IMG/VR virus record: IMGVR_UViG_3300037247_000749
Span: 1-46,398 of that record
Source of the DNA: a virus
Length of the DNA stretch: 46,398 nt
Direction: 5' to 3' (one strand)
The position numbers were made by a program, and so were the translations under genes. Of the stretch, positions 1-46,398 are shown piece after piece (positions within the stretch are counted from its first letter, which is position 1; each line of letters opens with the position of its first letter). The notes beneath the pieces were generated by a model. That model had not been told where the DNA came from. It did no database searches and was given only the letters and a program-made list of their open reading frames with translations.

Positions 1-127
1 GTCAAGATTAAAGGTAACTCGGCGTCTGCGCCGCTTATCTTTACTTCAAAGGAACATGTTGGTTCTCCGTTGCAGCGGTTTACCACACTCGGTTGGTTGC
101 AGAATTTCGCAGCCCAAATCCTCAATG
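1..127. repeat. Left copy of 127-bp terminal direct repeat
   Basis: The first 127 bases are identical to bases 46272-46398. The capsid reading frame crosses the junction in frame, so this is best read as the overlap of a circular assembly (127 is a common assembly k-mer length) rather than a biological terminal repeat. One copy should be removed when the genome is circularised. Confidence 0.95.
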
Positions 128-165
128 ACAACTTCGGACACGTCCTCGTGACGACAACCGCATAA
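1..165 (+). CDS. Major capsid protein, C-terminal part (continues from the right end)
   Basis: In-frame continuation of the capsid gene that starts at 45495, ending with TAA at 163-165. Bases 1-127 duplicate the right end. Joined over the circle, the gene is 942 nt and encodes 313 residues. The C-terminal part here contains FGHVLVTTTA just before the stop. See the entry at 45495 for family evidence. The split is caused only by where the circle was cut. Confidence 0.93.
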   Translation, partial: VKIKGNSASAPLIFTSKEHVGSPLQRFTTLGWLQNFAAQILNDNFGHVLVTTTA

Positions 166-186
166 ACAAAGAAAGGATAAAATATT

Positions 187-816
187 ATGAATCAAATTAA
201 AGTTGGACATTTTGAGCAAGATGGTGGCTTGATAAATCTACCTCTTGGCTTTATCCCTGATTACATCAGGCTTGTCGATTTCCATACCAACGCCAACATA
301 GATATTTATGAATGGTTCAGGAGAATGGAACAAGACCAGGCCAGTGGAAAACAAGAGGGATTCAGTATCAAGGAAGGTGTAACGGCTAACCTTGCAGACG
401 CCGGAGGTATCACGGCTTACGACACGGGTTCGCAGATACCTACGATTGAGGAATGGACAGAGGCAAGAGCAACTGCTGCAACAGCCAGAACGGCGACGGC
501 GCCGGGTACGTATATCAAGCCGACCGTAGGCAGTGCAGCCGACCGTGGTTCTATTTTTGAGTGTGTTACAGCCGGTACAGGTGGTAGCACCGAACCGACG
601 TGGCCCGATGCTGATGGCGAGAACGTAATCGACAATTCTGTCGTGTGGAAGAAAGTCAATGTAAGTCTCCAGCGTGGCGGTTATCAGGGCGTTGTTATCG
701 CAGCGGCCCTTACGGTTGATGGTCAGGAAATGTATTATTACGCAGTTCAGGCAGACCAGGTTCTTGACCACGGCGACGTAGATGGATGGACAGACGGCAT
801 CGACCCCGATGCTTAA
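187..816 (+). CDS. Structural protein, possible head decoration protein
   Basis: A 209-residue protein immediately downstream of the capsid gene with a good ribosome site (AAAGGA). The middle (about residues 108-158) has a beta-module of the type 'ECVTAGTGGSTEPTWP ... DNSVVWKKV'. The pattern AGTGG-EPTWP-G-V-D-VW recurs in phage head-decoration, tail and fibre proteins as a small surface domain. The flanking parts are not recognised. Position directly after the capsid gene favours a head decoration or minor head role, but a virion surface function is inferred from context and the module only. Confidence 0.5.
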   Translation: MNQIKVGHFEQDGGLINLPLGFIPDYIRLVDFHTNANIDIYEWFRRMEQDQASGKQEGFSIKEGVTANLADAGGITAYDTGSQIPTIEEWTEARATAATARTATAPGTYIKPTVGSAADRGSIFECVTAGTGGSTEPTWPDADGENVIDNSVVWKKVNVSLQRGGYQGVVIAAALTVDGQEMYYYAVQADQVLDHGDVDGWTDGIDPDA

Positions 817-844
817 ACAATAACTTTTTTTAAGGATTTTTACA

Positions 845-1585
845 ATGGACAAACCAAAAAATGGATTAGGACGTTACCACGAACTACAGGCTGAGGCCAA
901 AAAGTTGGGTATCTCAGCAAGTGGCAGTGCCGAACAGTTGGAAGCGGCGATTGAGGCAAAGAAAGTGACGGGCGTTAAAAAGCCGGGCCTTACACCCCAA
1001 GCTGCCGCCGAATTCGAGACAAGGATGAGGCAGGAGTTTGAGATTCAGGAAAAGATTAGGGCTGAGCGGCAAGCACAAACCGAACGTGCGTCTATCATGG
1101 CTGAATCAGAAGTGCTCAAGATAGATGTCGTTTTGCCTGAAAAGCCGACAGAGTTACAGTTAGCAAGAGCGAGACAGTTGCTTGGTATAAAGAAACTTGA
1201 GGTGAAACCATCGCCTGAGACTTTAGCTATCGAGAAGAGCAAAAGAGGGTACTATATATTTACCAACATCGAGCAGGATGACGCAGCGCACACTATCGCT
1301 ACTGGCGGTAAATATATTATACACCTCATACCCGGTCAGGTTCACGTCTTGTCGGAGTTTCATATTAGATTCTTCAGGCAAAAGGCGGTAACTCCTGTTT
1401 ACAGTCGTGTGCCGACCGGTTCAACTGTTGAGGGCCAAATGGGTGAACAATGTAAGAGGACGGGCAGTAAGCCGAGGTTCGCGTTTGACCATTTAGGCGA
1501 AGCGCCAGACGATGCCCCGTTCGGTATGGTAACTGACATGGAAATTCTTGACAAGGTTACGCCAAAAGAAGAAGTGTTAATTTAA
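845..1585 (+). CDS. Structural-region protein with N-terminal HeH/SAP-like domain
   Basis: A 246-residue protein. Residues 8-38 (RYHELQAEAKKLGIS...EQLEAAIEAK) have the helix-extension-helix look of SAP/LEM-like domains that bind nucleic acid or partner proteins and are common in phage head-neck proteins. A charged, coiled-coil-like stretch follows (about 55-130), then a globular C-terminal part beginning near GYYIFTNIEQDD. It sits between the decoration-like gene and a short ORF in the late cluster, so a minor virion or head-completion role is likely. Exact function unknown. Confidence 0.45.
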   Translation: MDKPKNGLGRYHELQAEAKKLGISASGSAEQLEAAIEAKKVTGVKKPGLTPQAAAEFETRMRQEFEIQEKIRAERQAQTERASIMAESEVLKIDVVLPEKPTELQLARARQLLGIKKLEVKPSPETLAIEKSKRGYYIFTNIEQDDAAHTIATGGKYIIHLIPGQVHVLSEFHIRFFRQKAVTPVYSRVPTGSTVEGQMGEQCKRTGSKPRFAFDHLGEAPDDAPFGMVTDMEILDKVTPKEEVLI

Positions 1586-1595
1586 GGAGCAAATA

Positions 1596-1766
1596 ATGGA
1601 ACGAGTAAGAAGAACTGAAGTCGATAGTATTGATGAGGTGGCGAAAGTCTTCAATCGTATTATCGACCATATCAACTTGAATGATGAACACAACGCAGAA
1701 GTCGATGTTCACAACGCCGAAGTTGATAAATTCAACAAATCTATTGGTATGAAAGGAGCAAAATAA
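1596..1766 (+). CDS. Small acidic hypothetical protein (56 aa)
   Basis: ATG at 1596 follows the ribosome site AAGGAGC. The ORF ends in TAATG, its stop overlapping the ATG of the next gene, a translational-coupling arrangement. The protein is helical and acidic, with a repeated HNAEVDV/HNAEVDK motif in its second half. No family recognised; coding is supported by the ribosome site and the tight spacing. Confidence 0.6.
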   Translation: MERVRRTEVDSIDEVAKVFNRIIDHINLNDEHNAEVDVHNAEVDKFNKSIGMKGAK

Positions 1767-2791
1767 TGTTCAAGAAAACGGTTTTACTAACAATAGTTTT
1801 AATGTTATGCGCTACTGCCTTTGGCGAAGTACCGCTTGCGGAAGTTAATTTTGTCAATGTTCAGGCTGGTAATTTCGACCAAACGCTAAGGCGATGGATG
1901 GGCATTCTCAATCAAGACATCGTAGAATCGTCAGGGATATGGTCGATGTTATCCGGTGGCACGGTTTATTATGTTGATGGTAACAAAACCACCGCAGGCA
2001 ATGGTACATCGTGGGATGACGCGTATAATACGCTTTCTGCCGCAATGGCCGCAAGTCATGCCAATATAGCCGTGTCTTCAAGACGGGCATTCGCGTCTCG
2101 CAACACTATATTTGTCAGGGCAGATGAGATTACTGAAGACTTAACTACTATGGCCCAAAAGACAGATATAATTGGCGTTGGCAGTAATGACGGTTATAAG
2201 AAAGCTGGCATAACAGGCACATGGATAATCCCTGATACGGTTTCGTATCTTGGTTGCCGATTCTTCAATATGATGTTCACCGATGAAGGCGCTACTGCAA
2301 TATTCGACCTTGATACACAAGGCGGTATTGAGTTCCATAATTGTTTGTTTGACGGTGGAACTTCAACTACTATTGGTTTGCAAGCTGAAGAATCTTCATG
2401 GCTTGTAGTTAATAATTGCGAGTTTTCAAGAGTTAATGTAAATCTGGGTTTTTCGGCTTCTGCGATTAAGATTGTTGATGACACTAACCGGATTTTTGGT
2501 TGCAGGATTACCAATAATATCATTATGACTGCTGGCATTGGCATAGATTGGGACGAAACTCAATCAAGTAACTGTTGGATCACCGACAATTACATAAACG
2601 CCACTGGACTAACCATTGATGAAGAAGGTGATGGTGTATTTGTCGTAAGGAACAGACTAATTACGGCTGTCGATACCAGCACTTCTACTGCTGGCTATGA
2701 TTTTAGTCTGGCTCTTGCCGCTGATAACGTACAAACCGGCAGTACCGGCGAAACCGATGAGGTACCGTTCAGGTTACAAGCTGAAGGATAA
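1766..2791 (+). CDS. Secreted right-handed beta-helix protein
   Basis: 341 residues. Residues 1-20 form a textbook Sec signal peptide: MFKK, a hydrophobic core, then ATAFG as the likely cleavage region. The mature part carries VYYVDG (67-72) and GTSWDDAY (80-87), the entry motif of many parallel beta-helix repeat proteins. A run of short repeats rich in Asn, Ile, Val and Gly follows (such as FHNCLFDGG and VVNNCEFSRV). Such folds form polysaccharide-binding or -cleaving spikes in phages. A signal peptide is unexpected for a virion protein, because assembly takes place in the cytoplasm. Either the protein is exported from the infected cell or it was acquired from a bacterial secreted adhesin. 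Confidence 0.65.
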   Translation: MFKKTVLLTIVLMLCATAFGEVPLAEVNFVNVQAGNFDQTLRRWMGILNQDIVESSGIWSMLSGGTVYYVDGNKTTAGNGTSWDDAYNTLSAAMAASHANIAVSSRRAFASRNTIFVRADEITEDLTTMAQKTDIIGVGSNDGYKKAGITGTWIIPDTVSYLGCRFFNMMFTDEGATAIFDLDTQGGIEFHNCLFDGGTSTTIGLQAEESSWLVVNNCEFSRVNVNLGFSASAIKIVDDTNRIFGCRITNNIIMTAGIGIDWDETQSSNCWITDNYINATGLTIDEEGDGVFVVRNRLITAVDTSTSTAGYDFSLALAADNVQTGSTGETDEVPFRLQAEG

Positions 2792-2806
2792 GTCGAAACA
2801 TAGGGC

Positions 2807-2834
2807 GGGGGCTTTAAAACCCCCTCTCTTTTTT
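2807..2834 (+). terminator. Putative intrinsic terminator after the beta-helix gene
   Basis: GGGGG (2807-2811) pairs with CCCCC (2820-2824) across an 8-base loop that could itself zip through TTT/AAA. A pyrimidine run ending in six Ts (2829-2834) follows. It lies 16 bases after the stop codon and could be partial, since the next genes have the same orientation. Confidence 0.5.
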
Positions 2835-2844
2835 CGAGGTTATT

Positions 2845-2932
2845 ATGGTAAGAGCACGCAAAAGCGGCCAAGGCCGAAGGTAAGTCTTTGAAGCAATTCC
2901 TCAAAGACAAGAAACCTAAGAAGGACAAGTAA
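2845..2932 (+). pseudogene. Possible frameshifted small Lys-rich ORF
   Basis: An ATG at 2845 behind GAGGT opens a frame that stops after 12 codons (MVRARKSG...). The neighbouring frame continues openly from 2852 to the TAA at 2930-2932 with a coding-like Ala/Lys-rich tail (AKAAKAEGKSLKQFLKDKK). Its stop overlaps the next ATG. Removing one A from the AAAA run at 2860-2863 would join the two into one protein of about 28 residues. It could be an assembly error, a decayed gene or nothing. Confidence 0.25.
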
Positions 2933-4023
2933 TGGTAGATACCAAAACATGGAAGCTTTCTGAAATACGGGCCTTGTTTCGAGAATTAACCGGGCGGCCT
3001 TCGACTGCGCAGATTACCGATGTTGACGTCAATAAAGAGATTAACGATTATTATGTAAATCACTTTCCATCCGATGCTAAAGTTGACAGGTTCGATATTT
3101 TTATCACACAGGCAATGTCGGCAACCGACGATGGTATTTATTCTATCGCAAGTGACATAGATAGATTAGATGACCCTGTTACTATCAATGGCAGACAGAT
3201 TGAGTTATTCAGGGACAGGGAGTTGTTTTTTGGCACTCACGACTATTATCATCGCGGCCATTTCTTGCACGGTGGTAACTTTACTGTAACAAGTTCGCAT
3301 CTCGGCATTCAATTCAAAGACGAGCAGTTTATTACCGACCCGAATCTCGCGATAGGTACGGGCGATACCGCGAAAGTCAAACACGGTGCTTTCGATTACA
3401 GAATTCAAGAAAAGTCTTATTCTAAGGCTACGAGCGAAGTAGCTCTGACCGGCGACGCTATTCCCGCTGGTTTATATGGCGCATGGTCGTTAAAGATAGA
3501 TACTGACGGAGATATTACCGTGGCGGCGGCTAACGATAACGGTACGGGTTATGCGACACCAAGGATAGCCCTTGATGCCTTGAATACATCTGATTCCGAT
3601 AGTGCCTATATGGGTTACGTTACTGTAACCAAGTCAGATGGTGCTTTTACGCCTGCTACTACTTTCTTGAGTGCAGATAACGTAACAGCCACATTTACCG
3701 ATGGTAAGTTCGAGAACAGGGGCGAACCCCTTGCCGCGCTATTATACGGTGGCAATTTATATGTTAAACCAAAACCAAATGATATATATGAATTTGAAGC
3801 CTTGTCAATCGGAGACAGACCCACCGCTTTTGCCGATGACGATGCAGTACCCGGTGACGCCAAGTGGGGGCCTTTTTTAGCTGCTGCGCCCGCTGTAATA
3901 CTTTTAGAGCGTAACGGCGAAGATGCAACAAATGCCAAAAGCGCGGCTGCAAGATATTTAAGTTCGATTCGTTCGGATAAGATTAAAAGATTATTAGGCC
4001 AAGTGGTCCAAAGAAGTTTTTAG
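2932..4023 (+). CDS. Putative head-tail adaptor (neck) protein
   Basis: 363 residues. The N-terminus (IRALFRELTGRPSTAQITD followed by VNKEINDYYVNHFP) has the helical pattern typical of gp4/tail-tubular-A type adaptors ('lxxLtGrpst.qltD..v...iN..y'). The C-terminus (RNGEDATNAKSAAARYLSSI) is the matching helical tail. The middle holds beta-rich insertions (about residues 115-290), as in adaptors with surface domains. It starts at an ATG overlapping an upstream stop and precedes the fibre and nozzle genes. This fits a dodecameric ring under the portal. Assignment rests on pattern and position. Confidence 0.5.
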   Translation: MVDTKTWKLSEIRALFRELTGRPSTAQITDVDVNKEINDYYVNHFPSDAKVDRFDIFITQAMSATDDGIYSIASDIDRLDDPVTINGRQIELFRDRELFFGTHDYYHRGHFLHGGNFTVTSSHLGIQFKDEQFITDPNLAIGTGDTAKVKHGAFDYRIQEKSYSKATSEVALTGDAIPAGLYGAWSLKIDTDGDITVAAANDNGTGYATPRIALDALNTSDSDSAYMGYVTVTKSDGAFTPATTFLSADNVTATFTDGKFENRGEPLAALLYGGNLYVKPKPNDIYEFEALSIGDRPTAFADDDAVPGDAKWGPFLAAAPAVILLERNGEDATNAKSAAARYLSSIRSDKIKRLLGQVVQRSF

Positions 4024-4030
4024 GAGTATT

Positions 4031-4795
4031 ATGCGAAAGCTTATAACTATATTCTTAGTATTATGCGTAGCCAGTGTTTCCGCTGCTATTGTAGGACAAT
4101 GGAAATTGAATGAACCTACCGGCACATCCGGTGCGGATTCTGTAAAAGACCTTATTGGCGGCAATCACGGCACTCCCGCTAAGGCTACAACAACTGTAAT
4201 CAGCCCGGTTGGTCCCGGTCAATCATTCGATGGCTCACAATGGATAACCGAGACTGACCAGATAATTGCTGATTATCCTCTTTCGATGTCGATATGGGCT
4301 AGGCAAGCTTCTAACCAAACAGCAACACTATTATCTATGTCGCTGGAGGGTTCTGCGGATGCGGCTGCTGATAGGTTTGTGGAAGTTGTCTTAAATAATG
4401 GATTTCTACGCATGGTTACAAAAGGAGGGGTTTTTGATGACAACGACCCAACGGCTTCCACGGCACTATCCTTAAACGTATGGCATCTTGTTACCGGAGT
4501 ATGGATTGACAAAGACGATAGACGGTTATATGCAGATGGTGTCTTGGTCGGTACAGCATCGGGCGAGAATGACCTTTTTCCCACTACCAACGATACATGG
4601 ACTATAGGAGCAAGGTCGGCCCAAAGTATGGTGAGCCAGAAATTCACCGGCGATTTAAGTGATGCGAGAATTCATGATACCGCTTTATCAGCAACAGACG
4701 TAAACAATTTGTACAGAGCAGGCACAGTTGGATACAGACATAGGTATAGTTCAAAAAAGAATACTGGTTTTGCACGAACAAGGGGCAGATACTAA
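4031..4795 (+). CDS. Secreted LamG/concanavalin-like lectin-fold protein
   Basis: 254 residues. Residues 1-19 are a Sec signal peptide (MRKLITIFLVLCVASVSAA). The rest is a classic LamG-like jelly-roll: VGQWKLNEPTG...DSVKDLIGGNHGT at the start, then SMSIWAR, WHLVTGVWIDKDDRRLYADG and GDLSDARIHDTALSATDV near the end. These laminin-G type 3 domains bind sugars and are abundant in secreted proteins of environmental bacteria. In a phage tail cluster it suggests a glycan-binding accessory. The cleavable signal implies export rather than simple virion assembly. Confidence 0.75.
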   Translation: MRKLITIFLVLCVASVSAAIVGQWKLNEPTGTSGADSVKDLIGGNHGTPAKATTTVISPVGPGQSFDGSQWITETDQIIADYPLSMSIWARQASNQTATLLSMSLEGSADAAADRFVEVVLNNGFLRMVTKGGVFDDNDPTASTALSLNVWHLVTGVWIDKDDRRLYADGVLVGTASGENDLFPTTNDTWTIGARSAQSMVSQKFTGDLSDARIHDTALSATDVNNLYRAGTVGYRHRYSSKKNTGFARTRGRY

Positions 4796-4810
4796 AAGAA
4801 AGGATTTATT

Positions 4811-5707
4811 ATGCGTAAGATTACAATTTTGTTAATGGTGTTGATGTTGTCGTTTGCAAGTATATATGGCGCAGAAACCGCTCTCCAGTTTGACAAAGAC
4901 AATGCACGAAAAGACCCCGGGGCGGTTCATACGGAACGGTACAGGTGGGTAATTGCAGACGAGACTACCAGTACAGGCACAGAACCTACAGACCTTGCGG
5001 TCACAGAGCGCACCTACCAATTAGTGAAAGCGGCTATAGCTACTGCGTCAAGTGGTGACGATGAGATTTCCATCTTCGATATTCCGAGGGGATGGAACGT
5101 AATTAAATTCAAAGGAATTGGCATTACAGATGGTGGAGACTATGTAAACCAGATATACCTCGGAACATTGGGCGACGGCAACAAAGACAAGGACTCTACG
5201 GGAGCTGACACTGAATTGGTTTATGCCGGTCAACTTGAGTGGGTTATAGGCACGCAGAGTTCAATCTACAGCCAGATTGCTTATACTTCAGGTGGAACAA
5301 GAACTATAGTTGCTGGCGACCTGTTGACAGGCGCAACGAGCGATGAGACCGCTACGGTAATATCAATTACATTAACAAGCGGTACTTTTGCGGGCGGAGA
5401 CGCTGCTGGCGTAATTACCGTCAGGAGTCAAAGCGGAACATTTCAATCTGAAAATCTCGATGTAACTATTGGCGGCGATGGCGATACTTTCTTGAATAAC
5501 GCTACTATAGGCGCGGATATGACAAGATTTGAGGTCGCTGACGCCGTGACCGTAACTGCTTCAGATGTAGTTAGTTCGTGGGGTTCACAAACTCCGGGCA
5601 GTAATCGTTCTGCGAATGCGTCGCTTGATGTAGAGGGCGCTGATGTAATGATTATCGTTTCTACAATAGTAGATGTCGATTCAAAGCTTTTGGTTAAGGG
5701 ATATTGA
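4811..5707 (+). CDS. Secreted beta-rich structural-region protein
   Basis: 298 residues with an N-terminal Sec signal (MRKITILLMVLMLSFASIYG). The mature part is beta-rich. Residues about 158-218 form a module (GDLLTGATSDETATV...LTSGTFAGGDAAGVITV) that recurs in phage tail and nozzle proteins. A related pattern (GAVIKGATSGVTATVASG...GTVSGTFQAGEDLQN) sits inside the large protein at 7096. The protein may be a tail accessory that contacts the nozzle. Function not known. Confidence 0.45.
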   Translation: MRKITILLMVLMLSFASIYGAETALQFDKDNARKDPGAVHTERYRWVIADETTSTGTEPTDLAVTERTYQLVKAAIATASSGDDEISIFDIPRGWNVIKFKGIGITDGGDYVNQIYLGTLGDGNKDKDSTGADTELVYAGQLEWVIGTQSSIYSQIAYTSGGTRTIVAGDLLTGATSDETATVISITLTSGTFAGGDAAGVITVRSQSGTFQSENLDVTIGGDGDTFLNNATIGADMTRFEVADAVTVTASDVVSSWGSQTPGSNRSANASLDVEGADVMIIVSTIVDVDSKLLVKGY

Positions 5708-5730
5708 CCTGGCAGGAGAAAGGAGTAATT

Positions 5731-5994
5731 ATGAAAAACAAAAAATGGTATCGTTCGTTGACAATAATCTCCCAGATAGCAATTATGTTCCTTATCGGGT
5801 TGAGTGTATGGATGCTAATGAGTATCCCTCCGCTTGATTATGACTTTTCGACTGAGGAGCTATGCGATTGGGCTTATGCAACTTCCCGAAATCAGAGGAT
5901 ATTGATACTGCAAATGCTTATCGTGAGTTTTGCGTTGGTAGGCATTTATGGCCGTAAGAGGGCGAAAGGGGGGATAGGTAAACATGAAGAATAG
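5731..5994 (+). CDS. Small two-helix membrane protein, holin candidate
   Basis: ATG at 5731 is chosen because AGGAGAAAGGAG lies just upstream; an earlier in-frame start exists but is less well placed. 87 residues: a basic N-terminus, TM1 at about 8-31, an acidic loop containing Cys, TM2 at about 57-74, and a charged tail (RKRAKGGIGKHEE). This is the layout of class II holins with both ends in the cytoplasm. It sits among tail genes rather than next to an endolysin, so other membrane roles are possible. Confidence 0.4.
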   Translation: MKNKKWYRSLTIISQIAIMFLIGLSVWMLMSIPPLDYDFSTEELCDWAYATSRNQRILILQMLIVSFALVGIYGRKRAKGGIGKHEE

Positions 5995-7072
5995 AATAAA
6001 GCAATTTATTTTAGTATCAGTAGTATTTTGTATTTTCGTGTCAGTAGTTTTTGGCGCATTCGACAGAGACAAACCGGCCTCGTCAACTTCGTTACGAAAT
6101 TCCAATCCCCAGATACTCGCTAACTGGTCTGCGTTGGAAGACGGAATAGGCAGGGAGCACAGTTTTCTTACTGGCGGGGCTGTCGCGGCACAAGGCGAAC
6201 ATACGCAGGGTTCCGCTAAAGCATTTTCGCAGGCTTCTGCGCCAACTACTCAGGTTGACGGTGGTGCATTCGCCGCTACTGACCTTGGTTCAATTTGGGT
6301 CGATACCGATGATAACGCTGTTTATATCCTGACCGCAACTACTCCTACGTGGACGGCTATCTCGACAGAAATTATTACGACATTGTTGGGCTCGGCAAGA
6401 GTTTTTGGCAGTACATTGGGCGTAACTGGCGATTTTGCGGTCAATACAAATAAGTTTACAATAGCGGCCGCAAGCGGAAACACTCTTGTTGCAGGAACAT
6501 TTGAAAGCACGGGTGTTACTACGTTAGCAGATGCTTCGGTTACAAAGACTACTGCCGCCCCTGGTGCTGATGCACAGATAGCCAACAAGAAATATGTTGA
6601 TGACACGCCGCACACAGGGGGTTCTGTTCAAGTTGTTAATACTCAAACAGGAGCAGTAGCAACTGGAACAACAATAATGCCTTTCGATGATACAATCCCT
6701 CAGAATACCGAAGGTGATGAGTATATGACTCTTGCTATCACACCAACTAATGCCAGCAACAAATTGAAAATAGAGATTATCGGTCATTTTTCAGAAAATA
6801 CAGGAGGTAACACCATTATAACAATGGCGTTGTTCCAAGATGCAACAGCTGGAGCTTTGGCTGGCACTTTTAGTCAGAATGGCACAACCTTTCCTGAGCC
6901 TTCTATGCACTTCACACACTTTATGGCCGCAGGGACTACAGGTGAGACTACATTCAAAGTGAGAGCAGGCAGAAATTCATCAGGGACTACAACTTTTAAT
7001 GGTGTAGATGGTGCAAGAAAACTTGGCGGTGTAACATCTTCAAGTATAACAATAACTGAAATAAAGACGTGA
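5984..7072 (+). CDS. Fibre-like protein with signal peptide and C1q-like head
   Basis: 362 residues starting with a Sec-type signal (MKNRIKQFILVSVVFCIF, ending in VVFG). Near residue 200 is ANKKYVDD, a motif widely shared by phage tail fibres and present again in the 1059-residue fibre at 9489. The last 140 residues (MPFDDTIPQNTEGDEYMTL...NKLKIEIIGH...GGVTSSSITITEIKT) match the compact beta-sandwich, C1q/TNF-like heads that end many phage fibres and bind receptors. It overlaps the preceding membrane gene by 11 bases. The signal on a fibre is odd. Confidence 0.6.
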   Translation: MKNRIKQFILVSVVFCIFVSVVFGAFDRDKPASSTSLRNSNPQILANWSALEDGIGREHSFLTGGAVAAQGEHTQGSAKAFSQASAPTTQVDGGAFAATDLGSIWVDTDDNAVYILTATTPTWTAISTEIITTLLGSARVFGSTLGVTGDFAVNTNKFTIAAASGNTLVAGTFESTGVTTLADASVTKTTAAPGADAQIANKKYVDDTPHTGGSVQVVNTQTGAVATGTTIMPFDDTIPQNTEGDEYMTLAITPTNASNKLKIEIIGHFSENTGGNTIITMALFQDATAGALAGTFSQNGTTFPEPSMHFTHFMAAGTTGETTFKVRAGRNSSGTTTFNGVDGARKLGGVTSSSITITEIKT

Positions 7073-7095
7073 TGTTAATTTGTGAATTAGATTAA

Positions 7096-9222
7096 ATGCC
7101 ATATACTCCTTTTCCAATTTTAGATATGAAAACAGGCAAGTACACAAGGCGTGACCCATGGTTAGCCCCACAAGATGCGTTCGAGACTTTAAGTGATTGC
7201 CATATTAAAAGAGGCGTTCTTGAAAAACGCAGAGGGTATGTTTTGTTTGGTCAGATACTTGCAATAAATACGGCTACACTTGATCCCGCTTTGCAGACTA
7301 ATCCTGTGATGGGGATATTCAATCATTTATCCGGCACAACCGAAAATTTTCTCGTTGCCGACCGAAACAGAATCAACGAGGTTGTATCGGGCAGGCTGGT
7401 AAATAAAGTTCTCACGGCGGTCGCTGACCAGGGTGGCAGCCCGAACGTGGTAAGGTTCACTTCGACAGGACATCTTTTTGCTGCCGATGAGATTATTACT
7501 ATTACAGGAGATGCTGACTGGAACGGTACGTATCGAATCGAGGCAGCTACAGCAGATACTTTTGATATAGAACATGCAGCCTCTGACACTGTAGTCGAGT
7601 CAGGAACAATCGCAAATCAAGAAGTGTTTTCTGACTTGACTAAGAATAAGATTAGATTTAATAAGACCAATCAAACAGGCGACTTTTCGCCCGGCACAGG
7701 TGCTGTCATAAAAGGCGCTACGAGTGGCGTGACTGCCACAGTCGCCAGTGGCGGCCTTATGATAGATTATGGGACTATCGGCGGTCAAGATGCTTTTGGG
7801 ACCATTGTATTTGATAAAGGTACGGTGTCAGGCACGTTTCAGGCCGGTGAAGATTTGCAGAACAATGCTAATGCCGCCGAAATTGTGGGGAAGGCAATAG
7901 CGTCGAATTCAGATGAAGCGTTTACCGGCGATAATACTAATTTCTTCTGGACTGAGAATTGGAACCACGACGGAGCAAGTGATATTACTTATATAACCAA
8001 TAACAAAAATCCCATCCAGATATACAACGGGATTCATTTAAGACAACTATCTATAGACATCGGAACTGACGTTGCAAGGGCGGGCGTTAATGATGTAAAT
8101 TCATGCCTGCTGATAATCGTATTCAAAGAACGGGTTATTACATTCAGTACAAACGAAAGAGGTGTGGATTATTTTCAGCGTGCAAGATGGTCTGATATTA
8201 AACAGCCATTTAGTTGGTCGACCGCTAATTTCAAAGACGCTCCTACTTCGGACATCATAAAGTCCGTGGATTTCATAGGCGATGAATTATACGTATGGTT
8301 TGAGCGGAGTACATGGCGGTTTACATGGACAGGCGATTCTACTAATCCGTTCGAGTGGGAGAGAGTTTCCGATACCGAAGGTTCTGTGGCGCAGATGAGT
8401 TTGGTAACGCAAGACGACCGTCAGTTCGCCGTAGGCGCGGCAAGGATTCAATTATCTGATGGCAGGGATGTTGTTGCGGCTGATAGTTTAATTCCTGATT
8501 TTGTCTTAGACTGGAATCAGGACTCGCTTCCTTTCAGTAACAGTATTTTATTGGACGAGGAAAGACATATCTTAATGACTTATACTTCCGATGGCGCCGC
8601 TTCTGACGATGCAGACCAACCCGACGATGGTAATGTATATCCTGACAGGGCGGTGGTGATAAATTACGAAGATAATAATTTTGCTACATACGGCCTGCCG
8701 ATTCATACGATGGGGTTTTCTAATGTAGAAAGCGACATTACGTGGGACGATATTACCGATGCGTGGGATGATATAGATTTTGCATGGAATGTAGGCCCGA
8801 CAAAATCAGGATTTCCCACGACCTATATGGGGAATCATGCAGGCAAGATATTTGTACTAAATAGCGGCGATTCTGATGATACTTCTGCAATCGAATTTAA
8901 CGCAATCAGTGGCGAGTGGAATCCTTATACCAAGTTAGGACACAGGGCTAAACTTGGTTATTTATTATTCCTTGTAGATGTTGATGCCAGTGTAACTTTC
9001 GATGTATTAAATTATATAAATAACGACTCAACTGCATTTCAGACTAAGACCGTAACCTGTACGGCTGTCAGGGGTTCCGATGATAAGGCTTGGCATAGAG
9101 TTGATGTATTTGCAACCGCTGATTTTCACAGGATAGAAATTACAAACAATGCTACGAACAATCGACCTCGCATTCATGCGATAATTCCGTTTTTCCAAGA
9201 TGTTGGAGGTATGTTAAATTGA
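7096..9222 (+). CDS. Tail nozzle / tail-tubular-B-like protein
   Basis: 708 residues. The start (PFPILDMKTGKYTRRDPWL...APQDAFETLSDCHIKRGVLEKR RGY) is typical of gp10/tail-tubular-B type proteins that open with 'nx..nG..trrdp..l....a.....n..i..G.l..r.G'. A beta-insert follows at about residues 90-270, including the GATSGVTATV-type module. A propeller-like body comes next (KERVITFST, DIIKSVDFIGDELYVWFERSTW, DRQFAVGAARIQLSDG). It would form the tube or nozzle of a short tail below the adaptor. Start ATG lacks a strong ribosome site. Family assignment is by pattern only. Confidence 0.55.
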   Translation: MPYTPFPILDMKTGKYTRRDPWLAPQDAFETLSDCHIKRGVLEKRRGYVLFGQILAINTATLDPALQTNPVMGIFNHLSGTTENFLVADRNRINEVVSGRLVNKVLTAVADQGGSPNVVRFTSTGHLFAADEIITITGDADWNGTYRIEAATADTFDIEHAASDTVVESGTIANQEVFSDLTKNKIRFNKTNQTGDFSPGTGAVIKGATSGVTATVASGGLMIDYGTIGGQDAFGTIVFDKGTVSGTFQAGEDLQNNANAAEIVGKAIASNSDEAFTGDNTNFFWTENWNHDGASDITYITNNKNPIQIYNGIHLRQLSIDIGTDVARAGVNDVNSCLLIIVFKERVITFSTNERGVDYFQRARWSDIKQPFSWSTANFKDAPTSDIIKSVDFIGDELYVWFERSTWRFTWTGDSTNPFEWERVSDTEGSVAQMSLVTQDDRQFAVGAARIQLSDGRDVVAADSLIPDFVLDWNQDSLPFSNSILLDEERHILMTYTSDGAASDDADQPDDGNVYPDRAVVINYEDNNFATYGLPIHTMGFSNVESDITWDDITDAWDDIDFAWNVGPTKSGFPTTYMGNHAGKIFVLNSGDSDDTSAIEFNAISGEWNPYTKLGHRAKLGYLLFLVDVDASVTFDVLNYINNDSTAFQTKTVTCTAVRGSDDKAWHRVDVFATADFHRIEITNNATNNRPRIHAIIPFFQDVGGMLN

Positions 9223-9225
9223 AAT

Positions 9226-9519
9226 ATGGAAAATCTAAAAGACACAGAAAAGTTTGTGATTTACAAAAAAGGCGAAGACCTGCCGAGGTATATATCAAAA
9301 CTGGTTTCGTGGATAGAGCGGTTTGTATTCAATCGAATACCGAAACGAGTCAACTGGCTTTTGGACAGGGTTTTTCAAAATCACTATGAGATAATAAGTC
9401 CCAATAACACAGGAAGAGAACAAGATGGTAATTGGCGAATTCGTAATGATGGAACAAACATAAAGGTAGAAAGGCGAGAGTCAGGGACATGGGTAAACAA
9501 GGGTGGATTTACTGCTTAG
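9226..9519 (+). CDS. Small fibre-associated protein (97 aa)
   Basis: Begins 4 bases after the nozzle gene and overlaps the large fibre gene by 31 bases. The C-terminal third (GNWRIRNDGTNIKVERRESG) is a short beta motif common at fibre attachment or tip regions of phages. The N-terminal part is basic and amphipathic, with no signal. Likely an adaptor or accessory of the fibre; no specific family recognised. Confidence 0.5.
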   Translation: MENLKDTEKFVIYKKGEDLPRYISKLVSWIERFVFNRIPKRVNWLLDRVFQNHYEIISPNNTGREQDGNWRIRNDGTNIKVERRESGTWVNKGGFTA

Positions 9520-12500
9520 TATTCCTGCTTTCCGTGGTAACAGAAGCGGGTGTTGACGCTGGTGGCGGCAAGGGAACAAATTTTGCCACGCCCACAGCCG
9601 AAACCGATGCAGCAAATAAAAAATATGTAGATGATAATAGTCCGGGACCGGTCGGTACCGGTATTCACGACCTTATAAGTGCCGCTCATGGTGATACCAC
9701 TAACAGTACACCTCCGGCCAGAGGGTCTTTAATCTATGGCAACGCAACGCTCAAATGGGATGAACTGGTGGTTGGGTCGGCCTTGGGAGCTATCGCTACA
9801 AGTTTTTTTGGTTCTAATGGAACTGACATAGGTTATAGAACGGTTTCTCAGGTGGTTTCTGATTTACCTCTTACGCATAATGTATTATCTGTACGTCATT
9901 CAGATACTGTAGCAAATGCTGTGACAAGAGGTTCTATTATTTATGGCAACTCAACTCCTGAATGGGATGAACTGACAGCGGGCACGGCCCTGGGCGCTAC
10001 TGCCACAAGTTTCCTCGGAACGGACGGGACTGACGCAGGTTATAGAACGGCTACCCAGGTTCTTGCCGATTTGAGTACGCAGGCCGGGGCCGACTTTGAC
10101 TGGAATGACAAGAGCCTGCTGAAAGTACATGATTTGAATTTACGGGCCCCTACTGACGGCGAAGTAGTGCTGAATATGTTTGAGGCCACCGCTGACGGGC
10201 CTTCGGCCACAGCAGAAGGTTTTCAGTGGAAGTACATTGATAACGAAGATGTCGGGGGCGGAAGAGAGGAAGAGGAAAGGCTCGAACTTATCGCATTTAA
10301 CGCTCCCCCGGACGCAGAAGAAAAGATTCTCATTGAAATATTAAGAAGGCCTACTCCTTTAGGCGGGACAATGACGCTTTTCCCGACAGTTATATTCAGG
10401 GGTAATCCTAATATATTAGCTGACGCTACCGGCGATATTGAACTTGTGGGCGATGTTCTGGTAGGCCTTTTCACCACAGAGGCCTCTCAAGATTTGTATA
10501 TGCAGACAGCGGATGCGTTGGCCGGTGATTTTGATACCCGCTTTGGCATGTTTCACGGTAGCCCGGGGTTCGGGTTTACCTGGATACACGACTCATCTGA
10601 AGCAGAACTCATATTGTATCACCATGAGAACGAAGTAGGCACTACTAACAAGGCAATAACGGTTGATAGGGCGTCCGGTGATGTTACGATTCACAATGAC
10701 TTAGCGGATGTAGGCAATATTTCCGGCTCGGATTTGGATATAAGCGCAGGAACAGGCGATTATTCTTCTTCAGGCACAATCGGTTCTGGTGCACACACGA
10801 TAACAGTTGCCGGAGCTACTGCCGATGGTTTGATTTTGAATAACACAAACGAACTTACTAATTTTCTCATGGCGAGAGGAGATATAGGCGGAACGCCTGC
10901 TGGGGTTACATTGATTACACAGGGGTCGACAGGGTTTAATATGATGACAGACTCCGGCAATGATTATATTTGGCGTAAAAATTCTATTGCTGAGATATTG
11001 GCTTACGATTTTGCAAGTGCAACTACTTTAATGACATTGAATCCAGACGGTGATTTAGCATTACTAACAGGGGATTTAATAATTCCTAACAACGGTTTTA
11101 TTGGTTCTGCAGGGCAGCCGCAAGCTATTAAAATTGACACTAATGGTAATTTGATATTACCCAATGATAATTATATAGGCTCTGTTGGACAGCCTCAATC
11201 TATGCAGATTGACAGTGCTGGTGACATTCTCTTTCCGAATAATATAACTGCTGCTAATTTGGGTTTGGGCACAGGCGAACTCACCACAGGCAGTATAAAC
11301 AGGGCAAGCGGTACACCACTTACTTTAGAGATAGGCGGAACGGCGGAACTGTCTATTGCAACTAATCTTGTTACAGTTAAGCAGGATTTAACGGTAACAG
11401 GCATAGCCACTGCCGCAGAGGTAAACATAGGCTCTCTTGGTGACACCGATACACTTCTTGCCGTGGGAACTACTGATACATCCGATGCGGGTTTTGCCGC
11501 TATGGGTGAATTTATATCTGATAGTGGAAACCCGACAAGCAACAACCTGCGGGCGGGCATAACCGTTGAACCGTGTTGGTCTAATCCATCTGGGAATCGT
11601 GTGGGTGCACAGATCGCTTCTGAAATTAACGGTATATCGGGGACTACTAATTTATTTGGTATATTTGGTGGAGCAAGGTCTCTTGGAGCCATTACAGGAC
11701 AAAGCCTAAATATACTTGGACTCGATTTTGAGGCAAACCATCAAGAAGATTTTACAGGTTCTGGTATTAGTGGCAAGCAGTACCAGTTTGGCGGTATAAG
11801 AACAAAAGCATTTTTTGGATGGGACGGCAAAACTATTTCGGGGGCAATCACAGACCCTGTTTACGTACGTACTGCTGATTTTGAAGCTCATTTAGACGGT
11901 ACATATAACGCCGTCAAGGCCGTTGTAGGCAATGAACCAGACGGATTCGTTTACGCTCTAAAAACCATTGTTATAGACAACGGCCTTGACAGTACCATCA
12001 ACGATAGAAACGTAACTACCTATGCAGGGCATTTTACGGCGGCGGCGGATAAAACATTTACAGGCGACGGTTCACCGGGAGGATTGATAAATCATGGCAT
12101 CCTCGTTTTAGGCGATGCAGCTTTTGGCGACGGTACGAACGAAGTCCAAATCTCCGGCACAGGCGACTTCTCTTTCGCAGGCACGGCGGGGCTTCTCTTT
12201 GGGCACATGTACGTAGATGGTACTCAATCAATTATTGTTGCTTTGACTCTAAATACTCCTGCCGAGGTCGAAGATGATGGGACAACATCTATAGAAGATG
12301 GCTGGCTGGCAGGCGACCTAAATGGTATTACTTTTCCTACGGGCGGGACACAGCATTATCTCACTGTGACAAAAGCAGGTGTATATCATATTACATGGAA
12401 CTTAAGCTTCAAAATGGTTACAGGTGCAGCAAATACACAAATACATGCAGGGTTGACGGTTGATTCCACGACCTTTGTAAGAGATAAATGCGAAGCCCAC

Positions 12501-12668
12501 AGAACTATCAGCAATAATTCCGATATAGGGAATATGGGAGGAACTTGTATGATTGATTTGCCTAATGGAAATGAAGAACTAAGTCTGTGGATGGAAAATA
12601 CAACCAACAGTAACAATGCCGACGTTGTTCATGGAAGCATAACAGCAGTTATGGTCGGCGGAACTTAA
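9489..12668 (+). CDS. Large tail fibre with C1q-like C-terminal head
   Basis: 1059 residues. Residues 42-49 are ANKKYVDD. Two tandem repeats of about 49 residues follow at 78-126 and 147-195 (RGSLIYGNATLKWDEL and RGSIIYGNSTPEWDEL, each ending GYRT). Later short repeats (NGFIGSAGQPQAIKIDTNGN, NYIGSVGQPQSMQIDSAGD) build a shaft near residues 535-580. The last 140 residues form a C1q/TNF-like globular head (GTQHYLTVTKAGVYHITWNL). The start is hydrophobic after MGKQG (WIYCLVFLLSVV), a weaker possible signal peptide. The start codon overlaps the previous gene, so the true start may differ. Confidence 0.75.
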   Translation: MGKQGWIYCLVFLLSVVTEAGVDAGGGKGTNFATPTAETDAANKKYVDDNSPGPVGTGIHDLISAAHGDTTNSTPPARGSLIYGNATLKWDELVVGSALGAIATSFFGSNGTDIGYRTVSQVVSDLPLTHNVLSVRHSDTVANAVTRGSIIYGNSTPEWDELTAGTALGATATSFLGTDGTDAGYRTATQVLADLSTQAGADFDWNDKSLLKVHDLNLRAPTDGEVVLNMFEATADGPSATAEGFQWKYIDNEDVGGGREEEERLELIAFNAPPDAEEKILIEILRRPTPLGGTMTLFPTVIFRGNPNILADATGDIELVGDVLVGLFTTEASQDLYMQTADALAGDFDTRFGMFHGSPGFGFTWIHDSSEAELILYHHENEVGTTNKAITVDRASGDVTIHNDLADVGNISGSDLDISAGTGDYSSSGTIGSGAHTITVAGATADGLILNNTNELTNFLMARGDIGGTPAGVTLITQGSTGFNMMTDSGNDYIWRKNSIAEILAYDFASATTLMTLNPDGDLALLTGDLIIPNNGFIGSAGQPQAIKIDTNGNLILPNDNYIGSVGQPQSMQIDSAGDILFPNNITAANLGLGTGELTTGSINRASGTPLTLEIGGTAELSIATNLVTVKQDLTVTGIATAAEVNIGSLGDTDTLLAVGTTDTSDAGFAAMGEFISDSGNPTSNNLRAGITVEPCWSNPSGNRVGAQIASEINGISGTTNLFGIFGGARSLGAITGQSLNILGLDFEANHQEDFTGSGISGKQYQFGGIRTKAFFGWDGKTISGAITDPVYVRTADFEAHLDGTYNAVKAVVGNEPDGFVYALKTIVIDNGLDSTINDRNVTTYAGHFTAAADKTFTGDGSPGGLINHGILVLGDAAFGDGTNEVQISGTGDFSFAGTAGLLFGHMYVDGTQSIIVALTLNTPAEVEDDGTTSIEDGWLAGDLNGITFPTGGTQHYLTVTKAGVYHITWNLSFKMVTGAANTQIHAGLTVDSTTFVRDKCEAHRTISNNSDIGNMGGTCMIDLPNGNEELSLWMENTTNSNNADVVHGSITAVMVGGT

Positions 12669-12726
12669 TTAACAGGAGAAGCAATATGGGAATAAAGATG
12701 ATAGTTGGAACTTAGGAGATAATATT

Positions 12727-13710
12727 ATGGGATTATTTGATAGTATATTTGGCGGTGGCGGTGGAGGCGGCTTTGAAGCAACGCAAGTGCCGACCTTAAT
12801 ACCAGAACAACGGGATTTGTTGGAATTGATAAATAATTTCCTGTCAGGCCAATTCCAAGGCGGTCAACTTCAGGGCATAACGCCGTTTCAGGGTATAAGG
12901 CCGGGCGAAGTACCATTTGGGCCATTACAGCAACAGGGATTCGGTTTGGCTGGTGGGTTAGCACCCGTTATCGGCCAAGCTCTGCAATTTGACCCTACAC
13001 AAGGACAGGGGCTTTTTGGTACTGCACAAGGCGCATTACAGCAGGGTTTGGGCTTTGACCCAACACAAGACATCCTGAAAGCCTTTGAGCCGTCCAGACA
13101 GCTTGCTCTGAGGGGTTTCCAAGAAGATATAGTTCCTAACCTATTAGAACGCTTTGGCGCAACCAGCGGCCCGTCAGGGGCCTTAAACAGAGCCTTATCG
13201 GAGGCGGGTGCTGATTTGGAATTAGGATTAAGTGCCCAGACAGCCCCATTTATAGGCCAAGCGGCTTTGCAGCAACCCGGTTTACAGTTCCAAGGTGCTG
13301 GTTTAGGTGGCAATTTGGCACAATTACCGGGTATATTAGCACAGCAGGGTACTCGGTTGGGCGCACAGGGGACGGATTTATTGAGCCAGTTATTCAATAT
13401 AGGCGGCTTACAACAACAGTTGCCAAGAGGTGTGGCTGGCGCAGAACAGGCCAGATTCCTTGAAGGACAGCCCCAAGCTAATCCATTTTTGGCACAATTC
13501 GGGCCTTTGGCTTTGGGTACACAGGCGTTTACAAATGTAATTCAACCGCAGGGGCAAGGGCTATTGTCTTCTTTATTGCCCTCACTTGGCGCATTTGCTG
13601 GGGCTGGCGGTTTTGGGAATATATTAGGCGGCGGGCAAACTGGACAAAATTTCTTACCAACAGGCCCGAATTTCCCGACTAATACACAACTGTTATTTGG
13701 TGGTTTTTAA
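12727..13710 (+). CDS. Gly/Gln-rich putative ejection protein 1
   Basis: 327 residues, opening MGLFDSIFGGGGGGG and rich in Gln, Gly and Leu throughout (FGPLQQQGFGLAGGL, ALQFDPTQGQG, LGFDPTQD). A helical patch follows (RGFQEDIVPNLLERFGATSG...ALSEAGADLELGL). This composition and place, after the fibre and before two more Gln-rich proteins, fits the trio of internal proteins that podoviruses eject into the host with their DNA. Strong ribosome site (TAGGAGATA). Role inferred from composition and synteny. Confidence 0.4.
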   Translation: MGLFDSIFGGGGGGGFEATQVPTLIPEQRDLLELINNFLSGQFQGGQLQGITPFQGIRPGEVPFGPLQQQGFGLAGGLAPVIGQALQFDPTQGQGLFGTAQGALQQGLGFDPTQDILKAFEPSRQLALRGFQEDIVPNLLERFGATSGPSGALNRALSEAGADLELGLSAQTAPFIGQAALQQPGLQFQGAGLGGNLAQLPGILAQQGTRLGAQGTDLLSQLFNIGGLQQQLPRGVAGAEQARFLEGQPQANPFLAQFGPLALGTQAFTNVIQPQGQGLLSSLLPSLGAFAGAGGFGNILGGGQTGQNFLPTGPNFPTNTQLLFGGF

Positions 13711-13723
13711 TAGGAGTTAATTC

Positions 13724-14677
13724 ATGGCAGACACAGTAGTATTACCAAGGTTTGAACAATTTGCAGGATTAGGATTAGGCGCTCAAAATCTTGTTGCAGG
13801 TATATTACAAAGACAGCAACAACAGCGCACAGCCCAGCAGTTACAGGGTTTAGGTTTGCCCGGGGGATTGACTGCTCCGTTTGCACAGCAATTTGCGGCA
13901 CAGCAATCGCTTGGCCAGCAGGATATTGCGGGGCGCATGGCTGTGGCTGGCGCAGGGCCCGTAACCAGACCTCAATTGCAAGCGCAAAGAATTTTAGAAC
14001 TCCAGGCAAAAGAGCGAGCTGGTACTATTACAGAACCCGAAAGAGCAAGCCTGAAAACACTACTTGAGGGAAGAGCGCAGGTCCAGGTAACTATTGGCGA
14101 AAAAGATATAAGACGAGATACTTTGCAACAAAGAAGTGAATTCGCTAAAGATAGCAGGGTGAAAGATATTAGAATAATTGAAAAGTTCACAAGAAATGTT
14201 GAGACTGCCTATAATCGTTCTTTAGTTACAGGTAAGAATTTAGGGCCAATTGATATAACTCTTGCTAAGTCATTTCAAAAACTGACTGATTTGGGTTCAA
14301 CTGTGAGGGAAGGTGAATTTGCAACCACTTTTGAAGGGCAAAGGCTTATTAATAAATGGAGGGGCAAACTTCAACAAATAATAAAAGGTGGTCTTGGTTT
14401 TACCCCAGAGGACAGAAAAGAACTAAGAGATTTAGTTTTAGCATTAGAGCAAGATTCGAGGAAATTATTCAACCAAGCCTTTGATGAATTTTCAATAACC
14501 GCCGATGAACTTGGGTTAAATAAGAGGGCGATTTTTGGCGGAGCAAAGAAGTTTGATGTTACGCGGCAGCAACAACAGCAATTCCAAGTAGGCCAAACTG
14601 TAATAAATAACGGACAGCCTTTTACAATAACCGGCTTTGATGCTGATGGGACGCCACGAGGCGACCCTGTGAGGTAA
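13724..14677 (+). CDS. Gln-rich helical putative ejection protein 2
   Basis: 317 residues: an Ala/Gln/Gly-rich N-terminal region (LQRQQQQRTAQQLQGLGL near 26-43), a charged long-helical middle (residues about 85-275), and a short C-terminal beta tail (QFQVGQTVINNGQPFTITGF). It has a ribosome site TAGGAG and is separated by 13 bases from the previous gene and 2 from the next. Probably the second internal or ejection protein; no sequence family recognised. Confidence 0.4.
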   Translation: MADTVVLPRFEQFAGLGLGAQNLVAGILQRQQQQRTAQQLQGLGLPGGLTAPFAQQFAAQQSLGQQDIAGRMAVAGAGPVTRPQLQAQRILELQAKERAGTITEPERASLKTLLEGRAQVQVTIGEKDIRRDTLQQRSEFAKDSRVKDIRIIEKFTRNVETAYNRSLVTGKNLGPIDITLAKSFQKLTDLGSTVREGEFATTFEGQRLINKWRGKLQQIIKGGLGFTPEDRKELRDLVLALEQDSRKLFNQAFDEFSITADELGLNKRAIFGGAKKFDVTRQQQQQFQVGQTVINNGQPFTITGFDADGTPRGDPVR

Positions 14678-14679
14678 CT

Positions 14680-16614
14680 ATGGCTATAAGGTTAAATAAT
14701 ATACAAAGTGCGCAACCAGCAACTGTCACGAGTGAACCTGCGCAATCACAGCGATTAGAAAATATACAACAGGGGCTGGAGGGACGGGTATTAACATCAG
14801 AGCCAATTCCCGAAGAACAACTACAACAGGAACGTCAATTAGAATTTTTACAACGAGGTTTAATGGCAGGTCAAATTCAACCAACCGACCCTACATTTTT
14901 TCAAGGATTAAAGGCTGATTTGCCACAAATAGCGGGAGGCACAGTTGGGGGTTTGGCGGGAGCAAAAGCTGGCGCTATGGCAGGAGCGAGGATACCGGCA
15001 GGACATCCTTTATTAAAAGGAACAGCTATTTTAACTGGTGCTGCGTTAGGGGCTTTTTTGGGTGGCGCTGGGGGCAAGGGAATCCAGCAAACATTCAGGA
15101 TGAATCAACCCGGCGCAAAGCCGATGACTCTTAGGGAGCTTTACACAGAGCAGTTAATCGCAGGCCTCGAAGAGGCTGGCTCAGAATTAGCTGGTAGAGG
15201 GTTTGCGAGGAGTATAGGTTTTGTGGGCAAAAGGGCGTTAGCCCCAATAGGTCGCAAGATAATTGCTCCAGGCGCAAAAGAAGCAGCAAAATTATTACGT
15301 AAATCCGGCTTAGGCATAACTCTCGCGCAAGCTACAGATAATCGCTTGATAGATTTAATGGAATCTATCGCAGAAGGTTCGCTTCTTGGCGGCGGTCGAT
15401 TACAAAGACTCAAGACAATTCAGATTCCCGCAGCCATAACAAGAGCAGTTAGAGACTTATCAGATGATTTTGCAAAATCAACAGGAAGATTAACCGGCGA
15501 GGAAGTGGGCGAGATTCTCATGGATACTCTTAATAAAAAGAATACTGCTTTCAAGAGAGCTTCGAGGTCAATTTATAGCCAAGTAGATAAACTCGTCAAG
15601 AGGTCAGGCGCAGTCGGAGATATTGTAGATGTAACTCCGTTAAAGAAATTCGCTCAAAGTCGCTTACAATCAAAAGTGAGAGTTCTTAGAAGCGCTACCG
15701 GCGATACTTTATTAGACAGTATAGTTAATTTACCTGATAGGGTAACTTTTAAGCAAGCCAGTAGTTTGCGTTCAGCTTTATTAACTCAATCTCGAAATAT
15801 GTCAGTTACAAAAGATGTCGCTCTTGGTGTAACAAAGCAATTATCCAAAATGTCTGATGGTGCAATTGATAAAGCCGGTCGCCGATTAGCGCCGGAAGCA
15901 TTAGCGATGAAACGGTTTGCGGATAAATTTCACCGAACAGGAAAAGAAGTATTTAACAGCAAAATCATTAAAAACCTTAGCCGTAATTTAGCAGATAACC
16001 CCGAAAAGGCAGTGCCAAGGATATTCCAAAAAGGCGCAAGTAAACAAATACGGTTAATTAGGAATACTGTTGATGAGCCAACTTGGGATGCTTTGAAACA
16101 TGGTTATATTGAGGCGTTGATAAATAGTTCAAAAAATGCTGACGGCGCCTTTATAGCAAAATCTTTTCTCAATAGACTTGACGATCCGATATTGAAAGCA
16201 TCTTTTAGCCCAAGCGAAATAGCTTCAATAAAGAACTTAGGTAGAGCGGTTTCAGTATTACAAAAACCGGCAGCAGTATTTGGAGCGACGGGAAGATTAG
16301 TTATAGCTATAAGCCAAGCTGGAATATTGACGGGGGGCGCTTTTACCCAAAGACCGGGAAAAGCCGCATTGATAGCATTTTCACCAGTGGCTTTTGCAAG
16401 AATTGCCACTAATAAGAAGTGGTCGAGATTGCTAATAGAGGGGATGAGAGACCCGGTTAAAAGTTCCGGGGCACTGATAAGGCTTGCAAGGCTTGCCACT
16501 GATATAGATTTAGATATTATAAAAAGACGACAACAACAACGCCAAGCAGAACGGTTCAAGGCAAGGCCATTCGAGCAGCAACTCAGAAGGCCAACTGGCA
16601 CATTTTTACCATAG
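14680..16614 (+). CDS. Putative ejection protein 3 with glycine-zipper membrane segment
   Basis: 644 residues. The N-terminal 75 residues are Gln-rich like the two preceding proteins. Residues about 88-135 form a double glycine-zipper (GGTVGGLAGAKAGAMAGA and GAALGAFLGGAGGKG) able to insert into membranes. The rest is long, basic and alpha-helical. A membrane-inserting internal protein of this size as the last of three fits the DNA-ejection conduit of short-tailed phages (the role of P22 gp16 or T7 gp16, without visible sequence identity). No lytic transglycosylase motif seen. Confidence 0.45.
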   Translation: MAIRLNNIQSAQPATVTSEPAQSQRLENIQQGLEGRVLTSEPIPEEQLQQERQLEFLQRGLMAGQIQPTDPTFFQGLKADLPQIAGGTVGGLAGAKAGAMAGARIPAGHPLLKGTAILTGAALGAFLGGAGGKGIQQTFRMNQPGAKPMTLRELYTEQLIAGLEEAGSELAGRGFARSIGFVGKRALAPIGRKIIAPGAKEAAKLLRKSGLGITLAQATDNRLIDLMESIAEGSLLGGGRLQRLKTIQIPAAITRAVRDLSDDFAKSTGRLTGEEVGEILMDTLNKKNTAFKRASRSIYSQVDKLVKRSGAVGDIVDVTPLKKFAQSRLQSKVRVLRSATGDTLLDSIVNLPDRVTFKQASSLRSALLTQSRNMSVTKDVALGVTKQLSKMSDGAIDKAGRRLAPEALAMKRFADKFHRTGKEVFNSKIIKNLSRNLADNPEKAVPRIFQKGASKQIRLIRNTVDEPTWDALKHGYIEALINSSKNADGAFIAKSFLNRLDDPILKASFSPSEIASIKNLGRAVSVLQKPAAVFGATGRLVIAISQAGILTGGAFTQRPGKAALIAFSPVAFARIATNKKWSRLLIEGMRDPVKSSGALIRLARLATDIDLDIIKRRQQQRQAERFKARPFEQQLRRPTGTFLP

Positions 16615-16623
16615 GAGAACATC

Positions 16624-16977
16624 ATGGCAAAGAAGAACGGAAACTTGAGATATTACATCGGTACAATCGTGGTTGTAGTATTTGCCACTATTGGCTTTGT
16701 TTACAACCGTGGCGTACAGGCAAGGGCGATTCAGGACACCGAAAAGCACGTTGTAACGCTCGAAAAGACGACTTCGATGGATTTAGCTACCCTCAAAAAA
16801 GAGGGTTGCGACCCCGCTGACGAAGCTGGCGACGATATTTTAGTAATCAAGACAGAGATGAAATACATCAAGGGTGGCATTGACGACATCAAACTCGAAC
16901 AAAAGGCTATGCAAGAGACCGCTGTTGAGAGACAAGAAGCTGTATTGGAAGCTATTCATGCTATCCGGGAGAAATAA
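16624..16977 (+). CDS. Membrane-anchored coiled-coil protein, lysis candidate
   Basis: 117 residues: a basic N-terminus, one TM helix (about 10-28, YYIGTIVVVVFATIGFVYN), then an extended charged coiled-coil-like domain. The arrangement resembles inner-membrane spanin subunits or XhlA-type lysis proteins. It sits at the end of the late cluster with a good ribosome site (TAGGAG). No endolysin is adjacent, so this is a topology-based suggestion. Confidence 0.4.
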   Translation: MAKKNGNLRYYIGTIVVVVFATIGFVYNRGVQARAIQDTEKHVVTLEKTTSMDLATLKKEGCDPADEAGDDILVIKTEMKYIKGGIDDIKLEQKAMQETAVERQEAVLEAIHAIREK

Positions 16978-17192
16978 TGGCAGGCGATGCTCGTCCATTC
17001 GAGGAAAAGGCTGAAAATCAGAGCATTTTAGCTGATATGATGGGCCATTGCGAATCCCTAAATGCTCTTGCCAACAATCTATCCGCCACAGGGATTGATG
17101 ATAATATCAACAGGGGGATGCTTGTAACAGAGATAATAACTCTTGAAGAGCAGATAAAGATAGTAAAAGGGCATATAAACAACTTCGGATGA
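16977..17192 (+). CDS. Small helical protein ending the late operon (71 aa)
   Basis: The ATG overlaps the TAA of the preceding gene (TAATG). The product is soluble and helical (EEKAENQSILADMMGHCESL...VTEIITLEEQIKIVKGH). No family recognised. A terminator follows 41 bases downstream, marking the end of the structural transcription unit. Confidence 0.6.
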   Translation: MAGDARPFEEKAENQSILADMMGHCESLNALANNLSATGIDDNINRGMLVTEIITLEEQIKIVKGHINNFG

Positions 17193-17233
17193 GGGCCGGA
17201 GGCAATATAGGATTTTTCATCTTTCCCCTCCTG

Positions 17234-17265
17234 AACGGGTCGGCATTGCGTCGGCCCGTTTTATT
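17234..17265 (+). terminator. Intrinsic terminator of the late operon
   Basis: AACGGGTCGG (17234-17243) pairs with TCGGCCCGTT (17251-17260), two G-T wobbles, 7-base loop, followed by TTATT. It lies just after the last late gene. Confidence 0.75.
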
Positions 17266-17566
17266 ATAAGTCCGTAGAGCTTTTCAGAACTTAAAATTCA
17301 GCTGAAGATTCCTGAAAATATATTTGCCCGTAACCTCTTATGCCGCAACCACTTATATTTTTGACAAGACTTTATTCTATAAAGTTCTTGCTATTTGTGC
17401 GCTTTCGGTTAAGATTATTCTTATGAATGATACGTCGATATATAGTAGGAATTTCAATCGAATCGAAATGGAACTCACTCTCAGGCCCGCTGATTTCCCC
17501 TCCAGTATCGACGTATTGGTATTTGTCGGCGGGCCTACTTATTAACCCTTATTTAGGAGCAAAAGA
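17266..17566 (+). other. AT-rich intergenic region with a weak ORF
   Basis: About 300 bases between the late terminator and the RyR gene. It holds a TTGACA (17371-17376 area) without a well-spaced -10, and a 40-codon ORF from ATG 17423 to the TAA at 17543-17545 (MNDTSIYSRN...LVFVGGPTY) lacking a clear ribosome site. The ORF may be a remnant or a real small gene; nothing else is evident. Confidence 0.35.
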
Positions 17567-17914
17567 ATGAAGATTGAAGACATCGCGCATGTGGCGCACG
17601 AAACGAACAGGATTTATTGTTTGACGCAGGGCGATTGCAGTCAGCCTCTTTGGGAAGATGCCCCGGAGTGGCAAAAGAAAAGCGCCCTCAATGGAGTACA
17701 GTTCCATATTGACAACCCCGATGCCGGTTGTTCTGGTTCGCATGAGAACTGGCTGAAAGAAAAAGCAGCCGACGGGTGGGTGTACGGCGAAGTCAAAGAC
17801 CCCGAAAAGAAAGAACACCCCTGTTGCGTGCCTTACGAAGACCTGCCAACTGAGCAGAAAGTGAAAGATGCGCTATTTGTGGGCGTGGTGCGTGCGTTAA
17901 AGGTATTGCTTTAA
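17567..17914 (+). CDS. RyR-domain protein
   Basis: 115 residues that are almost entirely one RyR domain (ryanodine-receptor repeat family, PF02026). Hallmarks are IAHVAHETNRIYCLTQGD near residue 6, WEDAPEWQKKSALNGVQFH, then HENWLKEKAADGWVYGEVKD and PEKKEHPCCVPYEDLPTEQK. Bacterial and phage single-domain RyR proteins are widespread but their role is unresolved; ligand or nucleotide binding has been proposed. Ribosome site TTAGGAGC. It lies immediately upstream of the tRNA gene. Confidence 0.9.
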   Translation: MKIEDIAHVAHETNRIYCLTQGDCSQPLWEDAPEWQKKSALNGVQFHIDNPDAGCSGSHENWLKEKAADGWVYGEVKDPEKKEHPCCVPYEDLPTEQKVKDALFVGVVRALKVLL

Positions 17915-17925
17915 GGTAACGGTGT

Positions 17926-17998
17926 CGCGGGATAAACTAACAGGTAGGTTGCCTGCCTCATAAGCAGGATAGTTTGGGTTCGACTCCCAATCCCGCAA
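17926..17998 (+). tRNA. tRNA-Met(CAT), initiator-like
   Basis: A full cloverleaf: acceptor CGCGGGA/TCCCGCA, D-stem AACT/GGTT, anticodon stem CCTGC/GCAGG with loop CTCATAA (anticodon CAT at 17959-17961), variable loop ATAGT, T-arm TTGGG-TTCGACT-CCCAA, discriminator A, CCA not encoded. Position 1 is C facing A72 (unpaired), and base pair 11:24 is A:T. Both are identity marks of bacterial initiator tRNA. The three G:C pairs that initiators carry at the bottom of the anticodon stem are not all present here (29:41 is T:A). It could therefore be an initiator variant; elongator Met or Ile2 are less likely given the C1 x A72 mismatch. Confidence 0.88.
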
Positions 17999-18026
17999 TT
18001 AAAGTATTTATTGAAAGGATAAGGAA

Positions 18027-18131
18027 ATGGATAATCCATTTGAATCTCTGCGGGAAGGCGTAAAAATTGGATTGCTTATAATAATCCTTATGAAGCTGTC
18101 TAATATTATCATTCTATTGAAACAACTGTAA
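18027..18131 (+). CDS. Tiny membrane peptide (34 aa)
   Basis: ATG preceded by GAAAGGATAAGGA. The product has a short charged N-terminus then a hydrophobic helix (VKIGLLIIILMKLSNIIILL). Spacing between the tRNA and the next gene and the good ribosome site support translation. Function unknown. Confidence 0.45.
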   Translation: MDNPFESLREGVKIGLLIIILMKLSNIIILLKQL

Positions 18132-18146
18132 ACAGGAGACAAGAAG

Positions 18147-18356
18147 ATGTTTTCAGTAAGAGAAAAGAGGCTGATTGCGGAAAAAGTGCAGAACATATTG
18201 CAAGAAACAAGACATCGGGAATTGCCAAATGGCGAAATCAGTTTCGCGCTTCATGTTGACGGCGCAGAATCATGGTCTTGGGCGGATATACAAAACAATG
18301 GTGCTGTAATACGTCCTGATGTAAATCTGCACAATGAATCGATGGATGATGGATAG
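18147..18356 (+). CDS. Small hypothetical protein (69 aa)
   Basis: Well placed ribosome site (AGGAGACAAGAAG) before the ATG. N-terminal amphipathic helix (VREKRLIAEKVQNILQETRH), then a beta-rich half (GEISFALHVDGAESWSWADI). No known family recognised. Confidence 0.6.
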   Translation: MFSVREKRLIAEKVQNILQETRHRELPNGEISFALHVDGAESWSWADIQNNGAVIRPDVNLHNESMDDG

Positions 18357-18379
18357 TTGCTCTTTGACATAACTATAAC

Positions 18380-18451
18380 GGGGCGGCGGTCGGCGTGAAG
18401 TCCGACATAAAATAAGCCACAGCTTCGCAGGTTCGAATCCTGCCCGCCCCA
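18380..18451 (+). ncRNA. tRNA-like element A with non-canonical core
   Basis: Ends fold like a tRNA: acceptor GGGGCGG with CCGCCCC plus A (7 bp), and a perfect T-arm GCAGG-TTCGAAT-CCTGC. The 40 bases between are the right length for a tRNA, but they fold as a long 5-bp D-like hairpin (GTCGG/CCGAC). No 5-bp/7-base anticodon arm can be formed; only AAGC-CACA-GCTT is seen. Position 8 is C, not T. It may be a decayed tRNA, an unusual tRNA or a tRNA mimic. Confidence 0.5.
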
Positions 18452-18475
18452 CCTATTTAACAAGTGAATATGATC

Positions 18476-18566
18476 GCGGCAGCGGCGTTGGTCGCCAAAA
18501 ATCTCACGGCGTACTCGACAGGTACTATGCGAAAGACCGAAACAGGTTAGAATCCTGCCTGCCGCG
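18476..18566 (+). ncRNA. tRNA-like element B with non-canonical core
   Basis: Acceptor-like helix GCGGCAG/CTGCCGC (18476-18482 with 18559-18565; C18475-G18566 would extend it) and a T-arm (ACAGG-TTAGAAT-CCTGC, one A-C mismatch, loop C changed to A). The core is longer than in element A. It folds GGCG-TTGGT-CGCC and GTAC-TCGACAG-GTAC but offers no standard anticodon arm. It lies 24 bases after element A, so the two look like one family of tRNA-derived elements. Confidence 0.4.
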
Positions 18567-18616
18567 TTCATTACTAAACCTAAATAAATTAGTATGTAAT
18601 TAGTAGGAGAACAAAT

Positions 18617-19423
18617 ATGGACTGGATAACAAAAGAACAAGTACAGAAATACGCAACTACGCCGGAGCGGGCGATGGACATCGCGATTAGGCACCATCAG
18701 CAGATTGTGGATGCTACGGAGGAGGAACTGGATGAGGCCGGAAATGTATTGAGTGGTCATTTGTGCGGCTTGTGTCTGTTCTATTATTACAACGGCAGGC
18801 ATAGAGAATGCGGCGAGTGTCCTTTGGTAGATAACGATACGGCTTGTAATAACACCGGGTCGCTATATTTAAGAGCACACACTGCTTATCACGCCCACCC
18901 GTTCAGCCACAAGAAGTTCATCAAGGCCGATCGCGCGTTACTCAACCACCTAAAACAATTAAAATCAGGATACAAGAAAACGGAACAGCAAAAACTCGAA
19001 ATCAGAATCAAGCAGGCCAAAGAGGGCCTGCAAGAGCAGTTATTAGCCCTTGCCAAGCCAGAATTGAGGCATGGGGATTATGGGTTTGATGGCGGCGATG
19101 CGAAAGCAATAGCTATTACCGATTCGACCGGCAGATTGATTATGTCAAAGACTGGCGGCCTTGTGGATTGCCAATCAGTAGACATACAACGAACACGACT
19201 CAAAGACAACGTCCTCGGCAATATATTCGACGACCTCGCAGCCCTGGCAGAGCCGCTGGAAGAGTTTAAGGTGCACGGGTTATCTGTCAAAATTGATATA
19301 CATGGTGCTATACAAATCCGTGGCGGAGCAATATCCGCCTGTTTCACAAAAGAGCAGGACGAATATCGCCAAAAACTCAATCAGGTTTTCGCCACGGCGA
19401 AGCGAAAGGCGGCGAAGACATGA
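18617..19423 (+). CDS. Hypothetical protein with Cys cluster (268 aa)
   Basis: Good ribosome site (GTAGGAGAAC). N-terminal half: helices, then a Cys-rich patch (HLCGLCLFYYY...CGECPLVDNDTAC, about residues 48-76) that may bind metal. Middle: a charged coiled-coil (about 115-150). C-terminal half: mixed alpha/beta with DGGDAKAIAITDSTG. It opens the early/middle gene string. I do not recognise the family. Confidence 0.6.
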   Translation: MDWITKEQVQKYATTPERAMDIAIRHHQQIVDATEEELDEAGNVLSGHLCGLCLFYYYNGRHRECGECPLVDNDTACNNTGSLYLRAHTAYHAHPFSHKKFIKADRALLNHLKQLKSGYKKTEQQKLEIRIKQAKEGLQEQLLALAKPELRHGDYGFDGGDAKAIAITDSTGRLIMSKTGGLVDCQSVDIQRTRLKDNVLGNIFDDLAALAEPLEEFKVHGLSVKIDIHGAIQIRGGAISACFTKEQDEYRQKLNQVFATAKRKAAKT

Positions 19424-19665
19424 AAAAGAAAATAAAAGAATCAAGAGTATTTTGGTTAACAAGGAATTGTGGAAATGGATGGTACAAGCTACACACCAAA
19501 TCGATTAAAAAAGGTATTGATGCAAATGGGCAGTATTACTATCCTACTACGCCTTTTTTCGTATATGGTTTTTGTGCTTCTGCGTTTAACCGCCGATTTC
19601 CTAACATTTGTCTTGAACCCGGCTCAAAGAAAAAGGTCAAGATAACGATAGAGGTAATAGAATGA
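19420..19665 (+). CDS. Small basic hypothetical protein (81 aa)
   Basis: ATG overlaps the upstream TGA (ATGA). Lys-rich with aromatic residues (ESRVFWLTRNCGNGWYKL, YYYPTTPFFVYGFCA) and ending in a beta hairpin-like tail. Tight four-base overlaps at both ends support a real gene. No family recognised. Confidence 0.5.
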   Translation: MKKKIKESRVFWLTRNCGNGWYKLHTKSIKKGIDANGQYYYPTTPFFVYGFCASAFNRRFPNICLEPGSKKKVKITIEVIE

Positions 19666-19796
19666 TACGCAGGTACACCCAAGACGAGATAGACCGTTTC
19701 ACCGAGCACTACGACTGTATAGACCCGGACACGGGCTATGAGTACGATATTGAACCAGAAATAGAGGAAGACGAAAATGCTACCAAGAAATATTGA
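19662..19796 (+). CDS. Small acidic hypothetical protein (44 aa)
   Basis: Begins inside an ATGA overlap with the upstream stop and overlaps the next gene by 20 bases. The C-terminal half is very acidic (YDIEPEIEEDENA). Coding is supported by coupling only; function unknown. Confidence 0.4.
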   Translation: MIRRYTQDEIDRFTEHYDCIDPDTGYEYDIEPEIEEDENATKKY

Positions 19797-20145
19797 AACA
19801 AGTTTACAAAGATATGCAAATAGCGGTGTTCCGACAGGAAGTTTTCTTTACGTAGTATTATGCAATAACCTATTTGAGGCGATGAACAAAGCGGATTATT
19901 ACAATAGGGAGAACCTTTTTGATATTTGCATGTATATTTACAACGAATTGCCTTCAACTTGCCATGGTTCGCCTGAAAGAGTTAATGACTGGATTGAAGG
20001 AAAAAGAGCGGAAAGAATAACACAGAAACCAAAAGAACAGGAGACAGAAGTGGAGTTAATGGGAAAAGCACCGGATATACTCAAGAAGTGGCAAGACAAA
20101 TATTGGTCATTAAAAAACTGCCCTACTTGTGGACATTCGGTTTAA
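19777..20145 (+). CDS. Hypothetical protein with C-terminal zinc-knuckle-like end (122 aa)
   Basis: Start ATG has GAGGAAGAC upstream. A globular helical body (LPRNIETSLQRYANSGVPTG; VLCNNLFEAMNKADYYN) precedes a charged linker and a C-terminal CPTCGHSV that may bind metal with partners. Similar small helical proteins occur in phage early regions. No function assigned. Confidence 0.5.
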   Translation: MLPRNIETSLQRYANSGVPTGSFLYVVLCNNLFEAMNKADYYNRENLFDICMYIYNELPSTCHGSPERVNDWIEGKRAERITQKPKEQETEVELMGKAPDILKKWQDKYWSLKNCPTCGHSV

Positions 20146-20159
20146 CAGGAGCAAAAAAC

Positions 20160-20261
20160 ATGATTAACCTATTAGCAATACTACTTTACCCCGCTGTCTG
20201 GCTTACGAAGTGTTTTGTTAAAGCTGTTTTGAAAGCGGAATCATGGATAAAAAAGAACTAA
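20160..20261 (+). CDS. Tiny membrane peptide (33 aa)
   Basis: ATG behind AGGAGCAAAAAAC. The product is a hydrophobic helix (INLLAILLYPAVWLTKCF) followed by a basic tail. It overlaps the next gene by 19 bases. Function unknown. Confidence 0.4.
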   Translation: MINLLAILLYPAVWLTKCFVKAVLKAESWIKKN

Positions 20262-20428
20262 AGAAGCTGGTGTTCGATAAACTGTTGGAGGTTTTTGCGC
20301 AACAGCAAAATGAGCTAATAGAAAAGTTTATGAAATTTGTACGCGAGATAGACGAGATGGATTGTGAGGGCTTAGAACAAATGAATAAAGATTTAGATAA
20401 AGGAATCGACAAATGGAAAATACATTAG
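20243..20428 (+). CDS. Small helical hypothetical protein (61 aa)
   Basis: Entirely helical and charged (KKELKKLVFDKLLEVFAQQQ, KFMKFVREIDEMD), likely an oligomerising helix bundle. It overlaps the start of the coiled-coil protein that precedes the exonuclease by 16 bases. No family recognised. Confidence 0.5.
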   Translation: MDKKELKKLVFDKLLEVFAQQQNELIEKFMKFVREIDEMDCEGLEQMNKDLDKGIDKWKIH

Positions 20429-21153
20429 TACAATTCGACGAGGTACGGGCGGCAATCGCCAAGTACAAAACAGAAAACGAAAACCTTGTGTTCAACTATG
20501 ACGACCTGCAAGGCAATAAGGATGCCCGGAGTCATATCTTCAAGCTGAGAAAGACTAAGACGCAAATCGGCGAGATACACAGGGCGACCAAGGCTGAGGC
20601 TTTGGCTGTGTGCCAGGAAATCGACAAAGAAAAGAGGACACTTATTGCCAATGTTGAGGAAATGATTGAAGTTCACGCCGCACCTATCCGGGCTATTGAG
20701 GAAAAAGTAGAGGCGGAACGTGTTGCGAAAGTCGAAGCTTGGGAAAAGACGGAACGGGAAGCCGAGGAAAAACGGCAGGCGGAATTAGCGGAAAGAGAAG
20801 CTGATGTCGCTAAACGTGAAGCCGAAATAAAGACCCAACAGGATGCAATAAATGCCAAACAAGCGGAGGCAGAACGTGTCGAGCGAGAAAAACGCATCGC
20901 TGAGGAAGCCGCCGAAAATGCCCGCGAACAAGAACAGGCAGAGCAGGAGCGGAAACGAAAAGAGGCCGAAGCCGAGCAAGAGCGGTTGGCAGAGATAGAA
21001 CGCAAGCGGATTGAGAACAAAGAACATCAATCAAAAATCAGAAAAAGGATACATATCTTTTTGTTTGCGATTGTTCAAAACGAAGAAAAGACGGACGAGA
21101 TTGTGAGCGCTATTGTTGATGGCTCAATTCCCAACGTAACAATAAATTATTGA
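20413..21153 (+). CDS. Coiled-coil protein of the recombination cluster (246 aa)
   Basis: The N-terminal domain (about 1-90, VQFDEVRAAIAKYKTENENL) and a long Glu/Ala/Arg coiled-coil (about 95-205) match the general form of phage proteins often encoded just upstream of YqaJ exonuclease and a RecT or ERF annealing protein (DUF1351-like). A short C-terminal domain follows (RIHIFLFAIVQNEEKTDE). Its stop overlaps the beginning of the exonuclease ORF. Probably a recombination accessory, inferred from synteny. Confidence 0.5.
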   Translation: MENTLVQFDEVRAAIAKYKTENENLVFNYDDLQGNKDARSHIFKLRKTKTQIGEIHRATKAEALAVCQEIDKEKRTLIANVEEMIEVHAAPIRAIEEKVEAERVAKVEAWEKTEREAEEKRQAELAEREADVAKREAEIKTQQDAINAKQAEAERVEREKRIAEEAAENAREQEQAEQERKRKEAEAEQERLAEIERKRIENKEHQSKIRKRIHIFLFAIVQNEEKTDEIVSAIVDGSIPNVTINY

Positions 21154-21161
21154 GGGCAAAA

Positions 21162-21773
21162 ATGATTATCCATGATGTGCTACAAAGGAGTCCTGAGTGG
21201 CGAAAAATCAGATGCGGCAAGATCGGCGCTTCTGACATGTCCGCAGTTCTCGCCAAAGGCAAGAGTGGGGGCGAAAGCAAAACCAGAAAAACGCTTATGT
21301 TCCGTGTTCTTGCAGAGCGACTTAGCGGTATTCCGCAAGAAACCTATTGCAATAGTGCTATGAAGTGGGGAACAGAACACGAACCATATGCCCGCAACCT
21401 GTACGAAATGGAAATGTCCTGTAGCGTCAAGCAAGTGGGATTTGTAGAATGGGACGAATATGCGGGATGTTCCCCCGATGGGTTTGTCGGTGAAGATGGT
21501 TTGGTGGAAATTAAATGTCCCAATACATCCACTCATCTTTCCTATATTTTGGCAAACAGAATGCCGCCCGAATATTTTATCCAGGTACAGTCTCAGATGT
21601 GGATTACCGAACGGAGGTGGTGCGATTTTGTAAGCTATGACCCCCGTATTCCTTGCAAGGCATTTTGGATGATACGGGTTGAGCGGGATATGAAAAAAAT
21701 CATTAAAATACAAGATAACGTAATGTGGTTTATTGACGAATTAAAAGAATTTGAAAAACAGATAAGGAGTTAA
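21162..21773 (+). CDS. YqaJ-type (lambda exonuclease family) recombinase nuclease
   Basis: 203 residues from the ATG at 21162, preceded by GAGGG; an in-frame ATG at 21150 adds four residues. Motifs of the PD-(D/E)XK fold are in order: RSPEWRKIRCGKIGASD (start motif), GTEHEP (70-75), SPDG with Asp106, and EIKCP with Glu117/Lys119. The length is normal for the family. These 5'-3' exonucleases resect duplex DNA so that an annealing protein can load. Here the ERF annealing gene follows after 4 bases, making a two-component recombination system. Confidence 0.92.
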   Translation: MIIHDVLQRSPEWRKIRCGKIGASDMSAVLAKGKSGGESKTRKTLMFRVLAERLSGIPQETYCNSAMKWGTEHEPYARNLYEMEMSCSVKQVGFVEWDEYAGCSPDGFVGEDGLVEIKCPNTSTHLSYILANRMPPEYFIQVQSQMWITERRWCDFVSYDPRIPCKAFWMIRVERDMKKIIKIQDNVMWFIDELKEFEKQIRS

Positions 21774-21777
21774 GAAA

Positions 21778-22353
21778 ATGAAATTATGTGAAATTCAGAA
21801 AAACTTGATAGTCTTAAAAGAACAATTTAATGCGTTTGGCAATTACAAATATCGCTCTTGTGAAGATATTTTGGAAGCCGTTAAACCGCTTCTTGGCGAT
21901 TCGATTCTGACACTCAGCGATGAAATCGTAATGGTCGGTGACCGTTTCTATGTCAAAGCGACAGCCGTGCTTGTCGATGGTACAAGCACGCACACTGTGT
22001 CTGCATGTGCCCGCGAGCCGGAGAAAAGGAAGGGCATGGACGAGTCGCAAATTACTGGAGCAGCCTCTTCTTATGCTCGCAAGTATGCCTTAAATGGTAT
22101 GTTCTGTATTGATGACGCCAGAGATGGTGACGACGGCGGCACAGACGACCCAGAACCAGACCCCGAAATAATGAGCAAGTTGTGTATCATGCTCGAAGAA
22201 AACATGGACGGCGGGAAAGTTGATACAAAGAAACTAAAAAACCTCATGTGGGTTAAGTTTAAGGTCTATCCCGTCACTGAGGAAGACGCAAAGAAGACTG
22301 TTAAGTATTTAATCAAGAATAATATGTTAAATGCAATAACGGAGAAAAAATAA
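21778..22353 (+). CDS. erf: ERF-family single-strand annealing protein
   Basis: 191 residues. The ERF hallmark is clear: FGNYKYRSCEDILEAVKPLL at the N-terminus and GAASSYARKYALNGMFCIDD (about residues 98-117). A Gly/Asp-rich linker and a small helical C-terminal domain follow. ERF proteins anneal complementary strands during recombination and circularisation, working with the adjacent exonuclease and SSB. The TAATGG end overlaps the SSB start, indicating one operon. Confidence 0.92.
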   Translation: MKLCEIQKNLIVLKEQFNAFGNYKYRSCEDILEAVKPLLGDSILTLSDEIVMVGDRFYVKATAVLVDGTSTHTVSACAREPEKRKGMDESQITGAASSYARKYALNGMFCIDDARDGDDGGTDDPEPDPEIMSKLCIMLEENMDGGKVDTKKLKNLMWVKFKVYPVTEEDAKKTVKYLIKNNMLNAITEKK

Positions 22354-22727
22354 TGGCAAATTTTAACAAAGTAATTCTTCTTGGGAATCTGACCCGTGAC
22401 CCTGAACTATCATACACACCGAACCAGACAGCAATCGTTAGTTTTGGTATGGCTGTCAATCGCAAGTGGAAGTCAAAGGATGGACAGGCGAAAGAGGAAG
22501 TTCTTTTTGTCGATTGCACAGCTTTTGGCGATACGGGTGAAAACATTAACAAGTATTTGCACAAAGGCGACCCCTTGCTTGTTGAGGGTCGCTTGATGTT
22601 CAGCAGTTGGGAGGCTCAAGACGGTTCGAAGCGGAGCAAGCTAACTGTAACGGTTGAGCGTTTTCAGTTTATCGGCCAAGAACAGAACAAAAAACCAGCG
22701 GCTTCGGATGAGAAAGTGCCGTTCTAA
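22353..22727 (+). CDS. ssb: Single-stranded DNA-binding protein
   Basis: 124 residues, canonical OB-fold SSB: NKVILLGNLTRDPEL near the start, VSFGMAVNRKW, FVDCTAFG, LHKGDPLLVEGRL and VERFQFIG. The C-terminal tip DEKVPF is a variant of the acidic DDDIPF tail through which SSB recruits host replication and recombination proteins. The linker is very short. Its stop overlaps the next start (TAATGA). Confidence 0.96.
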   Translation: MANFNKVILLGNLTRDPELSYTPNQTAIVSFGMAVNRKWKSKDGQAKEEVLFVDCTAFGDTGENINKYLHKGDPLLVEGRLMFSSWEAQDGSKRSKLTVTVERFQFIGQEQNKKPAASDEKVPF

Positions 22728-23197
22728 TGAAAATCTACGCACAAAAAATTAATGGTGAGTTACGCACTAAGGAAGATGTATTGGCACACGTCTTAGATGT
22801 AGTGGGCGGCTTAAAAGATGGTTGTATCGAAATTGATGTCAAACGTGCCCGAAAGCACAAATCCCACCAGCAGGTTAAAATGATATTCGGGCTAATGATT
22901 GAAAGCACTATCGCCCAAGCCAATGGTTTAGGAATAGACACTTCGTATTTTATGAAATATCTGGTTGATGGCTCTATTCCTAAAGGGCAAGGTTTGACTA
23001 AAGGGTTCCTGCACGAACTGATGTATGCTGTATGCCCGACAACAGATGAGGACGGACGCCGCGTTACGTTGTCAAAAATGAGTACAAAGCAGGCGGGCAA
23101 TTTATTTGAAAGTTTCCGAAATACAGTAGCGCCTTTGGGGATAGTTATAGCTAACCCCGACCCGAATTGGGAAAAAGTACCGGTCAAGGATGACTGA
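22727..23197 (+). CDS. NinB/Orf-like recombination mediator candidate
   Basis: 156 residues. It begins with a small beta domain (KIYAQKINGELRTKEDVLAHV), then ARKHKSHQQVKMIFGLMIES, and a C-terminal helix with KMSTKQAGNLFESFRNTVAP. The 'rsheQ...iWgl' style centre and the location after ERF and SSB recall NinB/Orf proteins that load recombination factors on SSB-coated DNA. The family call is tentative; the recombination context is firm. Confidence 0.4.
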   Translation: MKIYAQKINGELRTKEDVLAHVLDVVGGLKDGCIEIDVKRARKHKSHQQVKMIFGLMIESTIAQANGLGIDTSYFMKYLVDGSIPKGQGLTKGFLHELMYAVCPTTDEDGRRVTLSKMSTKQAGNLFESFRNTVAPLGIVIANPDPNWEKVPVKDD

Positions 23198-23207
23198 CAC
23201 GGATGGA

Positions 23208-23260
23208 GGGTAGCGGTTATAAACGGATTTTTGGCGTGTTGTAACCCCGGATCGCTACCC
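23208..23260 (+). promoter_or_regulatory. Structured intergenic inverted repeat
   Basis: GGGTAGCG (23208-23215) with CGCTACCC (23253-23260), extended inward by GTTA (23216-23219) with TAAC (23242-23245) after skipping CCCGGAT on the 3' side. It fills the gap before the adenine methyltransferase gene. There is no T-run, so an RNA structure or protein site is more likely than a terminator. Confidence 0.5.
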
Positions 23261-23277
23261 AATTTTAGGATTATAAT

Positions 23278-24024
23278 ATGACAAAAGCAAAGCGAAAGAG
23301 TTTTCTCTCCCTCCGGGGCGGCGGTGGAAGTGGCAAAACCGAAGCTGCCGCCCCTACTATGAAAGGAATGCGAAGAATGAGTTCGGGTTTTACGCACGAA
23401 TCAACATATAACGAGAGCAAGGAATGGTACACGCCGAGGTACATCTTTGAAAAGTTAGGCGTAGAGTTCGACCTTGACCCTTGCAGTCCAGGGCAGGATG
23501 TAGTCCCCTGGATACCTGCGCAGATCCATTACGCTTATCCTGACGGCCTGACTAAAAAATGGTTCGGGAACTGCTGGGTCAATCCCCCCTATGGTATGGA
23601 TACGCCAAAATGGATGCAAAGACTTTGCAAACACGGAAACGGGGTAGCTTTAGTTTTTGCTCGATGCGACACAAGGTGGTTTCACTTGTACGTACCGTAT
23701 GCAGACGCAATCTGTTTTATTAAAGGGAGAATTGGATTTGTACCGGCTGAAATGGCGGAGCTTTATGCCGATAATCAATATGTGCCACAAGGCGGGTGTG
23801 GAGCAGGTTCAATGTTAATAGCTTTCGGGAAAGAAAACGCTGAGGCGTTATACAAAACTTCCCTTGGGATGACCCTACCTGTTATTAAGCCAGTTGGAGA
23901 TGAACGTAGCAGAGACGGTTCGGGAGTGATAAGGCTGGATGGCCGACCGCCTGTTGAAGACGAGAACTCCCCCCAAAACGCCGAACACAGGCAGGGTAGC
24001 TTGTTTACAAAGGAGCAATTATGA
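23278..24024 (+). CDS. DNA N6-adenine methyltransferase (phage Dam family)
   Basis: Phage-type N6-adenine methyltransferase (PF05869 type): KEWYTPRYIFEKLG, then FDLDPCS (Asp-Pro-Cys at 67-69) and the catalytic NPPYG (102-106), followed by VALVFARCDTRWFH. The first 33 residues (RKSFLSLRGGGGSGKTE) are odd and partly encoded by a GC hairpin (GGGGCGGC/GCCGCCCC, 23314-23353). The ATG at 23377 (MSSGFTH) with AAAGGA 9 bases upstream is a good alternative start. Methylation probably protects phage DNA or marks it. Confidence 0.9.
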   Translation: MTKAKRKSFLSLRGGGGSGKTEAAAPTMKGMRRMSSGFTHESTYNESKEWYTPRYIFEKLGVEFDLDPCSPGQDVVPWIPAQIHYAYPDGLTKKWFGNCWVNPPYGMDTPKWMQRLCKHGNGVALVFARCDTRWFHLYVPYADAICFIKGRIGFVPAEMAELYADNQYVPQGGCGAGSMLIAFGKENAEALYKTSLGMTLPVIKPVGDERSRDGSGVIRLDGRPPVEDENSPQNAEHRQGSLFTKEQL

Positions 24025-24060
24025 AAAAGTACAAAGGAGCAATTATGAAAAAGTACAAAG
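24006..24060 (+). repeat. Tandem 24-bp duplication of a ribosome site and start codon
   Basis: A 24-base unit (beginning TACAAAGGAGCAATTATG) is present twice perfectly at 24006-24029 and 24030-24053, with seven bases of a third copy. Each copy carries AAGGAG and an in-frame ATG, so the following gene has two equivalent starts. Confidence 0.95.
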
Positions 24061-24227
24061 TATGGGTAACGCTTGAAGAGTGGGATGGGGAAAATAAAAT
24101 CTGTGATACCGAATCCTCTTGTATCGGAGAAGTAAGTAATGAAGATGATGGGAGGCAGGCGTTTCAGGCTACAGAAGCATTGGGCCTTGCAGTAAAAGAT
24201 TTTTTGCCCGTAAAATGGATTGACTAA
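24045..24227 (+). CDS. Small hypothetical protein with duplicated start
   Basis: Starts at 24045 (60 residues) or, using the upstream duplicated ribosome site, at 24021 (68 residues), which overlaps the methyltransferase stop. It contains KVWVTLEEWDGENKICDTES and GRQAFQATEALGLAVKDF. The pattern resembles small alpha/beta proteins of phage early regions. Followed without a gap by the radical SAM gene. Confidence 0.6.
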   Translation: MKKYKVWVTLEEWDGENKICDTESSCIGEVSNEDDGRQAFQATEALGLAVKDFLPVKWID

Positions 24228-25076
24228 ATGCGTATCGGACTAATTGACATAGAGCCTAAGATAGAGAATACTGCCTTGATGCAAATATCGTATCACCATA
24301 AGGATCAGGGCGATACTGTCGAATGGGCCGATCCTGCAGAATATGATAAATATGGCCGTTTGTATTGCTCCAGCCTGTTTAAGTACACCGATAAAAGCAA
24401 AATACCCGATAGAACTATTTGTGGAGGCACGGGCTTTGATTTGACAACAGAGTTGCCTTTTGACTGCGAATATGATTACAGTATCTATCCAAAGTGCAAA
24501 GCGTCTTTTATGTGGTTCAGCCGGGGATGTGATAGAAAATGCCCGTGGTGCGTGGTCCCGAAAAAAGAGGGGGCTTTTCATTTAGTCAAGCACAAAATGT
24601 TCAATCCGAACGGTAGGTATATCAAGATAATGGACAATAGTTTTTTCTCAAACCCTGACTGGCGGAACGTAATTTCATGGATAGGCACGTCGCCAGTTGA
24701 TATCCAGGGGATTGATATTCATACACTGACCGGTGAAATGTGCAAAGCCTTGAACGGCCTGAAACGGTGGAAAAACAGGCAATTTCATATCGCTTGGGAC
24801 AGGCCGAATGAAGACCTTGTGCCGAAATTGAAAGAAGTGTTTCAGTACATAAGACCCTATAAGCTAATGTGTTACGTGCTTATCGGTTACAATTCTACAG
24901 AGGCCCAAGACTTGCATCGCATAGAAACATTAAGAAACCTCAAAGTCGATCCCTTTGTAATGCCATTCGATAAATTCGACAGATACCAGAAAAACCTTGC
25001 CCGATATGTAAATGCCAAAGAGATATTCAGGACTGCTACATGGGCAGAATATAAAGCTGGAAAGGCCAAGAAGTGA
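24228..25076 (+). CDS. Radical SAM protein
   Basis: 282 residues. The N-terminal ~95 residues look like a Rossmann/B12-binding-like half domain (MRIGLIDIEPKIENTALMQ). Residues 97-110 are the radical SAM signature FSRGCDRKCPWCVV, with Cys101, Cys105 and Cys108 in CX3CX2C spacing that ligate a 4Fe-4S cluster. Later motifs (YIKIMDNSFFSNPDW, VDIQGIDIHTLTG) fit the TIM-barrel. Its substrate is unknown. Lying between a DNA methyltransferase and other early genes, it may modify a nucleotide, tRNA or a host protein. Confidence 0.88.
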   Translation: MRIGLIDIEPKIENTALMQISYHHKDQGDTVEWADPAEYDKYGRLYCSSLFKYTDKSKIPDRTICGGTGFDLTTELPFDCEYDYSIYPKCKASFMWFSRGCDRKCPWCVVPKKEGAFHLVKHKMFNPNGRYIKIMDNSFFSNPDWRNVISWIGTSPVDIQGIDIHTLTGEMCKALNGLKRWKNRQFHIAWDRPNEDLVPKLKEVFQYIRPYKLMCYVLIGYNSTEAQDLHRIETLRNLKVDPFVMPFDKFDRYQKNLARYVNAKEIFRTATWAEYKAGKAKK

Positions 25077-25396
25077 ACCGCCGGCACTCGCACATTGAAG
25101 ATTGCCACGGCTGTATTCGATACCAACTGGATTGCAACGGATACCAGCATTTTAAGTTAGGCAGAATGAAGAACAAGAAATTGGTAGCTATTTGCAACAA
25201 TCAGAACAAGGGCTTAGGCAATACCAACAGCCCGGTACAGGTCTTGGCTTTTATATCTTTGCACAGAGCGAAGCTAAGAGGTGATATGAAACCGTTCCAG
25301 GCCTTTGCAGAGGCGATAGTCCAAACCTCAGATGAAGCTTTTGAGAACGTAGATACGGAATTACTTGCTGAATATTTAGAGAGGAATGCGAAATGA
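25073..25396 (+). CDS. Hypothetical protein, GTG start (107 aa)
   Basis: The GTG overlaps the upstream TGA (GTGA), a coupled start. The N-terminus holds HIEDCHGCIRYQLDC, a possible metal-binding patch. The C-terminus is helical (AFAEAIVQTSDEAFENVDTE). No family recognised. Confidence 0.5.
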   Translation: MNRRHSHIEDCHGCIRYQLDCNGYQHFKLGRMKNKKLVAICNNQNKGLGNTNSPVQVLAFISLHRAKLRGDMKPFQAFAEAIVQTSDEAFENVDTELLAEYLERNAK

Positions 25397-25683
25397 GACG
25401 ATGTAAAGACTGTAAGGACGAAGAATATTGCAAGGGATATGCCAATGCATTCGGAGAAAACGACCCCGTGACCGAAGAACACGAGCTCTGTCATGGCTAC
25501 GCCCGCAAAAAACAATCAGACGAAATCACGGTAGTCAAGGCGGATATACGACGGCTCAAGCGCCGGAGGCGATACTTACAACATCGCTACCGAATGAGTA
25601 ATAGCAATATGTATATTCAAGGCGTAGTAGACGCCATCGCCACGTTCGAAAAATACAAGGCTAATATTGAGAGGAAATTATGA
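25393..25683 (+). CDS. Cys-rich hypothetical protein (96 aa)
   Basis: Four Cys in the first 33 residues (RRCKDCKDEEYCKGY ... ELCHGY) suggest a small zinc- or iron-binding head. A basic helix with a run of Arg (DIRRLKRRRRYLQHRYRM) follows and may bind nucleic acid. ATGA overlaps on both sides fix it inside the operon. Confidence 0.55.
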   Translation: MRRCKDCKDEEYCKGYANAFGENDPVTEEHELCHGYARKKQSDEITVVKADIRRLKRRRRYLQHRYRMSNSNMYIQGVVDAIATFEKYKANIERKL

Positions 25684-26129
25684 GACAGATTAAATTTAGG
25701 GGGTGGTGTACAAGAAAAAAGAAAATGTACTCGCCAGAGACAATGGGAAAAGACCAATTAACTATAAGCCCTGACGGCAGGGGGTTTATTAATGTTCATG
25801 GTGATTCTACAAAACTAAGTCAATACTACGAATATATATTACCTATGCAGTTCACCGGCCTGCACGATAAGAAGCGCACAAACGAATTTTCTATAGGGCA
25901 GGAAATATACGGAGACGATATATACAAAGATGCAGATGGTATTATAAGCGTCGTCAAAATGGCGGTTGATGGCTGGGCGTTGTTTCCAATCCAAAAAGGA
26001 ATTCCTGTGCGGAACTTATATTGGCATAATATATGCAATGAAACAAATGGCGAAGTCATAGGTTCAATCCACGAGAACCCGGAACTGATTGAGAAAGAAT
26101 CTGAACAAAGCCGAACAGGGAGCGTATAA
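25680..26129 (+). CDS. YopX family protein
   Basis: 149 residues with the YopX signature (PF09643): RQIKFRGWCTRKKKMYSP at the start, FTGLHDKKRTNEFSIGQEIYGDDI in the middle (family 'TGLkDkng.eIyegDi'), then ISVVKMAVDGWAL. YopX-like proteins are very common in phages but have no established function. A promoter -10 box overlaps its last codons. A divergent second copy lies at 28720. Confidence 0.88.
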   Translation: MRQIKFRGWCTRKKKMYSPETMGKDQLTISPDGRGFINVHGDSTKLSQYYEYILPMQFTGLHDKKRTNEFSIGQEIYGDDIYKDADGIISVVKMAVDGWALFPIQKGIPVRNLYWHNICNETNGEVIGSIHENPELIEKESEQSRTGSV

Positions 26130-26130
26130 T
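26102..26130 (+). promoter_or_regulatory. Predicted sigma70-type promoter for a small RNA
   Basis: TGAACA (26102-26107), 17-base spacer, perfect TATAAT (26125-26130). Start of transcription would be near 26137. It reads directly into a highly structured stretch that ends in a terminator at 26235. Confidence 0.55.
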
Positions 26131-26136
26131 AGGGTA

Positions 26137-26235
26137 TGGTAGGATTAGGTACAGAGTCAATTAGACAGTATAAGGCCGTAAGCGGGGCAATCCTCACTCT
26201 GTGCTGGGTTCTACCAGCCCGCTACGGTCTTTTTT
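26137..26235 (+). ncRNA. Candidate structured small RNA with pseudoknot and terminator
   Basis: Several long complementary pairs cross one another. AGGATT (26141-26146) pairs with AATCCT (26189-26194). ACAGAGT (26151-26157) pairs with ACTCTGT (26196-26202). GGCCGTAAGCGGG (26174-26186) pairs with CCCGCTACGGTC (26218-26229), with one bulged A. GCTGG/CCAGC (26203-26218) makes a nested hairpin. Six Ts follow (26230-26235). This looks like a short independent transcript of about 100 nt or a switch controlling the next gene. No known RNA family recognised. Confidence 0.55.
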
Positions 26236-26247
26236 ATGGATAATATT

Positions 26248-26787
26248 ATGGCTAAGTACAAAAGAGTAACCAGAACGAAAAAACAAATTGAGTACGTAGA
26301 AAAATTCAAAGACCCCCGGTGGCAGAAATTGCGATTAAAGATACTCGAAAGAGACAACTGGTCGTGCCAGATATGCTTCAACACAGAATCAACTCTACAT
26401 ATACACCATCGGTACTATTTGCCAAACAGAGAGCCATGGGATTACCCCGACAAGGCATTAGCAGCTTTATGCGAAACGTGCCATGACTCCGAAAAAGAGA
26501 CTCTCAAGGAAGTCTCAGAGCTATTGATAATAAATATGAGGTCAAAATTTTTCGCCGACGATTTGCTGGAAATTGCTTATGGCGTAAACACGAGCATCTT
26601 TTCTGCTCCGCCAGAACTTATTGCGAGCGCGATCTCTTGGGTTCTTACAGATGTCGATATACAAGAAGAACTAATCGACAAAATGTTCGGACATTTTAAA
26701 AAGATTGGAGCAAAAGGGCTTGGAAAGGCGTACCGAAAAAAACTGGACGCCTTCAGAGCCAAGGGGGTGGCGGGATGTTCAAAATAA
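26248..26787 (+). CDS. HNH endonuclease
   Basis: 179 residues from ATG 26248 (an in-frame ATG at 26236 sits on the terminator T-run and is less likely). HNH core: WQKLRLKILERDNWSCQICF, then LHIHHRYYLP and ALCETCHD, giving the two CxxC zinc pairs and the His-His of the beta-beta-alpha-metal nuclease. The C-terminal half is helical and unassigned. It could be a free-standing homing nuclease, or help packaging or recombination. Confidence 0.88.
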   Translation: MAKYKRVTRTKKQIEYVEKFKDPRWQKLRLKILERDNWSCQICFNTESTLHIHHRYYLPNREPWDYPDKALAALCETCHDSEKETLKEVSELLIINMRSKFFADDLLEIAYGVNTSIFSAPPELIASAISWVLTDVDIQEELIDKMFGHFKKIGAKGLGKAYRKKLDAFRAKGVAGCSK

Positions 26788-27515
26788 CTGACTGGGACAA
26801 AAGATATGAGGTGAGTATCAAGGGCCGAGAACCAAAAGAGGGTGAAGAATTACGGGCTGGCCCGCTTCAGTATATTCGGCTCAAGGTGTACGGGCACAAG
26901 CAAGGGGCTGGTTTCAGGAAACTCAAAAGGGCGGCGGGGCAGAAAACGATGGAAGTTTTCGGGATATTCTGTAAACTTCTGGAAATTTCCGGAGACCAGT
27001 CAAGGGGTAAAAGGGGGGATTTGCTCAATGAAAAAGACCAACCGGCAACTATCCAAGACCTTGCTTTCATAATTGACGTGCCTGAGAAACAGATAGAAAA
27101 CGCTCTAAAAATATTAACGAGCAAAAACGTCGGCTGGCTAATAACCAATACAACTCAACCAACCAACCAAGAGTCCGGAAAACTACCGGAAACTCCGGGA
27201 GAATCCGGGAAACCTGCTTTATTATCTAATAATGGTTCTTTTGACATTTTCTGGCAGAACTACCCGAAAAAGGTTGGTAAAGGGGAGGCTTTGAAAAAAT
27301 GGAAGAAAATCAAACCATCCGGAGTGTTGCTGTCTAAAATGTTATTCACGCTTGCGTGGCAAGTGAAGTCTGACCAGTGGAAAAAAGATAAGGGGCAGTT
27401 CATTCCGAATCCGGCAACGTGGTTGAATCAGGAACGGTGGAACGATGAGCCGATTAAAACAGGCGGCAAAACCCTTGAACAGTACAGGGCGGAGCGGGAG
27501 GCCGAAGATGGATAA
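26775..27515 (+). CDS. Replisome-organiser-like replication initiator
   Basis: 246 residues. The N-terminal half has a winged-helix type pattern with KTMEVFGIFCKLLEISG and DLAFIIDVPEKQIENALKIL (about residues 55-125). A Ser/Pro/Glu-rich linker follows. The C-terminal domain FDIFWQNYPKKVGKGEALKKW ... FIPNPATWLNQERW is the common tail of phage O-like and DnaT/DnaD-like initiators. It probably melts or marks the origin and recruits host replication proteins. It overlaps the HNH gene and the next gene slightly. Confidence 0.75.
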   Translation: MFKITDWDKRYEVSIKGREPKEGEELRAGPLQYIRLKVYGHKQGAGFRKLKRAAGQKTMEVFGIFCKLLEISGDQSRGKRGDLLNEKDQPATIQDLAFIIDVPEKQIENALKILTSKNVGWLITNTTQPTNQESGKLPETPGESGKPALLSNNGSFDIFWQNYPKKVGKGEALKKWKKIKPSGVLLSKMLFTLAWQVKSDQWKKDKGQFIPNPATWLNQERWNDEPIKTGGKTLEQYRAEREAEDG

Positions 27516-27966
27516 TTTTGAGGCCCAAACTTTCGTAGTCAGTGAGGTACAGGCTCGATTTCCCGACACCACTTGGACGGGGGCGCTTACATCGGACTGG
27601 GAATACGCTCTAAAGAACATTGACAGGCAAGCTGCGTTGAGTGCTATTCGGACGTTACAGGCTGAGAGCAAAGTCAAGAAACCCGCTCTGGGCAAGTTTG
27701 TCAAGATGGCCTGGATATTGTGCGCCAGCCGTTCGCCGACCCGGACAGACTATTTCATCCAATATCGCGGCGGTGGCAAGACGACATTGAACGCTGGATA
27801 CTTTTTTCAGATAATTACTACAGAGGAAGATCACTGCGCAGTAGCGCACAGCGAACGGTCTGCGTGGAAGCATAGTTACGGCGGGGAGTGGCGGGTAATA
27901 ACAGACACAAGCTGGAGTGAGATGATAGCAGACAGAAAAGTATTGAGTTTACAGGCGAAGGAGTAA
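27508..27966 (+). CDS. Replication-region protein, possible helicase-loader role (152 aa)
   Basis: Starts at 27508, inside the end of the initiator gene, with GGGAGGCC upstream. Helical N-terminal half (EVQARFPDTTW; YALKNIDRQAALSAIRTLQA; PALGKFVKMAW) and beta-rich C-terminal half. The O-like initiator next to a coupled second gene recalls the lambda O/P pair. Because no helicase or polymerase is present, a loader is needed, but the sequence itself does not prove it. Confidence 0.4.
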   Translation: MDNFEAQTFVVSEVQARFPDTTWTGALTSDWEYALKNIDRQAALSAIRTLQAESKVKKPALGKFVKMAWILCASRSPTRTDYFIQYRGGGKTTLNAGYFFQIITTEEDHCAVAHSERSAWKHSYGGEWRVITDTSWSEMIADRKVLSLQAKE

Positions 27967-27968
27967 AA

Positions 27969-28175
27969 ATGATTGTACGAGTGTTCAAAATGAAAGCCGA
28001 CGCTACCGACAAACAATGCCTCGCCCTGTCCGAGAAGTTAGATTATCACGGCAAACTCTTGTGTGACAATGAAAGACAAAGAGAGATTGTCGCTCAATTT
28101 GACGACGAGCTTGATTTGCTCGCGTTTCAAGTCGCAATAGGTATGATAAAAGCAACGATAGTTACAGGAGAATAA
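27969..28175 (+). CDS. Small hypothetical protein (68 aa)
   Basis: Good ribosome site (AAGGAGTAAAA). Mixed alpha/beta composition (VFKMKADATDKQCLALSEKL; VAQFDDELDLLAFQ). No family recognised. Confidence 0.55.
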   Translation: MIVRVFKMKADATDKQCLALSEKLDYHGKLLCDNERQREIVAQFDDELDLLAFQVAIGMIKATIVTGE

Positions 28176-28176
28176 C

Positions 28177-28689
28177 ATGAGTAAAGAGAAACTAAAACCT
28201 TGTCCGTTTTCGCTCTGCGAAGGAAAAGCTCAAATAGTGAACGCGTTTGTACCGGGCGAATTCTATATTTATTGTGGGAATTGTGGGCGGCATGGAGAAG
28301 TTTATCATACAAAAGCTAACGCCGTTACTGTATGGAATAACATGGCAAGAATAGCCGAGTTAGAGTCCCAGCTTGCCGCCTACCACGAAGCAGAGAAGAT
28401 AGTAGCTGACCCGCCCCACGACCAGGAGTGTTGCGGGTGCGTGGCGATATTGCGTAAGCAGCTTACCGCCAAGACGTGCGAATGGAAATATGAGCCGGAT
28501 AACTATGAATACCCCCAAGACGGTGACGAGTTTTGGAATACCGGGTGCGGTCATGCGTATCGGTTTACCGAGGGCGGGCCAGAGGAAAACGGCATTAAGT
28601 TTTGCATGTATTGCGGCGGTAAAATCAAGCTACCATCGCAAGCGAAGCCCACGGAACAAGCCCACGCGCCGCTCAACAAAGGCATTTAG
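28177..28689 (+). CDS. Lar-like zinc-ribbon protein
   Basis: 170 residues. The N-terminus LKPCPFSLCEGKAQI ... YCGNCGRHGEVYHTKANAVTVWNNM matches the Lar-type restriction-alleviation zinc ribbon ('LkPCPFCG..a....v.C..Cga.g....ea...WN'). One Cys is displaced by an inserted SL. A second set of Cys pairs lies in the C-terminal half (CGCVAILRK; CGHAYRFTEGG; CMYCGGKI). Lar proteins soften host type I restriction, but many homologues are only annotated by the zinc motif. Confidence 0.65.
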   Translation: MSKEKLKPCPFSLCEGKAQIVNAFVPGEFYIYCGNCGRHGEVYHTKANAVTVWNNMARIAELESQLAAYHEAEKIVADPPHDQECCGCVAILRKQLTAKTCEWKYEPDNYEYPQDGDEFWNTGCGHAYRFTEGGPEENGIKFCMYCGGKIKLPSQAKPTEQAHAPLNKGI

Positions 28690-28719
28690 CGCAAAAGAGT
28701 ACAGATTAGGAGCAAAGCC

Positions 28720-29136
28720 ATGATTAAATTCAGAGGCACGACAAAAGAGGGGAAAGTGGTTGAGGGGTATTACTTCTGCGACAAAAAGGCGGATAAACAT
28801 ATTATTTTAACGGGCTACATTTCCATTAAGTACATAACGTCACCCTGCGAAGTCCTCCTCTTGTCCCTCGCCATGTCCACCGGAATCAAGGACAAGAACG
28901 ACGAGGAGATATTCGGCTCGTTCCCGGTTGACGGGGTTATGAGTGAGGGTGGAAGCGAAGTTGAGTTTATTCCTATTGAAGAATTTGGAACGCAAAAAAA
29001 GCAATTTGCTAAAATATATTATTCTAAAACCAGAAAAGCATTTTGCTTGAAAGGCACACGAGGCACAAAATGGGATATGCCGATATTACATAATTGTAAA
29101 TATCTCGAAGTAATACCCAAGCAGGAGACAGAATAA
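28720..29136 (+). CDS. Second YopX-like protein
   Basis: 138 residues. IKFRGTTKEGKVVEGYYFCD at the start and STGIKDKNDEEIFGSFPV mid-way repeat the YopX pattern seen at 25680, but the rest diverges. Ribosome site TTAGGAGC. Two YopX paralogues within 3 kb suggest an old duplication or separate uptake. Confidence 0.6.
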   Translation: MIKFRGTTKEGKVVEGYYFCDKKADKHIILTGYISIKYITSPCEVLLLSLAMSTGIKDKNDEEIFGSFPVDGVMSEGGSEVEFIPIEEFGTQKKQFAKIYYSKTRKAFCLKGTRGTKWDMPILHNCKYLEVIPKQETE

Positions 29137-29330
29137 TGATAATACATAATGTTAAACATAAGCTTGAGTTCAAGAAGCGTGATTTTTGGGTTGGTTTTTA
29201 TTGGGAAAAGCGGCGGAAAATGAGAATGGGGTTAGATACTGACGTAGTTTGGCATTTATGGATATGCGTAATACCGACATTGCCTCTACATATTTCGTGG
29301 ATGATAATTCGGGAGAAAGAGAATGACTAA
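29136..29330 (+). CDS. Small basic protein with hydrophobic tail (64 aa)
   Basis: Starts on the ATG overlapping the preceding TAA. Lys/Arg-rich first half (HKLEFKKRDFWVGFYWEKRR KMR), then a hydrophobic stretch (VVWHLWICVIPTLPLHISWM) that may associate with membranes. No family recognised. Confidence 0.5.
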   Translation: MIIHNVKHKLEFKKRDFWVGFYWEKRRKMRMGLDTDVVWHLWICVIPTLPLHISWMIIREKEND

Positions 29331-29529
29331 GGAAAAAACAACACAAGAAAAAACGCTGACGATTAAGCGGTTCATAAAAGAAGCGTTTTATATTGACGGA
29401 GACGTGAAAATAGTTCACAAGCCTATACGGTATAGTTGCTTTATCGAATGTCGGGACAGTACCAGAGGAATAATGCGCATATCAATAAGCAACCAAAAAG
29501 ATGATGAGCAGGAGACAGAGAATGGCTAA
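29323..29529 (+). CDS. Small hypothetical protein (68 aa)
   Basis: Overlaps both neighbours by 8 bases, in the operon style of this region. Lys-rich N-terminus then beta-rich half (DGDVKIVHKPIRYSCFIECR). Function unknown. Confidence 0.5.
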   Translation: MTKEKTTQEKTLTIKRFIKEAFYIDGDVKIVHKPIRYSCFIECRDSTRGIMRISISNQKDDEQETENG

Positions 29530-29947
29530 GAGAAAAAAGAAAACATCGAAACAGTTGATATACCGGCGATTAGAGAAGCTATGCAACCAGATTGTGGCCT
29601 TGCGAGAGAACTATACATGCCAAAAATGCGGGCAAAATCTCGAAACAGGCGGCAGGCATGTTCATCATGTTCGAGAGCGATCAAAAAGTGCTCGGTTGCG
29701 ATGGGACTTAAAGAATCTTGTATTATTGTGTAATCAATGCCATTGTATGTTTACCCATGACCCTATCACTGGCTACGAGTGGTTCAGGAACAAATATCCA
29801 GAGTTGCATAAGTATTTGTGGGAGTTGATACCGCACCCGGATTATCCTATGAGGAGAATACCTCGTCGCAACTGCTTGAAGCAATGGCGGGCGGACGAGT
29901 TAAGAGAATTAGAAGCAGAACTAAAACTTATTTTGAAAGGAACATAA
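29522..29947 (+). CDS. HNH / NinG-like nuclease
   Basis: 141 residues from ATG 29522, which follows AGGAGACAGAG. Zinc/HNH core: NYTCQKCGQNL, HVHHVRERSKS, LRWDLKNLVLLCNQCHCMF (CxxC pairs and a His cluster), then ITGYEWFRNKYPE. The 'lRwd..N..llC..CH' pattern is shared by HNH nucleases and lambda NinG/Rap, a Holliday-junction nuclease. Given the nearby recombination genes, either is possible. Confidence 0.75.
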   Translation: MAKRKKKTSKQLIYRRLEKLCNQIVALRENYTCQKCGQNLETGGRHVHHVRERSKSARLRWDLKNLVLLCNQCHCMFTHDPITGYEWFRNKYPELHKYLWELIPHPDYPMRRIPRRNCLKQWRADELRELEAELKLILKGT

Positions 29948-29948
29948 A

Positions 29949-30260
29949 ATGAAAACTAACTTTAGCTGGGCTAATTTTAATTGGGGGTTGGTGGGCGTAA
30001 TAGCTTTTGGCCTATTGTGCATAGCCCTGGGCGCCATGATTTGTATGGTGATGACGGGCTGTGGCGTACACGCAGAACTCGAAAAGCCTGACGGTACAAG
30101 GATTTACTACAATCGAGGCTGGCTGAGTCCAGAGAACGTAACTGTCGAGGGTGAGGGTATTTCAATCACCATCGGCGAGCAGGCCAGCCAGAAAGCGATG
30201 ATTGAGGGCGTACTAAAATTAGGCATTGCTGTCGGCAGCGGCGGCGTAGTGCCGGAATAG
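29949..30260 (+). CDS. Putative lipoprotein
   Basis: 103 residues. A hydrophobic segment (VGVIAFGLLCIALGAMICMVMTG) ends in MTGC, a lipobox-like site with Cys39. The mature part is a small beta-rich domain (EKPDGTRIYYNRGWLSPENV ... ISITIGEQASQKAMIEG). The long N-terminus before the hydrophobic core is atypical, so it could also be a simple membrane anchor. Lipoproteins in phages act in lysis (outer spanin) or superinfection exclusion; which applies here is unknown. Confidence 0.5.
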   Translation: MKTNFSWANFNWGLVGVIAFGLLCIALGAMICMVMTGCGVHAELEKPDGTRIYYNRGWLSPENVTVEGEGISITIGEQASQKAMIEGVLKLGIAVGSGGVVPE

Positions 30261-30271
30261 GAGACAAGATT

Positions 30272-30457
30272 ATGGCTGGTTTAGTAATGAAATACTTTAT
30301 TTTGAAGCCCAAAGGTAAAAGTAAAGCGGATATGCACGCAATGGCAAGTCGGGCAGCTATGACGACTTATGCTAATGTCATAGAACCCGTAAATCCAAAA
30401 CTTGCAAAAGAGCTTACAGAATGGGTATTGAAAGAAATGAGCACAGTGCCGGAATAA
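30272..30457 (+). CDS. Small helical hypothetical protein (61 aa)
   Basis: Ribosome site TAGGAGACAAG. Lys-rich N-terminus followed by Ala-rich helices (AMASRAAMTTYANV; LAKELTEWVLKEM). No family recognised. An 84-base gap with no ORF follows. Confidence 0.5.
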   Translation: MAGLVMKYFILKPKGKSKADMHAMASRAAMTTYANVIEPVNPKLAKELTEWVLKEMSTVPE

Positions 30458-30541
30458 GGAACACGGGTAGGCGGTGTATGTAAATCCGTCGGTTTCGAGC
30501 AGGGACTGGCCCAAAGAGGCTTTAGAAAAGGAGTACAAGGT

Positions 30542-31045
30542 ATGAAGTACAGAAAACTACATGGGTATAAATATGAGTTGATGGAGCAGGTCAGGGTAGC
30601 TGTAAAGGGATTGCCCCGAATAAGACATAGGTATATAGCTATTTGTGTAGATATTAACCCAGATAACGATAATTGCCTTCTTGCAATACATCGTGGCTAT
30701 GCGTGGGACGGCGCCAGCGGCCCGACATTCGATGACAAGACAAACATGCGGGCCTCTTTAGTGCATGACGCACTCTACCAGCTTATGCGAGAGAAGCTAC
30801 TCAGCCGTTCCTATCGCAAGTACGCAGACGAGTTGTTACGCGATATGATAATTGAAGATGCTTTTGTGATTTTGAATAAAGCGCAGAGAAAGAAAAAAGA
30901 CACTTGGCTAAATCGGGAAATATTCAAGCGTAAGCGGGCGCTAGTAAAATTCCGTGCATGGTACTATTACCAAGCCGTGCGCATATTCGGCGCCAAGACA
31001 AGCCTGCCTGAGAAACACCCGCGCGGGGAAATTATAGAAGTTTAG
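30542..31045 (+). CDS. DUF1353-like protein
   Basis: 167 residues. The centre YAWDGASGPTFD ... MRASLVHDALYQLMRE matches DUF1353 (PF07087: 'G...DGAS.P.......kAavlHDyLY.'), with the conserved Asp, Ser and His-Asp. It then has RYADELLRDM-like helices (here KYADELLRDMI). DUF1353 proteins are frequent in phages and often lie near lysis or morphogenesis genes, but no activity is established. Well placed ribosome site. Confidence 0.75.
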   Translation: MKYRKLHGYKYELMEQVRVAVKGLPRIRHRYIAICVDINPDNDNCLLAIHRGYAWDGASGPTFDDKTNMRASLVHDALYQLMREKLLSRSYRKYADELLRDMIIEDAFVILNKAQRKKKDTWLNREIFKRKRALVKFRAWYYYQAVRIFGAKTSLPEKHPRGEIIEV

Positions 31046-31054
31046 GAGCATGAC

Positions 31055-31813
31055 ATGGAAAAACCAATAATATTTCAAGGCGATATGGTACGAGCTATAC
31101 TCGATGGGCGTAAGACACAGACTCGCCGAGTTATAAAATTACCCCGTTTTGTAAAAGAACATGATAGCGAAATTGCAGTTTGGTCGCTTGGCAAAAAGCC
31201 TACATCGTGGGAGTCAAACGAGTTTGCATTTATGGATTACGCATGGCCTATAGAAACGTATCCCACTTATGTCAAGTGTCCCTACGGTAAAGTCGGCGAC
31301 AAGCTGTGGTTACGGGAAACTCATTATCTTTACGGCCATTGGGTCAAAAACGGCAAAACCAAAACAGGTAAACAGGCATATAAATTTGTAGCCAAGAAAT
31401 CGACTGATGCGTGTTATTTCGGAGCAAGGTATTTAGACAATCCTCCTATAAAAATCTGCACTAAGAAAAACGAGGCGGGCTGGTTTAAGTGTCCGTCAAT
31501 TTTTATGAAAAAAGAAGACGCCCGTACTTGGGTCGAGAAAACAGGGGTAAGAGTGGAGAGGATACAGGATATAACGGAAGTCGATGCAAAAGCGGAGGGC
31601 GTACAAGAATTATGTCGTTTTGGTGTATGGGGCTGGGAGTATTATGGTGATGTAAGCCCAGCAAAGCTTAAAAGCATTAGATGTAGCACGATTTGCAAAA
31701 CAGCACGTAGAAGTTTTCACGGTCTTTGGGATTCAATAAACAAAAAGCGGGGCTTCGGCTGGGATAAAAACCCGTGGGTATGGGTAATAGAATTTAAGGT
31801 GATTAAACCATGA
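31055..31813 (+). CDS. ASCH-domain-like phage protein
   Basis: 252 residues. It starts KPIIFQGDMVRAILDGRKTQ-TRRV, then CPYGKVGDKLWLRET, KCPSIFMKKEDARTWVEKTG, VERIQDITEVDAKAEGV and a C-terminal WDSINKKRGFGWDKNPWVWVIEF. This full pattern is a common phage protein family with an ASCH/PUA-like fold thought to bind RNA or nucleotides. Function not established. It ends in an ATGA overlap with the next small gene. Confidence 0.8.
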   Translation: MEKPIIFQGDMVRAILDGRKTQTRRVIKLPRFVKEHDSEIAVWSLGKKPTSWESNEFAFMDYAWPIETYPTYVKCPYGKVGDKLWLRETHYLYGHWVKNGKTKTGKQAYKFVAKKSTDACYFGARYLDNPPIKICTKKNEAGWFKCPSIFMKKEDARTWVEKTGVRVERIQDITEVDAKAEGVQELCRFGVWGWEYYGDVSPAKLKSIRCSTICKTARRSFHGLWDSINKKRGFGWDKNPWVWVIEFKVIKP

Positions 31814-31944
31814 CCTATTCAAGCCCCGGCAGCAAATTCATGCGTAGATTGTTTGCGTATTTTATTATTGCGGGCGGGCTGTTATTTTGGTCTTTGTTTT
31901 TGTACTGGCTATTTAACCCGATTGTGATATACTTTCAGGAGTGA
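31810..31944 (+). CDS. Small membrane protein (44 aa)
   Basis: ATGA overlap with the previous stop. A basic N-terminus (KFMRRLFAYF) then one TM helix (FIIAGGLLFWSLFLYWLF). Could be membrane-active; function unknown. Confidence 0.5.
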   Translation: MTYSSPGSKFMRRLFAYFIIAGGLLFWSLFLYWLFNPIVIYFQE

Positions 31945-31950
31945 TGTAAG

Positions 31951-32169
31951 ATGAAAGAAATAATCAAGATAAAAATAAACCCGACAGCGTTTAGGCTTTG
32001 CAACAATGGCCGTTCCCCAAACGACTCTATGGATTTGCGGATATATGCCGAAAAGGTAATGCAGTTTATAAAAAATGCAATCGCAGAAGAAAACAGTAGT
32101 ATGGTTGCAGCGGTATGGATGGAAGAGTTTCAAACCCTACCCCCAGAGGCAAGCAATGAAAGCACTTAG
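31951..32169 (+). CDS. Small hypothetical protein (72 aa)
   Basis: Ribosome site TCAGGAGTGATGTAAG. Mixed alpha/beta (IIKIKINPTAFRL; RIYAEKVMQFIKNAIAEEN). It overlaps the methyltransferase-like gene by 14 bases. No family recognised. Confidence 0.5.
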   Translation: MKEIIKIKINPTAFRLCNNGRSPNDSMDLRIYAEKVMQFIKNAIAEENSSMVAAVWMEEFQTLPPEASNEST

Positions 32170-32746
32170 AGTCTTAGTTGCGTGTGAATTTAGCGGTATA
32201 GTCCGAGACGCCTTTGCCGAGCGAGGGCACGATGCCTGGAGTTGCGACCTGTTGCCTACAGAGAGACCGGGCCAGCATATCCAAGGCGACATAGAGTATT
32301 TGCTCGATAAGTTTTGGGATTTAGTAATCGCCCACCCGCCTTGTACTTATTTGTGCAATTCCGGTGTTCGGTGGCTATACGACGAGGACGGCTCAAGGAA
32401 TTTAGATAGATGGCAAAAAATGAATAAAGCGGCCAAGTTTTTCAAAAGGTTACTTAATATGGGCATGGCGGGTAAAATTGCAGTAGAGAATCCTATCCCG
32501 CATAAATACGCTGTTAGCATAATAGGTCGCAAGTATGACCAGATAATTCAGCCTTGGCAATACGGACATGGCGAAACAAAAGCGACTTGTTTATGGCTAA
32601 AGGGTCTGCGAAAATTAGGGACTACAAAACTTGTTGCTGGCCGCGAGGCAAGAATACACAAAATGACACCATCTAAGGACAGGGGTAAGCTGCGCAGTGT
32701 GACCTTGCCAGGCATAGCAAAGGCAATGGCGGAGCAATGGGGATGA
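32156..32746 (+). CDS. Cytosine-C5-methyltransferase-like protein
   Basis: 196 residues from ATG 32156. ALRVLVACEFSGIVRDAFAE (SAM-binding motif I), AWSCDLLPTE, then the motif IV-like WDLVIAHPPCTYLCNSG with Pro-Pro-Cys, and KIAVENPIP (ENP-type motif VI). It is short, with no clear target-recognition domain, like a widespread phage family often labelled DNA cytosine methyltransferase. It could methylate or otherwise act on cytosine. With the N6-adenine enzyme it makes two DNA-modification genes. Confidence 0.75.
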   Translation: MKALRVLVACEFSGIVRDAFAERGHDAWSCDLLPTERPGQHIQGDIEYLLDKFWDLVIAHPPCTYLCNSGVRWLYDEDGSRNLDRWQKMNKAAKFFKRLLNMGMAGKIAVENPIPHKYAVSIIGRKYDQIIQPWQYGHGETKATCLWLKGLRKLGTTKLVAGREARIHKMTPSKDRGKLRSVTLPGIAKAMAEQWG

Positions 32747-32817
32747 AAGCCCTTCTTAAAGCCCTATGGTGTCATAATACAGGTCGCGGCTGTGCTAAGT
32801 ATAGGCGATACGAATGA
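32743..32817 (+). CDS. Possible tiny ORF (24 aa)
   Basis: ATGA overlap with the methyltransferase stop. Encodes MKALLKALWCHNTGRGCAKY and a basic end. The overlap is the only support. A 42-base gap follows before the next gene. Confidence 0.25.
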   Translation: MKALLKALWCHNTGRGCAKYRRYE

Positions 32818-32859
32818 TTGATAACTTGATAAATACGATAATATGAAAGGAAAATTAGG

Positions 32860-33114
32860 ATGAACACAGAAACAGGCAGAATAGTTACAAAAGAGCAGTT
32901 GGTAAAATTACCGAAGATATTTCAGGCGCAATCTGTTTCGATAGAAGAAGCAGCAATGACAGCGAAACAGAAACTGGAAATGCAAGTATCAAAATTTGAT
33001 AATCGCTCAGTTCTGGGAAAATTGCGCATCAAAGGCAAAAACAGTTTAAGAAACAAGCCTTGTCCTTGCGGTTCAGGCAAGAAATTCAAGAAGTGTTGCT
33101 GGCATAGGGCATAA
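32860..33114 (+). CDS. SEC-C motif protein
   Basis: 84 residues. The C-terminal CPCGSGKKFKKCC (residues 68-80) is a complete SEC-C zinc motif, as at the end of SecA. The N-terminal part is helical and unassigned. SEC-C tails bind zinc and contact ribosomes or SecB in host proteins. In a phage with many exported proteins a link to secretion is tempting but unproven. Confidence 0.8.
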   Translation: MNTETGRIVTKEQLVKLPKIFQAQSVSIEEAAMTAKQKLEMQVSKFDNRSVLGKLRIKGKNSLRNKPCPCGSGKKFKKCCWHRA

Positions 33115-33185
33115 CAGTAAAAGAGCTTGAGAGAGGGCAACAGGTATTATTTTAGGCGTGAAGATTAGGCGAAAGGAAAAGCGAA

Positions 33186-33350
33186 ATGAGCAAGATAATG
33201 ACATTTTTAAAGAATTTTAAATCGGTACACCACAGAATAATGATGCGATATTTGAGAAAGCGGGGTTGGGTGGTATTCTATTTAGAACCGAAAGCCCGGA
33301 CTTGTAATGATGGCTGCTGTTGGCTGAAATTATACAACTCAGAAAACTAA
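33186..33350 (+). CDS. Small basic protein with Cys tail (54 aa)
   Basis: ATG behind GAAAGGAAAAGCGA. Basic, His/Arg-rich (NFKSVHHRIMMRYLRKRGW) with a C-terminal CNDGCCWLKLY. It is the last gene of the long plus-strand early unit, facing the minus-strand block across a short hairpin (TTAGCC/GGCTAA, 33356-33381). Confidence 0.45.
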   Translation: MSKIMTFLKNFKSVHHRIMMRYLRKRGWVVFYLEPKARTCNDGCCWLKLYNSEN

Positions 33351-33377
33351 GCTGTTTAGCCAAAAGCACAGATAAGG

Positions 33378-33530
33378 CTAACTAAACACCCGCTTCTCAA
33401 TCTGTTCAATCTTGCGTGCAGTGAATCGCAGCGCTGCCAGAATCTCATAGAAGCAGGGCATGGTTTTTTGTTTGGGTAGTATCTGCCTGAAGAATACGTA
33501 TTTGCCCTTGTAGAAAGCTAAGTCCCTCAT
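33378..33530 (-). CDS. Small minus-strand ORF (50 aa), overlaps another frame
   Basis: ATG at 33530 with AAAGGG upstream. Product MRDLAFYKGKYVFFRQ ... AALRFTARKIEQIEKR, basic and helical at the end. It overlaps the ORF 33445-33606 by 86 bases in a different frame; either one, or a frameshift fusion, may be the true gene. Confidence 0.35.
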   Translation of the reverse strand: MRDLAFYKGKYVFFRQILPKQKTMPCFYEILAALRFTARKIEQIEKRVFS

Positions 33531-33606
33531 GGAATCGCCCTTTCTGCTTAAAGTATACAATATAATCGGCGATCCAGGGCTGGGGCTTTAATGTTTTTTC
33601 AGTCAT
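33445..33606 (-). CDS. Small minus-strand ORF (53 aa), overlaps another frame
   Basis: Starts ATG at 33606 (MTEKTLKPQPWIADYIVYFK ... FHEGLSFLQGQIRILQAD) and stops after a six-A run. The protein looks coding-like up to that run, and the coding-like end of ORF 33378-33530 begins there in the other frame. No clear ribosome site. Confidence 0.35.
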   Translation of the reverse strand: MTEKTLKPQPWIADYIVYFKQKGRFHEGLSFLQGQIRILQADTTQTKNHALLL

Positions 33607-33624
33607 CGACACATTTGCGACAAC

Positions 33625-33999
33625 TTAATCTGCCTCGGCGCGGGCGATGGCTTTTGCCATTGACTCTGCCCAATCAGAAGCACCGGGCTGGTTTCGTACA
33701 GCACACCAAGCATCACCACCATCGCAAGCTGTAGACATAAACTTGTTTATCCACTTGCACGCTTCCAACAAATCAGGCTGAGACTTGGCTTTTGCCTCGA
33801 GCGCATCGTGTTCATTCCAGCACTCGACGAGGCGAGAGGCGTTGGCTTCTTGTTGGTCTAATGTTGACTGATAAGCTGTACCTACCTCATTCATTCTGGC
33901 AAGAATTCCATGTTTTCCGTCGTTTCGGGCTATATCGTGCTTGTTGGTAATATGTATAAATATGCCGTGGTTGTGTAGTATTCCTTGTTCGTGTTTCAT
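33625..33999 (-). CDS. Hypothetical protein of a common phage type (124 aa)
   Basis: Minus-strand gene with AGGGAGTATATACA before the ATG. Contains RLVECWNEHDALEAKAKSQP and LLEACKWINKFMS, the recurrent 'N.a.lleAcka' pattern of small phage regulators or accessory proteins of unknown role. A related 'ANAQLMAAAPEM' protein lies at 36779. Confidence 0.6.
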   Translation of the reverse strand: MKHEQGILHNHGIFIHITNKHDIARNDGKHGILARMNEVGTAYQSTLDQQEANASRLVECWNEHDALEAKAKSQPDLLEACKWINKFMSTACDGGDAWCAVRNQPGASDWAESMAKAIARAEAD

Positions 34000-34023
34000 T
34001 GTATATACTCCCTAAGTAAAGGG

Positions 34024-34215
34024 TTAGTGTTCCGTTGCTTCATTAAGGTAGCCTATAGCAGTTTCTATGCTTTCAATGGCTTCTTCTAAGATTACACCCT
34101 GCGGAGTTTCTTTTATGCTGTCTGGCATAGCATCATAGGCGGTTTCTTCATCGTCCTTGATAATACCCAAGTCGGCGATGAGATTGTTTAGCAGAGTTCT
34201 TCTTTTTGCATTCAT
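34024..34215 (-). CDS. Small acidic hypothetical protein (63 aa)
   Basis: Start set at 34215 (MNAKRRTLLNNL) because GGAAAGGAAATAGG precedes it; an upstream in-frame start lacks this. Acidic helical product (IIKDDEETAYDAM; EEAIESIETAIGYL). No family recognised. Confidence 0.55.
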   Translation of the reverse strand: MNAKRRTLLNNLIADLGIIKDDEETAYDAMPDSIKETPQGVILEEAIESIETAIGYLNEATEH

Positions 34216-34230
34216 AATCCTATTTCCTTT

Positions 34231-34256
34231 CCATAAAGTTAGTAAGCCAGCGCCGG
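34231..34256 (-). repeat. Intercistronic element, copy 1
   Basis: On the minus strand reads CCGGCGCTGGCTTACTAACTTTATGG. Related copies lie at 34541-34564 and 35121-35141, each just upstream of a minus-strand gene. Confidence 0.6.
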
Positions 34257-34526
34257 TTAATTCAACCAACTATGTGTAGCACCAAACCACGTCTTTTTAT
34301 TGCTGACAGTAAACGTCGCCAAAACTGCTTCCCTTTTCGTTTTGGGAATATTCATGTGGATACGAGGGTCTCCTGTGGATGGACCCCAAATAAGGTTTTT
34401 TTTGCCGATTCCAAGCGCAAATAGTTTATCCGCTCGATCTCTGGATGATTCTTCGGTTAAATAGCCAAGGTCTATAATCATTACATCGGCCCCCGTTTCT
34501 ACATCTAACCAGTTCGGTTTACTCAT
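34257..34526 (-). CDS. Hypothetical protein (89 aa)
   Basis: Strong ribosome site GAGAGGTGAAGT. Alpha/beta composition with VMIIDLGYLTEESSRDRADK and NLIWGPSTGDPRIHMNIP. It is preceded by a copy of the intercistronic element. Unknown function. Confidence 0.6.
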   Translation of the reverse strand: MSKPNWLDVETGADVMIIDLGYLTEESSRDRADKLFALGIGKKNLIWGPSTGDPRIHMNIPKTKREAVLATFTVSNKKTWFGATHSWLN

Positions 34527-34540
34527 ACTTCACCTCTCTT

Positions 34541-34564
34541 TCATAAAAGTTAGCCAGCGCCCGG
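34541..34564 (-). repeat. Intercistronic element, copy 2
   Basis: On the minus strand the core GCGCTGGCTAACTTTTATGA is shared with the other copies. Here it also closes a hairpin with AGCCAG at the clamp-like gene's stop. Confidence 0.6.
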
Positions 34565-34580
34565 CAAGGGCTGTGACTGG

Positions 34581-35105
34581 CTAAGATGTTTCGTAATGAA
34601 TTATCGGCGGGGTAATTGGCATAATGACTGCTCTTTTACCTGTTTTGCTAACAAGCAATATCGGGCGGTCAGGTTCACCATAATAGACTTTCCAATCATT
34701 GCCGACTGCGGCTTCATGTATAAACTTTGGATTGTGCATCATTAGTTTAGCTGCTAATCCGTAAATAATCTTCATAGCGATAGTAATTTCACCGTAAGCG
34801 TCGTTAGCTTCAAAATAACTTTTGCGTTCCGGGATGATGTCCTGGTACTTTGGAAAGTGGCCGTCTTCAATCTTGAGCAAAACTACGCGGGACTGGTTGC
34901 AGACAACTACTTCATACATACCGGGCTCAAAATCATGCTGAATATCGGCAATATGAAGCCTTTTGCCATCGGTAGCAACAAAACGGCCTTTTTCAACCAA
35001 AATATTCTGGATTGCATATCGGCTGTTGTCTTTGGAGACTGCGCGGGCAACAAACCGGACACAATCTAACATCCGACGATTTACTTTTGGAATTTCGATT
35101 TTCAT
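34581..35105 (-). CDS. Short DnaN-like sliding-clamp protein
   Basis: 174 residues resembling DNA polymerase III beta clamps in order: VRFVARAVSKDNSRYAIQNI; FVATDGKRLHIADI (TDGKRL at 45-50, as in DnaN 'ATDGHRLA'); DGHFPKYQDIIP (81-92, as in DnaN 'GRFPDYRRVLP'); ITIAMKIIYGLAAKLM; and VIMPI near the end (160-164, as in 'YVVMPM'). A normal clamp is about 366 residues, so this is less than half. It looks like a middle domain joined to the last part of domain III. It may form a higher-order ring or interfere with the host clamp. Start overlaps the upstream stop (ATGA); good ribosome site. Confidence 0.6.
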   Translation of the reverse strand: MKIEIPKVNRRMLDCVRFVARAVSKDNSRYAIQNILVEKGRFVATDGKRLHIADIQHDFEPGMYEVVVCNQSRVVLLKIEDGHFPKYQDIIPERKSYFEANDAYGEITIAMKIIYGLAAKLMMHNPKFIHEAAVGNDWKVYYGEPDRPILLVSKTGKRAVIMPITPPIIHYETS

Positions 35106-35218
35106 TTTTCACCTCTGCTTTCATAAGTAAGCTGGACCGGGAGTTGAAACGCAGAAAAGGCTCGCGCCTGAATTGCCTCCCGGCCAGCTTTAGTAAGTTT
35201 ATTTGTTCTGCGTTTCAT
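35102..35218 (-). CDS. Small basic minus-strand protein (38 aa)
   Basis: First gene of the minus-strand block, coupled by ATGA overlap to the clamp-like gene. Basic and helical (RRTNKLTKAGREAIQARAF). A weak minus-strand promoter (TTGCAA 35248-35253, TAAGAT 35226-35231) lies so close that the transcript could be nearly leaderless. Confidence 0.4.
   Translation of the reverse strand: MKRRTNKLTKAGREAIQARAFSAFQLPVQLTYESRGEK
35121..35141 (-). repeat. Intercistronic element, copy 3 (divergent)
   Basis: On the minus strand CCCGGTCCAGCTTACTTATGA, followed by AAGCAGAGGTGAA, matching the copy 2 arrangement (AAGAGAGGTGAA). It overlaps the end of the 38-residue gene. Confidence 0.5.
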
Positions 35219-35340
35219 AATTTATATCTTAACATATTTATCGGCGATTGCAAGAAAAATCTTGAATAAATTTTTAACTCGTTACCACGCAAGGACTTAC
35301 AAGCGATAAATCTTTGGGGTGGATGATTCTTGACCTGAGA

Positions 35341-35388
35341 TGCTACTATTGCTACGCTGAAAGTGGCATTGCTACTTTTGAGGTAGCA
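35341..35388 (+). promoter_or_regulatory. Cluster of four TGCTAC boxes (operator candidate)
   Basis: TGCTAC occurs at 35341-35346, 35350-35355 and 35370-35375, and in reverse (GTAGCA) at 35383-35388. The last two form a hairpin-like palindrome. The cluster ends 29 bases before the -35 box of the plus-strand promoter, in the gap between divergent transcription units, so it may bind a regulator. Confidence 0.5.
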
Positions 35389-35417
35389 GGAAAAATAAAA
35401 AATATTTGAAAAAACAT

Positions 35418-35446
35418 TTGACAAAGCTGTGCGTAGAGGTTATATT
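35418..35446 (+). promoter_or_regulatory. Strong sigma70-type promoter
   Basis: Perfect TTGACA (35418-35423), 17-base spacer, TATATT (35441-35446). Likely start near 35453. It drives a short leader with a terminator hairpin and then the exported-protein island. The rest of the 35219-35541 gap is AT-rich. Confidence 0.8.
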
Positions 35447-35491
35447 AAACGAACATCCTCGGTAGAAAGAAAAGGACATTGCCTATCGAGC

Positions 35492-35522
35492 CTCCGGCCT
35501 CTTTGGATGTCGGAGTTTTTTT
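35492..35522 (+). terminator. Leader terminator / attenuator
   Basis: CTCCGGC (35492-35498) pairs with GTCGGAG (35509-35515), one G-T wobble, 10-base loop, then seven Ts (35516-35522). It lies about 40 bases after the predicted transcription start and 20 before the next ATG, so it could give a 70-nt RNA or control read-through. Confidence 0.65.
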
Positions 35523-35541
35523 GAGGTTCAAGGAGTGTAAC

Positions 35542-36078
35542 ATGAACAAAGCAGGCGGCATAATAACAATCATCTTCTTAACCATTGCATGTATTTTCAT
35601 GGGATTAACTCATTTTATCGAGGCTGATACAGCGAGGATAGAAAACGAAATCGAATCAGTTATCACTGAAACGGAGCTTATATTAGATGAACCATCGGTT
35701 ACTTATGCTACAACTTTCCCGTTCGAGATTGATGCAAGCACCCCGAATCTTGAGCTTGAGATAGACACAGACAGCGGGATTGACCCGAATGCGTTTTGCG
35801 TAATTACAGATGCTGGCGATTTTGTGTTTGATGATGTTTTTCAGCCAATGGTGCTTGAGTTATCAACAGAAGATAATGCGGTTTTAATAAATATACCAGA
35901 CGCTGACGAATTGTATAAATATGTATCCGGTGGAATCGAACTGACAGGGAGGGCTCAAATAATTATAAGAATTGGTGACGCTGATTATACGCTTATTTTT
36001 CCAATAAACCCACCAGAGGCAGTAGAAATCAACGCTGATATTTACGATAACTCTAATATATACGGCGATTTACCATGA
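35542..36078 (+). CDS. Membrane-anchored or secreted acidic protein (178 aa)
   Basis: ATG chosen at 35542 for its AAGGAG ribosome site. N-terminal hydrophobic segment (GIITIIFLTIACIFMGLTHF) acts as signal or anchor. The rest is very acidic and beta-rich (FPFEIDASTPNLELEIDTDS ... IIIRIGDADYTLIF), resembling an extracellular or periplasmic domain. It is the first gene behind the strong promoter and overlaps the Tat-signal gene by 4 bases (ATGA). Confidence 0.6.
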   Translation: MNKAGGIITIIFLTIACIFMGLTHFIEADTARIENEIESVITETELILDEPSVTYATTFPFEIDASTPNLELEIDTDSGIDPNAFCVITDAGDFVFDDVFQPMVLELSTEDNAVLINIPDADELYKYVSGGIELTGRAQIIIRIGDADYTLIFPINPPEAVEINADIYDNSNIYGDLP

Positions 36079-36347
36079 ACAGGCGAACATTCGGAAAGAT
36101 AGTTGCAGGGCTGTTTGCTATGCCTTTGGGGTTTTTGGGGAAAGCTGAGGCGGCAGTTAAAATCAAGCCATATAGACATAAATGGCGCCGATGGGGAAAG
36201 ATAGAAACACCTATAGTGCCTTTAGTAGAGGGCGTAGCGCCCTATAACCCTTACCAACCATCAAGAGGGATTGCTTGGCGGCGAAGCGGTTATCGAGCGA
36301 TTATTCTTAATGATGATTTTGGGCACATTTTAACGGTTGAATCATAA
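36075..36347 (+). CDS. Tat-signal protein with a major-capsid-like segment
   Basis: 90 residues. Residues 1-26 form a twin-arginine signal: NRRTFGK, a moderately hydrophobic core and an AEA-type cleavage region (residues 24-26). The mature part has KWRRWG (36-41) and PLVEG (49-53) with the same 13-residue spacing as KWRRWG (53-58) and PLIEG (66-70) of this phage's capsid protein. An ungapped 44-residue alignment gives 16 identities, continuing to I..R...Y.A.I. DNA is diverged, so it is not a recent duplicate. It could be an exported capsid mimic, a decoy or a repurposed fragment. Nothing comparable is known to me. Confidence 0.75.
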   Translation: MNRRTFGKIVAGLFAMPLGFLGKAEAAVKIKPYRHKWRRWGKIETPIVPLVEGVAPYNPYQPSRGIAWRRSGYRAIILNDDFGHILTVES

Positions 36348-36529
36348 TGGAACAGTGGTTAAAGATATTGGACAGACTGGCTCACAAACGGGCCGGTGTA
36401 ATAATCGCAGCGATCGCAGCAATAGCGTTTGCAGACCTGCCAGCAGGCAAGGATATTGTCATTATGGCAGGAGCGGCGATTTATACTCTATGCCAGACAA
36501 TATCAGACGGGGGCAAAGATGGGGAATAA
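36347..36529 (+). CDS. Small two-helix membrane protein, holin candidate (60 aa)
   Basis: The ATG overlaps the previous TAA (TAATGG). Two short hydrophobic helices (AGVIIAAIAAIAFADLP and DIVIMAGAAIYTLC) are separated by a tight turn with charged ends, the layout of small holins. It shares the operon with the two exported proteins. No endolysin is nearby. Confidence 0.45.
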   Translation: MEQWLKILDRLAHKRAGVIIAAIAAIAFADLPAGKDIVIMAGAAIYTLCQTISDGGKDGE

Positions 36530-36700
36530 TCAGCTTTCAGTCTGTTTCTTAATCCAGGCCTCTATTACAGCCTTGTCAAAGCGTATAGCCTTACCGACTC
36601 TAACAGAACCGGGAATTTCGCCTGTGTTCTTTAATAAATATACCTGATTAACAGATAAACGGAGTAAATCCGCGACTTCTTTGACGGTCATAAGTTCCAT
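36530..36700 (-). CDS. Excisionase/AlpA-like helix-turn-helix protein
   Basis: 56 residues, too short for many gene finders. MTVKEVADLLRLSVNQVYLL is a MerR/excisionase-type helix-turn-helix (HTH_17), followed by the wing GEIPGSVRVGKAIRFDKAVI and EAWI. AGGAG lies 6 bases upstream of the ATG. Such proteins direct excision or regulate transcription. With no integrase in the genome, a regulator is more likely. It ends tail-to-tail with the membrane gene. Confidence 0.85.
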   Translation of the reverse strand: MELMTVKEVADLLRLSVNQVYLLKNTGEIPGSVRVGKAIRFDKAVIEAWIKKQTES

Positions 36701-36778
36701 GACAGGACTCCTAAAAAAGGTCTTTTACAAGTTAATAATCTTAATCTCACAAGTCCGGCGACCTGGAGCGAGTGGGGG

Positions 36779-37063
36779 CTAAGGCGCAGCTTGTACGATA
36801 GCCATGTCAATTAGTCGGATAGCATTTTCGTGGATTTTAGTGCTACAGCCTGCTAATTCACCACGGCAGTAACGCAATACATCAAACATTTCGGGTGCAG
36901 CGGCCATGAGTTGAGCGTTAGCTTCCCATTCTTTTAGTCCGCATTCTAAGGGCGGCTTTAAAAGAGAGCTAAAGAGAGATAATTGCATCTCTCCTGCTAG
37001 GGTTACAATAGCGGTCAAGTTTGGTTCTGTTCGCACGCGCCATAGTCCTTTTGTATGGGCCAT
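36779..37063 (-). CDS. Common phage hypothetical protein (94 aa)
   Basis: Minus-strand ORF opening AHTKGLWRVRTEPN and containing EANAQLMAAAPEMFDVLRYC, the signature of a very common but uncharacterised phage protein family. Ribosome site GGAGAAC. Convergent with nothing nearby; it follows the excisionase-like gene in the same strand block. Confidence 0.7.
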   Translation of the reverse strand: MAHTKGLWRVRTEPNLTAIVTLAGEMQLSLFSSLLKPPLECGLKEWEANAQLMAAAPEMFDVLRYCRGELAGCSTKIHENAIRLIDMAIVQAAP

Positions 37064-37105
37064 AATAAGTTCTCCAAATAAGGTTATCAGTTACCATTCA
37101 TAAAA

Positions 37106-37267
37106 CTAATCAATAACAGTATAATCAGGGTTGAGGGTCTGGAGTTTAGCTTTTACATCTTCAATCGTGCGGCTAAGTGGCGAAAATGGAGTAGGGAGCA
37201 AAAGCCCATCATCTGAGAAGTAAGCCATCCATCGCTTGCCTTGCTGAATTACTTTAATCGTTTTCAT
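37106..37267 (-). CDS. Small hypothetical protein (53 aa)
   Basis: Start at 37267 is supported by AAGGAT; an upstream in-frame start would run through the promoter. Product MKTIKVIQQGKRWMAYFSDD then a helical C-terminus. First gene of its minus-strand block, behind a predicted promoter. Confidence 0.55.
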   Translation of the reverse strand: MKTIKVIQQGKRWMAYFSDDGLLLPTPFSPLSRTIEDVKAKLQTLNPDYTVID

Positions 37268-37307
37268 GCTTTTATCCTTCAATAAGTTAGTGTTATCATC
37301 GACATAA

Positions 37308-37335
37308 AGTATAACAGAACATAAGCGAAAAGCAA
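37308..37335 (-). promoter_or_regulatory. Predicted promoter for the minus-strand block
   Basis: On the minus strand TTGCTT (37330-37335), 16-base spacer, TATACT (37308-37313). Fits the position before the gene at 37267 and the divergent layout with the packaging genes. Confidence 0.45.
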
Positions 37336-37423
37336 GCACAAAATGAGAATAAATGAAAATAGTTGATAAATCAGGCTTAAGGATGCAATAAGGGCCACTG
37401 TGAGACATAAGATTATTATATAA

Positions 37424-37732
37424 ATGAAACAGGAAAAAACAAAGTCAGGAAAGTTCTACGAAAAAGAGGGGCTTTGGGTAATGGTAAATAGAATACCAGA
37501 TGGATATTTCGCAGTCGGTAACAAATTAATGACTACGTGCGGGTCATGCGGCAAGTTCGTAAAGGTAAGCGGGTTTTTCGCTGGCTGGCACGTATGTTTC
37601 CCAGATAACATGGAGCCTTGGGGCCAGACTATAATGAATTACAGACAGGGTCTTGGCGGCAAATATCCCACGTGGTTGACTGATAGAGAGGTTCACGGCG
37701 GGCGGGGTAAGAAAAAAGAGGGGATTGTTTAA
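37424..37732 (+). CDS. Small zinc-motif protein before the terminase (102 aa)
   Basis: First gene of the packaging block. Contains CGSCGKFVKV and a downstream His/Cys (GWHVC), a possible zinc knuckle, then a basic tail (HGGRGKKKEG). Its stop overlaps the small-terminase ATG (TTTAATG). Role unknown. Confidence 0.55.
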   Translation: MKQEKTKSGKFYEKEGLWVMVNRIPDGYFAVGNKLMTTCGSCGKFVKVSGFFAGWHVCFPDNMEPWGQTIMNYRQGLGGKYPTWLTDREVHGGRGKKKEGIV

Positions 37733-38151
37733 TGCCAACAAAGACTAAAAACAGAACAGTAAAACAGCAAGCATGGATTGAAGCTATGTTGACGGGATGC
37801 AACCCGACAGAAGCTGCTGTATTGGCTGTTTACGCGCCCGGGACAGAAAGTCAAAGAGGATATGAGAACGTTAGAAATAGTGAGCTAATGTTAGAGATAG
37901 ATAGTCGCAAGGCTCAGCTTGCCTCACAGACGGACTATACGGTCGCTAAAGCTCAAAAAGAGTATGAAGAGGCCAGACTGTTAGCCATGAGGATAGGACA
38001 GCCAGCGGCGGCGTCAACGGCTGTAACGGGCAAGGCTCGGCTGTTTGGGATGGACAAGGACGCCGGTGGCGGCGAAAAGACGGTTATAATCATTAGCCCG
38101 AAGGCGCCGAAACAGGTTAAAAGTGCGGTTATTGAGCAGGAGGACGGATAA
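37732..38151 (+). CDS. terS: Small terminase subunit-like protein
   Basis: 139 residues. The N-terminal helix-turn-helix-like region (RTVKQQAWIEAMLTGCNPTE-AAV) resembles the DNA-binding head of small terminases ('tpkq..Fi.el..G.n.teAa..AGY'), though here 'VYAPGTESQR' replaces the usual AGY motif. The middle helix (KAQKEYEEARLLAMRIGQPA-AA) and GKARLFGMDKD match the oligomerisation part. The position six genes before TerL, in the same operon, agrees. Such rings select phage DNA for packaging. Confidence 0.75.
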   Translation: MPTKTKNRTVKQQAWIEAMLTGCNPTEAAVLAVYAPGTESQRGYENVRNSELMLEIDSRKAQLASQTDYTVAKAQKEYEEARLLAMRIGQPAAASTAVTGKARLFGMDKDAGGGEKTVIIISPKAPKQVKSAVIEQEDG

Positions 38152-38249
38152 TGGGTGTGTTCTTCGGTTGTATTTTGTTTGTGTGGTTATCGGCGTTTGT
38201 GCTCGAAATAGGGCGTATTTGTGATTGGTTATTAGCGGAGGACGTATAA
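38151..38249 (+). CDS. Tiny membrane protein (32 aa)
   Basis: ATG overlaps the upstream TAA, and its TAA overlaps the next ATG. A single hydrophobic helix (VFFGCILFVWLSAFVLEI) with an acidic end. Coupled arrangement supports translation; function unknown. Confidence 0.45.
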   Translation: MGVFFGCILFVWLSAFVLEIGRICDWLLAEDV

Positions 38250-38701
38250 TGCAGTGTAAACGAGATAATTGTGAGAACGTGTTACAGGGCCGACAGGAGC
38301 GTTTCTGCTCTGATAAGTGTCGAATGGCGGATAAACGGGCAAATAAAACGTCTGAGGATCGCCCAGGTTCAACGAACGCGAACAAGGTCGAACAGATACA
38401 CCATGCTAAACCCGAACAAATCCAGCCCGAACAGCCTAAGGCGGACAAACCCGAACAAACCATGCCCGAACAGCAGTGCGCAGCCAACAACCAGTCCCGG
38501 GGCAAGGTCGACCAGCACACAGTCAACACCGGGACATATAAGACATCGGACAAACTGGACACGAACGAACACAACCGAGTCAGCTTGCCGGGGGACGAGG
38601 ACTATGACGGAGTAGTAACGGAGGTAGTGATTAACGCGCCCCGTTTTCCCAATACTACTTGGTTGCAGCACGCACGGTCAGTAGCGGAGATATTAGCATG
38701 A
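38249..38701 (+). CDS. Zinc-finger protein with PEQ-rich linker (150 aa)
   Basis: Start at 38249. The N-terminus MQCKRDNCENVLQGRQERFC with SDKCR gives a four-Cys zinc ribbon of the kind that starts 'C....C......FC...C'. Residues about 48-90 are a disordered linker with repeated PEQ (KPEQIQPEQPKADKPEQTMP). The C-terminus is helical (FPNTTWLQHARSVAEIL). Between terminase subunits, it may be a regulatory or DNA-binding accessory. Confidence 0.55.
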   Translation: MQCKRDNCENVLQGRQERFCSDKCRMADKRANKTSEDRPGSTNANKVEQIHHAKPEQIQPEQPKADKPEQTMPEQQCAANNQSRGKVDQHTVNTGTYKTSDKLDTNEHNRVSLPGDEDYDGVVTEVVINAPRFPNTTWLQHARSVAEILA

Positions 38702-38925
38702 ATCAAGACAAAGACAACCTATTAGTATTGAGAGTAGAGAACGACGAGCCGCAGCAGGTCGAGGCCAGGCGGGTACAGCCGCAACCGGGAATATCTCTTA
38801 GCCTTGACGCAGCGAGATACCGGCAAGCACTACAGGCGCAACAGGCAGCGGCGTACGCAGCCCAGCAGCAAGCTCCGCCATTGACAGGACTTGGCGCACT
38901 ATTTGCAAGCAGAGGTATCGGATGA
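38698..38925 (+). CDS. Gln/Ala-rich small protein (75 aa)
   Basis: ATG at 38698 overlaps the upstream stop. Acidic beta-like start (NLLVLRVENDEPQQVEARRV) then an Ala/Gln helix (AARYRQALQAQQAAAYAAQQ). Unknown role. Confidence 0.5.
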   Translation: MNQDKDNLLVLRVENDEPQQVEARRVQPQPGISLSLDAARYRQALQAQQAAAYAAQQQAPPLTGLGALFASRGIG

Positions 38926-39050
38926 AAAGAGACTCCTTATCTCAGGACAGAAGCTATATAAAGGCGAGTCCCTATATAGAGATTGGATTGGAAAATATGA
39001 TATGTCTCAGCAATTACAGGACGGCTTTGAATAAAAGACAAGGAGCGTAG
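38922..39050 (+). CDS. Small hypothetical protein (42 aa)
   Basis: ATGA overlap at its start. Encodes MKRDSLSQDRSYIKASPYIE and a short basic end. Support is only the coupled start and lack of any other frame here. Confidence 0.35.
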   Translation: MKRDSLSQDRSYIKASPYIEIGLENMICLSNYRTALNKRQGA

Positions 39051-39053
39051 ATA

Positions 39054-39287
39054 ATGAGGTATTTGATAGCAATATTCGTAGTTTTTGTTTTTATTGCAGT
39101 GACGTGGGAATCACCAAGCCCTCGTTTGCCGTGGGTTGGAGTAGCGATTGCGTCTGATATACCAATTATCATAGACGAGAGCGATATCGCTATAACGGGC
39201 GTTTGTAGTATTTGTGAGCCTATAAATGATGGCAAGTTGCATTTTTGTTCCGGTCATAAAAAAGAGGTGGATAATGAACTATTATAA
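39054..39287 (+). CDS. Small secreted protein (77 aa)
   Basis: AAGGAGCGTAGATA before the ATG. A signal-like N-terminus (MRYLIAIFVVFVFIAVTW) is followed by a short extracytoplasmic part with Cys pairs (VCSICEPINDGKLHFCSGH) that could bind metal. Another exported product in this genome. Function unknown. Confidence 0.5.
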   Translation: MRYLIAIFVVFVFIAVTWESPSPRLPWVGVAIASDIPIIIDESDIAITGVCSICEPINDGKLHFCSGHKKEVDNELL

Positions 39288-39336
39288 TCACATCCCCCTT
39301 TCCAATACAAGACAATTTAGGTCTGGAGTTTAAATA

Positions 39337-39561
39337 ATGGGAAAATTTAAGGATGTAGAAGAAGACGTGCCCGTTGTTATGAAGTACCGACAGGTCCGTG
39401 GCAAGAAAGTAGCCAATATGAATTTCGCGTGTTGCGATTGTGGCTTAGTACATAATATAGCTTATGTGCCTTTGAAGACAAGACTTAAAGTCTTTTTCTG
39501 GCGTGATAATCGTCGTACTGCTAATCATAGACGGGGCAAAGATTGCAAAGGGCCGAAATAA
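39337..39561 (+). CDS. Small CxxC protein before the terminase (74 aa)
   Basis: Contains FACCDCGLVHNIAYVPL and a basic C-terminus with HRRGKDCKG, giving a zinc-knuckle-like arrangement. It ends one base before the large terminase start (TAAATG). Common type of small gene upstream of TerL in environmental phages; role unknown. Confidence 0.55.
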   Translation: MGKFKDVEEDVPVVMKYRQVRGKKVANMNFACCDCGLVHNIAYVPLKTRLKVFFWRDNRRTANHRRGKDCKGPK

Positions 39562-40920
39562 ATGCCGACTAAGACCATAAAAATCGAGTCTGAGTCTTTC
39601 CAGTGGGATTTTTACACTGCTTTGAATCGTTTTCCCGGCGCTATTGCCGGTTGGGGTAGTGGCAAGACCATGTGGGCGTTGATGAAGTGTGACTTATTGA
39701 GTCGTTTTTACAAAAATAATCTCGGTGTGGTAATTCGGAGCAAATACACTGACCTTCGCGACTCTACTATGAAAGATTTTACGAAATGGACGGGCAAGCA
39801 TATCCCGCAGGGTACTAAAGAGGCCAAATACGCCAACGGTTCGACTATTTTATTCCGCCATGCTAAAGAATTGAGTGTTTTGCAGAACGTTAATTTGGGT
39901 TGGGGTTATATCGAACAGGCCGAGGAATTTCCTACGGATACCCAGTTTCAGCTCTTGAGGGGTCGATTGAGGCGTGAGTTGGAGATTGACGAGGATTATT
40001 GGGCGGTGATCGAGAAAGCCGGTGGTATACATGATTTTCTTTTATCGATGTGTAAGAACCCCCTCAGGCAGATTATGCCTGTCGCCAACGCTCACGGTCA
40101 TAATTGGTTGTGGAAGATGTTCATTAAGAGTCCTCAAGAGGGTTATTCGTGTATGCAGGCGACTTCTTTTGACAATGAGGCCAATTTACCGGCCGATTTT
40201 ATTGCCGATTTAAGGCGCATGGAGGTCGATTCGCCCGCCAAATTCAAGCAATACGTAATGAACTGCCACGATGAGGTCGATTTAGATGCGTGTTATTACG
40301 TGTCTAAAATGAACCAGTTGAGGGCCAACGGCCATATTTGCCATATTCCTTACGACCCATCGGTCAGGGTGCACTTGTCTTTCGACATAGGGTTGGATTG
40401 TACCGCAGTATGGTTTTTACAAATAGTTCGCGGCAAGAGGAATGTTATAGATTATTACGAGAATACCGGTAAGTTCGTCGACCACTATGCTAAGATTCTT
40501 GACTCAAGAGGTTATAATTACGGCAAAGTGATACTTCCTCACGATGCTAAAGCAAGAAGTAAGGTTTCCGGTGAGTCTTACAAGAAGGCTTTGGAGGACT
40601 TGGGGTACGATGTAGTTGTAAATGCCCGAATCGGCAAGGATATAGGCATAAATATAGTCGGTGATACTCTTTTATCGTTATATTTCGACGAAAACAAGTG
40701 CAAAGACGGCTTAGAGGCTTTAGACCACTATCGCAGGGAATACGATGAGGAGAACCGCGTTTACAAGGAAATTCCGCTCCACGATTGGGCAAGTCATCCG
40801 GCTGATTCTCTAAAAGAACTGTGCCAGAGGCTAAAAACAGGTGGTTTATCGTCTTCAGGCAGTTCAATTACCAAGTCTCTCATAAATAAATGGTCTGATA
40901 AGTATAGACGAACGGGATAA
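39562..40920 (+). CDS. terL: Terminase large subunit
   Basis: 452 residues. ATPase: Walker A AGWGSGKT (29-36), Walker B-type GWGYIEQAEE (113-122) with acidic pair, and a motif near KNPLRQI. The C-terminal RNase H-like nuclease shows LSFDIGLDCTAVW with Asp275, then VILPHDAK with Asp328, and HDWASHPADSLKE near residues 414-424. Length is normal. It pumps DNA into the prohead through the portal gene encoded 147 bases downstream. Confidence 0.95.
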   Translation: MPTKTIKIESESFQWDFYTALNRFPGAIAGWGSGKTMWALMKCDLLSRFYKNNLGVVIRSKYTDLRDSTMKDFTKWTGKHIPQGTKEAKYANGSTILFRHAKELSVLQNVNLGWGYIEQAEEFPTDTQFQLLRGRLRRELEIDEDYWAVIEKAGGIHDFLLSMCKNPLRQIMPVANAHGHNWLWKMFIKSPQEGYSCMQATSFDNEANLPADFIADLRRMEVDSPAKFKQYVMNCHDEVDLDACYYVSKMNQLRANGHICHIPYDPSVRVHLSFDIGLDCTAVWFLQIVRGKRNVIDYYENTGKFVDHYAKILDSRGYNYGKVILPHDAKARSKVSGESYKKALEDLGYDVVVNARIGKDIGINIVGDTLLSLYFDENKCKDGLEALDHYRREYDEENRVYKEIPLHDWASHPADSLKELCQRLKTGGLSSSGSSITKSLINKWSDKYRRTG

Positions 40921-41067
40921 ATGGTCGAACCCAAAACATTTGTGGTTGATAGAATATCTGGCGAAAGACGAAGGATTCGCTATGGAGCCACTTGCGAAAC
41001 AGATAAAGGGTTGATGAGGTGGATGCGAGACAAACGTTTAGAAAATATATATTACGAGTACGAATAA
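40921..41067 (+). CDS. Small basic protein between terminase and portal (48 aa)
   Basis: Fills the gap exactly: its ATG follows the TerL stop directly and its stop directly precedes the portal ATG. Basic, Arg-rich (VVDRISGERRRIRYGATCE; LMRWMRDKRLENIYYEYE). Unknown role. Confidence 0.5.
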   Translation: MVEPKTFVVDRISGERRRIRYGATCETDKGLMRWMRDKRLENIYYEYE

Positions 41068-43062
41068 ATGCCTAACGACGAAACAACAAGATCTGAATTC
41101 CACGACGTTTACGAGATAAACGATACCGCATGGCGCCCGTTTAACGAGCAGGCGTGTCTCGACCTCGACTATTATCACAAAGCCCAGCATTCACACGAGG
41201 AGATGGAGGCGGCTGACCGCCAGCATAGATTACTTCATACCATCGACAAAATAGGCCGCCAGGTCAATCTTTTACATGGCTACGAGATAAGGAATCGTCA
41301 TATACTCAAAATAGGCCCACAAGGCAATTTCGACGAGGCCGAAGACAAGGCGTCCAACCAGCACACAGGGGTTCTGATGAGTTTAATGGCCCGGCACAGC
41401 GGTTATGATACCTTGAGCGAGGCCTTTAAGTGGGGTATTTTGGTTCAGGGCCACAACCTGATAGAATCGTGGCGTGACAGGAACGGCTTGATACAATACG
41501 GCAGATTAGGTTATAACCAGTTCTTGTTAGACCACGGGCTTACGAGAGACAACCTCGACGATTGTGGTGATATTCTTACCGGCCAATGGATTTCTGAAGA
41601 TAAGGCCAAAATGTTAGTACCTACCCGCGCTGATGTGATTGAGGGCATCAAGCCCTTGACTCATTCGAGTCGCTGGCCGTTCCAGGGGTCGCCTGCCATG
41701 ATGAACAAGGCCGGTAAAAGATTATTCGAGCAATGGTGGCACAGGACTACCGAGGAGATTTCAGTCGTTCAAAGTCGCATCACCGGCCAGCAAAAAACTT
41801 TCAAGGCATTCGTTCGAGACGAAGCCAGTGGTGATAAGAATTTAGCGAACCAGATTATTGAGAAGGCCAAACTACCTAACGGAATGCCGATACTCGTCAA
41901 GTTCAGGGACATCAAGGACAAGGTGGAGTTGAAGATATTCGTAGACGACGAAGTTGTGTGGACCGGCGATAACCCCATGAAGATACGAGACTACAATTAT
42001 ACATGGGTTCATGGTATGTGGTGTCCCGAACAACCCCGCACCGAACTTAAACTTCAGTCGTTTACCAGAGGTCTTCGCGACCCTCAGCGAATGTATAATC
42101 GTAGAATGAACCAGATTATGGACATAATAGAGAGCCAGATTCAGGGGGTAAGGATTACGCGAAGTAAGCATTTGATGAATGCTGAAGAGGCCTATAAGAG
42201 TGGTCAAGGTATCAATCTTCAGGTCAATGAAAACACGCCTGACGAAATGCTTCTTGAACAGATATTCAAACAAATGCCTGCCTCAGAAGTTCCTCAATCA
42301 CTATTTACTGCGCTAGCTGTCGTTGACAAAGACCATGCTGAAACAGGAGGCCTTAATCAGGAGATATTCGGTACAGACGAGAAAAACGTAGAGATTTCCG
42401 GGGTACTACATCAGTACCGGACAGGCAAGGCTTTGACCGGGCAGGCATGGATGTTCCAGAACCTCAGGGCTTCCAAGAGGGATTTTGGTCGCAAGCAGGT
42501 ACAGATAGTACAGCTTAATTACAGCCCGCAACGGATACAAAAAATAATCAACGAGCAACCCGTGCAGGGTTTTTATGACGATGACTTGACGAGATTCGAT
42601 TGTGCGCCCACCGAGGGCCTGTTGACCGACAGCCAGCAGAATATGTATTATCAGGAACTCAAGAGCCTGCTGTTAGAATTACCGGACGAGTTCAGGGGCG
42701 TTATTACAGCGGATATGTTAATCAAAGCCTCCCCGATGCAGTTTAAGACCATGACGTTGCAGGCGATTCAGCGGTCGTTACAGCAGAGACAACAGTTGCA
42801 ACAGAGTCAACTACAGAGCCAGCAGGCTACTGACCAATTAACTCAGGGCCTGACGCGAGTCCAAATATCTCAGGCAGAGGAAAATATCGCCGACGCGCAG
42901 GCTAAGCGGTCAGAGATACCTTTGAACAGGGCTAAGACGGCGGCGCAAATCGAAAAGTTACAACTTGACCCGCTTGTAAAATTAGTTGTTGACTCTTTGA
43001 AAGAAGATGTTAGATTGCAGATAGCACAGGATAAGAACAGGCAGGTGCAAAATGTCGGTTAA
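41068..43062 (+). CDS. Portal protein (P22 gp1-like)
   Basis: 664 residues, the typical length of P22-type portals. Marks: RQVNLLHGYEIRNRHILKI near residue 70, the central wing and stem region (NYTWVHGMWCPEQPR; FTRGLRDPQRMYNRRMNQIM), GGLNQEIFGTDEKNVEISG, and a long C-terminal Gln-rich helical barrel (RSLQQRQQLQQSQLQSQQAT). It forms the dodecameric DNA channel and the docking site for terminase and the adaptor. Confidence 0.9.
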   Translation: MPNDETTRSEFHDVYEINDTAWRPFNEQACLDLDYYHKAQHSHEEMEAADRQHRLLHTIDKIGRQVNLLHGYEIRNRHILKIGPQGNFDEAEDKASNQHTGVLMSLMARHSGYDTLSEAFKWGILVQGHNLIESWRDRNGLIQYGRLGYNQFLLDHGLTRDNLDDCGDILTGQWISEDKAKMLVPTRADVIEGIKPLTHSSRWPFQGSPAMMNKAGKRLFEQWWHRTTEEISVVQSRITGQQKTFKAFVRDEASGDKNLANQIIEKAKLPNGMPILVKFRDIKDKVELKIFVDDEVVWTGDNPMKIRDYNYTWVHGMWCPEQPRTELKLQSFTRGLRDPQRMYNRRMNQIMDIIESQIQGVRITRSKHLMNAEEAYKSGQGINLQVNENTPDEMLLEQIFKQMPASEVPQSLFTALAVVDKDHAETGGLNQEIFGTDEKNVEISGVLHQYRTGKALTGQAWMFQNLRASKRDFGRKQVQIVQLNYSPQRIQKIINEQPVQGFYDDDLTRFDCAPTEGLLTDSQQNMYYQELKSLLLELPDEFRGVITADMLIKASPMQFKTMTLQAIQRSLQQRQQLQQSQLQSQQATDQLTQGLTRVQISQAEENIADAQAKRSEIPLNRAKTAAQIEKLQLDPLVKLVVDSLKEDVRLQIAQDKNRQVQNVG

Positions 43063-43080
43063 GCCAAGAAAAAGGAGAAA

Positions 43081-43263
43081 ATGATGTTGACAGAAGCTGA
43101 ACAAAAAACTTTCGAGGATATGTTTTCGGGAATAATGGACACTCATCCTGATTCCAGATTTATTGATAAAATTGCAGATTTGATTTTCGAGATGACGGGT
43201 AATGTTAATTTGCGAATGAGGCTTTTTGGTATCGCGCAAAAATTAGCAAGGAAAAAACGTTAA
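43081..43263 (+). CDS. Small helical hypothetical protein (60 aa)
   Basis: Strong ribosome site (AAAAAGGAGAAA); two adjacent ATGs. Helical, with EQKTFEDMFSGIMDTHPDS and a basic end. Its stop overlaps the next ATG (TTAATGG). Confidence 0.5.
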   Translation: MMLTEAEQKTFEDMFSGIMDTHPDSRFIDKIADLIFEMTGNVNLRMRLFGIAQKLARKKR

Positions 43264-43529
43264 TGGTTTGCATAAGAAACAAAAAAGGCAGATTCCAAAG
43301 ACACAGTTTCAACCAAGAGACTGAAAGCAAAACTGGATTCAGGAAATTATGTAAAAACTGTGGGTTGAAGGTATTTCAGTCCCATAGCGAAAGAATAAGA
43401 TTGAAATTTTACGTAGAGTATTTATTAAGAACAACAACTCAGCTTTTGGAAACTGCGCGAGTTTTTAAACAAAATAAAACTTATCCTACAAAAAATATTA
43501 AATGGCGTAGATACGGAGCGCCAATATAG
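43263..43529 (+). CDS. Small basic protein ending in a capsid-like KWRRYG motif
   Basis: 88 residues, Lys/Arg-rich, with CKNCGLKVFQSHS (possible zinc pair). The C-terminus NIKWRRYGAPI resembles the KWRRWG-NP segment of the capsid protein and the KWRRWG of the Tat protein. The match covers only about eight residues here. Unknown role. Confidence 0.45.
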   Translation: MVCIRNKKGRFQRHSFNQETESKTGFRKLCKNCGLKVFQSHSERIRLKFYVEYLLRTTTQLLETARVFKQNKTYPTKNIKWRRYGAPI

Positions 43530-43557
43530 TGGTTGCGCAAAAGAAAAAGGAAAAGAC

Positions 43558-43818
43558 GTGGTAAGACCGGCTAAAATATGGACACCCGCATCAGAGGTTG
43601 GTTCGCTCGGAGAAGACTTTCGGGAAGAAACCGTGGCTATGCTGAAAAAGGTGGCCTTGGAAAATAACGTTGACGTAGAGACACTAAAGTTTAGTGTAAA
43701 CTGTAATGGCATAGTCAATATCCAGAGCATGACCGAAGAGGAAATGAACGAAATGGAGCTGCGGCGGCGAAAGCAAAAACTCAAGACAGCTATTCTTGAA
43801 AGGAAAAGACGTGGGTAA
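43558..43818 (+). CDS. Small protein with GTG start (86 aa)
   Basis: GTG preceded by AAAGGAAAAGAC. An alpha/beta N-terminal half (GEDFREETVAMLKKVALENN; FSVNCNGIVNIQSM) and a basic helical tail (EMELRRRKQKLKTAILERKR). No family recognised. The same 16-base ribosome-site/start sequence recurs at the next gene. Confidence 0.55.
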   Translation: MVRPAKIWTPASEVGSLGEDFREETVAMLKKVALENNVDVETLKFSVNCNGIVNIQSMTEEEMNEMELRRRKQKLKTAILERKRRG

Positions 43819-44041
43819 TGTCATAACTCCAACTATCGACCCTGATATAAAACTTGACGAGCGGTTTACTAAGAATATGCCCGATAGCATCAAACAGCCG
43901 TTGCTGATTACGATGACAATGCAAGCACAAAGATTGAAATGTCATTGGCGCGACCTTACATGGAGTGTAAAATACTCCGGCACTCAACCTATTATTAGTG
44001 TAAAAAGGAAAGATTATGGCGAAAAAGAAAAAAACTTGTAG
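43811..44041 (+). CDS. Small protein with GTG start (76 aa)
   Basis: GTG at 43811 with the duplicated AAAGGAAAAGAC site; an earlier TTG start is less likely. Contains ITPTIDPDIKLDERFTKNMP and CHWRDLTWSVKYSGTQPIIS. Overlaps neighbours on both sides. Unknown role. Confidence 0.5.
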   Translation: MGNVITPTIDPDIKLDERFTKNMPDSIKQPLLITMTMQAQRLKCHWRDLTWSVKYSGTQPIISVKRKDYGEKEKNL

Positions 44042-44183
44042 CCAGTGTTATTTTTACGAATCTTTAGGTAATTGCGGCGAATGTTATTGCCATCCACCGG
44101 TTAATGATGGCAATGCAGAGACAACAGTAGATTATGGCGCTATAGTTAAAGAAGACAGGCGCGCATGTGGAGAATTCAAATGA
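44016..44183 (+). CDS. Cys-rich mini protein (55 aa)
   Basis: ATG behind AAAAAGGAAAGATT. Six Cys (TCSQCYFYESLGNCGECYCH; RRACGEF), typical of a small zinc protein 'C..C.fy......GeC.r.PP'. Ends in an ATGA overlap with the lipoprotein gene. Confidence 0.6.
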   Translation: MAKKKKTCSQCYFYESLGNCGECYCHPPVNDGNAETTVDYGAIVKEDRRACGEFK

Positions 44184-44404
44184 CCAAATATGTAATTATG
44201 ATAATATTGGCATTGCTGTTCTGTGGTTGCGCGAAATCAGAGAAAATATACGGCTTGGCCGAACTGCCCGAAAATTGGCAACTACTTTTCGGCAATAGTA
44301 ATATTTCGCGTCTCAATTATGCTCAGAGTCAAAGGATAGAGGCTCAAGGCGCTGAAATAAAGAGATTGATTGCGCAATTAGAGGCAAGGGAAATCAACAA
44401 ATGA
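44180..44404 (+). CDS. Small lipoprotein (74 aa), possible outer spanin
   Basis: Start at 44180 by the ATGA overlap. MTKYVIMIILALLFCGC is a lipoprotein signal with the lipobox LFCGC (the lipidated residue would be Cys17). The mature peptide is short and ends in a coiled-coil (SQRIEAQGAEIKRLIAQLEA). A small lipoprotein with a helix fits an outer spanin subunit, but the gene is far from other lysis candidates. Confidence 0.6.
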   Translation: MTKYVIMIILALLFCGCAKSEKIYGLAELPENWQLLFGNSNISRLNYAQSQRIEAQGAEIKRLIAQLEAREINK

Positions 44405-44565
44405 CCTTGACAGATGAGCAAAAAGATGGTATAAAGGTTGCAAACGAGGCACTGAAAAAAGTGTTTCCTTGCGACAATTTACAGATAAGCTTCAATCTGT
44501 CGAAAAAACACAGTGATGTAAATTTTAATATTAAAATGAGTGGGATATTCAATAGCAGGTCTTAG
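44401..44565 (+). CDS. Small hypothetical protein (54 aa)
   Basis: ATGA overlap with the lipoprotein stop. TLTDEQKDGIKVANEALKKV then a beta-rich end (LQISFNLSKKHSDVNFNIKM). No family recognised. Terminator follows after 45 bases. Confidence 0.45.
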   Translation: MTLTDEQKDGIKVANEALKKVFPCDNLQISFNLSKKHSDVNFNIKMSGIFNSRS

Positions 44566-44610
44566 CCCTGTTGGATAAAAACTAAATACTAAGGATTACC
44601 TAAAAAATAG

Positions 44611-44653
44611 GCCCTTGTTTTCACGTCGCGTGACGTGAGCAAGGGCTTTTTTT
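44611..44653 (+). terminator. Strong intrinsic terminator before the scaffold gene
   Basis: GCCCTTG (44611-44617) with CAAGGGC (44640-44646), an inner stem CACGTC/GACGTG, then seven Ts (44647-44653). It separates the packaging operon from scaffold-capsid. The scaffold unit must start at its own promoter or receive read-through. Confidence 0.88.
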
Positions 44654-44679
44654 ATTACCTTAAATAAAGGAACAGTACA

Positions 44680-45477
44680 ATGGATACAGACGTAAAAGAA
44701 GACCAGGTCGTCGATGGTCAAGGCGTAGCCCAGGTCGCCTCTGGGAACGGCGTAGCGGAAGCTGATAATGCTTCTACCGTACTCGCCGACGGTACAACAC
44801 AGGATGACCACCCGATTCCGAAGAAGAGGTTTGACGAGGTAAATGAGGCCAAAAAAGTCGCTGAAGAAGAACTGGAGTTGACGAAGCTGAAACTTGAGCA
44901 GTCGGTTCAGTTGCAGATGCAAACATCGCAACAACGGCAAGTTGACCAGACTCAACAACCGGGTTCGACGTTTGAACTGGCTATGCAGCAGCTTAACATT
45001 ACGGCTGATGACCTTTACGTAGGTGAAAACCTTGTAAAGGTAAACAGGCTCAAGTCCGAACTCGACACAGCCTTACAGCAACAGCAGACGGTATTTACAG
45101 CCAATCAACAGTTTATCGCGAGTCATTCTGACTTTACACAAGTCGTAGGAAGTGTAGACCCTGCGACCGGACGGATAATAGCATGGTCTAACGAGGCCCT
45201 GCTATTACAACAAAAGATGCCATATTTAGCCAATCTTCAATCTGCTAAAGACGTTTATGGAACTATTATAGACGCAAGAAAGCTCTCCGAATTAGAGAAA
45301 ATCACTGCTACCAACAAGGAACATCTGGACAGGCAGAACCTTGACACAAATACCGTTCCTATGGGCGGCTCAGCCGCTGGTGGCGGTGGAGCGGGCGACC
45401 CTAACAGTCAGCAGTTGCTGACGAGAGAGCAGACTCAAGAGATTATAAATAAGCTGAATAATGGTGAACAGGTATAA
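44680..45477 (+). CDS. Scaffolding protein
   Basis: 265 residues, acidic and Gln-rich: an acidic start (TDVKEDQVVDGQGVAQV), PIPKKRFDEVNEAKKVAEEE with a coiled-coil at about 50-95, and a C-terminal basic/helical part (LLTREQTQEIINKLNNG). 'vP.kRFdev' before the coiled-coil is a common scaffold signature. It sits directly before the capsid gene, the standard order, and helps assemble the prohead. Confidence 0.8.
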   Translation: MDTDVKEDQVVDGQGVAQVASGNGVAEADNASTVLADGTTQDDHPIPKKRFDEVNEAKKVAEEELELTKLKLEQSVQLQMQTSQQRQVDQTQQPGSTFELAMQQLNITADDLYVGENLVKVNRLKSELDTALQQQQTVFTANQQFIASHSDFTQVVGSVDPATGRIIAWSNEALLLQQKMPYLANLQSAKDVYGTIIDARKLSELEKITATNKEHLDRQNLDTNTVPMGGSAAGGGGAGDPNSQQLLTREQTQEIINKLNNGEQV

Positions 45478-45494
45478 AAGAAAGGAAAATTATT

Positions 45495-46398
45495 ATGCCT
45501 ACTAATAGCCAAATGCACACGACGACAAGGATTAATCACCCGATTAATATCTTCTACCAAAGTAAGGTATTGCTCCGGGTTATTGATGCCTTTATTTACG
45601 TAAGATTCGGAAAAAAGGATTCAATGCCTCAGCACGCGGGCGATATTAGTAAGTGGCGAAGATGGGGCAACCCGACCGCCCAGACTGCACCGCTGATTGA
45701 GGGCGCTGACCCTGCGCCGATTCTTTTGTCAAAGACCGATATACAGGTCAGGCTAAAAGAATACGGGGCATGGATTGTAACAAGTTCGTGGATGACCTTT
45801 ACTGGTATCACCGATGACGAGAACCAAATGTCCGACATACTTCTGGACAACATGAAACTGACCCTTGACACGCTTACCAGGGATGTCGCCAGTGGCACAG
45901 CGTCACAGACCACGGCTTCTAATGGTACAGGAACAGTTACGTTTATCAATAAGACTGACCTTGACATAATCGTAACCAACTTGCTTGTCCAGATTACCAA
46001 AATGATTGAGCCCCAGATAAGTGCAAGTGTTAAGGTGGCTACGTCACCTATCAGGGCGTCGTTTATCGGTATCTGTCACGTTGGACAGAGAAACCGACTG
46101 GAAGCCGTAAGCGGTTTTAAGCACGTAAGTTCGTATGCCCAAGACCGTGCCATGCCGGACGAGTTCGGTTCTACCGATGATATTCGGTGGCTGTTGACGA
46201 CTAACGCAACGCGGGCTACTGCTACGACCGGATACGAAAATCTTATCTTCGGACAAGAATTTTTCGGTACGGTCAAGATTAAAGGTAACTCGGCGTCTGC
46301 GCCGCTTATCTTTACTTCAAAGGAACATGTTGGTTCTCCGTTGCAGCGGTTTACCACACTCGGTTGGTTGCAGAATTTCGCAGCCCAAATCCTCAATG
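45495..46398 (+). CDS. Major capsid protein (N4-gp56-like), N-terminal part
   Basis: The frame starts ATG at 45495 (ribosome site AAAGGAAAA), runs off the window and continues at 1-165, giving 313 residues. The HK97-fold N4-gp56 family is shown by FYQSKVLLRVIDAFIYVRFG (residues 20-39), then KWRRWG, TAPLIEGADPAP (64-75), VRLKEYGAWIVTSSWM (85-100) and LTLDTLTRDVA (about 120-130). KWRRWG (53-58) and PLIEG (66-70) are the segments also present in the Tat-signal protein at 36075. Confidence 0.95.
   Translation, partial: MPTNSQMHTTTRINHPINIFYQSKVLLRVIDAFIYVRFGKKDSMPQHAGDISKWRRWGNPTAQTAPLIEGADPAPILLSKTDIQVRLKEYGAWIVTSSWMTFTGITDDENQMSDILLDNMKLTLDTLTRDVASGTASQTTASNGTGTVTFINKTDLDIIVTNLLVQITKMIEPQISASVKVATSPIRASFIGICHVGQRNRLEAVSGFKHVSSYAQDRAMPDEFGSTDDIRWLLTTNATRATATTGYENLIFGQEFFGTVKIKGNSASAPLIFTSKEHVGSPLQRFTTLGWLQNFAAQILN
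46272..46398. repeat. Right copy of 127-bp terminal direct repeat
   Basis: Identical to bases 1-127. It closes the circle; unique genome length is 46,271 bp. Confidence 0.95.

Follow-up and report, generated by a model that had tools for sequence, protein, structure and literature searches.

The replication and repair enzymes of bacteria dock on one common pocket of the sliding clamp DnaN, which is also an antibiotic target, and the DnaN ring is closed by an interface with I78 and F106 on one side and I272 and L273 on the other, together with ion pairs (PMC11139829). Short DnaN-like phage proteins have already been named in databases, and in PMC8190038 a protein of Bacillus phage Sam46 is called a Pol III beta-type processivity factor. 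Examples in the BFVD structure collection are this Sam46 protein (217 aa) and proteins of Podoviridae sp. ctdDI2 (173 aa) and Xanthomonas phage Suba (222 aa). Escherichia coli makes a short clamp of its own, the UV-inducible beta*, which arises from an internal dnaN start and comprises the last two thirds of DnaN, counted from the N-terminus. Kazlauskas and Venclovas (2011) may also mention phage proteins that are short and Pol III beta-like. A further group, phrog_3007, is named 'RusA-like Holliday junction resolvase' in PHROGs, a label present in several Escherichia phage records; its member EP23p08, from the Shigella phage Dhillonvirus EP23, has two annotations in different records, a resolvase and a DNA polymerase III beta subunit or sliding clamp. 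The locus at 5926-6438 of NC_016566.1 (L071 5944-6456) encodes a short DnaN homologue of this RusA-labelled family. Our literature search, which covered titles and the beginnings of abstracts and had most subscription papers outside its scope, found no description of a pocket-only or domain-I-less phage clamp. A viral family that keeps the pocket and discards the ring would uncouple docking from sliding, would give a natural competitor protein for the DnaN pocket and would explain genes misnamed as Holliday junction resolvases, and the short length of the proteins makes the question directly testable. Here we analyse such a compact DnaN-like protein, encoded in the viral record IMGVR_UViG_3300037247_000749; the window is the whole stretch analysed, 46,398 nucleotides long.

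Methods

Relatives were collected with a nucleotide pattern in which DG[KHR]RL and FPxY stand at the compressed distance, which yielded L010, and with relaxed patterns, which yielded L013, L014 and L015. An alignment of five proteins, together with fishing for V[AG][TC]DG[KHR]RLH, extended the collection to 50 viral loci, and a tblastn search with one member led to annotated phages, EP23 among them. The short set comprises 23 proteins, namely those from viral contigs, with the window protein included, and EP23p08; duplicates (L012, L025, L027, L047) and contig-edge fragments (L049, L053, L061, L070) were excluded before alignment. Aligned with them were E. coli DnaN and 12 full-length phage DnaNs, while 13 full-length records were used in the counts of polymerases, second clamps and clamp loaders. 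The pocket was taken as the 18 DnaN residues listed in PMC11139829. Because the DG[KHR]RL, FPxY-type and V[AG][TC]DG[KHR]RLH motifs are conserved through selection by the search itself, the pocket test was rerun without positions 170-178. Neighbouring genes were surveyed on 21 ORFs picked by eye and no statistic is attached to them. The phylum for a scan of 150 genomes was chosen via L021, a metagenome-assembled genome titled Hyphomicrobiales.

Results

The minus-strand gene at the centre of this study and the features around it are listed in Table 1. In the translation the motifs ATDGKRL, FPKYQDIIP and VIMPI occupy residues 44-50, 84-92 and 160-164, respectively, so that the reading in the preliminary description of three motifs in DnaN order within 174 residues was exact. 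DnaN profiles also matched the protein: in PHROGs it matched phrog_3007 (E 1.3e-6) and the DnaN family phrog_947 (E 4.2e-6), and in NCBIfam DnaN (TIGR00663, E 4.7e-5), the latter at 22.5 bits, far under the curated cut-off of 137.65 bits. A sequence search of the PDB returned beta clamps as top matches (best E 0.0015), and a search of Pfam gave zero matches. Judged from these comparisons the clamp likeness of the ORF is beyond chance; the decisive support for a clamp comes from the fold and from independent relatives in which the motif order is compressed in the same way.

Table 1. Positions of the compact clamp gene, its parts and further features in the window
Feature	Position	Strand	Basis or remark
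Compact DnaN-like protein gene	34581-35105	-	174 aa, ATG start
RBS-like AGAGGTG	35110-35116	-	4 nt 5' of the ATG, by reading
Predicted leader hairpin 5' of the clamp gene	35129-35190	-	116-nt stretch, MFE -34.6, z -2.25
Residues 1-57, domain IIA, including ATDGKRLH	34935-35105	-	model secondary structure and alignment to E. coli
Residues 61-80, domain IIB remnant (two strands)	34866-34925	-	model and alignment
Residues 84-92, FPKYQDIIP, II-III linker	34830-34856	-	motif and alignment
Residues 94-118, domain IIIA remnant, helix 103-118	34752-34826	-	model and alignment
Residues 125-166, domain IIIB	34608-34733	-	model and alignment
GC-rich hairpin before the next ORF	34550-34584	-	z -2.28
Next downstream ORF, 89 aa	34257-34526	-	no family match
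ORF after that, 81 aa	34024-34269	-	phrog_4068, unknown function
Fourth minus-strand ORF, 124 aa	33625-33999	-	weak match only, phrog_2828, E 0.0033
94-aa protein with a perfect QLSLF	36779-37063	-	same strand as the clamp gene
Phage-borne tRNA-Met (CAT)	17925-17999	+	

The AlphaFold2 model of the window protein, built on an 18-row alignment, has a pLDDT of 84.7 and a pTM of 0.81, with the lowest certainty at residues 91-120. In Foldseek against the PDB the best 50 rows listed were all DnaN (best E 1.3e-6), with no RusA structure among these 50, and a fold unrelated to the DNA clamp, the outcome that the preliminary description had named as fatal to its clamp-like protein, did not arise. In several rows of VIA-align, residues 1-166 were superposed on domains II-III of E. 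coli DnaN (122-366), for example against 7azc_C (Z 13.5, rmsd 3.6, 163 residues), and the top row was Acinetobacter baumannii DnaN 127-381 (Z 14.8, rmsd 3.6, 156 residues). The L013 protein, from a phage that itself encodes a Pol III alpha, gave a similar model (pLDDT 86.5; top Z 14.6, rmsd 3.2, 157 residues). Since the two models agree with DnaN domains II-III, the protein, as modelled, spans the II-III junction rather than corresponding to one ordinary clamp domain.

Domain I is absent, the alignment covers only domains II and III, and both of these are partly trimmed, so that the three domains per subunit that are a trait of DnaN are not found in the 174 residues. The E. coli IIB stretch at about 193-220 and the IIIA stretch at about 269-309 have no counterpart. 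The earlier proposal of a fusion between domain II and the final part of domain III was therefore close, though what is joined is really IIA, a two-strand IIB remnant, the linker, a IIIA helix remnant and IIIB. All 18 pocket positions are filled, ten of them with the E. coli residue. They map to IIA (R152, L155, T172, G174, H175, here K, R176 and L177), to the linker (P242, R246, here D, and V247, here I) and to IIIB (N320, Y323, here F, V344, here D, V360, M362, P363, M364, here I, and R365, here T). The IIIA dimer-interface positions E. coli 272, 273, 298, 300, 301, 303 and 304 are filled in none of seven cases, and with domain I also missing the ring-closing interface of DnaN is lacking in this protein.

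The window protein fits a compact family that has no domain I and carries IIA, an FPxYxxVIP-type linker and IIIB in 168-272 aa. This is the size range of the short ORFs at the 50 viral loci, compared with 343-409 aa for the ordinary DnaN-like ones, contig-edge fragments being excluded; pairwise alignment of the L010 protein, of 175 aa, with the window protein gives 32% identity and shows the same motif order. The Pfam DnaN central domain, at E 0.01, was matched by only 3 of the 18 short proteins in alignment A4. In the tree, computed on 132 columns, 21 of the 23 short proteins cluster with a weak support of 42 and EP23p08 and L033 are placed elsewhere, a topology with which one main lineage plus separate reductions would possibly fit. 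All 23 proteins keep at least 84% of the IIA positions, the whole linker and at least 76% of IIIB, while IIB is kept to 6-91% and IIIA to 0-100%, and large parts of both are missing in most, where the losses as a rule take in the IIIA strand that closes the ring. L033 has lost IIB and kept IIIA; EP23p08 and L055 have lost IIIA and kept IIB wholly or partly. Values of 2-50% for domain I are taken to be scattered N-terminal matches.

Overall 132 of the 245 domain II-III positions are retained, and 21 of the short proteins fill all 18 pocket positions, the remaining two filling 17. A hypergeometric test of this retention gives 8e-6 on positions that are clustered; by circular shift, the fairer test, the observed value is reached in 7 of 245 shifts with the true position included. 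Outside the fishing motif the short proteins are identical to E. coli at 58% of 13 pocket positions and at 13% of 110 others. Full-length phage DnaNs behave similarly in the same comparison (71% versus 21%), and pocket conservation alone therefore does not tell a decoy from a working clamp. Each of the seven IIIA interface positions has an occupancy of 0.13-0.43 across the short family, the members that fill most of them being L033 (7 of 7), L059 (6) and L032 (5).

Close relatives of the window protein by its own sequence were not confirmed in viral_contigs or genome_contigs, and tblastn with it gave a best phage match at E 0.1 and a sole plasmid match at E 0.5. In the stretches examined of the terminase relatives L004-L009 no clamp homologue was present, and phrog_3007 was unmatched in these six records, which are fragments of 4.9-18.5 kb; for this reason the short clamp gene looks like an accessory gene. 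The compact pattern occurs in six stretches of genome_contigs, of which two are DnaNs truncated or internally deleted (L018 and L021); the translations of the other four are unlike clamps and were rejected. In L018, an Omnitrophota MAG, the dnaN frame has 203 aa and stops about 30 residues past ATDGKRL, through a frameshift or truncation. In L021 a DnaN of about 342 aa (positions ~375-1400) carries an internal deletion in IIB, where most compact clamps are trimmed as well; the deletion could be real or an assembly fault. Among the 150 genomes of one phylum the compact profile matched in 21, always in frames of at least 342 aa, and no compact copy was found.

That the phage is without a polymerase, as first described, held for the window in searches for families A, C and B (PF00476, PF07733, PF00136), none of which matched. 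On the plus strand the window encodes a replication-initiator-like protein, a RecE-type exonuclease, an Erf-like annealing protein and an SSB, a set of genes without a matched polymerase that suggests replication by the host polymerase. Four minus-strand ORFs follow a predicted hairpin leader, with the clamp gene in first place. After both this hairpin and the one before the next ORF there is a similar ATGAAAG...AGGTGAA leader, and the two may possibly represent a shared RNA control.

Neighbours of short clamp genes elsewhere include RuvB (L010), a RecE-like exonuclease (L022, L023), an SbcC-like protein (L030), and NinB and an anti-restriction protein (L043, L033). The RuvB homologue of L010 (3089-4120) begins directly 3' of the compact clamp stop and its N-terminus looks hydrophobic. 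A cognate peptide was sought within the window itself. The 94-aa protein with QLSLF was rejected in this role, one perfect QLxLF against 0.43 expected by shuffling not being above chance, and looser clamp-binding motifs (5 found, 3.6 expected) were set aside as evidence as well. No phage homologue of the 94-aa protein was found, and the strict clamp-binding-motif (CBM) pattern had no match at the C-terminus of the polymerases of short-clamp phages.

Discussion

In this study, we have characterized a family of phage proteins that retain the clamp pocket of DnaN and in which domain I and, in most members, large parts of IIB and IIIA have been lost. We give a probability of roughly one half to the interpretation that the window protein is a ring-less clamp-pocket module, which competes with host DnaN for proteins that carry a clamp-binding motif and acts as a decoy or an adaptor. 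According to this interpretation, one half each of domains II and III, together with the linker, would fold around the retained pocket for QLxLF-type CBM peptides, and the free pocket would bind such peptides of host replication and repair proteins away from the DNA ring, candidate partners being the clamp loader delta, Pol III, Pol IV/V, Hda, MutL and ligase. The traffic of partners on the host clamp would then be diverted or blocked, or one partner would be delivered to phage DNA. The affinity of delta for monomeric beta has been reported to be about 50-fold higher than for the dimer (PMC11139829), which makes strong competition by a ring-less pocket plausible. With ten identities in 18 pocket positions and the replacements of H175 by K, R246 by D and Y323 by F, the window protein may bind peptides weakly or in an altered way. 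A phage that has no polymerase of its own would also be harmed if all host Pol III were sequestered; for a phage relying on host Pol III a total blockade is unlikely, and it is more plausible that the protein competes selectively or serves as an adaptor. The suggestion in the preliminary description that the protein might poison or replace the host clamp thus survives in part, as competition for partners fits the kept pocket, whereas entry into the host ring does not fit the missing domain I and IIIA interface residues. We propose more tentatively that a clamp has been whittled down to its docking pocket, possibly repeatedly, and serves as a free decoy for which clamp loader and polymerases would leave the host ring in competition. 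If true, this would be a clamp mimic that acts via the common docking peptide and not on DNA.

A different view, in line with the ring of more subunits suggested in the preliminary description, is that several compact subunits close a ring and form a working mini-clamp, a processivity factor for host Pol III or for a phage polymerase. A polymerase is present in 6 of the 23 short-clamp records (four with PolA and one each with PolB and Pol III alpha) as against 1 of the 13 full-length-DnaN records, which would also fit a processivity role, and short clamps such as that of Sam46 have been annotated as processivity factors. In each of the 23 records, many of them fragments, the short clamp is moreover the sole one found: a search with the DnaN profile returned no second clamp gene, matching the compact ORF only in 14 and nothing in nine, and it found DnaN in all 13 full-length records. 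However, the window protein lacks domain I and the IIIA strand that closes the ring in DnaN, and in EP23 the short-clamp gene lies on the opposite strand, amid structural genes and far from the polymerase. A clamp-loader-type AAA+ protein was matched in just one of the 23 records (L010), and although PHROGs labels it a clamp loader this candidate is RuvB (PF05496 at 76.1 bits and PF05491 at 32.8 bits, both above cut-off). We hold a ring of compact subunits to be less likely than the free pocket.

It has also been considered whether the protein could be a monomeric processivity factor that holds DNA on a basic face, like the herpesvirus UL42, monomeric clamps of this type being described in PMC9690074. 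The helices are kept in part in the window and L013 models, and the short clamps are near neutral, with net charges of -6 to +7, while 12 of the 13 full-length clamps are acidic. On the retained columns, however, the mean charge differs little (-0.2 in short and -1.3 in full-length proteins), and the raised positive charge of a UL42-type factor is not seen, which leaves this explanation improbable. Insertion into the host DnaN ring as a poison subunit would be in keeping with the DnaN homology of the protein, but with both sides of the interface missing, domain I residues on the one and the seven IIIA residues on the other, we regard this role as highly improbable. That the protein is a RusA-like Holliday junction resolvase, as the label of phrog_3007 and one annotation of EP23 have it, is scarcely credible given the DnaN fold and given the reach of the phrog_3007 profile, which hits the AmM-1 phage DnaN at E 3.1e-17 and has matches in nine of the 14 control genomes; the PHROGs name is misleading and the family is one of short DnaN homologues.

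Compared with known systems, the window protein is like bacterial DnaN in its fold across E. coli 122-366, in its CBM pocket positions and in its motif order, and differs from it in having no domain I, in a IIB of two strands and a IIIA reduced to about a helix, and in its 174 as opposed to 366 residues. With phrog_3007 and EP23p08 (170 aa) it shares the short length, the absence of domain I, the succession of IIA, linker and IIIB and a pocket filled at 18 of 18 positions; EP23p08, however, keeps more of IIB and has no IIIA. The short beta-clamp-like phage proteins in the BFVD resemble it at a Foldseek E of 1e-3 or better, are of comparable length and carry a Pol III beta-like annotation. Like beta*, it is a clamp of domains II and III only, but in beta* these two domains are whole, whereas in the window protein both have been trimmed internally and the gene is viral.

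Follow-up and report, generated by a model that had tools for sequence, protein, structure and literature searches.

The 90-aa ORF at positions 36075–36347 (plus strand) of the window, i.e. the whole stretch of 46,398 nucleotides of phage DNA that was analysed, is, judging from its sequence, very probably a modular chimera, in which a Tat-type leader cassette is joined to two signature segments of an N4-gp56 major capsid protein (MCP), one N-terminal and one C-terminal. Its translation is MNRRTFGKIVAGLFAMPLGFLGKAEAAVKIKPYRHKWRRWGKIETPIVPLVEGVAPYNPYQPSRGIAWRRSGYRAIILNDDFGHILTVES. A preliminary description had given the position and length correctly, as well as the start (MNRRTFGK) and the spacing of KWRRWG and PLVEG. 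Equally confirmed was the joining of a Tat-type leader to capsid-derived sequence, which was also found in an unrelated jumbo phage.

The capsid gene and its internally deleted derivative

The window carries an exact terminal repeat of 127 bp (1–127 identical to 46272–46398) and is therefore circular; the phage genome in this assembly is 46,271 bp in length, with the capsid gene crossing the join. The N-terminal 301 residues of MCP are encoded at 45495–46398 and the C-terminal 54 codons plus the stop at 1–165 (both plus strand), the first 127 nt of the latter repeating the last 127 of the window; reading through the circular join to position 165 gave a full length of 313 aa. The protein was assigned to PHROG 1357, major head protein (1.6e-20), and alignment with annotated N4-gp56-type capsids made the N4-gp56 signatures visible. 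A profile of the N4-gp56-type capsid alignment matched the solved capsid structures 9d82, 9e99, 9d7z and 9bgn; AlphaFold prediction on the capsid with 20 relatives had a pLDDT of 32, too low to be of use.

When the window's own genome was searched with the ORF (tblastn), the capsid gene was matched twice, at its two ends. Residues 36–56 (KWRRWGKIETPIVPLVEGVAP, 36180–36242, plus strand) correspond to MCP 53–73, the N4-gp56 N-terminal signature (KWRRWG...PLVEG), with 11 of 21 residues identical (E 7e-7, BLASTP; also matched by profile), and residues 58–90 (NPYQ..AWRRSGYRAIILNDDFGHILTVES, 36246–36344, plus strand) correspond to MCP 281–312, the capsid C-terminus (ILNDxFGHxL), with 12 of 33 identical (E 3e-5, pairwise BLASTP; also tblastn). 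The 44-residue capsid alignment described previously was reproduced in its count of identities (16/44, 36%, tblastn), but its second half had been mispaired, the true partner of residues 58–90 having been hidden by the split of the capsid gene over the two contig ends. The two matches are collinear with the capsid order and only one residue apart within the ORF, so that the mature part has the make-up of an N4-gp56 capsid minus residues 74–280, a mini-capsid. With about 207 central residues missing, and far shorter than the 300 or so residues at the least of a full-length subunit, the ORF is by its sequence a capsid derivative that could not serve as a complete capsid subunit.

Several comparisons indicate that, on sequence scores, this likeness is beyond chance. 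A spliced N4-gp56 profile, in which MCP columns 40–74 were joined to 280–311 at a splice point picked after the match was known, matched the ORF in a single unbroken domain (E 4e-9; next non-capsid 0.3, among 3,529 ORFs of 23 related records), and 60 alternative splice points gave 2e-4 as the best match, setting aside the ORF itself and capsids; the same search on the shuffled mature sequence gave 0.087 at best. A profile built from distant N4-gp56 capsids alone detected the ORF at 2.6e-4, the next non-capsid being at 0.13. The chained score of both matches was 124 versus a maximum of 64 in 400 shuffles, and the ORF-capsid local score was 67, where the highest of 2,000 shuffles reached 55. No other non-capsid sequence matched as well among the 2,830 short ORFs of the 23 related records. 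Both the N-terminal KxRR...PLxEGxxP and the C-terminal ILND signatures of N4-gp56 are contained in it. The relationship to N4-gp56 anticipated earlier thus appeared with the purpose-built profiles, whereas PHROG and Pfam had no family matching the 90-aa protein; no relatives of the ORF were found in phage isolates, plasmids or the bacterial genomes of GTDB.

As had been stated, the nucleotides are diverged: the same codon is used at only 7 of the 23 residues identical between ORF and MCP, which argues that the mini-capsid is not a recent copy, and a recent duplication of the capsid gene was rejected on the little DNA similarity left. Positions invariant in 20 capsids of the clade were kept at 16 of 27 in the ORF, compared with 7 of 26 variable ones (p = 0.027). 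This preference is suggestive of constraint, although not strongly so, and lends weak support to the earlier statement that selection has kept the protein; a search for orthologues of the window gene yielded none.

It was also noticed that an 88-aa ORF of the window (43263–43529, plus strand) ends in ...NIKWRRYGAPI, the KWRR[WY]G motif alone being common to it and the relation uncertain, and that a small ORF elsewhere (L032:2048–2275) carries KWRRWGDVG, i.e. the invariant KWRRW-type motif of the capsid, at its C-terminus. A repeated DNA element was rejected as the origin of KWRRWG, given that flanks and codons differ.

Operon context and the leader as a module

The mini-capsid gene is preceded by a gene for a 178-aa protein with an N-terminal TM helix (35542–36078, plus strand), whose stop overlaps the mini-capsid ATG (ATGA), and is followed by a gene for a 60-aa protein with one or more hydrophobic segments (36347–36529, plus strand), whose ATG overlaps the mini-capsid stop (TAATG). 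By these overlaps it reads as part of a translationally coupled operon, with a gene for a membrane protein on either side. A sigma70-like promoter (TTGACA-17-TATATT, 11/12 matches, 35418–35446, plus strand) lies ahead of the three genes; the count of sigma70-like sites across the region was no greater than chance. The gene is outside the head operon, and no defence gene was found linked to it. On the minus strand at 34581–35105, a 174-aa protein had, in our own reading, likeness to one DNA polymerase sliding clamp domain, with no match in Pfam.

The leader comprises residues 1–26 (MNRRTFGKIVAGLFAMPLGFLGKAEA, 36075–36152, plus strand), with a twin arginine, 14 uncharged residues and an AxA-type cleavage site. 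It satisfies our own simplified Tat rule (twin arginine, a hydrophobic residue two positions later and at least 13 uncharged residues), and its hydrophobicity is under the usual threshold for a membrane anchor. The Pfam TAT_signal family (PF10518) did not match the window protein and had weak, below-cut-off matches to two other leaders of the clade.

The best whole-protein relative of the ORF was a 76-aa ORF in G001, a phage with an unrelated capsid, and what the two clearly have in common is the leader only. At the DNA level the homology of the leaders begins one base before the ATG and ends at codon 23, a stretch of 70 nt with 81% identity, and there is none outside. This termination at the leader boundary suggests that leader and passenger evolve as separate modules. 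In the homologue check proposed earlier, G001, the only relative with the same leader, retained the leader and lacked the capsid motif in its passenger; taken with the profile results, the outcome for the refuting conditions set earlier is mixed. Tat-type leader ORFs with differing passengers were also located near head genes in the clade phages G005, G006, G010 and G020. No virion protein was matched by the passengers of the G001, G010 and G020 leaders; the G006 passenger resembled its own head-to-tail stabilization protein by BLAST (1e-6), but weakly so by profile (6e-4), and is taken as a lead only. Since the leader is also met without any capsid part, the earlier suggestion that the signal is incidental to a minor capsid piece is disfavoured.

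Two of these proteins have short stretches in common with the window ORF. The G005 leader protein contains KWRRWG, and that of G006 ends in RAVILNDDF, a stretch (RA[IV]ILNDDF) also present at the C-terminus of the window ORF, so the C-terminal match may be one common to other leader proteins instead of being capsid-derived. A 73-aa ORF of G005 with an EVGTIEGVRW motif was considered as a related piece and set aside as probably due to chance.

Leader-borne virion fragments in other phages

The idea that gp23-type capsid pieces might also bear leaders of this kind was tested with a synthetic probe; as the gp23 (A6) and chimeric (A7) probes contained synthetic sequences, natural matches alone were counted as evidence. 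In G023, an unrelated jumbo phage of 527 kb, an 84-aa ORF consists of MNRRSFLKAFAAFVAAPTALTPPKASVPPPPK followed by a gp23-type capsid segment, which is 56% identical to the phage's own MCP over 52 residues (E 2e-14), this capsid itself belonging to Pfam Gp23 (4.9e-83). The start of the 84-aa ORF overlaps the preceding gene, which encodes a strong hydrophobic segment. A second ORF of the same phage (289 aa, L149:5193–6062 = G023:525193–526062) has the leader MLRRDMLKIMGGAVLLPSLPAPKKE joined to a terminase ATPase fragment, with 31.6% identity to the phage's own TerL over 174 residues (E 1.8e-15) and a match to PHROG terminase (5.6e-7). The next gene in tandem (L149:6130–6645) has the same leader (90.7% over 75 nt, nothing beyond) and another passenger. 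By a post hoc count, the approximately 707 genes of G023 include four ORFs with a Tat-type leader and four with a core-virion fragment, two being in both sets (p = 1.4e-4).

A leader and a gp23 segment with a frame change between them were found in G024 and G025 (L103/L104, about 2915–3168), identical in the two assemblies; the fragment is 56% identical to the own capsid of G024, and the leader is in another reading frame. In G026, three overlapping small ORFs have N-terminal tags of the F[KI]F[FL]RG type (L110:1107–1919, minus strand), two of which carry gp23 fragments (PHROG 138, 1e-11 and 9e-12), and one tagged ORF joins C-terminal and N-terminal capsid pieces. Among the tblastn matches listed for isolate phages, all were in capsid, unannotated or hypothetical genes and none covered the leader; a leader plus gp23 probe had no match in GTDB genomes. 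Two further loci of G023 were observed, a leaderless 76-aa ORF with YRGPSYLDMGYFYAPYVP (G023:242601–242831, minus strand; 72% identical to the C-terminal region of the capsid in an 18-residue stretch) and a shortened gp23-type capsid paralogue of 312 aa (G023:289478–290416, plus strand). Taken together, the fusions of the window and the jumbo phage suggest an undescribed class of decoy-like phage proteins, the function being predicted.

Possible functions and relation to known systems

Capsid proteins trigger CapRel, and antiviral STAND systems triggered by terminase are noted in the same paper (PMC9712102); capsid proteins also trigger TIR-based systems, as for Thoeris ThsB (PMC11312562), and Tat exports partners lacking a signal of their own, termed 'hitchhiker' export (PMC4273604). 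The fragments described here stem from the sensed kinds of protein, namely capsid (window, G023 and G024) and terminase (G023). Since capsid and terminase trigger immunity and Tat co-exports signal-less partners, sensor decoying, with possible removal through Tat, would be the most economical functional account, with neutral capture about as likely. Phage-made fragments would act as decoys of virion or packaging proteins read by bacterial immune sensors, the mini-protein would keep the conserved capsid surface and bind the sensor but leave it inactive, and the folded sensor-decoy complex would be brought to the membrane, or removed from the cytoplasm, by way of the Tat leader. We infer use of the leader by Tat, folding of the fragment and its engagement with a recogniser of the parent protein. 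A folded passenger is required by Tat, and folding of the mini-capsid is unsupported by the single-sequence AlphaFold prediction on the 90-aa protein alone (pLDDT 48). As a mechanism for capsid and terminase fragments with Tat-type leaders, decoying is proposed as a doubtful one; combined with the modular leader-capsid chimera, it is our best explanation overall, held tentatively and at less than an even chance. A wider reading is unlikely, namely that unrelated phages join swappable Tat leaders to parts of their capsid and packaging proteins so as to produce decoys, which would bind immune sensors in the cytoplasm and remove them by hitchhiker export.

Neutral or near-neutral capture, which we regard as equally doubtful as the decoy mechanism itself, would mean that illegitimate recombination puts a mobile leader cassette, start codon included, in front of whichever DNA lies nearby, the capsid and terminase pieces being caught by chance and decaying. 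It agrees with the differing passengers of relatives with the same leader, the frame-shifted copy of G024/G025 and the singleton status of the window gene; it is at odds with saturated silent sites accompanied by preferential keeping of capsid-invariant positions, with the open and translationally coupled frame, and with G023 passengers being core virion or packaging proteins more often than expected. Dead genes are, moreover, seldom kept in compact phage genomes. A membrane-tethered assembly factor, whose leader anchors capsid segments so as to seed or restrain assembly, or a minor virion component, is quite unlikely: the keeping of capsid-invariant residues and the membrane proteins encoded by the neighbouring genes would suit it, but the leader is less hydrophobic than a usual anchor, terminase-fragment and non-capsid passengers do not fit, and the gene is away from the head operon. 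Superinfection exclusion by an exported fragment acting in the periplasm against incoming phage is very unlikely, for although the genes of the operon are of the membrane/export type and have their own good promoter match, no periplasmic target is obvious, capsid and terminase being unexposed there during entry of tailed phages.

Just as improbable is an ordinary small exported beta-hairpin protein of the clade, resembling the capsid by coincidence or through the shared KWRRWG motif; KWRR[WY]G ends two other small ORFs and occurs inside another leader protein, RA[IV]ILNDDF is common to the G006 leader protein, and a downstream virion protein of G016, tried and rejected as a further capsid fragment, reaches a score of 55 with the C-terminus of the capsid, seemingly a chance match. 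Against this reading, a single uninterrupted profile alignment takes in both signatures in their order, and the jumbo phage has an independent capsid-fragment leader.

If the decoy-like proteins are functional, phages copy pieces of the proteins read by immune sensors, which would provide a direct route to finding the sensed surfaces, and if hitchhiker decoying is true, immune evasion would proceed through sensor removal; even if they are neutral, a mobile leader cassette making new export-type phage genes is documented. To our knowledge, no phage system has been described in which fragments of the phage's own capsid and terminase bear an export signal. No equivalent of exported or Tat-linked capsid fragments was found in the open-access literature searched, most subscription papers and preprints being outside its scope, and on this basis the leader-fused fragments appear to be a new kind.

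The signatures K[FW]RR...PLxEGvxP and, towards the C-terminus, W...A.ILND follow one another in the mini-capsid as they do in N4-gp56 MCPs, whereas about 207 central residues are absent and an export-type leader is added. With T4 gp23-type MCPs (PF07068), the jumbo-phage protein shares the RKLxAxWS...ELTxxLAxEIxxEIDxEI segment, but the piece is only approximately 50 residues long and stands behind a Tat-type leader, and the capsid family is unlike that of the window. The leaders resemble those of Tat substrates in the RRxF motif, the low-hydrophobicity h-region and the AxA-type site, although the passengers here are virion and packaging fragments and their export is predicted. Proteins of the kinds supplying the fragments are known immune triggers: Gp57 triggers CapRel, capsid triggers Thoeris and TerL triggers Avs; those triggers are intact proteins, whereas separate leader-bearing fragments are encoded here. 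The proposed outcome, sensor neutralisation, would be the same as that of the anti-defence protein DSAD1 (PMC11087589), by a mechanism that is in our case inferred.
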